Source: a virus. From it: a stretch of DNA of 37,643 bases. Below the pieces are notes generated by a model. The model was not told where the DNA came from, did not search any database, and saw only the letters and a program-made list of their open reading frames with translations. Made by a program: the position numbers and the translations under genes. The DNA lies in the IMG/VR virus record IMGVR_UViG_3300025809_000048, positions 1 through 37,643 of that record. The stretch is one strand, 5' to 3'. Shown piece after piece: positions 1 through 37,643 of this stretch (position 1 is the stretch's first letter; the number at the start of each line of letters is the position of its first letter).

Positions 1-175
1 GCATTACCTTGTAGGGCAGGATATACTTAACAGCTCTCACAAGATACACCTTATTCAACAGGATAAGGATTCTCAATCTATAAAGGTTTGGATTCAGAGG
101 GAGGACGAGATTCTTCTTTGGAAAGAATTCAATTCAAATATGCCAATTTCAATCGAGTACAATATAAATTTTTAA
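1..175 (+). CDS. C-terminal fragment of an unknown protein (cut by window edge)
   Basis: A reading frame is open from base 2 to a TAA at 173-175 and gives about 57 residues ending in SIEYNINF. The fragment is mixed polar and beta-like (KVWIQRE, ILLWKEF) with no motif I recognise. It is followed after one base by the ATG of the next small gene, so it is probably the first visible member of the rightward packaging/virion operon. The N-terminus lies outside the window, so neither length nor function can be judged. Confidence 0.6.
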   Translation, partial: HYLVGQDILNSSHKIHLIQQDKDSQSIKVWIQREDEILLWKEFNSNMPISIEYNINF

Positions 176-176
176 G

Positions 177-332
177 ATGAGCGAAGACCAAAAAGATGCT
201 TTAGAGCAACTTAAGAAATCAGAAGAGTCAGCAAAAGATACGTTTGATTCGTGGGTAAACAACTTAGAAGACCAAGAACAGCCTGATGCTTGCAGCATTG
301 ATGACGAGGACTGTGAAGCTTGTGGGTCGTAA
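177..332 (+). CDS. Small acidic protein with a Cys-containing tail, unknown function
   Basis: This 51-residue frame starts at ATG 177, one base after the previous stop. It is strongly acidic and helical in its first 35 residues. It ends in a short cysteine cluster (C39, C46, C49) within D-E-D-C-E-A-C-G-S. Its stop overlaps the next start as TAATG (330-334), which argues for translational coupling with the GroES-like gene. The cysteine spacing is too sparse to claim a zinc finger. I do not recognise the family. The gene call rests on tight packing and coupling rather than on homology. Confidence 0.65.
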   Translation: MSEDQKDALEQLKKSEESAKDTFDSWVNNLEDQEQPDACSIDDEDCEACGS

Positions 333-895
333 TGAAGTCTCCATTTAATTTTATTGTACGCCCTTTAGAAGGGAAGAGATATAACAACACCAAAAGCATT
401 GGCGGTATGGAGTTTGTCGTTAGTACCTCCGAGGAAGACCATAAGTTTTCTAACCGAGAAGCTGTTGTTGTTGAGACACCTGTAGGGTATACGGGAGATA
501 TAAAGATTGGCGACACCTTACTAGTACATCACAACGTGTTTAAGTTTTACAACGACATGAAGGGTAGACGTAAGAGTGGTAAGAGTTACTTTAAGGATGA
601 TTTATTCTTTGTAGATAACGACCAATTCTACTTATACAAGCAGGATGGGGAATGGAATAGTCATGATAGATTTTGTTTTATAGAGCCTGTAGCTGTTGTA
701 GAAAGCTTTATAGATAAGTCATGTAAATACGAACCTTTAATAGGTCGCGTTAAGTATCCTAATGACTACTTAAGGTCAAAGGATATAAAGGAAGGTGACT
801 TAGTTACCTTTAGCCCTGACAGTGAGTATGAGTTTAAGGTGGATGATAAAACCCTATACAGAGTATTCGACCATCAGGTAACTATGAAGTTGTAA
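332..895 (+). CDS. Putative phage co-chaperonin with two GroES-like domains
   Basis: The protein has 187 residues from ATG 332; a TTG 12 bases upstream is also in frame, but ATG 332 overlaps the previous stop as TAATG. The N-terminal half resembles GroES in order: FIVRPL (7-12), a TKSIGGMEF segment (20-28) like the TKSAGGIVL mobile loop of E. coli GroES, then DIKIGDTLLVHHN (56-68) like DVKVGDIVIFNDG. The second half repeats the pattern with DIKEGDLVTF (151-160) and KVDDKTLYRVFDH (169-181). The sequence therefore shows an internal duplication built around DIK(I/E)GD. By analogy with T4 gp31, the inferred role is to cap host GroEL and help fold the capsid protein. No GroEL-like gene is present here. 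The assignment is from remote motif similarity, so function is likely but unproven. Confidence 0.62.
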   Translation: MKSPFNFIVRPLEGKRYNNTKSIGGMEFVVSTSEEDHKFSNREAVVVETPVGYTGDIKIGDTLLVHHNVFKFYNDMKGRRKSGKSYFKDDLFFVDNDQFYLYKQDGEWNSHDRFCFIEPVAVVESFIDKSCKYEPLIGRVKYPNDYLRSKDIKEGDLVTFSPDSEYEFKVDDKTLYRVFDHQVTMKL

Positions 896-896
896 T

Positions 897-1178
897 ATGG
901 ATTCAATAGATTTACGTAAGGAAATTATAGAGGCGGGGTATAAGGCTGTGAAGCAACTCATTAAGGTTGCTAAGGAGGATATTATAAAGCCGGACCCTAT
1001 GGATGAGCTTGCTGCAGATAAGTTAAAGAACGCAGCCGCATCAAAGAAGCTTTCTATATTCGATGCCTTTGAGATATTAAAAAGAATTGATTCAGAGCAG
1101 GAGACTTTAGATATAGAATCTAAGGGTCCTAATAGAACGGATACAAAACAAGGATTTGCAGAACGAAGGTCAAAATAA
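897..1178 (+). CDS. Putative small terminase subunit
   Basis: This 93-residue, charged, mostly helical protein starts one base after the previous stop. It contains an amphipathic stretch (LAADKLKNAAASKKLSIFDA, about 38-57) followed by an acidic helix, EILKRIDSEQETLD. Its 3' end overlaps the start of the large terminase gene by about 23 bases. Position directly upstream of TerL, size and helical character fit a small terminase that recognises phage DNA and feeds it to TerL. No helix-turn-helix is obvious, so the name rests mainly on gene order. It could instead be an unrelated small packaging accessory protein. Confidence 0.45.
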   Translation: MDSIDLRKEIIEAGYKAVKQLIKVAKEDIIKPDPMDELAADKLKNAAASKKLSIFDAFEILKRIDSEQETLDIESKGPNRTDTKQGFAERRSK

Positions 1179-3402
1179 CTTATATCGCGTTATTCCCGAT
1201 TACATCCCCTCAAGGCCACTATCAAAAAAAAATGGTAGCCGAAGTTGGTTGTATGGGTACAACGAGGAGTATGACTTTGTAAACATATCCAAGACAGGTC
1301 AGATAGGTGAGGTCGTTGAAATCTCAGGACTACGAATAGGATTACCTCCTACGCCTAAAGATTGCTACAGCAGGAATAAAGCAAAATCACAGCAGTATTG
1401 GGAGCGTGAAGAGTTCCCAAAAGAACTGCAGAAAATAAACTCTATATTTCAATGGAATGATATGCCGTCACCTTTTAAGGATAGATGGGTTGATTATATA
1501 GAGTCTGAGTTTGATAGAAGGGAGGAAGGGTATTGGTTCATGAATCATGGTGACCCGGCCTACATAACAGGTTCACACTATATGTATCTACAATGGACTA
1601 GTATAGATGTAGGTTATCCCGACTATCGAGAAGCTAACAGAATATTTTTTATTTTTTGGGAGGCATCAAAGGCTGACAAGCGTTCTTTTGGTATGACTTA
1701 CCTTAAGATAAGGCGTTCAGGATTTTCTTTTATGGGGTCCTCGGAAGCGGTAAATACGGGTACGCTAGCGAAAGATTCTAGGGTAGGAATACTATCTAAG
1801 ACAGGTTCTGATGCTAAGAAGATGTTTACCGATAAGGTTGTCCCTATCAATAGCAGGCTACCTTTCTTCTTCAAGCCAATCATGGATGGTATGGATAAGC
1901 CAAAGACAGAGCTTGCATTTAGAATCCCTGCATCTAAGATTACTAAGAAGAATATGTACGACACTGAAGCTGAGGAGCTTGAGGGGTTGGATACTACAAT
2001 AGATTGGAAGAATACGGATGACAACTCGTATGATGGTGAGAAGCTATTGCTACTAGTACACGATGAGAGCGGTAAGTGGATTAAGCCAAATAATATCTTA
2101 AACAATTGGCGCGTAACAAAAACGTGTCTACGTTTGGGTAGTAAGATTATTGGTAAGTGCATGATGGGTTCTACATCAAATGCACTATCTAAGGGTGGTA
2201 GCAACTTCAAGAAACTTTACGAAGACTCTGATGTAAATACTAGGAATGCCAACGGTCAAACCAAGAGTGGTATGTACGCGTTGTTTATTCCTATGGAGTG
2301 GAACATGGAGGGTTTTATTGATAGATATGGGATGCCTGTATTTAAAAAACCTAATAAGCCCGTGTTAGGAGTGGATGGTGAGATGATAAGTAATGGGGCT
2401 GTAGATTATTGGGAGGCTGAAGTTGATTCACTTAAGGGTGACGCTGATGCTTTAAATGAATTCTACAGACAGTTCCCTAGAACAGAGTCGCATGCTTTTA
2501 GAGATGAGAGCAAGTCTTCGTTGTTTAACCTTACTAAAATATATCAGCAGATAGATTATAACGATTCATTGATTACAGAGCACCACGTAACTCGTGGCTC
2601 ATTCCATTGGAAGGGAGGGGTAAAGGATACTGAGGTTGTATTTAGCCCCGATACTCGTGGTAGGTTCTTGGTAAGTTGGATTCCTAATAAGAATCTTCAG
2701 AACAGGTCTGTAAGCAAGAGAGGTAACAAGTACCCGGGTAATGAGCATATAGGTTCATTTGGGTGTGACTCCTATGATATATCAGGAACTGTAGGTGGTA
2801 AAGGGTCCAACGGCTCCTTGCATGGGCTTACTAAGTTTAACATGGATGAGGCTCCTAGTAATGAGTTTTTCTTAGAGTATATAGCTAGGCCACAGACTGC
2901 AGAGATATTCTTTGAGGAGGTTCTGATGGCGTGTATATTCTACGGCATGCCAATTCTTTGTGAGAACAACAAGCCAAGGCTTTTGTATCACTTTAAGAAT
3001 AGAGGCTACAGAGGTTACTCAATGAATAGGCCTGATAAGGTGTTTAACAAACTCTCAAAGACAGAGAAAGAGTTAGGGGGAATACCTAACTCATCTGAGG
3101 ACGTAAAGCAATCACACGCCTCAGCTATTGAGTCTTACATAGAAAAGCATGTCGGTATAGATATGAGTGGTGCGTATAGGGATTCTGATGAGATGGGCTT
3201 AATGCCTTTCGCTAGAACTCTTGAGGATTGGGCTAGGTTTGATATTAACAATAGAACAAAGTTTGATGCTTCGATTAGCTCAGGGTTAGCCATTATGGCT
3301 AATCAGAAGAGCTCGTATCAGCCCGAACAAAAACAGTCAAAAATAAGTGTTACCTTTGCTAAGTACAATAACAAAGGGTCAATCAGTGAATTACTAAGAT
3401 AG
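1156..3402 (+). CDS. terL: Terminase large subunit (packaging ATPase/nuclease)
   Basis: This 748-residue motor protein pumps DNA into the prohead through the portal and cuts the concatemer. The ATPase part shows a degenerate Walker A, RRSGFS (186-191), in the usual place but without the P-loop lysine, and a Walker B LLLLVHDE (297-304). The RNase H-like nuclease has D538 in FGCDSYD, E603 in ILCENNKP and a late acidic pair, E648-D649. The N-terminal HGDPAYITGSHYMYLQW segment (about 131-147) is typical of TerL from Bacteroidota and marine phages. The only ordinary start near the frame opening is TTG 1156, preceded by AAGGA only one or two bases away, so the start is uncertain. It lies directly before the portal gene with no gap. 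Confidence 0.93.
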   Translation: MQNEGQNNLYRVIPDYIPSRPLSKKNGSRSWLYGYNEEYDFVNISKTGQIGEVVEISGLRIGLPPTPKDCYSRNKAKSQQYWEREEFPKELQKINSIFQWNDMPSPFKDRWVDYIESEFDRREEGYWFMNHGDPAYITGSHYMYLQWTSIDVGYPDYREANRIFFIFWEASKADKRSFGMTYLKIRRSGFSFMGSSEAVNTGTLAKDSRVGILSKTGSDAKKMFTDKVVPINSRLPFFFKPIMDGMDKPKTELAFRIPASKITKKNMYDTEAEELEGLDTTIDWKNTDDNSYDGEKLLLLVHDESGKWIKPNNILNNWRVTKTCLRLGSKIIGKCMMGSTSNALSKGGSNFKKLYEDSDVNTRNANGQTKSGMYALFIPMEWNMEGFIDRYGMPVFKKPNKPVLGVDGEMISNGAVDYWEAEVDSLKGDADALNEFYRQFPRTESHAFRDESKSSLFNLTKIYQQIDYNDSLITEHHVTRGSFHWKGGVKDTEVVFSPDTRGRFLVSWIPNKNLQNRSVSKRGNKYPGNEHIGSFGCDSYDISGTVGGKGSNGSLHGLTKFNMDEAPSNEFFLEYIARPQTAEIFFEEVLMACIFYGMPILCENNKPRLLYHFKNRGYRGYSMNRPDKVFNKLSKTEKELGGIPNSSEDVKQSHASAIESYIEKHVGIDMSGAYRDSDEMGLMPFARTLEDWARFDINNRTKFDASISSGLAIMANQKSSYQPEQKQSKISVTFAKYNNKGSISELLR

Positions 3403-5838
3403 ATGAAAGAGGTAAATGTAAACATATCGGCTGCAGGTTTTCCTAGTCAATTTGTTTCAGATGCAGAAAAAGCAACTGAAGAATTTGGGATACAGATAGG
3501 TCAAGCAATACAGTACGAGTGGTTCAAGAGAGATGGTAATTCATGTAGATACTACGACCAATGGAGAGACTTTCATAGGTTGAGGTTATATGCAAGGGGT
3601 GAACAGTCTGTTGCAAAATATAAGACTGAGCTTGCCGTTGATGGTGACCTTTCATATTTAAACCTTGATTGGACTCCCGTACCTATCCTACCTAAGTTTG
3701 TAGACATCGTTGTTAACGGAATGTCTGACAGATTATTTAAGGTTAAGGCTTACGCTGAGGATGCAATATCACAAGAAAATAGAAGTAAGTTTCAGGAAAT
3801 GATTCAAGGACAGATGGTTGCTAAACCAATCCTTGAGACGATACAGAAGAATACAGGTATGAATCCGTTTACTATGGAGCCTGATGACTTACCTGATAAT
3901 GACGAGGAGCTTTCCTTGTACATGAACTTAAACTACAAGCCGGCTATCGAGATAGCTGAGGAGACTGCTATTGACACCTTACTCTCAGAGAATAAGTACG
4001 TAGACTTAAGGAAAAGATTTGACTATGACCTTACTGTATTAGGCATAGGTGTAGCAAAGCATGAGTTCTTACCGGGCGCAGGAGTTAAGGTTAGTTATGT
4101 AGACCCCGCGAATGTAGTGTACAGTTATACTGAAGACCCGCACTTTAAAGATTGTTTTTATTGGGGTGAGATTAAAACCGTACCTATTATTGAGTTAAGT
4201 AAGATTGACCAATCGCTCACTAATGAGGATTTTGAAAAAATCTCTCAGTACAGTCAGAGTTGGTACGACTACTACAACACAGCTCAGTTTTACGAGAATG
4301 ATATTTTTTACAAGGATACCGCTACATTAATGTACTTCAACTATAAGACTACTAAGAAGATTGTCTATAAGAAGAAGGTGTATGATAATGGTGGCTCTAA
4401 GATGATTGAGAAGGACGACCAATTTAATCCACCCGTGGAGATGATGGATGAGGGTAACTTCGAGAAGGTAGAGAAAACTATTGACGTTTGGTACGAAGGC
4501 GTTATGGTTATGGGGACGAACATCTTACTTAAGTGGGAGATGGCTGAGAACATGGTTAGACCTAAGTCTGCTAGTCAGCATGCTATCTCTAACTACGTAG
4601 CCGTAGCTCCTAGAATGTATAAAGGAAATATTGAATCTTTAGTAAGAAGGATGATTCCTTTTGCTGATTTAATTCAGATAACACACTTAAAACTTCAGCA
4701 GGTAATATCAAGAGTTGTACCTGACGGTGTTTACATTGACGCGGATGGATTAAATGAGGTAGACCTTGGAACAGGTAGTGCGTATAACCCTGAGGACGCT
4801 TTAAGATTATACTTCCAAACAGGTAGTGTGATTGGTAGAAGCTACACGCAGGATGGTGACTACAACCAAGGTAAAGTTCCTATTCAGCAGCTAACCTCAA
4901 ATTCAGGGGCTAGCAAAACGCAAATGCTTATTGGTAACTATAACCATTACTTAGGAATGATACGAGCTGTAACAGGCTTAAATGAAGCGAGAGACGGTTC
5001 TACTCCTGACCCTAATTCTTTGGTTGGAGTGCAAAAGCTAGCAGCGTTAAATTCCAACACAGCTACAAGGCACATATTAGATAGTAGTCTTTATATTTAT
5101 AAGACGCTAGCTGAAGCTTTAACGTACAGGGTTTCTGATATACTAGAGTACGCCGACTTTAAGGATGAGTTTGTTAATCAGATAGGTAAGTACAATGTAT
5201 CTATCCTAAACGAGATTAACAGTCTATACATTTATGACTTTGGAGTCTTTATTGAGGTGTCTCCTGATGAGGAAGAGAAAGCTCAGCTTGAGCAGAATAT
5301 ACAGATGGCTTTATCTAAGGGTGATATAAACTTAGAGGACGCTATTGATATTAGAGAGATAAGAAACTTAAAACTTGCTAATCAATTACTTAAGGTTAAG
5401 AGAATTAAGAAGCAAGAGCGTGACGAGAAGATGGCTATGCAGAAGCAGGCTATGACAGCTCAGCAGCAATTAAAGTCTCAAGAGATGGCGGCTCAAGTTG
5501 CTATGCAAAAGATTCAGGCGGAGAGTCAAGCTAAGATGCAGCTCAAACAAGCTGAGATAGCTTTTGAAATTGAGAAGATGAATAATGAGGCTCAGCTTAA
5601 ATCCATGCTAATGGATAAAGAGTTTAGTCTTAACATGCAGTTACGTGGTGTGTCCGAGCAAGCTTTAGACCAAAGGGAGAATCAGAGAGAGGATGCTAAG
5701 TCGGCTCGCATTAGTCAGCAGAACACAGAGCAGAGTAAATTAATTAATCAGCGCAAGAACAACCTACCGCCTCAGAACTTTGAGTCTAACGAGGATAGCT
5801 TAGATGGGTTTGATTTAGCTGAATTTAACCCAAGGTAG
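3403..5838 (+). CDS. Portal protein
   Basis: This is an 811-residue protein whose ATG follows the TerL stop without a gap. Size, position after TerL, and the conserved block QDGDYNQGKVPIQQL followed by MIRAVTGLNEARDGSTPDP (about 485-530) match portal proteins of Bacteroidota podoviruses. Portals form the dodecameric channel at the capsid vertex. The C-terminal region, about residues 665-770, is a long Gln/Met/Lys-rich coiled coil (many AMQKQ and QLKSQEMA-like heptads), like the barrel helices of long podoviral portals. The last 30 residues are Asn/Gln-rich and probably disordered. Arg codons are almost all AGA/AGG, unlike the capsid gene. Confidence 0.9.
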   Translation: MKEVNVNISAAGFPSQFVSDAEKATEEFGIQIGQAIQYEWFKRDGNSCRYYDQWRDFHRLRLYARGEQSVAKYKTELAVDGDLSYLNLDWTPVPILPKFVDIVVNGMSDRLFKVKAYAEDAISQENRSKFQEMIQGQMVAKPILETIQKNTGMNPFTMEPDDLPDNDEELSLYMNLNYKPAIEIAEETAIDTLLSENKYVDLRKRFDYDLTVLGIGVAKHEFLPGAGVKVSYVDPANVVYSYTEDPHFKDCFYWGEIKTVPIIELSKIDQSLTNEDFEKISQYSQSWYDYYNTAQFYENDIFYKDTATLMYFNYKTTKKIVYKKKVYDNGGSKMIEKDDQFNPPVEMMDEGNFEKVEKTIDVWYEGVMVMGTNILLKWEMAENMVRPKSASQHAISNYVAVAPRMYKGNIESLVRRMIPFADLIQITHLKLQQVISRVVPDGVYIDADGLNEVDLGTGSAYNPEDALRLYFQTGSVIGRSYTQDGDYNQGKVPIQQLTSNSGASKTQMLIGNYNHYLGMIRAVTGLNEARDGSTPDPNSLVGVQKLAALNSNTATRHILDSSLYIYKTLAEALTYRVSDILEYADFKDEFVNQIGKYNVSILNEINSLYIYDFGVFIEVSPDEEEKAQLEQNIQMALSKGDINLEDAIDIREIRNLKLANQLLKVKRIKKQERDEKMAMQKQAMTAQQQLKSQEMAAQVAMQKIQAESQAKMQLKQAEIAFEIEKMNNEAQLKSMLMDKEFSLNMQLRGVSEQALDQRENQREDAKSARISQQNTEQSKLINQRKNNLPPQNFESNEDSLDGFDLAEFNPR

Positions 5839-5839
5839 T

Positions 5840-5995
5840 ATGGCAACAAAAGGTAGAACAAAAAAGAATAAGATATGCTCTGCAGGAATTGCGTGGGCAA
5901 AAAGAACATTCGACAGATACCCTTCAGCTTATGCAAACATGGCTGCAAGTAAATATTGTAAAGACCCTAACTACGCTAAAAAATCTAAAAAATAA
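5840..5995 (+). CDS. Tiny basic protein, first of three between portal and scaffold
   Basis: This 51-residue frame begins one base after the portal stop and ends in a TAATG overlap with the next tiny gene. It is very basic, with K-rich ends (MATKGRTKKNK and YAKKSKK). Between them is a conserved-looking centre with C13, GIAWAKRTFDRYPSAYANMA and C40-K-D-P. The two cysteines frame a helix-like segment. I have the impression that similar small proteins occur near portals in other phages but cannot name a family. A nucleic-acid-binding or packaged role is inference from charge and position. Confidence 0.72.
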   Translation: MATKGRTKKNKICSAGIAWAKRTFDRYPSAYANMAASKYCKDPNYAKKSKK

Positions 5996-6045
5996 TGGCA
6001 GCATACGGAACTAAAAAGAAGAAGCCTAAAAAACCAAAGTACTAA
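5995..6045 (+). CDS. Micro-ORF, 16-residue Lys/Pro peptide
   Basis: ATG 5995 overlaps the upstream stop as TAATG, and its own stop (6043-6045) overlaps the next start as TAATG. The peptide is MAAYGTKKKKPKKPKY. Seven of its 16 residues are lysine, in a KKKK-P-KK-P-K pattern. Precise coupling on both sides suggests that it is translated. It could equally be only a translational bridge that carries ribosomes to the 81-residue gene. No function can be assigned. Confidence 0.5.
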   Translation: MAAYGTKKKKPKKPKY

Positions 6046-6290
6046 TGGGTGAGCTTAAAAAGTGGAGAGATGAGAAGTGGGTTCGTATAGGGACTGACGG
6101 TTCTATTAAAGGAGCGTGCGGTACTAGTAAGAATAAAAAGAACCCTGATAGATGTTTACCACTTAATAAAGCTAATAGTATGAGTAAAGCAGAAAGAGCT
6201 TCAACTGCTAAAAAGAAAAAGAAGTACGGCAGAAAAAAACAGTTTGTGTCCAATACCAAGGCAGGTAGGGTCACAAGAAAAAGCGTCTAA
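6045..6290 (+). CDS. Small Lys-rich basic protein (GTSKNKKNPDRCLP family)
   Basis: This 81-residue protein starts in a TAATG overlap. It has an N-terminal KWVRIGTDGSIKGACGTSKN block, then KKNPDRCLPLNKA, then SMSKAERASTAKKKKKYGRKK and a basic tail. About 18 residues are lysine. The pattern of a small W/C domain with a spaced GTSK-K-NPDRCLP motif followed by a Lys-rich helix recalls small basic proteins of large DNA viruses and phages. I cannot verify the family name. The two cysteines (C25 and C37) are conserved-looking. With its two tiny neighbours it forms a basic cassette between portal and scaffold, so a DNA- or prohead-associated role is plausible but inferred. Confidence 0.7.
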   Translation: MGELKKWRDEKWVRIGTDGSIKGACGTSKNKKNPDRCLPLNKANSMSKAERASTAKKKKKYGRKKQFVSNTKAGRVTRKSV

Positions 6291-6302
6291 AATATAAATA
6301 AA

Positions 6303-6317
6303 TTTTGTTTAACTTTG
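6303..6317 (+). promoter_or_regulatory. Putative promoter, Bacteroidota -7 element before the scaffold gene
   Basis: TTTTG (6303-6307) is followed after two bases by TAACTTTG (6310-6317), a match to the Bacteroidota -7 element TAnnTTTG. The ATG of the scaffold gene lies 16 bases downstream. The expected upstream -33 TTG box is not evident. It would boost scaffold and capsid transcription over the terminase/portal genes. Confidence 0.6.
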
Positions 6318-6333
6318 CATAAAATCAAATCAA

Positions 6334-7434
6334 ATGGAAATTAAAGTAAAAGCGTTAGACGGTGTAGAGCAGAAGTCTACAGCGGAGGTGGAAGAGGAAT
6401 TGCTAGAAAAGCATGAAGAGCAGTTTGAGGACTCAGCACCAACAGAAGAAACTCAGGTAATAGAAGAACCGCAAGCCGAAGAGGTTGAGCAGCAAGAGCC
6501 GCAAGGCATTACCGAGGAGCAAGTTCTTTCACATATTAAAGAAAGATACAATAAGGAGATTACATCAGTAGATGAGTTGTTTGTAGAGCGAGAAGCTCAA
6601 GAAGAACTACCTGAGGATGTAGCTGCTTATTTTAAGTATAAAAAAGAAACAGGGCGAGGCATCAGTGACTATGTTAAATTACAACAGGACTTTGATGAGG
6701 TAAACCCTGAATCTTTGCTAAGAGATTATCTTAAGGCTACGGAAACAGCTCTTGACGATGACGACATTCAGTCGTTAATGGATGAGTATTCCTACGATGC
6801 AGACTTAGATGAAGAGTCGGACATTAAGAAAATCAAGGTGGCAAAGAAAAAAGCTATTGCTAAGGCTAAGAACTACTTTACCGAGCAGCAGGAGATGTAC
6901 AAGCAACCACTTGAGTCAAGACAGGAAGCTATCTCTGAGGGCGAGAATGAGGAGTACAAAGCGTATAAGCAGTATTTGAATGAGGCGGCAACGCAGCAAG
7001 AGGAGACAAAAAGAAAGTCTGAGTGGTTCTCACAAAAGACTGACGAGGTTTTTAACAATGAGTTCAAAGGTTTTGAGTTCAATATTGGAGAAGACCAAGT
7101 CACTTTTAATCCGGGTAGTGCAGAGGAAGTAAAGAAGGCTCAGCTATCACCAATGAATTTTGTTAACAAGTATTTGGATGATAACGGACTTATGAATGAC
7201 GCTGCAGGATACCACAAAGCACTAGCCGTTGCAATGAATCCTGAGAAGTTTGCTCAATTTTTTTATGAGCAGGGTAAAGCAAATGCGACAGAGGATGTTA
7301 TGAGGAAGACTAAGAATATTAATATGACAACTCGCAACGCCCCTGCTTCAACTGTTAAATCAGGAGCACAAGTTAGGTCTTTGAGCAGTGACTCAGGTCG
7401 AGGTTTAAAGATTAGGAGTATTAAAAGAAAATAA
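6334..7434 (+). CDS. Putative scaffolding protein
   Basis: The protein has 366 residues. The N-terminal 65 are extremely acidic and low-complexity (EEP, EEV, EQQEPQ runs). They are followed by helical, coiled-coil-prone stretches (for example DIKKIKVAKKKAIAKAKNYF, about 162-181) and a basic C-terminus, GRGLKIRSIKRK. An acidic helical body with a positively charged tail that docks on capsid protein is the classic scaffold layout. The gene also sits exactly between portal and major capsid genes. Scaffolds direct prohead assembly and are then removed. There is no visible protease domain. It has its own TAnnTTTG promoter. Sequence alone cannot exclude another internal head protein. Confidence 0.72.
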   Translation: MEIKVKALDGVEQKSTAEVEEELLEKHEEQFEDSAPTEETQVIEEPQAEEVEQQEPQGITEEQVLSHIKERYNKEITSVDELFVEREAQEELPEDVAAYFKYKKETGRGISDYVKLQQDFDEVNPESLLRDYLKATETALDDDDIQSLMDEYSYDADLDEESDIKKIKVAKKKAIAKAKNYFTEQQEMYKQPLESRQEAISEGENEEYKAYKQYLNEAATQQEETKRKSEWFSQKTDEVFNNEFKGFEFNIGEDQVTFNPGSAEEVKKAQLSPMNFVNKYLDDNGLMNDAAGYHKALAVAMNPEKFAQFFYEQGKANATEDVMRKTKNINMTTRNAPASTVKSGAQVRSLSSDSGRGLKIRSIKRK

Positions 7435-7452
7435 TTTTAAAAAAACAAAAAA

Positions 7453-8895
7453 ATGGCAGGTTCAGTACAGACTAGTCCGGGCTTTGATTTACAGCCCTCA
7501 GCACAACAAGTGCCGACAGCGACTAATTACATTACAGATTTTAACTTCTTAAGTCAGTATCTACCGGATACTTACGAGAAGGAATTCGAGCGTTACGGTA
7601 ATCGTACCGTAGCATCTTTCCTACGATTGGTTGGAGCAGAGATGCCTTCTAACTCAGACCTTATCAAATGGGCAGAGCAAGGAAGACTACACACTAAATA
7701 CGTTAACTGTAGCTCAGGTGCAGCAGCAGCGCAAGGTACTGCAACTATTACAGTAGCAGATGTTCTTGACCCTAATAGACAGAATATTGGCTTAACAGCA
7801 GGTTCTATTGCTATTCGTGTAGGTAATACAGTTATGATTTCTGACAACGCAGGTTCAGGAAGCAATAAAGGGGTTGTAACTTTGGTTGATACAGCAGCAG
7901 GTACTTTCAATGTAGCTTATTATGAAGGTACAGGTCAAGCGTTTGGTAACACCGCAACCTTAACTGTATTTATTTACGGTTCTGAGTTTAAGAAAGGAAC
8001 GAATGGTATGGCAGGTTCTTTAGAGGCTTCTGATGAAATCTTTGAAAACAGTCCAATCATCCTTAAAGATAAGTATGCAGTATCAGGTTCTGATATGGCT
8101 CAAATCGGATGGGTTGAAGTTACTACAGAGAATGGTGCGGCAGGATACCTTTGGTACTTGAAGTCTGAGCACGAAACTCGTCTTCGTTTTGATGACTACC
8201 TAGAAACATCTATGTTGGAGGCGGTTCCTGCAGCAGCAGGCTCAGGTGCAGCATCAGCAACAGGTGATGCAGGTAACAAAGGTTCTGAAGGTGTATTCTA
8301 CGTTGTAGAGAACAGAGGTAACGTATGGTCAGGTGGTAACCCTAACGTATTGGGTGACTTTGACGCTGTTATCCAACGTCTTGACAAGCAAGGTTCTATT
8401 GAAGAGAACGTAATCTTCGTTGACCGTCAGTTCGGATTCGATGTTGATGACATGTTAGCTGCTCAGAACTCTTACGGTGCAGGTGGTACGTCTTACGGAC
8501 TATTTGACAATGACGAAGAGATGGCTCTTAACTTAGGATTCACAGGATTCCGAAGAGGTTATGACTTCTACAAGTCTGATTGGAAATACTTGAATGACCC
8601 AACTATGCGTGGTGGTTTACCATCAGGAGCAGGTTCAGGAAAAATTAACGGATTGTTAGTTCCTGCAGGTTCAACTTCAGTGTATGACCAAATCTTAGGT
8701 AAGAACGCTAAGCGTCCTTTCTTACATGTACGTTACCGTGCTTCACAAACTGAAGACCGACGTTACAAGACTTGGATTACAGGTTCAGCAGGTGGCGCAG
8801 CTACTTCTAGCTTGGATGCAATGGAGGTTAACTTCTTGTCTGAGAGAGCTGTATGTACTTTAGGTGCAAACAACTTCTTCTTATTCCAAGAGTAG
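7453..8895 (+). CDS. Major capsid protein
   Basis: This 480-residue protein follows the scaffold with an A-rich leader (TTTTAAAAAAACAAAAAA) and no Shine-Dalgarno site, typical of strong Bacteroidota translation. The segment VASFLRLVGAEMPSNSDLIK and a later block with GSDMAQIGWVEVTTENG and ETRLRFDDYLETSM are of the kind seen in capsid proteins of Bacteroidota podoviruses. An HK97 fold is inferred. Residues about 92-180 are a Gly/Thr/Val-rich beta insertion (TATITVADV to TLTVFIYG), likely a surface domain. Of 20 Arg codons, 15 are CGT/CGA, against almost pure AGA/AGG in the portal, and Asn AAC is common, so the gene looks codon-adapted for high output. A strong terminator follows. Confidence 0.9.
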   Translation: MAGSVQTSPGFDLQPSAQQVPTATNYITDFNFLSQYLPDTYEKEFERYGNRTVASFLRLVGAEMPSNSDLIKWAEQGRLHTKYVNCSSGAAAAQGTATITVADVLDPNRQNIGLTAGSIAIRVGNTVMISDNAGSGSNKGVVTLVDTAAGTFNVAYYEGTGQAFGNTATLTVFIYGSEFKKGTNGMAGSLEASDEIFENSPIILKDKYAVSGSDMAQIGWVEVTTENGAAGYLWYLKSEHETRLRFDDYLETSMLEAVPAAAGSGAASATGDAGNKGSEGVFYVVENRGNVWSGGNPNVLGDFDAVIQRLDKQGSIEENVIFVDRQFGFDVDDMLAAQNSYGAGGTSYGLFDNDEEMALNLGFTGFRRGYDFYKSDWKYLNDPTMRGGLPSGAGSGKINGLLVPAGSTSVYDQILGKNAKRPFLHVRYRASQTEDRRYKTWITGSAGGAATSSLDAMEVNFLSERAVCTLGANNFFLFQE

Positions 8896-8901
8896 TATAT
8901 T

Positions 8902-8940
8902 AAAAAGGGAGTCCGTTATAGCGGACTCTCTTTTACTTTT
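8902..8940 (+). terminator. Rho-independent terminator after the capsid gene
   Basis: A perfect 7-bp stem, GAGTCCG/CGGACTC (8909-8915 with 8922-8928), extends to 9 bp with one G-U pair (8907-8930). It has a 6-base loop and is flanked by an A-tract and a T-rich tail. The first 14 bases of the hairpin recur exactly in the terminator at 32062-32075. Confidence 0.88.
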
Positions 8941-8961
8941 TTAAATTCTAATTAAATTCAA

Positions 8962-9714
8962 ATGAAAAAAACAGTAGAGTACGTAGACAAGCAGTATAAA
9001 TTATTAGGGAATACAACTCCGTTATCATTTATGCTCGCATCAAGAAACACAAGAAGATTTCCATTGCTATGGTTTGATGAGGAGAAAGGAGAGAACAGAG
9101 CCCTTCGATACGCAAGAAACCAAAAGAGTCCGTTTGAGGACGAGCAGGATGGGAATGCAATATTAGAGCCTATCATATTCGATGACGGCTTCCTTACAGT
9201 TCCAAAAACAAATCAGGTATTACAAAAGTTCTTAGAGATACACCCATCTAATGGTGTTAAGTACGCTACCATTGACAAAGCTAAAGAGGCTAAGGAGATA
9301 GTAGAAGACCTTAACGTAGAGGTTGATGCATTAATTGCAGCTCGCGAGCTTTCAATAGAGCAGATAGAGGCCGTAACCCGTGTAGCGTTTGGTACAGACC
9401 CAAGCAACATCACTTCGGCAGAGCTTAGGAGAGATATTCTTTTATTCGCTAAGCAAGACCCACACTCATTCTTAGCTGTTGTAGGAGACGCTTCGCTTCA
9501 GATTGACTCTAAGGTTCAGTCGTTCTTTGATAAGAACGTGTTAACGTTTAGAAACAACAAGAAGGATGTATTCTTTAATACGCCAAGCAATAAGAAGCGT
9601 ATGCTGACAATACCTTTCGGTGAGGACCCGCTGTATGTGGTGTCGTCATACCTACAGAGCGATGAGGGACTTGACGTCCTTGAGTTCTTAGAGAAGGTCG
9701 CAGAGACCAAGTAG
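8962..9714 (+). CDS. Conserved head-region protein, unknown function
   Basis: This 250-residue protein lies alone between two terminators, right after the capsid gene. The N-terminal third carries conserved-looking blocks: PLSFMLASRNTRRFPLLWFD, then RALRYARNQKSPFEDEQDGN and EPIIFDDGFLTVPKTN (about 18-85). These read like a globular beta domain. The rest is helical, with an acidic C-terminus (SDEGLDVLEFLEKVAETK). I have the impression that proteins like this follow the capsid gene in other Bacteroidota phages, but I know no assigned role. Head completion, decoration or a transcription-related role are all possible. The leader is A/T-rich and lacks a TAnnTTTG element, so it probably depends on read-through past the upstream terminator or on a promoter I do not recognise. 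Confidence 0.75.
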   Translation: MKKTVEYVDKQYKLLGNTTPLSFMLASRNTRRFPLLWFDEEKGENRALRYARNQKSPFEDEQDGNAILEPIIFDDGFLTVPKTNQVLQKFLEIHPSNGVKYATIDKAKEAKEIVEDLNVEVDALIAARELSIEQIEAVTRVAFGTDPSNITSAELRRDILLFAKQDPHSFLAVVGDASLQIDSKVQSFFDKNVLTFRNNKKDVFFNTPSNKKRMLTIPFGEDPLYVVSSYLQSDEGLDVLEFLEKVAETK

Positions 9715-9715
9715 T

Positions 9716-9750
9716 AAAAGAGGAGGCAGAAATGCTTCCTTTTTTTTTTG
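9716..9750 (+). terminator. Rho-independent terminator upstream of the fibre-like cluster
   Basis: Stem GGAGGCA/TGCTTCC (9722-9728 with 9733-9739, one G-U pair, extendable by A9721-T9740) closes a GAAA tetraloop. It is preceded by AAAAG and followed by ten T residues. The T-run merges directly into the next promoter. Confidence 0.87.
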
Positions 9751-9759
9751 CTATCTTTG
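9746..9759 (+). promoter_or_regulatory. Putative promoter TTTTG-c-TATCTTTG
   Basis: TATCTTTG (9752-9759) matches the Bacteroidota -7 element, with TTTTG one base upstream formed by the end of the terminator T-run. It drives the four-gene 9800-13610 unit across a roughly 40-base A-rich leader. No -33 box is visible. Confidence 0.68.
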
Positions 9760-9799
9760 TTTCATTATTAATCATTTATATAGTTAAAAAGAAAAAACA

Positions 9800-10105
9800 A
9801 TGGTAAAATTTATCAAAGTAAACGACATTCCATCGCACGAGGTACTTATCATACCTATTGCAGAGATGTTAAAAGTACAAACAAGTAGTAGTACTGTAAC
9901 TCAGGTAAGGTATGGTACTGTAAATACAGATATAAATATTATATCTATTGCTCACGACCCAATGCCTTCATCTTCAGATACCGCTATGGTTGATTGGGTT
10001 ACTAAGCAATTTATTGCAGCTAATCAACGACCTTGGTCAGAGCCGATGTATAATGTATCAGCTTCTGATGCTCCTTATTCAATTTCTAACATTACATTAA
10101 CATAA
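9800..10105 (+). CDS. Short core-only member of the four-gene fibre/decoration-like family (1)
   Basis: The protein has 101 residues. It begins MVKFIKVND and ends YSISNITLT. In between are a beta segment INIISIAHDP and a helix, TAMVDWVTKQFIAANQRPWS. The next gene has the same order (MTKYIYLND, DTITITHATN, a helix with SNWKE, then ISSIVYS), and the two following long proteins end in the same kind of module. It is therefore the first of four tandem relatives. All are small, secreted-looking beta/helix proteins without signal peptides, in a virion gene block behind their own promoter. Capsid decoration or a fibre-base role is inference. Confidence 0.75.
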   Translation: MVKFIKVNDIPSHEVLIIPIAEMLKVQTSSSTVTQVRYGTVNTDINIISIAHDPMPSSSDTAMVDWVTKQFIAANQRPWSEPMYNVSASDAPYSISNITLT

Positions 10106-10107
10106 TT

Positions 10108-10401
10108 ATGACAAAGTATATATATTTAAACGACGGAACGAGTAACGTAATAATTTCAAATGTTGAAAAAATCATGGCTGTTGCAACAGCAGGAACTACA
10201 TTATTAACATTAAAGATATTTCAAGAAGTTGATAATGATAGTTTTGATACCATAACAATAACTCACGCTACTAACGTAGGAGCGCACGATATGAAGGTTT
10301 GGATTCTTGGAGTTATTCAAGACTTGTATAGTTCAAATTGGAAAGAGGTTGCTCCATTACAGGTTCCACCTAGAGCGATTTCATCAATAGTTTATTCTTA
10401 A
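10108..10401 (+). CDS. Short core-only member of the four-gene fibre/decoration-like family (2)
   Basis: The protein has 97 residues from ATG 10108, two bases after the previous stop. The N-terminus MTKYIYLND mirrors its neighbour. It then has an ISNVEKIMAVATAGTTLLTL strand pair, FDTITITHATN, an amphipathic helix (MKVWILGVIQDLYSSNWKE) and the closing strand PPRAISSIVYS. The same layout reappears at the end of the 504-residue protein (ADTVTITYAEA, VQMRNFFQNAIVES, VLITDIVAS), which supports common descent. It carries no jelly-roll insertions. Function is unknown; it is probably a virion surface component produced with its relatives. Confidence 0.75.
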   Translation: MTKYIYLNDGTSNVIISNVEKIMAVATAGTTLLTLKIFQEVDNDSFDTITITHATNVGAHDMKVWILGVIQDLYSSNWKEVAPLQVPPRAISSIVYS

Positions 10402-10405
10402 GCCT

Positions 10406-12094
10406 ATGGCAAAATATTTAGGAATACCGTTAACGGTATCAAATGGTAATAGGACACCTCTCACGGCGCAGCCTGAAAAGCTTGTAAACGGAGATTTTTC
10501 CGACCCAACAGATGGGTGGACTTTTGGTAATAACACATCAATAGTAGGTGGTAAGTTGGTTTGTACAAGTTCAACTGCTTTTAGTCCTACCTATCAATCT
10601 GTAACAATATCTCAAAAAGCTTATGTAGTTACGTTTACGATAGATAGCATTTCGGGCGGTAGCGTAACTGCAAGCTTTCAAAACTCAAAAAACCTTACAC
10701 CTAGAAGTGTCGCGGGTACGTATACAGAAAAAGTGGTTGCTCCCTCACCTTCTACTAGGTTTGATTTTTATACAACTGACGCAGGAGTTTCTTTTGAAAT
10801 AAGTAACGTTTCAATAAAAGAAATAGCAGCTACAGAAACGCCTACCTATGGCTCACCTGAATTGGCTACGAATGGGAACTTTGAAGATGCTAGTGATTGG
10901 TCCGGAACAAATTGGACTGTAAGTGGTAATGGTAAAGCTGTTCACGCAACTACCAATAATGACAAACTTATTCAATCAATGGGTTTGGAATCAGGTAAGA
11001 AATATGCAATACAGTGGACTGTTGTAGATTACAGTTCAGGTTCTTTAGGTGTATCCGCTGCTAGTGGAACTAAGTCAGGTGATGACTCTGTAAGTGCTAA
11101 CGGAACTTACAATACCGTTTTAGTAAGTAACGGTACAGCTTTTCAGATTTTTGCTAGTGGGGTAGCTTCATTATCAAGCGTATCCGTAAAAGAAGTTCCT
11201 TATGTAGAAAGCTCTAACTTAGTAACTTCTCCGTACACACAATCTTTTGATTTAGAAGAAAATTGGAGTGCGGCAAACTCTTTGTTAAATTTTATAGGTG
11301 ATAACTCAAGCCCTAGATATGCTACTTCTAATTCTAAAATTAATCTTGAGTTTGGTAAAACTTACAGGGTTAAGTTTGATATACTTAATAAAACATTAGG
11401 CGGCACAACAAATGCAGGTATAAGTAATACGGGGTACTTTAGTGGTGTTCCTTCATCTCAAAGAGTTACAACCTCAACAGGAAATACTAGCTTTGACTTT
11501 ATAGCTGTTCTTGAAGATGTAGCGGGTAAAGCTGAGGGAATAAAACTTGTTGGTCAAAGTACTGATACATTTACGATTGCCAACTTTTCAGTTACTGAGG
11601 TTCAATACAATTATCTACAGGTAACTGATGGTGGATTTAAGAAATCAGTAAAAGAGGGTGATGTAATCTTCAATACATCCACAAGTACAGAGGGTGTTGT
11701 TAAACAGATTTTAGATAACAATGTATTACTAATGTCTAATGACAACTTCTCTACGGCAGGTGAGTTCTTTAACGTATTCGCAGCTAATGGTGACACGAGA
11801 GGTAATCAGGTTGTGCGAACGGATAACTACATTATGTCTGAGTATGATGAGAATGCAAGCAACCCACAGGAGACTTCATTTTGGTTTGCAGGTGGTGTTA
11901 ACGCAGATAAGGTTGCCTTAACGCAGCTTAACCCTGCAACTAACACGTTCTTTGTAGCAGGTGTTATTGAGGAGTACCTTGAGAGGCTTAACACTCAGTC
12001 AGCAACGGCAAGCAGATTAGATATTCCTTTAGACGCGTTTAGAGACCACAAAAATAACGAGGTACTAGTAATAACAGCTATAACACTTTCATAA
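10406..12094 (+). CDS. Long family member with three jelly-roll-like modules (putative head or tail fibre)
   Basis: The protein has 562 residues. The short family N-terminus (MAKYLGIPL) is followed by three modules of 110-130 residues. They start near KLVNGDFSDPTDGW (25), LATNGNFEDASDW (153) and NLVTSPYTQSF (271), and close with NVSIKEI (134-140), SVSVKEV (258-264) and NFSVTEV (393-399). The NG-D/N-F-W opening and V-S-V-K-E closing strands are typical of carbohydrate-binding-type jelly rolls on phage fibres. Residues about 402-562 carry the C-terminal family core, with the helix FVAGVIEEYLERLN and the final strand VLVITAITLS. The likely role is binding surface glycans, in the host envelope or in mucus or matrix. 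Whether it sits on the head or the tail is not decided by sequence. Confidence 0.75.
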   Translation: MAKYLGIPLTVSNGNRTPLTAQPEKLVNGDFSDPTDGWTFGNNTSIVGGKLVCTSSTAFSPTYQSVTISQKAYVVTFTIDSISGGSVTASFQNSKNLTPRSVAGTYTEKVVAPSPSTRFDFYTTDAGVSFEISNVSIKEIAATETPTYGSPELATNGNFEDASDWSGTNWTVSGNGKAVHATTNNDKLIQSMGLESGKKYAIQWTVVDYSSGSLGVSAASGTKSGDDSVSANGTYNTVLVSNGTAFQIFASGVASLSSVSVKEVPYVESSNLVTSPYTQSFDLEENWSAANSLLNFIGDNSSPRYATSNSKINLEFGKTYRVKFDILNKTLGGTTNAGISNTGYFSGVPSSQRVTTSTGNTSFDFIAVLEDVAGKAEGIKLVGQSTDTFTIANFSVTEVQYNYLQVTDGGFKKSVKEGDVIFNTSTSTEGVVKQILDNNVLLMSNDNFSTAGEFFNVFAANGDTRGNQVVRTDNYIMSEYDENASNPQETSFWFAGGVNADKVALTQLNPATNTFFVAGVIEEYLERLNTQSATASRLDIPLDAFRDHKNNEVLVITAITLS

Positions 12095-12095
12095 G

Positions 12096-13610
12096 ATGGC
12101 GAATTATTTAAAACTAAACAAGTCGTACATAGGTAACGACATATTAGAGAACCCTGAGTTTGCAACGCTAGGTCCGGAGATAATAGTTAATGGTAGTTTT
12201 ACTGACGTTCCGAACGGAACTGATGTATCGTCTTTACCTAATTGGACTCTAGCGGAAACACCTGTTTCAGCGACTATAGAGGATAATAAGATAAAGCTTG
12301 TAGCTGATAGTGCTAGTGATGGTGTAAAGTACACAGCAGCAGGATTAACGGTAGACAAAGTATATAACTTCACATGTGAGATTTCAGGAAATATTACAGA
12401 CATTCAGACTTACTATAAAGCAAGTGGATTAAGTGGTGATATTGACATAACCTTAACAGGAAACGCTTTATCCTTAGAGTTTAAAGCAAAAGGAACAACT
12501 GCACTTTTATACTTTAATAGGTTAACTGCGGGTACTACAGAATTTTTTAACTTTCAATTAAAAGAAACAGGTCAGGTTGAGTATATTGACAACCCTTCGT
12601 TTTTAGATGTTGATGATGATACCGATGTAACTACTTTAACGGGGTGGTCTACGGCTGACGCAAGTTATCCTGCTACATCAACAGATGTTGTAGGCCAAAA
12701 GCTTGTAATAGTATCAGGCGGAATATACGAAGGAGCGGGGTATGACTTAACGGGTATACCTGACGGAGTGGAGGTTAACCTTAAAATAGAAAGTGTAACC
12801 GGTGATATTGGTAATGAAGCTTTATTTTTAAATGGTACAAGTGTTACTATTCCAACTGATTCAGGGTCTGTTGACTACACGTTTATAAAAGAAGCTAGTA
12901 ACACTAAGTTATTGTTTAGAGCAGGCTTTAATACTGCAGGTACTACCACCTATGGCAACATCTCAATCCAACCTACTAACGTGTTTGCTTACGCGTGGAA
13001 TAGAGGTGGCTCAGGGGTTGGTGCTTCAGGAGAGTTTGCTGTATTTAGTGGTGGAACCGCTACGTTAACAACCGCAGCGGGGTCTTCTAATGCCATTATA
13101 GGTACTGACACACCTGCCTACTCATCAGGTACTGAATTGGTTCTTAAGTTTAACGTGCTAAGCAAATCAGAGGGTGTTATCTTTCAAATCTTTGATAGAG
13201 TAAATTACCTTACTGTTGACGCAAAGCTTGGAGAGAATGAGTTTAGATATAAAGCAGCGGCTAACGGCACTAACCTTCTTGTTAACGTAAAGAGCACAGG
13301 TGCTACGGATGAGTTCATTAGCTTAAGCGATATAGAGCTCCAAGAGGTTAAGAATCAACCGAAGCTTATCGGAGTTGATAACGTATCTACAGTGAGTGCG
13401 CCAACAAACAGCACGGTTGTAATTAACAACGGTCTGACTGATGGAGCTGACACTGTAACTATCACGTATGCAGAGGCTGACGCAACCTCAACGGTACAGA
13501 TGAGGAACTTCTTCCAAAATGCAATCGTAGAGTCTGCTAACGCAAATAACACAGGTAAGGTTATTGAGATTAAGTCTCCTGTCCTTATCACCGACATTGT
13601 AGCATCTTAA
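12096..13610 (+). CDS. Long family member with three jelly-roll-like modules (second putative fibre)
   Basis: The protein has 504 residues and starts MANYLKLNKSYIGND. It has three modules, about 28-158, 161-294 and 295-418, opening with IIVNGSFTDVPNG, EYIDNPSFLDVDD and VFAYAWNRGG and closing with NFQLKET, NISIQPT and DIELQEV. The remaining 80 residues match the short family proteins: a DTVTITYAEA strand, helix MRNFFQNAIVESAN and terminal VLITDIVAS. It differs from its neighbour in every module yet keeps the same order, so the pair look like diversified duplicates. It is the last gene of a unit that ends in a strong terminator. A carbohydrate-binding virion fibre is the best guess. Confidence 0.75.
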   Translation: MANYLKLNKSYIGNDILENPEFATLGPEIIVNGSFTDVPNGTDVSSLPNWTLAETPVSATIEDNKIKLVADSASDGVKYTAAGLTVDKVYNFTCEISGNITDIQTYYKASGLSGDIDITLTGNALSLEFKAKGTTALLYFNRLTAGTTEFFNFQLKETGQVEYIDNPSFLDVDDDTDVTTLTGWSTADASYPATSTDVVGQKLVIVSGGIYEGAGYDLTGIPDGVEVNLKIESVTGDIGNEALFLNGTSVTIPTDSGSVDYTFIKEASNTKLLFRAGFNTAGTTTYGNISIQPTNVFAYAWNRGGSGVGASGEFAVFSGGTATLTTAAGSSNAIIGTDTPAYSSGTELVLKFNVLSKSEGVIFQIFDRVNYLTVDAKLGENEFRYKAAANGTNLLVNVKSTGATDEFISLSDIELQEVKNQPKLIGVDNVSTVSAPTNSTVVINNGLTDGADTVTITYAEADATSTVQMRNFFQNAIVESANANNTGKVIEIKSPVLITDIVAS

Positions 13611-13631
13611 TGTTATAATGTAATAGGTTGA

Positions 13632-13663
13632 AAGAGGAGCTCCATAGGGGCTCTTTTTTTTTT
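13632..13663 (+). terminator. Rho-independent terminator after the fibre-like cluster
   Basis: AAAGAG precedes the stem GAGCTCC/GGGGCTC with a three-base loop (ATA) and one T-G pair, and the hairpin is followed by ten T residues. As at 9716-9750, the T-run runs straight into a promoter. Confidence 0.85.
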
Positions 13664-13674
13664 GCGTATATTTG
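13660..13674 (+). promoter_or_regulatory. Putative promoter TTTTG-cg-TATATTTG
   Basis: TATATTTG (13667-13674) fits TAnnTTTG, with TTTTG two bases upstream. The ATG of the neck gene begins 15 bases downstream. It restarts transcription for the tail genes after the preceding terminator. Confidence 0.65.
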
Positions 13675-13689
13675 TGAAAAGATTTAATA

Positions 13690-14385
13690 ATGATAGATGA
13701 CGTTAGAACCACAGTACTTGCTGTGTTAAATAAGAATAACTACGGGTATTTATCTCCAATGGATTTTAACCTGTACGCTAAGCAAGCGCAGCTTGAAATA
13801 TTCGAGAACTTATTTTACCAATACAATACTCAGATAAACTCAGAGAACGCGCGTAGGTCAGGAACTGACTACGCTGACATATCAAAAGGAATACTTGAGG
13901 ATATAGATTTGTTTAGTGAGAGCTCAACTTTAACGAGTAATTACGGAACACACGTTTTACCTAACAATTATTACTATATAAATAGGATTACAATAAGTAT
14001 TAATAATATTAATGTTGAGGTTGAAAGAGTCTCTCAAGGCAAGATTACAGCTTTAGAAATTTCCCCACTTACAGCTCCAAGTGATGAGTTCCCTGTATAC
14101 ACTCAAGATGGAGGTGTTATAAAGATTACACCAAATTCGGGCCAAGCAACTGCAAGATATATTAGATACCCTTCAACGCCCAAGTGGACTTATACCGCAG
14201 TAGGGAGTAATGTACCTATATTTAATCCAAGTGCGGGGGATTATGAGGATTTTGAGCTACCCCTTAGCTATCAAAACGAGTTGGTGAATAAGATACTTAA
14301 GTACGCAGGGGTTGAGATTCGTGAGACCATGGTAGTTGATTTTGCTAATAAACAGGAACAACAAAATAATATAGAGCAACAATAA
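13690..14385 (+). CDS. Neck/ring structural protein 1 (putative)
   Basis: The protein has 231 residues. The N-terminus VRTTVLAVLNKNNYGYLSPM followed by FNLYAKQAQLEIFENLFYQY is a helical block of the type found in head-tail connector or ring proteins of Bacteroidota podoviruses. A beta-rich middle (NNYYYINRITIS, KITPNSGQATARYIRYPSTP) and a final helix LPLSYQNELVNKILKYAGVE follow. The C-terminus is Gln/Asn-rich (KQEQQNNIEQQ). Its stop overlaps the next start as TAATG (14383-14387), so it is made together with the second ring protein. The role is inferred from position between the fibre cluster and the tail hub plus family resemblance. Confidence 0.68.
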   Translation: MIDDVRTTVLAVLNKNNYGYLSPMDFNLYAKQAQLEIFENLFYQYNTQINSENARRSGTDYADISKGILEDIDLFSESSTLTSNYGTHVLPNNYYYINRITISINNINVEVERVSQGKITALEISPLTAPSDEFPVYTQDGGVIKITPNSGQATARYIRYPSTPKWTYTAVGSNVPIFNPSAGDYEDFELPLSYQNELVNKILKYAGVEIRETMVVDFANKQEQQNNIEQQ

Positions 14386-15308
14386 TGGCATATATATCTC
14401 AATACGAATATTACGAAAACAACGGCTCTAATCCTGAGGATAAGAATTGGGGTTCATATCAGTACGTTAGCCTAAAGGATATAGTAACAAACTTCATGCT
14501 TATGTACCAAGGGAATCATTCCCTTGTAAATAACGAGGAGCGATACAAGATTATATTCCACGCAAAACGTGCGATTCAAGAGCTTAACTATGATGCGTTC
14601 AAGGAAATCAAAGCGTTAGAGATTTCGCTGCCGGATACGGTGCGATACGTGCTTCCCTCGGACTATGTTAATTGGGTTAGGGTATCAATGTTTGAGAACG
14701 GCGTGCTATTTCCGTTAACTGAAAACATTCAAGCTACTACTGCTCAAGCGTATCTTAAAGATAATAGCGGGGCTTTATTGTTTGATGAGAACGGCGAGGT
14801 GCTAAACCCTGAGTTCTCAGATTTTGACCTTGCTAGGATTAAAGGAACTAAGAAGAGTATATACCTAAACGAGTCTAGCCCATTCAACGGTAATGAAGGT
14901 TACTGCTGTGATGGTGCTTGGTATTTTGACTACGCTATAGGTGCTCGTTATGGTTTAAATACAGAGACTGCAAATGCTAACCCAACCTTCAGGATAGATT
15001 CTAAGGCGGGTGTTATAAACTTTGACTCTACAATGGCAGGTAGGTCTGTTATATTAGAGTATGTTTCTGATGGTATGGAGGGTGGTAATAACTCTCTCAT
15101 TACTGTAAACAAGTTGTTTGAGGAGTACGTGTACGCATACATTCAGTACGCTATACTTAATAGCAAGCTTGGTGTTCAGGAGTACATAGTTTCTCGTGCA
15201 AGAAAGCAGAAGTCAGCACTACTACGTAATGCTAAAATAAGAATTAGTAACATACACCCCGGTAGACTCCTAATGAATCTAAGAGGGCAATCTAAGTGGA
15301 TTAAATAA
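14385..15308 (+). CDS. Neck/ring structural protein 2 (head-tail adaptor type)
   Basis: The protein has 307 residues. It carries the recognisable block VSLKDIVTNFMLMYQGNHSL (about 28-47), then RYKIIFHAKRAIQELNYDAF (57-76), LPSDYVNWVRVSMF and GVLFPLTENIQ. I associate this arrangement with adaptor/ring proteins of Bacteroidota and other marine podoviruses, comparable in role to P22 gp4. A cysteine pair (EGYCCDGAWYFDY) sits mid-protein. The C-terminus is helical and basic (SRARKQKSALLRNAKIRI). It would join the portal to the tail hub encoded two bases after its stop. The structural role is well supported; the exact ring position is inference. Confidence 0.78.
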   Translation: MAYISQYEYYENNGSNPEDKNWGSYQYVSLKDIVTNFMLMYQGNHSLVNNEERYKIIFHAKRAIQELNYDAFKEIKALEISLPDTVRYVLPSDYVNWVRVSMFENGVLFPLTENIQATTAQAYLKDNSGALLFDENGEVLNPEFSDFDLARIKGTKKSIYLNESSPFNGNEGYCCDGAWYFDYAIGARYGLNTETANANPTFRIDSKAGVINFDSTMAGRSVILEYVSDGMEGGNNSLITVNKLFEEYVYAYIQYAILNSKLGVQEYIVSRARKQKSALLRNAKIRISNIHPGRLLMNLRGQSKWIK

Positions 15309-15310
15309 AT

Positions 15311-18300
15311 ATGGCTAACTTAAAAAGGCACTTTATATCCGGTAGGATGAATAAGTCTGTCGATGAACGGCTTGTACCTAACGGTGAGTATGTGGACGCA
15401 ATGAATGTTCGTCTTGGTTCTACTGAAGAATCTGAGATAGGTTCTGTAGAGTCATCAAAGGGTAACGAGCTTTTAACTGCAATTAACTTAGGGACTTACT
15501 CAGATGTACAGTATGACTTAAGTCCTAATGCAAGGTGTATTGGGGCTTTTGAGGATGGTGCTAATGAAACTATATATTGGTTTATACACGATAATAATAC
15601 AGGTACAAATACAAGTACAAATAAAGCTGACCTTATTGTGTCTTATAATACAAATGTAAAGTCAGTAGAGTACCACGTTATTAGTTTTAAAAACGATGAT
15701 GACCCTACAAACACCACGTTAAACTTTAATTCTAGTTACCTTGTTAGTAACGTAAATAAGGTTGGTAACTTTTTGTTTTTTACAGACAACTACAATCCAC
15801 CAAGAAAGATAAATGTAAACTCAAGTTACGGATACCCAACCTCAATCACGGGTAGCGATAACTTTGAGTACAATGATATATTAGTAATTTTAGACCCACC
15901 TGCTCAAGCACCTTTGGTTACAGGTATTGACAACCCAAGCATTACTGATACTTTTATGCAGGACAGGTTTATATGCTTTGGTTACAGGTATGAGTACGCT
16001 GACGGCGAGTACTCAGCTACATCACAGTTTACCAATCCAAGTTTTTTACCTAAACCATTTGAGCTTTCACCTGAGAGCGGTGTAAACGATGGTATGGTAA
16101 ATAGTATAAACACTGCTGAGGTTACCTTTTTTACAGGCGGCTCTCAAGTAAAAAGTGTTGAGATATTATTTAAAGAGTCTGACTCAGGAACTATTAAGGT
16201 TATTGAGAAGCTTAACAAGAAAGACTTAAACTACTTAGACAACACGAATTATACGTATTTATTTACAGATAGTAAGATATTTACTATACTATCAGAGGGT
16301 GAGATATTACGTTTGTATGATAACGTACCATTACTTGCTAAAACACAAACCTTAATGGGTAACCGTATTATGTACGGTAACTACGTTGAGGGTTACGATT
16401 TAAAACGTGGCGGTCAAAATACTCGACTATCTTACACTGTAGATGTTAACAGCACAGATATTGGTTTTAACGCATTATCTAATAATGGGTTTAACAATGT
16501 CGGATACACTATCAACTCTGCTTCTCCTGTAACTACACTTGGTAATGTGGTTGTAGATTTATCAAACATACAGGATAAGTTAACAGCGGGCTCTGCCTTT
16601 TCATTTAGCTTTAGGCTAGAACATAATAGTTTTAATGGAGCACCTGCAACTTTACCTGCATCTACAAATAACAACATGGAGTTTGGGTTTACATACATAC
16701 TCCCTCAGAACTTTAGTAATACAACAGAGCTTTTAAATAGCACGGACTTTCAAGATAAGTTAGGCTTATCCTCTTCTATAGTGCCTATAAGTACAGCTTG
16801 TGAAAGGCAAACCTTAACAGATAGATATAACTGCGCGTTGTCAGACACTCTTCAAGGAGGCTATAGTCTTTATAGCAGCGGTATTTCTGCTGTTGAACAA
16901 CCTATCATTGCAGGTCCTTCATCAGGTACGGAGATGAGTCTAGTTGTTTTGGCAGCGGTATATACAAACGACCCTGCTCTACCTGTTATAGGTAGCTTAG
17001 CTTTTGAGTATTTTGATATAGCTGAGGCTGAGTTCTCTTTTCAACAAGAGCCAAGCTCTGCGAGCCTTCATAGTAACAGAGGTTACGAGATAGGTATTGT
17101 TTATATGGATGGGTTTAACAGGGCTACGACAGCTTTGGTGAGTGAGTCGAATACAGTTTACGTTCCCTGCTCAGCAAGTCCGACTAAAAATGAGGTGGTT
17201 GTAAATATACCCCCATCACAATTAGCTCCTGACTTTGCTAAGAGATATAAGTTTGTGATAAAACCTGACGGTGAGCAGTACGAAACTATTTACTCAAACA
17301 TTTACTTTAAAGACTCTGAAAGCGATTTTACATACTTCTTATTGGAAGGTGAGAACATTGCTAAGGTTGAAGAGGGTGATAGATATATCGTAAAACGAGA
17401 CTCAACAGGGCCGTTAAGGAGCTGTGCTCAAGCAACTGTATTGGAAAAGAAAGCTCAGGCAGAGGATTTTATAACAGTTTTGGACTCAAATGGAGACGCT
17501 ATAACAGTTCCCGCAGGAACTTATATGAAGATGATGACCACTAACTTTGCAGCAGGCTCATCAAGTTCTTCGTTCAATCAATCAGGTATTCAATCGGCTG
17601 AGCAAAACGTGCCTAGTACAATTACTTATCTTGAGTATGATGGATTTAGCACCCCCGCTTCAGGTGGTGGTAGCCCATACACAAATACTTTTATACATAG
17701 AGGTTCTCAAATTAATATTAGCATTGATTGGTACAGGGCGGGAACTAACTATGTAGGAGATAGAAATTGCAATAAGTTAGAGTATAACTTTACAGCTAAT
17801 GTTACAGCTTCCCAAGACTACGTAGATATTATAGCTTTATGGAATGGTGAGAATGTATCAAACCTACTACCTAATGACTTTGTTTACAACTCAACATTAC
17901 TTACCACTACTGCGGAAATAACTGCATTTGAACAAAGCGGAACCTCTTCAACTAGAAGGTTGCAGTGGTTTAAAAACGCAACTGATAACCAAATAAAGCT
18001 TTTGATTAGTGGTTATCAATCTTGTGCAAGCGGTACTACTTCAAGTATTACCTCTAACTTTCAAATATTTATAGCAGGAGAAACTAATCTTATTGTTTTT
18101 GAAACCGAACCTACAGACGCTTTACCTGACGTTTGGTATGAGGGTCAAGATTCGTATCCAATTGATACAGTTACAGGATACCACTTAGATGGTGGTAACT
18201 TTGCTGACCCTGATGACCAAGACCAAAGCGCAACACAGCCTGCTATACTACACCTTAAGTTTTCTAACTGCTATGCTTTTGGTAACGGAGTAGAGAGTTA

Positions 18301-19942
18301 TACTATTAGAGATTCTGTAAAAGGAAGAGCTATGAGCTTAGGTAATCGTGTGACTACAGTTTCAGAGCAGGACTACAAAAGAGCTCATAGAAGCAGTGAT
18401 ATTACTTATAGTGGTATATACAATGATGAGACGAACTTAAATAGATTAAACGAGTTCAACTTAGGGTTAGCTAATTTTAAAGCCTTAGAGGACTCCTTTG
18501 GACCTGTAAACAAGCTTTTTGCTCGTGAAACAAATATACTCACCCTTCAGGAAGATAAAATATCTTACGTTCTTTCGGGTACAAATTTATTGTCAGACGC
18601 AAGTGGTGGTGGTGTTTTAACGTCTGTACCTGAGGTGTTAGGTAAGCAGATAGCTAGAATAGAAGACTACGGTATTAGTGATAATACTGAGAGCTTTGCC
18701 TCGTATGGTAGCAGTAAGTTTTTTACAGATGCTAAGCGAGGCGCTGTTATACAGTTAAAAGGCGACGGCCCATCAGAAAGTCTTAATGTTATTTCAGAGC
18801 TTGGAATGCGCAGTTGGTTTAGAGACTTATTTACTGATAGCTTTGAAACTCAAAAGCTTGGCGGTTATGACCCTTACATGAATGAGTATGTTTTATCTAA
18901 CAACGACATACTACTACCTAAAGAAGAGGAGTGTATTCCTTGTGGTCAAAGGCAAACTTTCTCATTAAAGCCTAGCGGAACTAAATCTTTTTGTGTAGAC
19001 TTATTAACAACGCTTGGCGATGTTCCATTTATTTTTTCTGCAGGAGCTGATGAATTTACGGTATCAATAAATTGGGATGGCAGCACTTCCATATACCCAA
19101 GCATAACAGGTAATGAAACTAGAACTCTTAATAAAGATAAAACAACCCCAACAAAAGCATTAATATCTATACAAAATAATAGTTCGGAAAATGATGCAAC
19201 TATTGATTTAACTTCAGGATGCCCTGAGGGGACGGCGCAAAAAATAAGAACTATTGTACTTACTAATAATAGTGACGCGAGTAAGGTGTTAAATTGTTTT
19301 TGGAGTTATGATGGTGGTACTTCAGAGGTATTCAGTCCTGACAATATTATAGAATTTACTAGCAGTACTGATGCTGCACATGCTTCTTTTTACCAAACAT
19401 ACATCGGAGACCAAGGGCAGGGCTCAATACCTGTAAAAGGAAATGACCTTACCATAAGAACAAGTGCTAATGCTGAAACTTTTTATAACTTAAATAATAA
19501 AGACAGGTTTTTGTGGTTAAATACTGATACAGACTACGCAAATACGTCAGCAGACTTATTGAATTTGATTGGTGCGGCAACCTCTCTGACACCAAATAAT
19601 AATGGTGCAAATGAGTTTAGTGCTACATTTACTATGCCTACAGGAGCTTATGAATACTTATATTTAGTATGGGACTTACGAAGACAGCCTGAAAGCTTTG
19701 TTTGTTTTGACGCTTCTAGTTTAGCAGATGTATGCTGTGAATGTTCTTGTTCGCAAGCTACAACTACTTATACAGTAACCAATTCAGGTAGTACAACTAT
19801 TACAGTAGGTTACAACGGAGGCTCTAACGCTGAAACTTTATTAGGTAATTCTTCTGTAGATGTTTGCTCTACAGATTACCCTACTTTTACCCCTGTTACC
19901 GCAGCAGGTGTTACTATAACAGTTAAAGATTGTGATTGCTAA
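15311..19942 (+). CDS. Tail hub / DNA-stabilisation protein, gp10-like, with long C-terminal beta extension
   Basis: The protein has 1543 residues. The N-terminus FISGRMNKSVDERLVPNGEY then VDAMNVRLGSTEESEIGSVE and SSKGNE (about 8-53) is the signature of gp10-like tail hub proteins that plug the channel below the portal. Mid-protein blocks such as QDRFICFGYRYEYADGEYSA and LSFNVISELGMRSWF-like segments (SLNVISELGMRSWFRDLF, about 1157-1174) belong to the conserved body, probably propeller-like. From about residue 1205 (EEECIPCGQRQTF) onward there is a Cys-containing beta-sandwich region ending in CCECSCSQATTTYTV and VKDCDC. This looks like an added tail-tip adhesin segment. Its stop overlaps the next start as TAATG. 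Length is far above the P22 protein. Confidence 0.82.
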   Translation: MANLKRHFISGRMNKSVDERLVPNGEYVDAMNVRLGSTEESEIGSVESSKGNELLTAINLGTYSDVQYDLSPNARCIGAFEDGANETIYWFIHDNNTGTNTSTNKADLIVSYNTNVKSVEYHVISFKNDDDPTNTTLNFNSSYLVSNVNKVGNFLFFTDNYNPPRKINVNSSYGYPTSITGSDNFEYNDILVILDPPAQAPLVTGIDNPSITDTFMQDRFICFGYRYEYADGEYSATSQFTNPSFLPKPFELSPESGVNDGMVNSINTAEVTFFTGGSQVKSVEILFKESDSGTIKVIEKLNKKDLNYLDNTNYTYLFTDSKIFTILSEGEILRLYDNVPLLAKTQTLMGNRIMYGNYVEGYDLKRGGQNTRLSYTVDVNSTDIGFNALSNNGFNNVGYTINSASPVTTLGNVVVDLSNIQDKLTAGSAFSFSFRLEHNSFNGAPATLPASTNNNMEFGFTYILPQNFSNTTELLNSTDFQDKLGLSSSIVPISTACERQTLTDRYNCALSDTLQGGYSLYSSGISAVEQPIIAGPSSGTEMSLVVLAAVYTNDPALPVIGSLAFEYFDIAEAEFSFQQEPSSASLHSNRGYEIGIVYMDGFNRATTALVSESNTVYVPCSASPTKNEVVVNIPPSQLAPDFAKRYKFVIKPDGEQYETIYSNIYFKDSESDFTYFLLEGENIAKVEEGDRYIVKRDSTGPLRSCAQATVLEKKAQAEDFITVLDSNGDAITVPAGTYMKMMTTNFAAGSSSSSFNQSGIQSAEQNVPSTITYLEYDGFSTPASGGGSPYTNTFIHRGSQINISIDWYRAGTNYVGDRNCNKLEYNFTANVTASQDYVDIIALWNGENVSNLLPNDFVYNSTLLTTTAEITAFEQSGTSSTRRLQWFKNATDNQIKLLISGYQSCASGTTSSITSNFQIFIAGETNLIVFETEPTDALPDVWYEGQDSYPIDTVTGYHLDGGNFADPDDQDQSATQPAILHLKFSNCYAFGNGVESYTIRDSVKGRAMSLGNRVTTVSEQDYKRAHRSSDITYSGIYNDETNLNRLNEFNLGLANFKALEDSFGPVNKLFARETNILTLQEDKISYVLSGTNLLSDASGGGVLTSVPEVLGKQIARIEDYGISDNTESFASYGSSKFFTDAKRGAVIQLKGDGPSESLNVISELGMRSWFRDLFTDSFETQKLGGYDPYMNEYVLSNNDILLPKEEECIPCGQRQTFSLKPSGTKSFCVDLLTTLGDVPFIFSAGADEFTVSINWDGSTSIYPSITGNETRTLNKDKTTPTKALISIQNNSSENDATIDLTSGCPEGTAQKIRTIVLTNNSDASKVLNCFWSYDGGTSEVFSPDNIIEFTSSTDAAHASFYQTYIGDQGQGSIPVKGNDLTIRTSANAETFYNLNNKDRFLWLNTDTDYANTSADLLNLIGAATSLTPNNNGANEFSATFTMPTGAYEYLYLVWDLRRQPESFVCFDASSLADVCCECSCSQATTTYTVTNSGSTTITVGYNGGSNAETLLGNSSVDVCSTDYPTFTPVTAAGVTITVKDCDC

Positions 19943-20955
19943 TGGCTAATTTTGGAGATTATTATTTAAACGGCTCAGACTTAAGCACTGCAACGGCGGT
20001 GTTTACAGATTCAGATATGACAACTCTTGCTATTGCAGGGTATTATTCAGACGGTGTTGTTACGAGGTATCAAACCGCGTCAGTGGGCCTCGGCCCTGTA
20101 TTAACTTGCCCTCAGTGTACAGACTTAGCCCCATCAACTATTCAGGGTTTATCAATAGCACCTCAAGGATTGTATGAGATATATACAAATTTTGGTACTG
20201 ATATTGGTGCTATAAGAGTTGAGGCTATTAACTTAGTTATAACCGCGCCATCTGCACAATCTAAACCTGTGGGATTGTTTTTTTTAAATACAAGCTCGCA
20301 ACAAAGATATGGTAGGTTTTCTAATAGGGGAGGTAACACTTCTACTTACTCAGGTCCTATAGTAACCGCAGACCAATCAATACCTCAATATTTTTGGTGG
20401 GGAGACTATAATAATTATTGTTCAAATTGGTCTACTACTGATATGAGTTTTGATAAATTTGAGTACAACACTCAGTCTGATTCTTATCAAGCTACCGGAA
20501 ATTCTATAGCAACTACAAATGCAAATAAAATACCTACAGCTTTAACTAATCAAACTTTAAACGATACATTAATTACATACATACCAAAGGCAAGCGCAAC
20601 TGATTTTACTTTATTAAGTCAATTATATCTACCTTGCACTGCAGCTTCAGTAACAGTAAACGTAAATGCTCCTGTGGCTTTGAGCGCAATAAGTTGTTCA
20701 CCGGGAACAATATTGAGTCATCTAGATGCTTGTGGTTATAGTTTTATATTTGTAGATTACTTTCACGGACCTGCAACCACCACTGTAAGCTCAATAATAA
20801 ACATAGGAGATTTTATGTTTCAAGACGCTAACGCATCTGCAATATTATTTGATGGGTATTACAAAACTAGTGGAGCAAATCTACAAGGAGTAGCTGTGCC
20901 TTTTGGTTCATTTAGAGTTCAAGGAGGAGTAGTAACAGAAATACAAGCTTGTTAA
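19942..20955 (+). CDS. Tail protein, putative receptor-binding/tip component
   Basis: The protein has 337 residues from ATG 19942, which overlaps the hub stop as TAATG; a TTG six bases upstream is less likely. The N-terminal part, GDYYLNGSDLSTATAVFTDS then LAIAGYYSDGVVTRYQ, reads like a small beta module. A related layout returns at the C-terminus (IGDFMFQDANASAILFDGYY, then FRVQGGVVTEIQAC). Cys pairs (CPQC and single C residues) and many Ser/Thr/Asn residues suggest an exposed, disulphide-free beta fibre domain. Its position right after the hub supports a tail-tip or receptor-binding part. I do not recognise a named domain. Confidence 0.68.
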   Translation: MANFGDYYLNGSDLSTATAVFTDSDMTTLAIAGYYSDGVVTRYQTASVGLGPVLTCPQCTDLAPSTIQGLSIAPQGLYEIYTNFGTDIGAIRVEAINLVITAPSAQSKPVGLFFLNTSSQQRYGRFSNRGGNTSTYSGPIVTADQSIPQYFWWGDYNNYCSNWSTTDMSFDKFEYNTQSDSYQATGNSIATTNANKIPTALTNQTLNDTLITYIPKASATDFTLLSQLYLPCTAASVTVNVNAPVALSAISCSPGTILSHLDACGYSFIFVDYFHGPATTTVSSIINIGDFMFQDANASAILFDGYYKTSGANLQGVAVPFGSFRVQGGVVTEIQAC

Positions 20956-20956
20956 T

Positions 20957-21745
20957 ATGGCAGATTACACACTAACATACAGCGAAGGTTCAAAAGGGTT
21001 TCCTTCTTTTTACAGCTACTATCCTGACTATATGATTGGGATGAATAATTATTTTTACACGTTTAAAGGTGGTCAACTATATAGGCATAATACCAACGAC
21101 ATTCATAACAGGTATTATGAAACTACTTACAGCTCAATGATTAAGACTGTAATAAATCAATCCCCACTAGAGAATAAGTTATTTAAAACAATTAACTTAG
21201 AGTCTACTGATGCTTGGACGGCTGATATTTTAACTGACGTTAACTCTCAGTTAGGTAAGATACCTTCCGATGAGTTTGTAAAAAAAGAAGGTAACTACTT
21301 TGGCTATGTACGAAATCAAGGTGTTAGTGATACCGTATCTACAATATCAAGCTCTGAGTTAAACTCAAGAACAATTGGTGGTTTAGGTGTTCCATACACT
21401 CAAAATGTAGGTAGCATGAAGTTTTTTCTTTCAGAGACGAGTCTTAGTATTGGGGATTACATATATAGGTATGATAGTTTTGCTAACTCCCTGATATTTG
21501 TAGGTCAGGTTACGAATCTTGCTTATTCAAACGTATCTGCAAATAATGGTTCAGTTTTAACCGTTACGCATAACGGAACCACCGTTACTTCCGGCACGTC
21601 TATAATGTACGCTAAGGATACCGCGGCTGAATCAATGGGGGTTATGGGCCATTATGCTGAGGTAACTTTAACACTTCCAAGCACAGTGACAAGCCCTAGT
21701 GAGCTTTTTGCTATTGAGTCTGAAACAATGAAAAGCTATCCTTAA
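20957..21745 (+). CDS. Tail structural protein, conserved in Bacteroidota podoviruses
   Basis: The protein has 262 residues. The N-terminal block KGFPSFYSYYPDYMIGMNNY then FYTFKGGQLYRHN (about 13-45) is a distinctive motif I associate with tail proteins next to gp10-like hubs in Bacteroidota phages. Sometimes it appears as part of the hub itself. The middle is beta-rich (VINQSPLENKLFKTINLEST), and the C-terminal region has strand-turn repeats (TVTHNGTTVTSGTSIMYAKD) and ends VTLTLPSTVTSPSELFAIES. It may be the split C-terminal domain of the hub. It is the last gene before an internal promoter. Confidence 0.72.
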   Translation: MADYTLTYSEGSKGFPSFYSYYPDYMIGMNNYFYTFKGGQLYRHNTNDIHNRYYETTYSSMIKTVINQSPLENKLFKTINLESTDAWTADILTDVNSQLGKIPSDEFVKKEGNYFGYVRNQGVSDTVSTISSSELNSRTIGGLGVPYTQNVGSMKFFLSETSLSIGDYIYRYDSFANSLIFVGQVTNLAYSNVSANNGSVLTVTHNGTTVTSGTSIMYAKDTAAESMGVMGHYAEVTLTLPSTVTSPSELFAIESETMKSYP

Positions 21746-21746
21746 A

Positions 21747-21760
21747 TTTTAGTATCTTTG
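21747..21760 (+). promoter_or_regulatory. Putative promoter TTTTag-TATCTTTG before the GNAT-like gene
   Basis: TATCTTTG (21753-21760) is identical to the element at 9752-9759, including the following TT. The ATG at 21768 lies only eight bases after the element, so the transcript would be leaderless or nearly so. It would drive the GNAT-like and ejection-protein genes. Confidence 0.62.
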
Positions 21761-21767
21761 TTGTTAT

Positions 21768-22178
21768 ATGATATTTAGCACAAAAGCACTACGAGCCGAA
21801 GATTATGACGACACCTTAGTAGGGTGGTGGAACGATTGGGGAGGTCAAGCTCCAAGCAAGGAGTTTCTTCCTGAGGATGGATTGTCGGGGTTAATGATTT
21901 GGGATGAGGATACACCTATATGCGCAGGTTTTTTGTATGACACCAACTCAAAGATAGCATGGATAGATTGGATTATATCCAATAAGGATTATAGAAAGAA
22001 GCCACACCGCAATAACGCTATTAACTATTTACTAGATAGCTTGATTGGTGTAGCGCAGAGCATGGATAAGAAATATATTTTTGCGAACAACAACAACCCT
22101 TTACTCGTAAATCATTTTGTGGGTAAGGGATTTAGTGTTGGGGCTAAAAATCAAACAGAATTACTTTTAAAAATATAA
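21768..22178 (+). CDS. GNAT-like acetyltransferase-fold protein (putative)
   Basis: The protein has 136 residues. The order of elements fits a small GNAT fold. It begins with a strand/helix N-terminus (STKALRAEDYDDTLVGWWND), then GLMIWDEDTPICAGFLYDTN (about 44-63), then KIAWIDWIISNKDYR (65-79). The last is where GNAT proteins put the acetyl-CoA-binding strand and the following R/Q-x-x-G-x-G/A loop, which here is only loosely kept as KPHRNNAINYLLDSL. It ends with NPLLVNHFVGKGFSVGAKNQ, a typical C-terminal GNAT strand-helix. Similar proteins occur beside tail genes in other phages, with unknown targets. The degenerate CoA loop means activity is uncertain; it might be a structural or modifying accessory. 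Confidence 0.6.
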   Translation: MIFSTKALRAEDYDDTLVGWWNDWGGQAPSKEFLPEDGLSGLMIWDEDTPICAGFLYDTNSKIAWIDWIISNKDYRKKPHRNNAINYLLDSLIGVAQSMDKKYIFANNNNPLLVNHFVGKGFSVGAKNQTELLLKI

Positions 22179-22180
22179 CT

Positions 22181-22789
22181 ATGGGAGTAGAATTAGCTGC
22201 TATGTCAGGTTTAGTTTCAGCGGGAATGTCTTTCTCGCAAGCCTCTAAAGCAAGAAAGGAAAGGGAACAAGCTCAAAATCTAGCTGACGAAGCTTTTGCT
22301 GAGGCAAGAGAACAACTAGAAGTCAACTACTTAGAGGAGCTTAGCATAAGTAAAGAACCGTATGAGAGACAGCGTGAGGCACTTGCTCAGCAAGCTGCTC
22401 AAGCAATTGAAGTAGGCCGAGAGGGTGACCCTAGGCTAGCCGCAGCTACTGCAGGTAGAGTTCTTGGTCAAGCTCAGAAGGCAGAGCAAGCAATTACTAC
22501 TCAACAAACCCAAGACATTGAATCTTTAGAGAAAGCTGTTGCTGATGAAGAAAAAGTTTTGGCTACAAAAAGGGCTGAGCTTGATTTAGCTCAGGCTGAA
22601 GGGGCGGGTATAGCTGCTGCTGAAGCTGCTAATTTAGAAGCTACCTCTATGCAGTCCGCAACCCAAGGATTAGTTGATACAGGTATGGGGTTGTACGAGA
22701 TGTCTGAGTTATACCCTCAGCAAAAACTTGCAGGTGTAACAGGAACTAATCAAGGACGCGTAAAGGGTGCTCAAGGTAAATTTAGATAA
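22181..22789 (+). CDS. Internal virion/ejection protein, small (gp14-like)
   Basis: The protein has 202 residues. The short N-terminal hydrophobic segment VELAAMSGLVSAGMSF is followed by long Ala/Gln/Glu-rich helices (about 20-160), for example KEREQAQNLADEAFAEAREQ and AQKAEQAITTQQTQDIESLE. It has a flexible Gly-rich basic tail, GRVKGAQGKFR. An Ala/Gln-rich helical protein of this size directly ahead of two larger ejection proteins resembles T7 gp14 and related podoviral ejection proteins, which form part of the trans-envelope channel. Homology is too weak to name a gene; the role is inferred from composition and order. Confidence 0.66.
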   Translation: MGVELAAMSGLVSAGMSFSQASKARKEREQAQNLADEAFAEAREQLEVNYLEELSISKEPYERQREALAQQAAQAIEVGREGDPRLAAATAGRVLGQAQKAEQAITTQQTQDIESLEKAVADEEKVLATKRAELDLAQAEGAGIAAAEAANLEATSMQSATQGLVDTGMGLYEMSELYPQQKLAGVTGTNQGRVKGAQGKFR

Positions 22790-22791
22790 TA

Positions 22792-24567
22792 ATGGCAAAG
22801 TCGTATTATAAGTTTGATAAACGCCCTGACAAAGTAACTGTAGATTGGGGTGCTATAAGTAAAGATTTTTCTACTCGATTATCTGAAGAAAGAAATCGTA
22901 GAGAGGATTTAAAGTCTGAGATTGCAGAGGATACTAAGAAGTATTTACGCACAGTGCAGGACACACCTCAGGGTCAAAACCAATCAGCTAACGATAGGAT
23001 GGCCTCTTTTGCTGAAGCTGCAACAAAAACAAGATTGATGCAGGAGCAGAAGCTTAAAAGCGGAGAGCTTAAGCTTAGGGATTACTATGCTCAGAAAGCT
23101 AACCTTGAGCAAGGAACAACTGACCTGTTTGAGGTTGCTAAAAATTTCAACACCAACTTTGAGAAGAACATGCAGAGGGCTAACACCAACGCGTCTCAGG
23201 TTGAGATATGGAATAATGGTAGGCTGCAAGATTTTGCTAACCCCGCTAAATCACAGATTATTGTAGACCCTGAGACCGGTGAGGTTTTAGTGGCTAAGGT
23301 AGTAGACGGCGTTCCGTCTAATACAGACATAGCTTCAGTGTTTAGTTTGAAGAGTGGTGTCAACCAAGAGATTGATAGGGTTGATGTAAAGGATTGGGCA
23401 AGTAAAACGCTTGACACTTATAAGGAAGACTTTCAACAAGTTCTTGCAAGTGGAGGTTCAGTTACATCAAAATTAGAAAACCCTAAATTTAAAGAAGCAA
23501 TTGATAAAGATGTTGCTGCTAAATTAAAGACAGGTAGTTATACGGCTGCGAGTGTGTTGGCAGATAATACAGATAAAGAGTACACGTTCTCTACGGATGA
23601 GAAAGATAGAGGTAAGGATGGTGTTATAATGATGATACCAAACCCTCAGAATCCGGGCAGTGGTGTATTAGTTCCTGACTTAACAGAGGCACAGGAGAAG
23701 GAAGCCTCTAAGGTTCTTAAAGATTCAATACTTGGTAGATTAGGTCGTAAAGAAACACCCGCACCTAAGGTAACTAAAAGTGAGATTGAGGTTGCTAGTA
23801 TTCAAGATAGGACTGCTAATTACAAGAAAGATATTAAAGATGTTATAGTATTAGGTGGTGATAATTTTTCGGAGTCGGCTGAGCGCTTAATCACAAGGTA
23901 TAACAAGGATGCAAAAAAGGGTCAAGATATAATTCTATCTATAGACAAAAAAGAGGATTCTATACTTATTGAGTACGAAGATAAAGAGGGTGGTACACGA
24001 CTTGAGACGATTGATATTACAGGAAAATCATCTCAACAATTAGCTGCTGACCTTTCGGATAAGGTAAAGCCTAGAAATATTAATATACCATCAGAAGGAT
24101 TTGCTGAGCTTGAGATTAACATTGAACCGGGTAGGGGTGAAAGAGGTAAGGTGATAGAGAAAGTAACACCTATATTGCAAGATTTCTTTATATTAGAAGA
24201 TAATAGTAATATAAAGGTAGATGAAGCTTTTAGTGGTCAAGATACTGAAAAAGCTGTTGAGTTGACTAACGAGTTACTATCTAGAAACTTCTCTAACCTA
24301 AGGACCTCAACTGAAGAAGTTTCCGGAACTAAAAATATTTTATTGAAAATAGGAGACTTTAATATTGAGGTAGGTTACGATATAGAAAATACTAGAGCGT
24401 ACCTAAACGACTTGCAAGAAATATTTGATGCAGTTAGAAAGGGAGACACCGAAGGCTTTGAGTCAAAATACAAAATTACATCTACTCATTCAAGTAAAAA
24501 TACAGATAGCCGAGGTAGGCCTCTAAAAAAATCACCAACCAAGGAAGTAGACTACAGTAACTTATAG
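22792..24567 (+). CDS. Internal virion/ejection protein, medium
   Basis: The protein has 591 residues, three bases downstream of its neighbour. The N-terminal 150 residues are charged and helical (FSTRLSEERNRREDLKSEIA, then KLRDYYAQKANLEQGTTDLF). A middle region has short beta stretches (SQIIVDPETGEVLVAKVVDG and DGVIMMIPNPQNPGSGVLVP). The C-terminal region has KNILLKIGDFNIEVGYDIEN and a basic Ser/Lys tail (RPLKKSPTKEVDYSNL). There is no catalytic motif I recognise. Gene order between a gp14-like protein and a giant protease-bearing protein makes it the second member of a three-protein ejection set. It could alternatively be capsid cargo. Confidence 0.66.
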   Translation: MAKSYYKFDKRPDKVTVDWGAISKDFSTRLSEERNRREDLKSEIAEDTKKYLRTVQDTPQGQNQSANDRMASFAEAATKTRLMQEQKLKSGELKLRDYYAQKANLEQGTTDLFEVAKNFNTNFEKNMQRANTNASQVEIWNNGRLQDFANPAKSQIIVDPETGEVLVAKVVDGVPSNTDIASVFSLKSGVNQEIDRVDVKDWASKTLDTYKEDFQQVLASGGSVTSKLENPKFKEAIDKDVAAKLKTGSYTAASVLADNTDKEYTFSTDEKDRGKDGVIMMIPNPQNPGSGVLVPDLTEAQEKEASKVLKDSILGRLGRKETPAPKVTKSEIEVASIQDRTANYKKDIKDVIVLGGDNFSESAERLITRYNKDAKKGQDIILSIDKKEDSILIEYEDKEGGTRLETIDITGKSSQQLAADLSDKVKPRNINIPSEGFAELEINIEPGRGERGKVIEKVTPILQDFFILEDNSNIKVDEAFSGQDTEKAVELTNELLSRNFSNLRTSTEEVSGTKNILLKIGDFNIEVGYDIENTRAYLNDLQEIFDAVRKGDTEGFESKYKITSTHSSKNTDSRGRPLKKSPTKEVDYSNL

Positions 24568-24582
24568 TAAAAGATAAACATA

Positions 24583-27500
24583 ATGAACGAGCAGGTATTA
24601 AAAGATTTATACGATAGAGCTGTATCTAAAGGTTATCAAAAATCTATTGAAGAGTTTAATGCGTTACTACAAAGTAATGAAAACGTATTAGCCGATAACT
24701 ACGGTTACGTGCAAGAGAAGGGATACCAAAAGTCTTTTGAAGATTTCTCTGTTTTAGTAGGAGTAAAAAAAAAAGAAGATTCGGTTTCAGTTTCTCAGCA
24801 GGTCGTTACGGATTCTACTATACCACAGCAGCAGGAAGAGGTTATTTCTTCGGAGTCTATCACACTTGAAGAACCTTCTGAATATACTGTTGTACAGGAT
24901 GCAGAACCAAGTAGACAGTATCAGGGTGATAAACCGATTTCATTAGAGAAGTCTACCGCCATTGAGAGGGTGTTCGGTAAGAACGAACTTACCGATTTGT
25001 TTGGTGACATCTATAGAGCAGGAGCAGCAGGTCAAGCCCAAGGTGGTTCTGTTGACGAGGCTTTAGAGTTGTTTGCAAAAGGCTCTGACGTTTCAGATGA
25101 TGACATCCAAGAATTTATTGCTGCACAAAAGCGCATGCAGTCTATGGGTGAGTCTGATGAGATGCGTGATTTCCAAAAAATTTATCAAGAGAATGGTGGC
25201 GGTTGGCTAGGCTTTGTAAAAGGTGTGGCTAAGAACCCTACCGTTATACCACAGTTATTTGTATCGTCAGTTAGCGCTATGGCTACCCCTGCAGTCCTTG
25301 CGGGCGCAGCAAGTGGTGCAGCGGGTGGTGCTTTAGTTGGTGGACCTGCCGGTGCTTTAATAGGTGCTATGGGTATGGCGGGTACTACACTTGAGACAGG
25401 CCTTACTTATGCTGAGCTACTGCAAGAGCAGCTTGGTGACAAGCCTATGACCACTGAGAATATAAGAGCTGTATTGGGAGACAAGGAGGCGATGGATGAG
25501 ATTCGCTTTAAAGCTGTAGGGCGTGGTCTTACAATTGGTACTATTGATGCTATCACGGGCGGTCTTGCAGGTAAGCTTACTACTAGCGTTGTAAAATCTA
25601 CAGGTCGAAAACTTTTAGGTGCTACCGCAGGTGGTACTGTTGAAGCTGTAGGTGGTTCTGCGGGTGAGGTTGCAGGTAGATTGGTTGCGGGTCAGGAGAT
25701 GGACGTTGCTGAGATTGGTTTTGAAGGTATTGCAGGTACGGCCACAGCTCCATTAACTGTGGGTTATGGTCTATACAAGGCCCCTAAGTACCACATAAAT
25801 GGTAAAGATAAGAATGCTGCAGTATCAGGGCCTGACATGGCTAGGTTTATTAGAGAGGCTAACCCTAACGATTTAATTAAGGCTGAGGTTAACATTGTTA
25901 ATGACGATGTGCTACAGGCTGAGTACACAAAGAAATACCAAGAGGCTGTAACTAAGAGAGATATATCTGAGGCTGACCCTGAGATGAACCAACCTACGCT
26001 TGACGCTATCACAGAGCTTCAGGTAGAGTTAAATAACCTTAAAGGTAAAGACAATCAGGTAGCTAAGGATAGAGCTAAAGTCATAAGAGAGGAGATAAAG
26101 AATCTCCAAGAGAACCCATTAACAGAAGAAACAGATGCCATTCAAGAGCCAAGCGCAGAGACGGTGGATGTACAAGAACAAGCCGCAGTTAGCGAAGGAG
26201 TTCGAGAAGGAGACACCGAAATCACAGCAGTTACCGAAGAGGTTGCACAAGAAGATGTACAAGAACAAGATGTCTCTCCGGAGCTACAGAGCGAGGTAGA
26301 TAAAGCTATTGCGGACGAGCAGTTAGATTTAACCGAGTTAGATGATGTGATTACTGAGGAAGTTGCACCTGAAGAGACGGTTGCTGAGGAAGTCGCACCT
26401 GAGCTTACTGAGCAAGAGGAAGTTCAGAAAATGATTGATGATGTTACTGAGGAGTACGAAGGGGAGATTGAAACCATTCAGGAAGAGATAGCTATAGAAA
26501 AAGGGAACACCAAAGCAGGTGTTGATGAGCTGAAGCAGTTAATAAAAGAAACAAAAGAAAACAAAGACCTAACCCTTACTCAAAGATTGAGTGAGTTAGA
26601 GAATTTAAGAGAGCAGTTATCTGAGTTCAAGGAAGACCAAAAAAATCAACTAGATATCTACAAAGAAGATATTAAGGAGAAGAAACGTGAGATGAGGTCT
26701 GAGATTATTTTCAATAAAAAAGAAATTAAAAGAAGTAGAAAGTTAGCTGATAAAGGTCCTGAATTTAGATTAAGAGATGAGGTAGAATCTCAGATTGACG
26801 AGTCAGAAGTAGCTAAGGTTACTGACGTTATTAACGAGATAGAGTCACCAAATAAAGATGTTAAACTAGGCTTTGAAGCCTCAAGCCCTATAGATGTTAA
26901 TGCTTTAAATGAAAGAACGGACACACCCTTAAACTCTACAACATTAGAGGTTGTAGATGGTATCCCAACTATATTTAACATAACAGACCAACTTACTACA
27001 GGTGATACTGTTAACCCTGAAACGGGCAACACTATTGACAACCTTAAGGGTGCGGTAGGATTTAACGGAACTAAGGGGCATGAGAACTTTGCTTGGGCTA
27101 ACGTAGACACTAAAGAGGCTGACACTATAATCTCAAAAGCTAAGCAGGTATACGAAGATAACAAGTCTTTGTTTGACGATTGGTGGGCTGCAAACCCTGA
27201 GTATAATGGATTAGTGCCAATGAATATTGTTAAGATGGGTGAGAGCTCTGTAGTTTCCAACGAGGCTACGTTTAGAGTTTTGTCTGATAATATAAAATCA
27301 CTACCCTCTAAGAATAAAAAGGCGGCTCTTAAAGCATTAAAGAGTGAGTTGGATTTAGAGATTAAAAAATTAAGCTCAATAGAATCTCCTTCTAAGTCGC
27401 AGTTAAAAACCCTAGGGCTTTACCGTAGAATTAAAAATCAGGTATCTAATTCAGGGGCTACGTCTATTGACCAAGTTTTATCTAGTGAGTTTGCTAAGAA

Positions 27501-30500
27501 AATTTCACTACCCGCTAGGACTTTGCTTATGGGAAAGGTTACATCTAGTACCCCTAATACTCCGGGAGCTAAATCTAAAACTCCGTCAGCATCAAAGAAG
27601 CCTGTCGTGTTAGCTTTATTGAAAGGTCAACCTAGCGAGGCTAAAACAAAATTAAACCTCGGTGTAATAACTGACACAATTACAGACCCTGAATTAAGAA
27701 ACGTGCCTATTGGTAGTGTAATTTCATTGGTAGGTGTTGACGTTTTAAACCCTGAGGTGCTAGAGACTACGCATCCAAACTATCCTTACGGCGTGAAGGG
27801 TAAATCAATTGGTGTACTAGAAAATCCTGTGCCTATGGAAAAAGCTTATCCTAAAGCGTATGAGAAAAGCTTTAAGGTACTTATTCAAAAGGAGTCTAAG
27901 GGAGCTAAAGCGTCTGCGCCTAGCATACTAAGTCAGCAAGCAGGTGTTGGTATAGGTATACCTTCTCTAGATTATGTGGGTGCTGTAACTAGCTCTAATA
28001 CTGACAATGTAAATAAGCTTGTTTCTTTTTTAAGAAAAGCGTTCCCAAGCGTAACCCTGTCTGTAGACTCAAAAGAGTTTAACGAGGTTATGAACTCGGA
28101 AGGGGTTAAGAAGTATTTAAAAGGCGGGGAAGTTGTTTACGGTGTAACGGTTAATGGTGACGTTTATGTTAACCCTGATATTCACAACTCAGAGTCGGCT
28201 ATATTTAATACAGCTATACATGAGATGGGTCACGTATGGACTGACTTTCTTCAGACAACTGAAAAAGGGAGAGAGATATACAATAAAGGTGTTGAGTTAG
28301 TAAAGGAAACAGATGTATACAAGAAGCAACTTGAGGTATTCAATGGTGATGTAGCTAAAGCAGCCAATGAAGCCTTAGCAATTCTTATCGGTAACAAGGG
28401 TGAGACTATAACTCAAGGAGCCTTAAAGAGTGAGTTTACTGAGTGGTTACTTGGTTTATGGAACTACATAAAACAGGAGTTTAAACTATCCAAAGACTTA
28501 ACGGCTGAAGATGTTCAGGGCTTAACTCTTGACCAATTTCTAGGAACTGCTCTAGCTGACATACTTAGTGGTGAGGAAATTAAAACCACAAAAAAACAGA
28601 GAGCTGAGATGAAGTCTTCGGCTGCATTTAAAAAGGCAGACGCTTCTAGTAGGGGTACGAAGCTATCTAACTTCAAGGTAAAATCATTCGTTGAGAAGGC
28701 TCGTGGTTTGGGTTACTCAGACGCAGCTATTAGTGCATTGCTTACACAGAGGGGCGTAAAGCCTGAGTTGGTTGCTGAGGTTGTTGCTACTGAGAAGACC
28801 GCAGCACCAAAGCCTAAGCTTACAGAAGAGTTAGTGCCGGGGTATGATAGATTAGCTAATGAAGTAGAGGGTATTATTAAAAAATCAAAGAAACGTGGTG
28901 TTAAGTTTAACGACATCATGGACAACGTAGCTGAATATGTTAAAGGTTCTCGTGTTTATGAAACAGCTACCGATGTAGTTCGAGAAAAATTACTGAGAGA
29001 TATACGTAAGCAGTTTGGTTTAAAGGAGAAGACAGCTCCTACACCAAGTCGTTTGCTCGGTGCTATAAGAGATGTTAAGAAGGTAACACTGAAGGAAAGT
29101 GAGCTGTTAAAGATTAGGTTGCAAGAGGCTGTTAAGGCTGCGAAGGATGCTAAGAATTTTATAGCTGATACGCAGCAAGCTTTATCCGCTGAGGTTGACG
29201 CTTTAATTAAGAAAGGTACTCTTACTCAAAGGCAAGCATCTGCTATATTGAAAAAGTTTGCTAAGACTGACGTGACTAAAGCTAAGTCTGTAGACGCTTT
29301 CACTGAGTATGTAGCTAAAGTATTCAACGACTCAGAAGGAAAGTACAAGAAGGGTGTTGTAAAAGATATTCTAAAGTTTGTTACCGAAAAAGCTAAGAAA
29401 GCTATTACTGACAGTAATAAAGCTAGAGGTAAAGGGTTAGATGCACAAGGACAGCAGTTTTTTGCTGCAGCTAAAAGAGTTCTTAAGAGAATCCTTGAGG
29501 GCGACTTTGACGCTGAATCAATAGAGAAGAAGTTCTTCCCTGACATTGATGAGGTGTTATCTAAGGAAGGAAAGCTTACGGTTAAAGAGCAAAACCAACT
29601 TGACGCTTACATTGCTTTTGAATCATTCAAAGGCGTAGAAGACATGAGTGTTCAAGAAGTTGAAGCACTATTAAAAGACTTAAAGGAAGCTCGTTCTGAA
29701 TCAATATCTAGACTAAAAGAAAAACTTGAGGCTGAGAAGGCTGAGGTGAAGGCTCTTAGAGATGAGGCTGACTCCAATATACAACAAGGATACTCAGCTC
29801 TTTACAATGAGGACGGTTCACCACTGACTGAAGAGCAGCTTAGAGCTCGTCAGAATGAAAGATATAATGCGTTGATGAGTGGTCAGCTAGGTAAAGCTTT
29901 CAAGCTTTATGTGTCTGAGTTTCCTTTAACCAAGCCGGGTAAATTCTTAACAGGTATAGCTAATAACTTAAAGCACTTAGGTACTCTAACAAATGGATTG
30001 GACAAGGTTGGTAAGTTCTTTACTAAGAATGTATACGAATCCCTTAACGCCATGGAGAGTTTGTATGCTAAAGGATTACAGAGTACTCGTACTAAGATGG
30101 ATGAGATAGCTAGCTCCATAGATGGTGTTAAGAACTATAAAGACATTCAAAGTAAACTAGCTTCAGGAGCTCACAAGATTGATGGTATCACCACGGGTGA
30201 GGGTAAGTCCTTAGGAACTAATCTTTTTAACGCAGACCAATTGATGAGAGTGTACGCTCTTAGTAAGAACGATGTTCAAAGAGAGAAGCTTAAAAAGCAA
30301 GGGTTTACTGATGAGAAGTTAAAGCAAATTGAAAGCATCCTTGGTAAGGATGTTGTAGAATTTACGGACAAGGTGGTAGAGTATTTAAGTACGGAGTACT
30401 TTGAGCAAACCAATGATGTATACTCTGATGTAAATAACGTAAACTTAAGCTACATAGAGAACTACTTTCCTACTCAGACAATAAAAACTAAGGTTGACTC

Positions 30501-32055
30501 TAAACTTTTAGATGAAGGAGATTTCAACGGTGTGTTTAACGCTCAAGTAGCTCCTGCATTAAAGGAGAGGGTTGATTTGACAGGTGACGTATCTATACTT
30601 AACGCTGACTTTACAACAACCTTAGAGAATCACTTTGAAACTATAGAGCGATACAAGTCTTACGCTGAAGGGGTTAAGAAGTTAAACTCTATATTTAAGT
30701 TTAAGTCGGTTGATACACTACTAGAACAAACAGGTTTAGGTAAAGTGGTTAGGAATTCTGTTAACTACGCAGTGAATCCTAATGGTGGGCAGCAGGCAAT
30801 ACAGCCTACCATTATAGATAAGCTTATGACGAAGTACACAGGCTTTGCTCTAGCCTTCAAGTTAGCTCAGGTTGTAAAACAGTCAACGTCTTTTGTCAAC
30901 GCGTTTGAAGACTACTCATATAGAGGCAAAGGTAAAAGTAAAGTACCGGGGTTAGACCTTGTAATGTTTATGATGGAGGCTGCTTATACAGCGGCAACCC
31001 TTCCAATACAGATTCAGAAAGCGTACAACATGTCCCCTATGTTTAAGGAGCGTGTTAAAAAAGGCTTAGAGGGAGATGTGTTTGGTTTAGAGACAGGCTC
31101 TGTTACCTTCAAGCCAATCGGTAAATCTAACACCATGTGGGGTAAAGCTGTTAGAGCTTTCAAAACAGGTGCAGGTTCACCTACAGTGCTTGGGGATATA
31201 CTTGGTGTGATGGGTTATATGATTAACTATAACCGAGACATTGCAAATGGTATGAGCGAGGCTGACGCTTTGAAGAAGTTTGAGAACTATAACGCTACTC
31301 AGCAGTCTCGTAGAGCGACTGAGAAGATTCCTTTACAGATGAATAGTAACTCCTTAGTTAGAGGGTTTACAATGTTTGGTAGCACACTATTCTTGCAGAT
31401 GAACAAAGTTATGCAGGGCTTTACAAACGTAATGAGCTCAGCCTCTAAGGGCAGTATACCTACAGCTAAAGATACTAGAGCTATTATATTAAACCTTGGT
31501 GTAGCCAACGTGATGTTTGCTCTTGCAGCGAACTTAGCGAAGTTTATTAAGGGTGATGATGAGGATAGAGATGAGGCTCTACTTAGAATGAAGGACGCTA
31601 TGATGGGTTTAAATCTTATCTATCAAGTGCCTTACTTTGGAGCAGCTATAGAGTCTGCGGTAAATAAATCAAGAGGTATTAATAGACCTGCCGACGTAGC
31701 TGTAAACCCATTCAACTCTATAATGAGGAAGGTTAAGAAGTTGTCTAAGGACGATAAGCCTATCGAGGCCGCTACACGTGTTGCTGTGGAACTTACTATA
31801 GGAGCTCAGGTTGACCCGTTTATTGGTTTGTTTAACGGATTCACTGAAGGGTTTGATGAGGATGTAATGTATGATGTTCTTGGTGTGAGTTCTTCTTACA
31901 GGCCCGCAAAACAAACTAAGAGCAAGAAGGGCATAAGTAAATCCGCTTTAAAGAAAGCCAACCCTAGGGCTTACCAAAGATTATATGGCCCGGGCTCAGC
32001 TTACTATAAGCAACAGCAAAGAATTAAGGAGCTGAAGAAAAGGCAGGGTAAATAA
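24583..32055 (+). CDS. Giant multidomain (polyvalent) ejection protein with zinc-metalloprotease motif
   Basis: The protein has 2490 residues, 20 percent of the window. It starts with a duplicated motif, SKGYQKSIEEF and EKGYQKSFEDF (about 15-53). Then come a Gly/Ala-rich hydrophobic segment (about 219-262, able to enter membrane), an acidic linker with EEVAPE repeats, and a charged coiled coil (about 605-725). A zincin motif, IHEMGHVW (H1213, E1214, H1217), has a possible third ligand E1263 in NEALAIL. Long Lys/Ala-rich helices follow. The conserved C-terminal third contains ENYFP (1959-1963), TGFALAFKLAQVVKQSTSFV (about 2086-2105), a hydrophobic helix near 2300-2324 and a basic tail. This mosaic resembles large polyvalent proteins injected with phage DNA. 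No RNA-polymerase motif was seen. Confidence 0.82.
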   Translation: MNEQVLKDLYDRAVSKGYQKSIEEFNALLQSNENVLADNYGYVQEKGYQKSFEDFSVLVGVKKKEDSVSVSQQVVTDSTIPQQQEEVISSESITLEEPSEYTVVQDAEPSRQYQGDKPISLEKSTAIERVFGKNELTDLFGDIYRAGAAGQAQGGSVDEALELFAKGSDVSDDDIQEFIAAQKRMQSMGESDEMRDFQKIYQENGGGWLGFVKGVAKNPTVIPQLFVSSVSAMATPAVLAGAASGAAGGALVGGPAGALIGAMGMAGTTLETGLTYAELLQEQLGDKPMTTENIRAVLGDKEAMDEIRFKAVGRGLTIGTIDAITGGLAGKLTTSVVKSTGRKLLGATAGGTVEAVGGSAGEVAGRLVAGQEMDVAEIGFEGIAGTATAPLTVGYGLYKAPKYHINGKDKNAAVSGPDMARFIREANPNDLIKAEVNIVNDDVLQAEYTKKYQEAVTKRDISEADPEMNQPTLDAITELQVELNNLKGKDNQVAKDRAKVIREEIKNLQENPLTEETDAIQEPSAETVDVQEQAAVSEGVREGDTEITAVTEEVAQEDVQEQDVSPELQSEVDKAIADEQLDLTELDDVITEEVAPEETVAEEVAPELTEQEEVQKMIDDVTEEYEGEIETIQEEIAIEKGNTKAGVDELKQLIKETKENKDLTLTQRLSELENLREQLSEFKEDQKNQLDIYKEDIKEKKREMRSEIIFNKKEIKRSRKLADKGPEFRLRDEVESQIDESEVAKVTDVINEIESPNKDVKLGFEASSPIDVNALNERTDTPLNSTTLEVVDGIPTIFNITDQLTTGDTVNPETGNTIDNLKGAVGFNGTKGHENFAWANVDTKEADTIISKAKQVYEDNKSLFDDWWAANPEYNGLVPMNIVKMGESSVVSNEATFRVLSDNIKSLPSKNKKAALKALKSELDLEIKKLSSIESPSKSQLKTLGLYRRIKNQVSNSGATSIDQVLSSEFAKKISLPARTLLMGKVTSSTPNTPGAKSKTPSASKKPVVLALLKGQPSEAKTKLNLGVITDTITDPELRNVPIGSVISLVGVDVLNPEVLETTHPNYPYGVKGKSIGVLENPVPMEKAYPKAYEKSFKVLIQKESKGAKASAPSILSQQAGVGIGIPSLDYVGAVTSSNTDNVNKLVSFLRKAFPSVTLSVDSKEFNEVMNSEGVKKYLKGGEVVYGVTVNGDVYVNPDIHNSESAIFNTAIHEMGHVWTDFLQTTEKGREIYNKGVELVKETDVYKKQLEVFNGDVAKAANEALAILIGNKGETITQGALKSEFTEWLLGLWNYIKQEFKLSKDLTAEDVQGLTLDQFLGTALADILSGEEIKTTKKQRAEMKSSAAFKKADASSRGTKLSNFKVKSFVEKARGLGYSDAAISALLTQRGVKPELVAEVVATEKTAAPKPKLTEELVPGYDRLANEVEGIIKKSKKRGVKFNDIMDNVAEYVKGSRVYETATDVVREKLLRDIRKQFGLKEKTAPTPSRLLGAIRDVKKVTLKESELLKIRLQEAVKAAKDAKNFIADTQQALSAEVDALIKKGTLTQRQASAILKKFAKTDVTKAKSVDAFTEYVAKVFNDSEGKYKKGVVKDILKFVTEKAKKAITDSNKARGKGLDAQGQQFFAAAKRVLKRILEGDFDAESIEKKFFPDIDEVLSKEGKLTVKEQNQLDAYIAFESFKGVEDMSVQEVEALLKDLKEARSESISRLKEKLEAEKAEVKALRDEADSNIQQGYSALYNEDGSPLTEEQLRARQNERYNALMSGQLGKAFKLYVSEFPLTKPGKFLTGIANNLKHLGTLTNGLDKVGKFFTKNVYESLNAMESLYAKGLQSTRTKMDEIASSIDGVKNYKDIQSKLASGAHKIDGITTGEGKSLGTNLFNADQLMRVYALSKNDVQREKLKKQGFTDEKLKQIESILGKDVVEFTDKVVEYLSTEYFEQTNDVYSDVNNVNLSYIENYFPTQTIKTKVDSKLLDEGDFNGVFNAQVAPALKERVDLTGDVSILNADFTTTLENHFETIERYKSYAEGVKKLNSIFKFKSVDTLLEQTGLGKVVRNSVNYAVNPNGGQQAIQPTIIDKLMTKYTGFALAFKLAQVVKQSTSFVNAFEDYSYRGKGKSKVPGLDLVMFMMEAAYTAATLPIQIQKAYNMSPMFKERVKKGLEGDVFGLETGSVTFKPIGKSNTMWGKAVRAFKTGAGSPTVLGDILGVMGYMINYNRDIANGMSEADALKKFENYNATQQSRRATEKIPLQMNSNSLVRGFTMFGSTLFLQMNKVMQGFTNVMSSASKGSIPTAKDTRAIILNLGVANVMFALAANLAKFIKGDDEDRDEALLRMKDAMMGLNLIYQVPYFGAAIESAVNKSRGINRPADVAVNPFNSIMRKVKKLSKDDKPIEAATRVAVELTIGAQVDPFIGLFNGFTEGFDEDVMYDVLGVSSSYRPAKQTKSKKGISKSALKKANPRAYQRLYGPGSAYYKQQQRIKELKKRQGK

Positions 32056-32091
32056 AAAAAGGGGAGTCCGTTATAACGGATTCCCCTTTTA
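32056..32091. terminator. Bidirectional terminator between convergent arms
   Basis: The 10-bp stem GGGGAGTCCG/CGGATTCCCC (32061-32070 with 32077-32086, one G-U pair) has loop TTATAA. It has AAAAAAA before it and TTTT after it, so it can work from both sides. It lies one base after the giant gene and against the end of the leftward operon. Its first 14 paired/loop bases equal those at 8907-8920. Confidence 0.9.
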
Positions 32092-32178
32092 GATTAAGTA
32101 ATAAATTCCGTAAAGAATTATTGCGTTAATTATTAGCACGACTATAAAGTCTTTTATCTTACCATCAGAATCTGACAT
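32089..32178 (-). CDS. 29-residue single-helix membrane peptide (small ORF)
   Basis: On the minus strand an ATG at 32178 opens a 29-residue frame, MSDSDGKIKD followed by FIVVLIINAIILYGIYYLI. That is a short charged N-terminus with one 19-residue hydrophobic helix that reaches the C-terminus. It overlaps the end of the nuclease-like gene by 14 bases, as neighbouring operon genes do, and stops at the edge of the terminator. Size and topology would suit a tiny holin-like or membrane-anchoring peptide, but nothing identifies a function. A chance frame remains possible; the clean amphipathic break and full hydrophobic span argue against it. Confidence 0.5.
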   Translation of the reverse strand: MSDSDGKIKDFIVVLIINAIILYGIYYLI

Positions 32179-32575
32179 ACTTGAATCCTTTTTGTTGTTC
32201 GTAATAAATCATTAGCTCCTCATCATTGAATGAGTTCTCTCTTGGTTTTCTACCACCCCACTTAACGCTACCCTGTATCTCTGAAACCTTAGCGTAGATG
32301 ATTCCATCCTCACACGCCCATATCATCACAGGGTTTAATCTTTTGTCGCATAGCTTGACAATCTTTCGTGCTGCCACAGGAAGCGGATAAGCGTCTTTAA
32401 GAGCTCTTAATCTTCCTTTAACTTCTACGTAAGCGATAAGGTTGTTAGAGCTGTCAAACACTCTGTAATCAATGTCGTTTGAACCGAGCTTTTTATATGA
32501 GCCACCAAATATCCCAACGAATTTTTCAATCGCTTTCTTCTCTCGTGTTAAGTCTGACTTGTTTTCAAATCTCAT
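32165..32575 (-). CDS. PD-(D/E)xK nuclease-like protein
   Basis: The preferred start is ATG 32575, which overlaps the phosphoesterase stop as ATGA, giving 136 residues; the frame is open further upstream but would run into the neighbour. The N-terminal helix LTREKKAIEKFVGIF holds a possible E17. Then YKKLGSNDIDYRVFD supplies D36, and LIAYVEVKGR supplies the E51-x-K53 pair, the layout of PD-(D/E)xK endonuclease folds. The following strand MIWACEDGIIYAKV and the basic SVKWGGRKPR complete a small nuclease-sized domain. A role in DNA degradation, recombination or concatemer processing is inferred. No partner domain is present, and activity is not proven. Confidence 0.65.
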   Translation of the reverse strand: MRFENKSDLTREKKAIEKFVGIFGGSYKKLGSNDIDYRVFDSSNNLIAYVEVKGRLRALKDAYPLPVAARKIVKLCDKRLNPVMIWACEDGIIYAKVSEIQGSVKWGGRKPRENSFNDEELMIYYEQQKGFKYVRF

Positions 32576-33291
32576 AGCTCCATTAGGCAGTTTATAGCAG
32601 TATGGCCACCGAATACAACACCGCACCCGATAGCTTGCTTCTTAAAGTTCTTAGCGTATGCAGCAGCGTAACTCTTACCGTCAACACCGCAACCTACTTG
32701 CATTCCAAATATTCTAAAGTTTCTACCAACCATCCACTCGCAGTACGCTTGTGTGTGTATGTGGCCTTGAACCGTAGACATCATATCGTTCTTAGACTTT
32801 GTCCTTGCAGTACCACCCTCACCGTGTACGTACTGTACGTTATCGTACACAACCCTGTCCTGCCAATTCCACTTCGTTCCAAGAACGTCGTTGTAACTCT
32901 TTATCCACCTCTGTGGTATCTGAGAGTCAAAAGCTTTACGCATAATAATCCTGTCGTGGTTTCCTATAAGAACATCCGCAACAGGGAAAGCTTCGTTCCA
33001 CCTCTTAACCTCTTCGATTGCGTAGTCCAACTCATCACCACCACCCATTCCATCGGGGTCACTAGTATGGAATGAGGAGTAGTGATTGTCAATTATGTCA
33101 CCGATAAAAATGACTTGATTGCAGTTGTATTTAGCGTATGTCTCCTTGCAGAAATCAAGGTAGCCGTCAAGAACAAAAGGAGCATGAACATCCCCGATAA
33201 CGAGAATCCTACGCTCCTTCTTATTGATATTGTCGTACGCTACCTTCTTGTTACCACTAAGTCGTGGTCTGTAATCCTTCTTATAGTTCAT
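32572..33291 (-). CDS. Calcineurin-like metallophosphoesterase
   Basis: The protein has 239 residues from ATG 33291; a GTG 21 bases upstream is also in frame. All metal-binding motifs of the family are in order: GDVH (33-36), GDIID (64-68), GNHD (110-113), VHGEGG (155-160) and GHIH (176-179). These residues bind two metals and hydrolyse phosphoesters. The substrate is unknown; the DNA-metabolism operon suggests nucleic acid or nucleotides. An insertion with Gly-rich DPDGMGGGDE (78-87) lies between motifs II and III. It overlaps the upstream gene by 11 bases and the downstream gene by ATGA. Confidence 0.92.
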   Translation of the reverse strand: MNYKKDYRPRLSGNKKVAYDNINKKERRILVIGDVHAPFVLDGYLDFCKETYAKYNCNQVIFIGDIIDNHYSSFHTSDPDGMGGGDELDYAIEEVKRWNEAFPVADVLIGNHDRIIMRKAFDSQIPQRWIKSYNDVLGTKWNWQDRVVYDNVQYVHGEGGTARTKSKNDMMSTVQGHIHTQAYCEWMVGRNFRIFGMQVGCGVDGKSYAAAYAKNFKKQAIGCGVVFGGHTAINCLMEL

Positions 33292-33472
33292 CTTGTAGGG
33301 ATTCAAGCACACCGTTTAGATTCTTAATAAGACCCTTAATCTCCTTCCTAGCTTTCTTATGCTCACGGTCTATAAGAGATTCGTAAATCTCATTAGTAGA
33401 GTCGTGTATCCCTTCCATTAATAAATTGATGTGCTTGATTCTAGTGTGATGGAGATTGGATTTTGTAGACAT
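33281..33472 (-). CDS. Small charged helical protein, unknown
   Basis: The protein has 63 residues from ATG 33472, four bases after the previous stop; the frame is open seven codons further upstream, but that would overlap the neighbour. It is mainly one or two helices (INLLMEGIHDSTNEIYESLI then KGLIKNLNGVLESLQDEL) with a His/Arg/Lys-rich N-terminus. No motif is recognised. It lies inside a tightly packed replication operon and probably serves as a small regulator or accessory of it, which is only inference. Confidence 0.6.
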   Translation of the reverse strand: MSTKSNLHHTRIKHINLLMEGIHDSTNEIYESLIDREHKKARKEIKGLIKNLNGVLESLQDEL

Positions 33473-33476
33473 TTGA

Positions 33477-33710
33477 TTATGAGTCCATTGCATTCAGGAA
33501 CGTAGTTCCCATCGTTGGATTTATTGTTTTGATTAGTTTGTAAATTCTTTTTGACTTAGCCCTAACATCGGAAGCTTCCTTCTTTGTAGAGTCAGAGCCT
33601 AAGTTAGTATACATCTTACAATCTATACGTAACAACTCATCTAGCTTCTGTCGCTCGTTCCAAGAAGAAAATCCTGCTATCTTATCTATGTCGTTATACG
33701 TATACCCCAT
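33477..33710 (-). CDS. Small protein of unknown function
   Basis: The protein has 77 residues, MGYTYNDIDKIAGFSSWNER onwards. It is helical, with the start overlapping the end of the DnaA-like gene by 17 bases. The first 35 residues (YNDIDKIAGFSSWNERQKLDELL) could form a short helix-turn-helix, although the turn glycine and spacing are not typical. The middle is Lys-rich (STKKEASDVRAKSKRIYKLI). There is no firm motif, and operon membership is the main support. Confidence 0.58.
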   Translation of the reverse strand: MGYTYNDIDKIAGFSSWNERQKLDELLRIDCKMYTNLGSDSTKKEASDVRAKSKRIYKLIKTINPTMGTTFLNAMDS

Positions 33711-34221
33711 TGTAAAATCTGTTTAGTTTTTTCTCTATCTCTCTCTCCGTATTAGGTTTAGTCCTTTGTCTTATAATCTGTATAAGGTTTTTATACTTAT
33801 TATCCTCCTTTTTAAAGTGAGAGTTCTCTTTCATTAAAGTATGATTTACCAAATATAATTCTTTTATTTTATTTTCCAAGGAAATTACTTGTTTTTTTAA
33901 ATCATTTACCGTATCCAATCCATGAACCGGGTCGTATCCATCATAAAACAAGGTTCGGCACTCTAAGTATTTAGCTCGTAAAACTTCATCATACTTGATT
34001 ATATCCTGAAACTTAAGCCAATAATTGTGAACCGTAGCATGGTTGCAATTAAAAGTTCTAGCAATGTGGCTAGAGCCTAAGTTTAAATCCTTAAGTATAT
34101 CACAGTAAACCATTCTTGCGTTTACGTACTTCCTTAGCCTTGTTTTCCTTGTTAAGTCTAAGGCAAATACTCCGTTAACTATCCTCTTGAGCTTCTCCTC
34201 CTGTTGTTCCTTCAGTTCCAT
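33694..34221 (-). CDS. DnaA domain-IV-like DNA-binding protein with coiled coil
   Basis: The protein has 175 residues. Residues 27-68 (TRLRKYVNARMVYCDIL, then NLGSSHIARTFNCNHATVHN) match the C-terminal DNA-binding domain of DnaA. In DnaA a basic helix with R-x-x-V-x-A-R is followed by the I-x-x-x-F-x-x-x-H-x-T-V signature of the helix-turn-helix. The AAA+ ATPase domain is absent. Residues about 105-165 form a charged coiled coil (LKKQVISLENKIKELYLVNH) that may give a dimer or bind a partner. Inferred roles are recognition of phage origin or host DnaA boxes, or transcription control. The last residues overlap the next gene. Confidence 0.75.
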   Translation of the reverse strand: MELKEQQEEKLKRIVNGVFALDLTRKTRLRKYVNARMVYCDILKDLNLGSSHIARTFNCNHATVHNYWLKFQDIIKYDEVLRAKYLECRTLFYDGYDPVHGLDTVNDLKKQVISLENKIKELYLVNHTLMKENSHFKKEDNKYKNLIQIIRQRTKPNTEREIEKKLNRFYNGVYV

Positions 34222-34543
34222 TTGATGTAAGTGTTTTTTGGTTTGTAATTAAATCTAAGTAGTCGTCCAACTCTATCGGTATGATGTCTAAGTACACAGC
34301 CTTCTCACCTTCCTGCTTGAGATACTCTATCTCAAAAAAGAATGGCACTGTGCCCTTAACTACACCACCAACCATTTGACTTAGTCCGTTTAGTGATGCT
34401 AAATCTTCCTCGTGGTTTATGAGTTGTCGAACAACCTCCTCTTGGATATTGTCGGGATACATATCCAACTCCTCAATAAAGTAAACGTCAAATTTAAGAG
34501 TCGTCTTCTTCTCCCCCTCGGTAAACTTCTGTTCTGAATCCAT
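34175..34543 (-). CDS. Hypothetical protein of replication operon
   Basis: The protein has 122 residues from ATG 34543, preceded by AAGGAT within two or three bases. It overlaps the VRR-NUC gene by 50 bases and the DnaA-like gene by 47. The body carries acidic helices (IEELDMYPDNIQEEVVRQLI) and a hydrophobic beta stretch, VKGTVPFFFEIEYLKQEGEK (62-81). The C-terminus is disordered and Thr/Gly-rich (TSNGTEGTTGGEAQEDS). I do not recognise a family. The long overlaps at both ends are unusual for a real gene pair but repeat the style of this operon. Confidence 0.6.
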   Translation of the reverse strand: MDSEQKFTEGEKKTTLKFDVYFIEELDMYPDNIQEEVVRQLINHEEDLASLNGLSQMVGGVVKGTVPFFFEIEYLKQEGEKAVYLDIIPIELDDYLDLITNQKTLTSNGTEGTTGGEAQEDS

Positions 34544-34751
34544 ATCCTTTTAATTCTTTTAGTCTATACTCCTGCAACTTTGATACCTTTCCTGTTGGCC
34601 TCTTCACCTCGCTGAATAAAACATCTGCGTTAGGTTTAAAGGCGACCAAGTCGGGAATCCCATTCTTATTAGTCTTCACTAACTTGAGGACATAATAACC
34701 TTGGGACTCCAACTCCTTGATTCTTTTAGATTGTATCTGCTGCTCTGTCAT
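34494..34751 (-). CDS. VRR-NUC domain nuclease
   Basis: The protein has 85 residues, the size of a stand-alone VRR-NUC domain, a branch of the PD-(D/E)xK nucleases. The active-site line-up is complete: an N-terminal helix with Q/E (about 3-15), GIPDLVAFK with D34, FSEVKRP with E48-x-K50, and KLQEYRLKELKGYGF with Q60. Family members cut structured or flap DNA, and in phages they lie next to replication helicases, as here. It starts one base after the stop of the preceding 85-residue protein. The extreme C-terminus overlaps the next gene. Confidence 0.9.
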   Translation of the reverse strand: MTEQQIQSKRIKELESQGYYVLKLVKTNKNGIPDLVAFKPNADVLFSEVKRPTGKVSKLQEYRLKELKGYGFRTEVYRGGEEDDS

Positions 34752-34752
34752 T

Positions 34753-35010
34753 TCATAAAGATACTAAATCCAAATCTTTTCTAGCGTATAAATCTTTTGA
34801 TACTAATTTTATAGCACCCTTCTTTATACCTTTATCTAACAATTTTCTTATATTTCTTTTAGATAAACCTCCTTTACCTAAATGTATATAAGCATTATTA
34901 AGGCTAAAGGGTTTAGTGCTTCTCTTTACCTTCCTTAAAAAAACAGAATATGCATCAGTAGAATTGGTAATTGATACTCTATTGTATCTGAATTCGTTTC
35001 TCTTTTTCAT
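34753..35010 (-). CDS. Small basic protein, possible winged-helix DNA-binding domain
   Basis: The protein has 85 residues and is rich in Lys/Arg. The segment SVFLRKVKRSTKPFSLNNAY then IHLGKGGLSKRNIRKLLDKG and AIKLVSKDLYARK reads as helix-helix-helix-strand-turn-strand. That would suit a small winged helix: GLSKRNIRKLL as the recognition helix and IKLVSKDLYARK as the wing. Its start overlaps the helicase stop as ATGA, so the two are probably co-translated. No named family is recognised. Confidence 0.6.
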   Translation of the reverse strand: MKKRNEFRYNRVSITNSTDAYSVFLRKVKRSTKPFSLNNAYIHLGKGGLSKRNIRKLLDKGIKKGAIKLVSKDLYARKDLDLVSL

Positions 35011-36245
35011 AGTAAATCTTTTTTAAAGTGTCTAAGTGTATAATCCTTCTTCTTTGTTACTGCTTTGTATATGTCTGTCTCGATGCCGCCCTTAGAGAAT
35101 ATCCAATAGACTCTATTCTTAAGCCTGTCCTTGGTTGTCATCCTGTCCTTTGACTGCCAATAACTCGTAGCACTAAAGTCAATGTTGTAGTACACTAAGT
35201 AGTCAGCATGCTTAAGTGATATTCCCTCACGACCACTAACAATCTGAAGCGCAATATTCTTATCAGATGTATCAAACTCATACAACTCCGTTGTTAAATC
35301 ATCACCAAAGACCTCCTTCAAAGCTTTAAACTCCTGCTTAAACTTGTAGAATATTCCAATCTTCTTACCCTTGAATCGTTCCCTTATAAACTTTGCTTTG
35401 GTATAGTCTAATACCATTGAGTTTCCACTCTCAAACTTTATAGTTCCCGAATAGATTTGGTGTAGCTTCATCATCAGCTTAACGGGTGTGTCAGCTAAGA
35501 TGACATCCTCATCACCCTCAATTACTAAGTCACGCTTCAACCTATTGGCTATCTCGTAGGTCTTATCTTCAAGCTGAACCTCAAGCACATTCTCCATAGT
35601 CTCGGTGACAAACCCCGCGTCCTTCTGCGTTAGTGATATGGTATAGGGCTTCATCTTTTCTATGATAGAATCATTACCTCTTGTATAATCCTTTATCATC
35701 ATACCGTTTATCTTTCGCTCCCTAACATCTACATACCTGTCACAGAACCTGTAGAAGTTCTTGAAAGACTGAAACGGATTACCGTTTATACCGTATACCT
35801 GATGGTACATCTGACTGTATGACTCAGGTGACGGTGTACCCGATAGTAGTATAACCTTTGCCTTAGTCTTTAGTATCAAATCCCTAACAGCCTTCGCTCT
35901 TTTATTTGGTTTAGGGAACGCTCCAAGGCCGTGAGCCTCATCACATATAATAACATCCCACTTAAGGTCGGGAGCTTTGTGCATTGACTCGTAGTTGATT
36001 GTAAACATCACAAAGGATGCAGGGCAAAGCACGTCGTAGTCTTTAGTTATAGAGCTCATTGCCTTCTTCTTGGTTAGGAATAAAACATTCTCCACTCCAA
36101 GTCTGTCACATATCCCTAGACTTGTAAGGGTCTTCCCTGTACGAACCTCCATGGCTAGGTATACAAAGTTATTCCTCTGTATTATATCTGTGGCCTTATC
36201 AATTATATCCGATTGATAATCTCTCCACTCGAATGTTCCTACCAT
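35007..36245 (-). CDS. Superfamily-2 helicase (DEAH, SSL2/SNF2-like)
   Basis: The protein has 412 residues. Motif positions are WRDYQ (7-11, Q-motif-like), RTGKT (35-39, Walker A), DEAH (102-105, Walker B), LLSGTP (133-138, motif III), and a C-terminal RecA lobe. The C-terminal lobe ends with the motif V/VI-like stretch GREGISLKHADYLVYYN and QSKDRMTTKDR, where an arginine finger would sit. It would remodel or unwind DNA with ATP during phage replication or repair. It overlaps the upstream 88-residue gene by seven bases and the basic-protein gene by ATGA. Length is that of a minimal two-lobe helicase without accessory domains. Confidence 0.92.
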   Translation of the reverse strand: MVGTFEWRDYQSDIIDKATDIIQRNNFVYLAMEVRTGKTLTSLGICDRLGVENVLFLTKKKAMSSITKDYDVLCPASFVMFTINYESMHKAPDLKWDVIICDEAHGLGAFPKPNKRAKAVRDLILKTKAKVILLSGTPSPESYSQMYHQVYGINGNPFQSFKNFYRFCDRYVDVRERKINGMMIKDYTRGNDSIIEKMKPYTISLTQKDAGFVTETMENVLEVQLEDKTYEIANRLKRDLVIEGDEDVILADTPVKLMMKLHQIYSGTIKFESGNSMVLDYTKAKFIRERFKGKKIGIFYKFKQEFKALKEVFGDDLTTELYEFDTSDKNIALQIVSGREGISLKHADYLVYYNIDFSATSYWQSKDRMTTKDRLKNRVYWIFSKGGIETDIYKAVTKKKDYTLRHFKKDLL

Positions 36246-36505
36246 TCGTCAACTGCAAAGATTGGTGTTTTATCTCCAACGTGAGAGTTAAGAACATTAA
36301 AGCTCATATACTCTACCGCATCCGTGTAGTTCATACCGTCATCTATAAGTATGTTCAAGCATTTCTTTGTTGAATAAATCAATCGTCTTGACTGATAGCA
36401 GAACCCGATGACCGCGTCATCGAATCCGTCTGCCTTTAAAAATTGCTCATCGTTGTAGTGCTCAACGAGAAATTCTAATAAGTTCTTGTAGTTTAACTTT
36501 TCCAT
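36239..36505 (-). CDS. Conserved small phage protein, unknown function
   Basis: The protein has 88 residues. The ATG overlaps the primase/helicase stop as TAATG. The blocks ADGFDDAVIGFCYQSRRLIY then CLNILIDDGMNYTDAVEYMS and SHVGDKTPIFAVDEW form a pattern I recognise from unnamed small proteins in many phages beside replication genes. In those, a DGFDDAxIG opening and a G-D/E-K/Q-T-P-I-F end are typical. The fold appears helical with a short C-terminal strand. No biochemical role is known to me. Tight coupling between two helicase genes suggests a replication accessory. Confidence 0.78.
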   Translation of the reverse strand: MEKLNYKNLLEFLVEHYNDEQFLKADGFDDAVIGFCYQSRRLIYSTKKCLNILIDDGMNYTDAVEYMSFNVLNSHVGDKTPIFAVDEW

Positions 36506-37643
36506 TACTCTTTTATTTGTGTTTGAATTACCGGTCTCTTTTTGATGACCATATATTTTCCGTGAATATCTCTACCTATCTCAGGTTGTACTCCTGTCTT
36601 GTATAATGAGTAAGATGCTAACCACTTGTAGAATCTAGTTCTAGATATAGTCATCTTTGCTTTAGGGCCGAAGTCAGGGTATTCTTCAATGAAGTCGTAG
36701 TACAACTGCTGAGAGTTTAACTTGGTCTCTAACATTAAAGATGTATTACCATCCTGCCCCTCAAGTAATCCGCACCACTCTATAAAGTCGTGACATGTCT
36801 CTGCAGATAGTTGACGAATCTTTAGGTTTACAAATTGACTCTTTTGTAATCCTTTAGCGAGATAGTTCTGAAGACAACCAATCATATAGTTGTCAAAGCT
36901 ACACCAATCCCTCTCACTCCAATCACCAAACATTAACTTACCAAACTCATCCATCGGGGTGAAGTTCTTATTGTAGTGCTGATGAAGTTCAAGCTCCCAC
37001 TTACGCCGAGCGAATGAGTTACCTGCACCCTTGATAGCATAGTTAGTTGTGATAGCAATCTTAGGTGATTTACTGAAAGGAATCTTGATGGCATCCTTAT
37101 TCTTCTTCTCAAGAGTCAACCCTTCGGTTACAACGCTAAACAACCTCTCGAAATCAAAGTGCTTTTTAACATCATCGAAGACAAGTATCTGCGTATCTGC
37201 TGATACAAGCTGATAAGCAAAAGAGCGCTCAAATGTAAACGACTTACCATCTATCGTTACCACCTTCTTCATTTTTGATAGAGCGTTCATAAACAAACCT
37301 TTACCCGTACCACCCTCAGGGTTATCTGATATAACCTCATCGTTTAATATTATTGCCGGGCAGTATGATAGATTCTTGTGTGCATGCAGCATGTATCCTA
37401 TTGTGCTCTCCATAGAATTAATCCTAGTCTCGTCATTACCACACACGTTACCTATAAATGTTCTGTAGTCGCAGTCAGTAACCTCACATATATTAAAGTT
37501 CCTATCTATTACGTGGTCTTTCCAAACGTAGCCACCCAAGTCTAAGTAGTCGATGGTTATCACCTCATCCTTCTTTATCTCTACCGCACAGTTGTTGTAG
37601 TATAAGAACGCTGAGTCTTTGGTGTCTGACATGAAGTGAATGT
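36505..37643 (-). CDS. Replicative primase/helicase, SF3 D5-like (N-terminus cut by window edge)
   Basis: The visible 375 residues from an internal ATG (37632) hold a superfamily-3 helicase core. It has Walker A GGTGKG (107-112), Walker B QILVFDDV (148-155), sensor KIAITTNYAIKG (191-202) and the arginine pair FARRKWELEL (208-217). The frame stays open past that ATG to base 37643, and the first residues (SDTKDSAFLYYNNCAVEIKK) resemble the linker normally found in the middle of longer primase-helicases. The true gene therefore probably begins outside the window with a primase domain. It would unwind and prime phage DNA. It heads the leftward replication operon as far as can be seen. Confidence 0.88.
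   Translation of the reverse strand, partial: IHFMSDTKDSAFLYYNNCAVEIKKDEVITIDYLDLGGYVWKDHVIDRNFNICEVTDCDYRTFIGNVCGNDETRINSMESTIGYMLHAHKNLSYCPAIILNDEVISDNPEGGTGKGLFMNALSKMKKVVTIDGKSFTFERSFAYQLVSADTQILVFDDVKKHFDFERLFSVVTEGLTLEKKNKDAIKIPFSKSPKIAITTNYAIKGAGNSFARRKWELELHQHYNKNFTPMDEFGKLMFGDWSERDWCSFDNYMIGCLQNYLAKGLQKSQFVNLKIRQLSAETCHDFIEWCGLLEGQDGNTSLMLETKLNSQQLYYDFIEEYPDFGPKAKMTISRTRFYKWLASYSLYKTGVQPEIGRDIHGKYMVIKKRPVIQTQIKE

Follow-up and report, generated by a model that had tools for sequence, protein, structure and literature searches.

An optional cassette of small basic genes with 1-nt seams in flavophage-like viral contigs and SAR11 phages, and its 16-codon ORF in one lineage

Why would a virus carry three tiny, lysine-rich ORFs with interlocking stops and starts between its portal gene and a scaffold-like gene, and is the middle one, with 16 codons, a gene at all? 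We studied these ORFs, which we call A, B, and C, in the viral record (37,643 bases) of a marine phage; "the window" refers to this whole stretch of DNA. We propose that A, B, and C form an optional cassette that can relocate, that A and C are bound for the virion, that the genes are translated by reinitiation at their seams, and that B is a shrunken gene that serves as a bridge. For this reading as a whole, we put the probability at roughly one half. The arrangement is new; its parts (small phage genes of unknown function, and translational coupling) are known. In the accessible portions of the literature on DUF6321, DUF5872, the virion proteins of pelagiphages and cyanophages, and TAATG reinitiation, we found no description of such a cassette. 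We found no papers on DUF6321, on small virion proteins of pelagiphages, or on lysine-rich small ORFs by the portal; DUF5872 appears in a gene table for an algal virus, in the accessible part of that source.

Genes A and C and their optional presence

The left border of the cassette is the portal gene (3403-5838, + strand; phrog_6547, portal, E = 1.3e-143), which ends with a TAG at 5836-5838. Gene A (5840-5995, +; ATG at 5840, TAA at 5993-5995) encodes a basic protein of 51 amino acids with two cysteines. ORF B (5995-6045, +; ATG at 5995, TAA at 6043-6045) encodes 16 amino acids, MAAYGTKKKKPKKPKY. Gene C (6045-6290, +; ATG at 6045, TAA at 6288-6290) encodes a basic protein of 81 amino acids with two invariant cysteines. 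The A/B seam (5993-5997, +) reads TAATG, with one A common to the stop and the start, and the B/C seam (6043-6047, +) is also TAATG. The ratios of K+R to D+E are 14/2 for A, 7/0 for B, and 25/6 for C, and the isoelectric points are 10.2, 10.3, and 10.7. The first-pass annotation had described basic ORFs of 51, 16, and 81 residues joined by TAATG at these two places, and its coordinates are exact. It had also remarked that the 16-residue ORF lies under normal gene-caller limits, and this is borne out: B is the only one of the three that does.

On the right, a 43-bp stretch (6291-6333, +) leads to the scaffold-like gene (6334-7434, +), which matches phrog_16786 (E = 8.2e-18; function unknown in PHROGs); the name scaffold reflects where it lies, after the portal gene and before the capsid genes. 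The 43-base stretch includes TAACTTTG at 6310-6317, which we take to be similar to the -7 box of Bacteroidota. Close relatives have this stretch whether or not they carry the cassette. The portal matches 87 phage records, and 86 of these are named after Flavobacterium, Cellulophaga, Tenacibaculum, or Maribacter, so the portal points to flavobacterial hosts. A search of genome contigs with C gave ten matches, all to contigs of metagenome-assembled genomes named after scattered taxa, so we do not infer a host from C. Farther upstream, before the terminase, the window encodes a GroES-like co-chaperonin (320-895, +; phrog_13932, E = 7.8e-23). In Maribacter phage Panino and Elemovirus elemoF, too, the terminase comes after an annotated GroES gene.

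Both A and C match known protein families over most of the domain: residues 10-51 of A align to positions 2-43 of the 50 in phrog_27331 (E = 2.7e-21), and residues 1-79 of C align to positions 1-80 of the 81 in phrog_23735 (E = 2.6e-27). Neither of these PHROGs has a function, a cassette, a B slot, or seams attached to it, and Pfam gave no family for either protein at E up to 1. Scans of viral contigs found at least 593 relatives of A and at least 591 of C; our tallies use the best 80 relatives of each and so describe the nearest relatives, and related contigs are not independent of each other. The relatives of A are in viral contigs and SAR11 phages. An alignment of 41 A sequences, all closely related, has 28 invariant columns and one of 46 closely related C sequences has 31, and in each case both cysteines are among them. 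The core of A is KIC..GIAWAKRTFDRYPSAYANMAASKYCKDPNYAK.

Among 14 full-length blocks of the window type (6 of them distinct), A has 13 variable sites, with 11 synonymous and 2 codons changed, and C has 36, with 27 synonymous and 6 codons changed. B has a single variable site, which is synonymous. (This count leaves out L240, which is cut off, and L246, which has a different upstream gene.) Judging from these comparisons, there is no reasonable doubt that both A and C are genuine genes. Such tiny genes are under-annotated, as two other genomes illustrate: A is unannotated in 023Pt_psg01, and the ORF annotated at its place in C75C1 is in a different frame.

The predicted structures add little about function. 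AlphaFold models A as three short helices (pLDDT 68.1) and C as a hairpin plus two helices (mean pLDDT 71.9), and neither model is of high confidence. When we searched the viral models of BFVD with the fold of C (Foldseek), the best match was a protein of an uncultured phage (E = 3.5e-5), and proteins with DUF5872 or DUF6321, as well as a "Virion protein" of S-SCSM1, matched at E = 0.09-0.29. The fold of C has no relatives among solved structures in the PDB (best E = 6.5). Searches for solved structures by sequence gave nothing convincing: the best E values were 0.0084 and 0.019, both to designed proteins, and 0.42 in another search.

We compared the window to the best 80 of at least 599 portal loci, which gives 81 places, 72 of them readable. 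Fifteen of the 81 have intact A and C between the portal and the scaffold gene, 2 have broken versions, 53 are empty, 2 have another insert, and 9 are unreadable; these are metagenomic contigs, so misassembly could account for some of the forms that look broken or empty. In three relatives with names (Maribacter phage Panino, Elemovirus elemoF, and Podoviridae sp. ctfjg026, which is an assembly), 41-69 bases separate the portal from the next gene. In L168, a 10-base footprint of the end of a C gene follows the portal's stop codon, and the empty sites of L172 and L173 join at that stop codon. As it is absent from many close relatives, the cassette is dispensable for head assembly. (A different basic gene, of 90 amino acids, occupies the same slot after the portal's stop codon in L233 and L234.)

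We also searched whole contigs with the A and C profiles. These 15 contigs were picked by hand and may be fragments. Twelve of them were portal-anchored contigs whose slot does not hold the pair: neither gene occurs in 10, and the other two (G003, behind L193, and G007, behind L221) have both, at a distance of about 11 kb from the portal. The remaining 3 contigs were chosen because they carry C, and all 3 have A as well. Thus A and C are genes that are present in some close relatives and absent from others, that lie at other positions in some genomes, and that occur together: the A-C set is an optional, movable cassette, and not a portal accessory. The first-pass annotation had suggested portal-associated factors, and we reject this, as 53 of the 72 readable slots are empty, the portal and the scaffold gene are adjacent in the three named relatives, and two contigs have A and C far from the portal. 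We interpret the cassette as an optional and relocatable group of small genes in the structural region, in which A and C, as small, basic, cysteine-containing proteins of a single domain each, would be the stable core pair.

Relatives in marine phages and a possible virion role

In four SAR11 phages, A and C have the same order as in the window and overlap by 1 nt: HTVC106P gp26/gp25, HTVC027P gp49/gp50, HTVC023P gp51/gp52, and HTVC203P gp24/gp23. All eight of these genes match phrog_27331 or phrog_23735, and the C proteins are 41-46% identical to a composite C query. The Pelagibacter phage HTVC027P resembles the window in having a chain of consecutive small genes with 1-nt overlaps that includes A and C. 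It differs in its alphaproteobacterial host, in having no B between A and C, and in having more genes in the chain. Specifically, gp46-gp52 are joined by six consecutive 1-nt overlaps, with A as gp49, C as gp50, and a DUF6321 protein as gp52 (E = 1.6e-13). By eye, gp51 looks like a member of the MIDKKKL family (see below), and it has no significant match. In a Prochlorococcus phage, A alone lies beside the scaffold gene.

Cyanophages seem to have a C-like domain within larger proteins. A C profile that includes the SAR11 members matches S-SCSM1 ORF29 (E = 7.3e-6) and P-SSM3 PRAG_00075 (E = 7.2e-5) with scores above all 5,000 shuffles. Without the SAR11 members, ORF29 matches at E = 0.0053 and the P-SSM3 protein is not among the top hits. 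With the phrog_23735 profile, the E values for the two cyanophage proteins are 0.042 and 0.004; at the limit of that search (E up to 1), the profile has matches in 6 of 14 control genomes as well. In both proteins, the C-like domain is in the same chain as a DUF6321 domain, which is further on. DUF6321 (PF19846) is a domain of its own in these fused proteins and a gene of its own in HTVC027P (gp52), and it does not match the window's C. Nor does DUF5872 (PF19197) match the window's C at E up to 1. HTVC027P gp50 scores 21 bits against DUF5872, and gp63 of the Roseobacter phage CRP-7 scores 27.3 bits as compared to the cut-off of 27.5 (it matches phrog_23735 at E = 0.013). These scores are consistent with C being a distant relative of DUF5872-type domains. 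We dropped gp70 of CRP-345 as a relative of C (E = 8).

The phrog_727-type proteins of cyanophages, with 345 and 517 amino acids, have their domains fused, whereas the window's C stands alone and has no Pfam family. Neighboring genes in smaller phages match separate stretches of phrog_727: HTVC027P gp50 aligns to 131-182 (E = 1.4e-4) and gp52 to 361-430 (E = 2.2e-15), and CRP-7 gp64 aligns to 264-307 (E = 3.5e-10) and gp65 to 385-434 (E = 0.0024). Thus, what are separate neighboring genes in phages of podovirus size are fused in cyanophages. In CRP-7, three adjacent small basic genes (gp65, gp64, and gp63; 1221-1867 of L386) are counterparts of the DUF6321-like, PSAYA, and C-like parts of the cyanophage proteins.

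For A, a link to the fused proteins is tentative. The PSAYA motif of A, as an HMM, did not score above shuffles in S-SCSM1 ORF29. A profile comparison of A to the PSAYA stretch of ORF29 gave a probability of 30%, with a score above those of 40 column shuffles. That stretch of ORF29 turns up in 366 phage records, and the label in two of these, S-E7 and S-B43, is "structural protein".

Where do the A and C proteins act? The first-pass annotation had offered basic peptides packaged with the DNA, and this is plausible for A and C; what we have for it concerns C, whose distant fused relatives are labelled as virion or structural proteins. In particular, the record for S-SCSM1 labels the product of ORF29 as "virion protein". 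Taken together, these relationships lead us to favor the virion as the site of action of C and, through its linkage with C, of A as well; the link consists of distant homology to C and of labels in records. Mass spectrometry of S-SCSM1 virions purified by CsCl identified 45 proteins, and the accessible text of PMC9602691 does not mention ORF29 by name. If this link holds, A and C would most likely end up in the virion, beside the DNA or in the ejected cargo. The cassette would presumably be expressed late. As to the timing of HTVC027P genes, the accessible text of PMC12753301 does not mention gp49-gp52 by name.

Instead, A, C, and their relatives might be cytoplasmic factors of infection that happen to lie among structural genes and that take over the host or bind nucleic acids or ribosomes. 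Optional presence and a changing position are typical of accessory genes, and in HTVC106P and HTVC203P, A and C are the last genes, or nearly so, of a run that faces regulator or replication genes. However, a C-like domain occurs in a protein that is labelled as a virion protein, and in the window, C75C1, HTVC027P, 023Pt_psg01, and P-SCSP2, A and/or C have genes of the head, the scaffold, or the portal position nearby. We consider the cytoplasmic role to be possible, if somewhat unlikely.

Two other kinds of small genes accompany A and C. Several A/C cassettes (such as L089, L092, L096, and L101) include a family of basic neighbors of about 96 amino acids (MADKSKMKCN...ARYWSCK). A member with 95 amino acids matches phrog_7595 (1.7e-12) and phrog_220 (2.1e-14), the latter annotated as "minor head protein and DNA pilot", which suggests that other cassette genes, too, are fused to virion proteins. 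In L091, L092, and L102, a 26-residue ORF downstream of A has a CxC...CDGSH pattern (MKYQPMCQCGNTSNPEGHCDGSHLNK and close variants). This recalls iron-sulfur motifs, and the match to zf-CDGSH in Pfam is at just E = 0.28, below the cut-off.

The slot between A and C and its TAATG seams

The 16-mer MAAYGTKKKKPKKPKY is intact in the window and in 15 further contigs from a scan whose pattern already prescribed the first TAATG and 14 of the 16 residues. A second scan left the letters of B free (TAATG, 40-70 bases, and then TAATG with the start of C) and returned 26 contigs. Fifteen of these are the same contigs with the 16-mer, and none of the other 11 has a variant of it: two (L277 and L281) have a peptide of another family, described below, and in the remaining 9 the upstream TAATG lies inside or outside another gene. 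C is directly downstream of the 16-mer each time. A is directly upstream, via TAATG, in 14 of the 15 contigs; in the exception (L246), another gene (108 residues in one reading) lies between A and the 16-mer, with A further upstream. The first-pass annotation had asked if the order and frame of the 16-mer are conserved, and said that a frame that was not conserved would count against it. The frame is intact in all 16 places where we found it. The exact 16-mer is limited to one tight lineage, with the 15 contigs of the pattern scans and 8 of the 15 intact portal-anchored places.

In the other 7 of those 15 places, the slot between A and C holds a 44-amino-acid gene (L167, L174, and L022), nothing (L166, L169, and L171), or three other small genes (L170). 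In L385, which is a sister contig of the window, the slot holds a 55-amino-acid gene with TAATG on both sides that ends with ...NASWNKSTKKKKPKKPKY; it has no match in PHROGs. B, with 51 bases, has the same final 36 bases as this gene. In L163, where A and C are broken, a startless remnant of the slot gene has the identical 36 bases. So, the content of the slot turns over, and the 3' part of B is the same as that of a longer gene. Because the last 36 bases of B coincide with the end of the L385 gene, B is most likely a shortened version of a longer slot gene that kept its frame and that still links A to C. The first five codons of B would have a source other than the L385 slot gene.

We then asked how C is joined to whatever precedes it. 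From 201 profile hits to C, we dropped identical local sequences and those with under 90 bases upstream or without a nearby start codon, which left 141 distinct places. C's start codon overlaps an upstream stop codon by 1 nt in 99 of these (TAATG in 94, TGATG in 3, and TAGTG in 2) and does not in the other 42. By upstream family, the overlap is present in 31/50 places for A, 19/24 for MPTVK, 8/14 for MIDKKKL, 5/5 for the YGKPCT peptides, 3/3 for MAFKIH, 2/2 for SKLSKKQ, 1/4 for the MSKMNKK type, and 21/39 for other genes. (These sum to 90 of 141, nine fewer than 99. Part of the difference comes from six window-type places that were counted under A even though B lies between, and from a few places where a different ORF was taken as the upstream one.) The seam is thus retained behind at least seven upstream families, and, in the contigs whose slots are described above, C's ATG is locked by 1 nt to the upstream stop codon whether the slot holds 16, 55, or 44 amino acids or nothing.

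Short overlaps of this kind couple translation and are enriched among the subunits of complexes, according to the accessible part of PMC10666635. As in the termination-reinitiation pairs with a -1 nt overlap that are described there, the neighboring genes here share a TAATG. Unlike in those pairs, the upstream ORF has just 16 codons, and our case is known from sequence. With their short stop/start overlaps, the genes of the cassette share this feature of translationally coupled pairs. Among the roles that the first-pass annotation had suggested, a re-initiation bridge fits best, given the overlap at 99 of the 141 C places whatever fills the slot, and B is a candidate for coupling.

We propose that A, B, and C are on one transcript and that they would be translated by termination and reinitiation at the TAATG seams. 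B would be a slot with turnover of its content between A and C. In the lineage of the window, the slot gene may have shrunk to 16 codons while it stayed open and locked to both of its neighbors. Ribosomes that leave A would be handed on to C via B, so that B would act as a bridge rather than as a peptide.

The main alternative for B is that it is a functional micropeptide. We identified a family of peptides of 23-27 amino acids with the core YG..PCT.KV (the pattern is MA.YGKPCTQKVK..K), which is defined in this analysis, at eleven distinct places; L277 and L281 add another. They have TAATG on both sides in A-B-C order in L081, after an A-like gene and before C in L046, and between A and some other gene in L252, L254, and L256. 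Others have different neighbors, and not all of them are between A and C. Among the five distinct members with 25 amino acids, pS is 0.43 and pN is 0.038, which is as expected for a functional peptide, with pN biased downwards because the search motif fixes several residues. Like some of these peptides, the window's B follows A, precedes C, and has TAATG on both sides, and it shares MA.YG (as MAAYG) and a lysine-rich tail with them. However, we do not group B with the YGKPCT peptides because it lacks the PCT.KV core that defines them. Also, its last 36 nt match a 55-amino-acid slot gene, and the slot has something else or nothing in 7 of 15 intact portal-anchored places. A micropeptide like these is rather unlikely for the window's B.

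A more speculative idea, which we consider doubtful, is that the lysine-rich tail and the TAATGG junction are the joint of a shuffling system, in which small basic cargo genes of marine phages would be swapped, lost, or shortened at the seams. If so, the joint would keep every new neighbor translationally coupled, and even an ORF of just 16 codons would persist mainly as a ribosome bridge between cargo genes.

Finally, B could be a chance ORF with meaningless TAATG junctions. When the insert was shuffled 20,000 times with its dinucleotides preserved, 176 shuffles had a double interlock of this size, and so did 61 of 20,000 49-mers drawn at random from the window, so it is uncommon by chance alone; 1-nt overlaps also occur elsewhere in the window (at 14385 and 36505, for example). 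We consider this reading very improbable, given that the frame is intact in all the places with the 16-mer and that the seam before C is kept with at least seven upstream families.

In this way, tiny ORFs that would be called "hypothetical" become a defined and testable module in flavophage-like contigs and SAR11 phages. This raises two questions: does the particle contain A and C, and can a 16-codon ORF have no other task than to bring ribosomes to the next gene?

A nested gene elsewhere in the window

The window also contains a basic ORF of 54 amino acids (MPFKSQAQRRWMYKN... / MPFKSQAQRRWMYKNKPQLAKEFEKETP...) at 26135-26299 (+), which is in another frame inside a host ORF of 2,490 amino acids (24583-32055). 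We compared it to the best 80 of at least 487 loci. Including the window, it is likewise nested in an open frame of at least 200 amino acids in 62 of the 81 places, and it is not nested in the other 19. Across 51 distinct nested stretches, the mean pairwise identity of the small frame is 0.762, as compared to 0.539 expected at the same DNA divergence, and that of the host frame is 0.561 as compared to 0.562 expected; because the small protein was used to gather these loci, the figure for the small frame is inflated, and the openness of the host frame is not affected. This segment of the host frame changes as if it were without constraint, while the small frame is conserved. We find this nested gene to be more striking than the cassette.

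Follow-up and report, generated by a model that had tools for sequence, protein, structure and literature searches.

The four adjacent genes at positions 9800-13610 of a marine phage (IMG/VR virus record IMGVR_UViG_3300025809_000048; the window is the whole stretch analysed, 1-37,643) probably form an accessory, self-contained operon for decoration or adhesin proteins of the virion surface. Each protein would fold into the same small core, and this core would dock on the particle, with the capsid as the likeliest place. A loop that follows the first core strand may accept whole inserted modules, and one gene would then give either a bare plug or an arm with one to three carbohydrate-binding-like jelly rolls.

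All four open reading frames of this cassette lie on the plus strand with 1-4 bases between neighbours. The genes c1 (9800-10105, 101 aa) and c2 (10108-10401, 97 aa) are bare cores, and the long genes L1 (10406-12094, 562 aa) and L2 (12096-13610, 504 aa) carry the modules. Sequence features support the placing of the cassette between its own terminator-promoter units. On the plus strand at 9720-9759, a hairpin with a T-run (9720-9749; -12.5 kcal/mol, z -2.9) is followed by the promoter-like element TATCTTTG (9752-9759), which opens the cassette, and a second hairpin with a T-run and a TATATTTG element (13630-13674; -16.7 kcal/mol, z -4.1) closes it and opens the unit of g231. This terminator plus promoter-like pattern was found at two places only in the window, both bordering the cassette (the second at 13654-13674), where none was expected, and the relatives have the same layout. 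The proposal of the initial annotation that the four genes form one transcription unit is supported: each border of the cassette carries a terminator of this kind with a TATNTTTG promoter-like element immediately next to the genes, the sole two such units in the window.

The core family is restricted to a single site, which in Bacteroidota podophages lies between two conserved structural genes. The left neighbour is g250 (8962-9714, plus strand), conserved in the relatives, and the right neighbour is the conserved virion structural protein g231 (13690-14385, plus strand; phrog_14543, E 6e-42); the probable major capsid protein is encoded further left (7453-8895, plus strand; phrog_13704, E 2e-100). 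Homologues of the capsid-like protein, g231 and g307 in Cellulophaga phage phi18:3 are annotated from virion MS/MS, gp104 corresponding to the capsid protein and gp112 to g231. Of 215 core genes, 185 have both neighbours, 29 next to a contig end have only one of them, and one has neither. Between 0 and 9 core genes are present at a locus. About two thirds of the relatives have nothing at the site; the empty state was seen in 50 complete loci, and the isolates MW202828, the elemo phages and phi38:1 show it too, which indicates that the cassette is dispensable, a frequent trait of decoration proteins. Core genes are likewise missing from the cultured relatives phi18:3 and Panino, whereas L121 and L134 come from marine samples. 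By sequence, no PDB relative was found for the capsid protein, for g231 and g250 or for the portal, and a virion position is therefore not transferable from crassvirus structures.

The site also borders a tail-side gene, g231, and the proteins could instead be collar or side fibres on the neck or the tail barrel, with the core seated on a g231 ring; we consider this unlikely. The cassette does stand directly before the tail-side structural genes g231 and g307, and in lactococcal 936 phages both neck and tail proteins bear carbohydrate-binding modules (PMC6669499), but the block of capsid genes lies just as directly before it, zero to nine genes would be easier to house on a capsid, and, read by eye, g231 occurs with and without an inserted segment at occupied as well as at empty loci.

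Still less probable is that the proteins are absent from the virion and play a role inside the infected cell or at its surface, where they might block a second infection or bind host polysaccharide during lysis. A dispensable cassette with its own promoter-like and terminator-like elements would suit such a role, and in L036 one neighbour gene encodes a type IX secretion signal. However, c1, c2, L1 and L2 carry no apparent signal peptide or secretion domain, and by eye the core strand stands at their very N-terminus, preceded by nothing that resembles a signal peptide, which fits a virion route better than secretion; the cassette is moreover locked to the structural gene block, and its pattern of conserved ends and variable middle is typical of particle-surface proteins. 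We infer that the proteins are present on the virion, at the capsid rather than the tail, with the host as the target.

The relationship of the four proteins, described earlier as tandem paralogues, was confirmed by leave-out profiles, in which one core of about 95 residues is common to all. An HMM built from 19 bare cores of other phages found c1 (E 6e-8), c2 (E 2e-5) and the C-terminus of L2 (E 7e-6, residues 419-502), while L1 reached only 3.7 bits with this first, narrow model, a score that 36 of 1000 shuffles equalled or bettered. A wider model, from which all cores of the type seen in the window's c1 and c2 were left out, gave 49.5 bits for c1, 40.3 for c2, 18.3 for L1 and 38.1 for L2, each above 1000 of 1000 shuffles; the best shuffle overall reached 11.0 bits and the best L1 shuffle 9.2. 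Profile-profile comparison with the core gave 97.7% for the L2-slot core and 91.3% for the L1-slot core (E 9e-7), against at most 0.3% for control proteins. By these profile alignments c1, c2 and the C-termini of both long proteins (L1 core, residues 461-562, 11786-12094; L2 core, residues 418-504, 13347-13610) share the core, and the controls fail. The idea that unrelated beta proteins acquired their similar ends by convergence on short motifs draws on the pairwise identity of only about 20% and on the failure of the narrow HMM with L1, and it can be discarded, since the leave-out profiles beat all shuffles for all four proteins, the profile-profile matches stand against controls, and bare orthologues occupy the same slot.

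The AlphaFold2 model of c1 (pLDDT 87.6) has seven strands and one helix. In the L1 model modules 1 and 2 are predicted all-beta at a pLDDT of about 70-88, while the core is at pLDDT 30-45 only, so its membership rests on the sequence profiles. The starts read as first described, M-x-(K/N)-(F/Y)-(I/L), being MVKFI in c1, MTKYI in c2, MAKYL in L1 and MANYL in L2. The quoted ends ISNITLT, ISSIVYS, ITAITLS and ITDIVAS are likewise present, but the predicted end of the core is helix-strand-strand and not helix-strand. Against the PDB the core fold has no Foldseek match at E 0.001, the core profile gave only chance matches to PDB sequences with no crassvirus chain, and Pfam and PHROGs gave nothing convincing. 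Matches of the core to phrog_23039 (E 0.008), CARDB (one member, E 0.0016) and DNA-damage protein chains (E 0.5) were treated as chance. Across the full core alignment, no stretch is conserved strongly enough to be scanned with. In annotated phages, tblastn of c1, c2, L2 and two bare cores from relatives returned no credible match, and that of L1 only a weak jelly-roll match in an Edwardsiella phage; the cassette DNA has no similarity to phage records.

The insertion of modules into the core, as originally suggested, is strongly supported by sequence comparison of orthologues, in which slot and termini stay the same and the number of jelly-roll modules separating N-terminal strand and core is 0, 1, 2 or 3. 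In the L2 slot some phages have a bare core of 100-101 aa, such as L134:4882-5184, and others about 500 residues, and BLASTP of the L2 core against most of these bare orthologues gave E 2e-13 to 4e-17. The L1 slot covers the whole range of 0 to 3 modules, module 1 being absent from the two-module orthologues L093-L101. The shared ends do not vanish in alignments with relatives; they are the conserved parts. The N-terminal strand and linker of L1 (residues 1-23, 10406-10474) is 79-96% identical among relatives, with modules 1 and 3 falling to 16-32%, and that of L2 (residues 1-24, 12096-12167) is 58-100% identical.

Three jelly-roll modules had been assigned to each long protein. In L1 these are module 1 (10475-10834; all-beta, block pLDDT 52-87), module 2 (10835-11206) and module 3 (11207-11605; profile match to L2 module 1, 99.1%); in L2 they are modules 1 (12168-12575), 2 (12576-12980) and 3 (12981-13346), joined to the L1 modules by profile links. 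All six are related to one another, though the case is weakest for L2 module 3. The assignment missed an additional module in L1 that is not a jelly roll. This module of about 60 residues (residues 401-460, 11606-11785), beginning VKEGDVIFNTST and of V-x-x-G-D type, lies before the core, is the sole module of the 180-aa L1-slot orthologues L129, L130, L132 and L134, and is doubled in L131.

The window's L1 and L2 have no Pfam match, their modules thus remaining below the curated CBM_4_9 (PF02018) cut-off of 25.9 bits. Modules of the relatives L095 and L098 pass it (39.1 and 38.5 bits), among them the orthologue of L1 module 2, and module 1 of L100 lies just below (E 1.7e-5). By profile the window modules belong to the same module family as those of L095 and L098, and we describe them as CBM_4_9-like without calling them members of CBM_4_9. 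Foldseek of the L1 model found CBM-bearing glycan-binding PDB proteins (E 1e-10 to 1e-5, with low whole-chain TM-scores); matches to Cry, Vip and reelin reflect common jelly-roll domains and not function. Ig-like families were absent from the Pfam scans. The "attachment fold" and "glycan-binding fibres" of the initial annotation are accordingly kept as predictions, glycan binding among them.

The pairs c1/c2 and L1/L2 are exchanged as units, each independent of the other. The types of c1 and c2 were concordant in 20 of 20 pairs, c2 always travelling with a c1 of matching type, and the pair type mixes freely with the state of L1/L2. Given this joint exchange, the proteins probably act as two sets of partners, c1 with c2 and L1 with L2, possibly as hetero-oligomers. 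Loci L122 and L124 share 98-99% identity before the cassette and 95% beyond it, and despite these near-identical flanks they differ in their c1/c2 pairs and in a jelly roll. In L089:1960-3699, module 2 is 87% identical to L1 module 2, with modules 1 and 3 only 28% and 24% identical. The conserved N-terminal strands and cores may serve as homology anchors between which the modules are swapped by recombination, and such swaps would change the surface that the particle binds reversibly. Retroelement-driven variation was set aside, RVT_1 not being found in the window record or in six relatives, records which may be fragments.

Among known systems, the head fibres gp21 and gp29 of phiCrAss001 are two distinct non-core surface proteins from the head gene region, each with a short capsid anchor and an outward domain (Ig-like in gp29), lacking in most related phages and proposed to bind host or gut surfaces (PMC10172136). 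The cassette is alike in belonging to a Bacteroidota podovirus, in combining a putative anchor with outer modules and in its absence from most relatives. However, its core has no sequence match to gp21 or gp29 and no homologous capsid anchor was found, the modules are inserted inside the core where those proteins have an N-terminal anchor and a C-terminal outer domain, and no series of bare and modular paralogues is described for them. Hoc of T4, pb10 of T5 and gp17 of N4 are dispensable, modular beta-sandwich capsid decoration proteins thought to bind surface carbohydrates (PMC7602432); the cassette resembles them in its modular, predicted beta-sandwich make-up and, by its empty sites, in dispensability, but they have Ig-like modules in tandem in single genes, whereas the cassette has CBM_4_9-like modules inserted in the core of paired paralogues. 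Lactococcal 936 phages have "evolved" Dit, tail and neck proteins with and without carbohydrate-binding modules in phage-specific combinations, a likeness to the cassette, and two of these modules bound host cells experimentally (PMC6669499); these are, however, siphophages of Gram-positive hosts with unrelated scaffolds and no dedicated cassette with a private promoter. In BFVD, Foldseek matched the core fold to uncharacterised viral proteins only, namely A0A516LYE6, A0A516LU00 and A0A516LJI9 (E 1e-6 to 3e-6, TM about 0.8) and, as a small and a large protein of one virus, NIOZ-UU157, A0A7S9SUY7 (E 3e-4) and the 546-aa A0A7S9STV3. These are unannotated, with no function or insertion series described, unlike the cassette, where the series is seen.

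It is known that phage particles can bear sugar-binding domains; to our knowledge, the passage from a small structural protein to a multi-domain adhesin has rarely been seen step by step. Here, orthologous genes of closely related phages preserve the insertion steps next to one another, and both the insertion point and the units of exchange are defined. The core fold, with neither a solved relative nor a Pfam or PHROG family, is a new target for structure determination. Relatives also carry ABABAB arrays of core genes, and it is conceivable, though we put it forward only tentatively, that the cassette is a two-socket adhesin platform, in which an undescribed anchor fold forms obligate hetero-pairs (c1 with c2, L1 with L2, the ABABAB arrays), the pair is the unit of exchange, and a permissive core loop takes and swaps sugar-binding modules. 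If this were true, the phage lineage would have a plug-in diversification of its surface without a retroelement, and the pair rule would be a directly testable assembly prediction. Among the relatives, modules and gene pairs are gained, lost and exchanged, probably as a means of altering what the virus particle adheres to.

The four genes at 9800-13610 have exactly the positions, starts and ends given in the initial annotation, which had read them as paralogues on one core: two bare cores, c1 (9800-10105) and c2 (10108-10401), and two cores with inserted modules, L1 (10406-12094) and L2 (12096-13610). Common descent of the core was tested with an HMM of 19 bare cores, single or paired, all from other phages, which matched c1 (E 6e-8), c2 (E 2e-5) and the L2 C-terminus (E 7e-6) and missed L1. 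A wider alignment, with cores of the window's c1/c2 type left out, found all four proteins, L1 scoring 18.3 bits where the highest of 1000 shuffles reached 9.2. In profile-profile comparison with bare cores, the core of the L2 slot (gene position across relatives) reached 97.7% and that of the L1 slot 91.3%, and controls from five families at most 0.3%. The AlphaFold2 model of c1 (49 aligned cores) has seven strands and one helix at pLDDT 87.6; Foldseek found no PDB relative at E 0.001 and eight viral predicted structures at E <0.001, all unannotated.

The proposed insertion series was recovered in orthologues from related phages and metagenome contigs (L-numbered loci), module types being assigned by alignment and by eye. 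L1-slot proteins all start MAKYLGIP and carry no jelly roll and one VxxGD module, the ~60-residue non-jelly-roll module before the core (180 aa; L129, L130, L132, L134), a doubled VxxGD module (252 aa; L131), one jelly roll (305-310 aa; L119, L120, L122, L124), two (439-461 aa; L093, L095, L096, L098-L101) or three (562-606 aa; window, L089, L091). The L2 slot holds a bare core of 100-101 aa (L126-L132, L134) or a protein with modules of ~480-534 aa, and most bare forms align to L2 residues 424-500 at 31-39% identity (E 2e-13 to 4e-17; L131, 24%, E 6e-11). The insertion point, C-terminal to the first strand, is one and the same in both lineages, and VxxGD-like modules were inserted there independently in L046 (two modules) and in the 168-183-aa proteins of L171-L216.

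Profile comparison relates the six jelly-roll modules of L1 and L2 to one another, with L2 module 3 the least clear case. Orthologous modules of L095 and L098 score above the cut-off of Pfam CBM_4_9, and the cassette modules gave no Ig-family hit. PDB matches of the L1 model include CBM-bearing proteins, e.g. Bacteroides surface glycan-binding protein B and GH101 enzymes; whole-chain TM is low. The L1 core is 70-99% identical among relatives while the modules diverge: in one relative, L1 module 2 is 87% identical to that of the window, and modules 1 and 3 are 28% and 24% identical.

The bare cores 5' of L1 are matched pairs of type I (window, L071, L099, L120, L121, L134), II (L098, L100, L122, L126, L129) or III (L119, L124, L128, L130, L132, L133), with ABABAB arrays in L090-L092. 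Both members were of one type in 20/20 cassettes, and a short L1 was accompanied by a bare L2 in 8/8, a long L1 always by a long L2; these counts are not independent, because some cassettes come from near-identical phages. Pair type mixes with L1/L2 state (type I is found alongside 0, 1, 2 and 3 jelly rolls), so the c2/L1 boundary is a recombination boundary, and the equally close c1/c2 boundary, its members always being type-matched, is not. A tree of the left neighbour g250 (8962-9714; 20 rows) requires 9 changes of pair type; in that analysis the module count of L071 was assumed, its L1 being truncated. L122 and L124 share 98-99% identity as far as the cassette promoter and 95% downstream of the first jelly roll; between these, c1/c2 and the jelly roll differ. 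No reverse transcriptase was found. No intact ORF is listed for the c2 slot at L095:871-1214, which lies between L1 and a type I c1; it may hold a broken c2.

The modules are where metagenome contigs that otherwise nearly match the window (L136, 99.8%; L106, 98%) stop or diverge. Contigs L136, L106, L088 and L071 have a terminus within L1 or L2, which would be expected if assemblies break on strain-level variation in the modules.

In 50 complete loci related by capsid protein, two isolates included, g250 directly adjoins the right neighbour g231 (13690-14385) at 70-174 bases, and in ~22 complete loci core-family genes lie between them, usually one protein of 92-106 aa. Across all later loci, 185/215 core proteins are flanked by g250 on the upstream and g231 on the downstream side, 29/215 have one of these and a contig end on the other side, and 1/215 has neither, which ties the family to a single site in one phage group. 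A terminator-like hairpin and T-run, then a TATCTTTG element, precede the cassette in the window and in relatives, and a second such unit at the cassette's end serves g231. No further unit of this kind occurs in the window, shuffles gave none, and empty sites mostly have one. Small, unrelated-looking ORFs occupy the site in Maribacter phage Panino (L002:12333-13436) and, on the opposite strand, in Cellulophaga phage phi18:3 (L298:6024-7806), which suggests a more general hotspot. At the same site, downstream of three putative core-family genes, L036:11293-12471 encodes a 392-aa protein whose start resembles a signal peptide and which carries a CHU_C domain, a type IX secretion signal (Pfam E 4e-15, over the cut-off); it may be encoded by the phage for secretion from a Bacteroidota host.

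The window, a podophage fragment, has its relatives among phages of marine and aquatic Bacteroidota. Hits to PHROG families were obtained for its terminase, portal, capsid-like protein (7453-8895) and the structural genes further downstream. Judged by the capsid-like protein, its named relatives are MW202828 (Manatee Spring, 69%), Panino (55%), Flavobacterium elemo phages (46%) and Cellulophaga phages. Homologues of the capsid-like protein, g231, the structural protein g307 and the next large protein carry virion MS/MS annotation in phi18:3. Residues ~110-160 of the capsid-like protein form a variable stretch (SIAIRVGNTVMISDN...), by eye like the VxxGD module of L1. Many g231 homologues (L007, L010, L013, L023 and others) have an extra ~80-residue segment near residue 102-110, missing from the window g231 and with no obvious tie to cassette presence. 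The 2490-aa protein at 24583-32055 has no Pfam match.

Known analogues of the cassette proteins are crassvirus head fibres (PMC10172136), with which the core has no detectable homology, Hoc/pb10/gp17 (PMC7602432) and the carbohydrate-binding modules of lactococcal 936 phages (PMC6669499). Genomic position, module family, the pattern of conservation and the absence of any apparent signal peptide lead us to infer that the proteins may be present in the virion, on the capsid rather than the neck, hetero-oligomerise and bind glycans. The cassette is best read as a dispensable virion-decoration or adhesin operon, in which the constant core would dock, the variable modules would bind, and the proteins would be exchanged as partner pairs.
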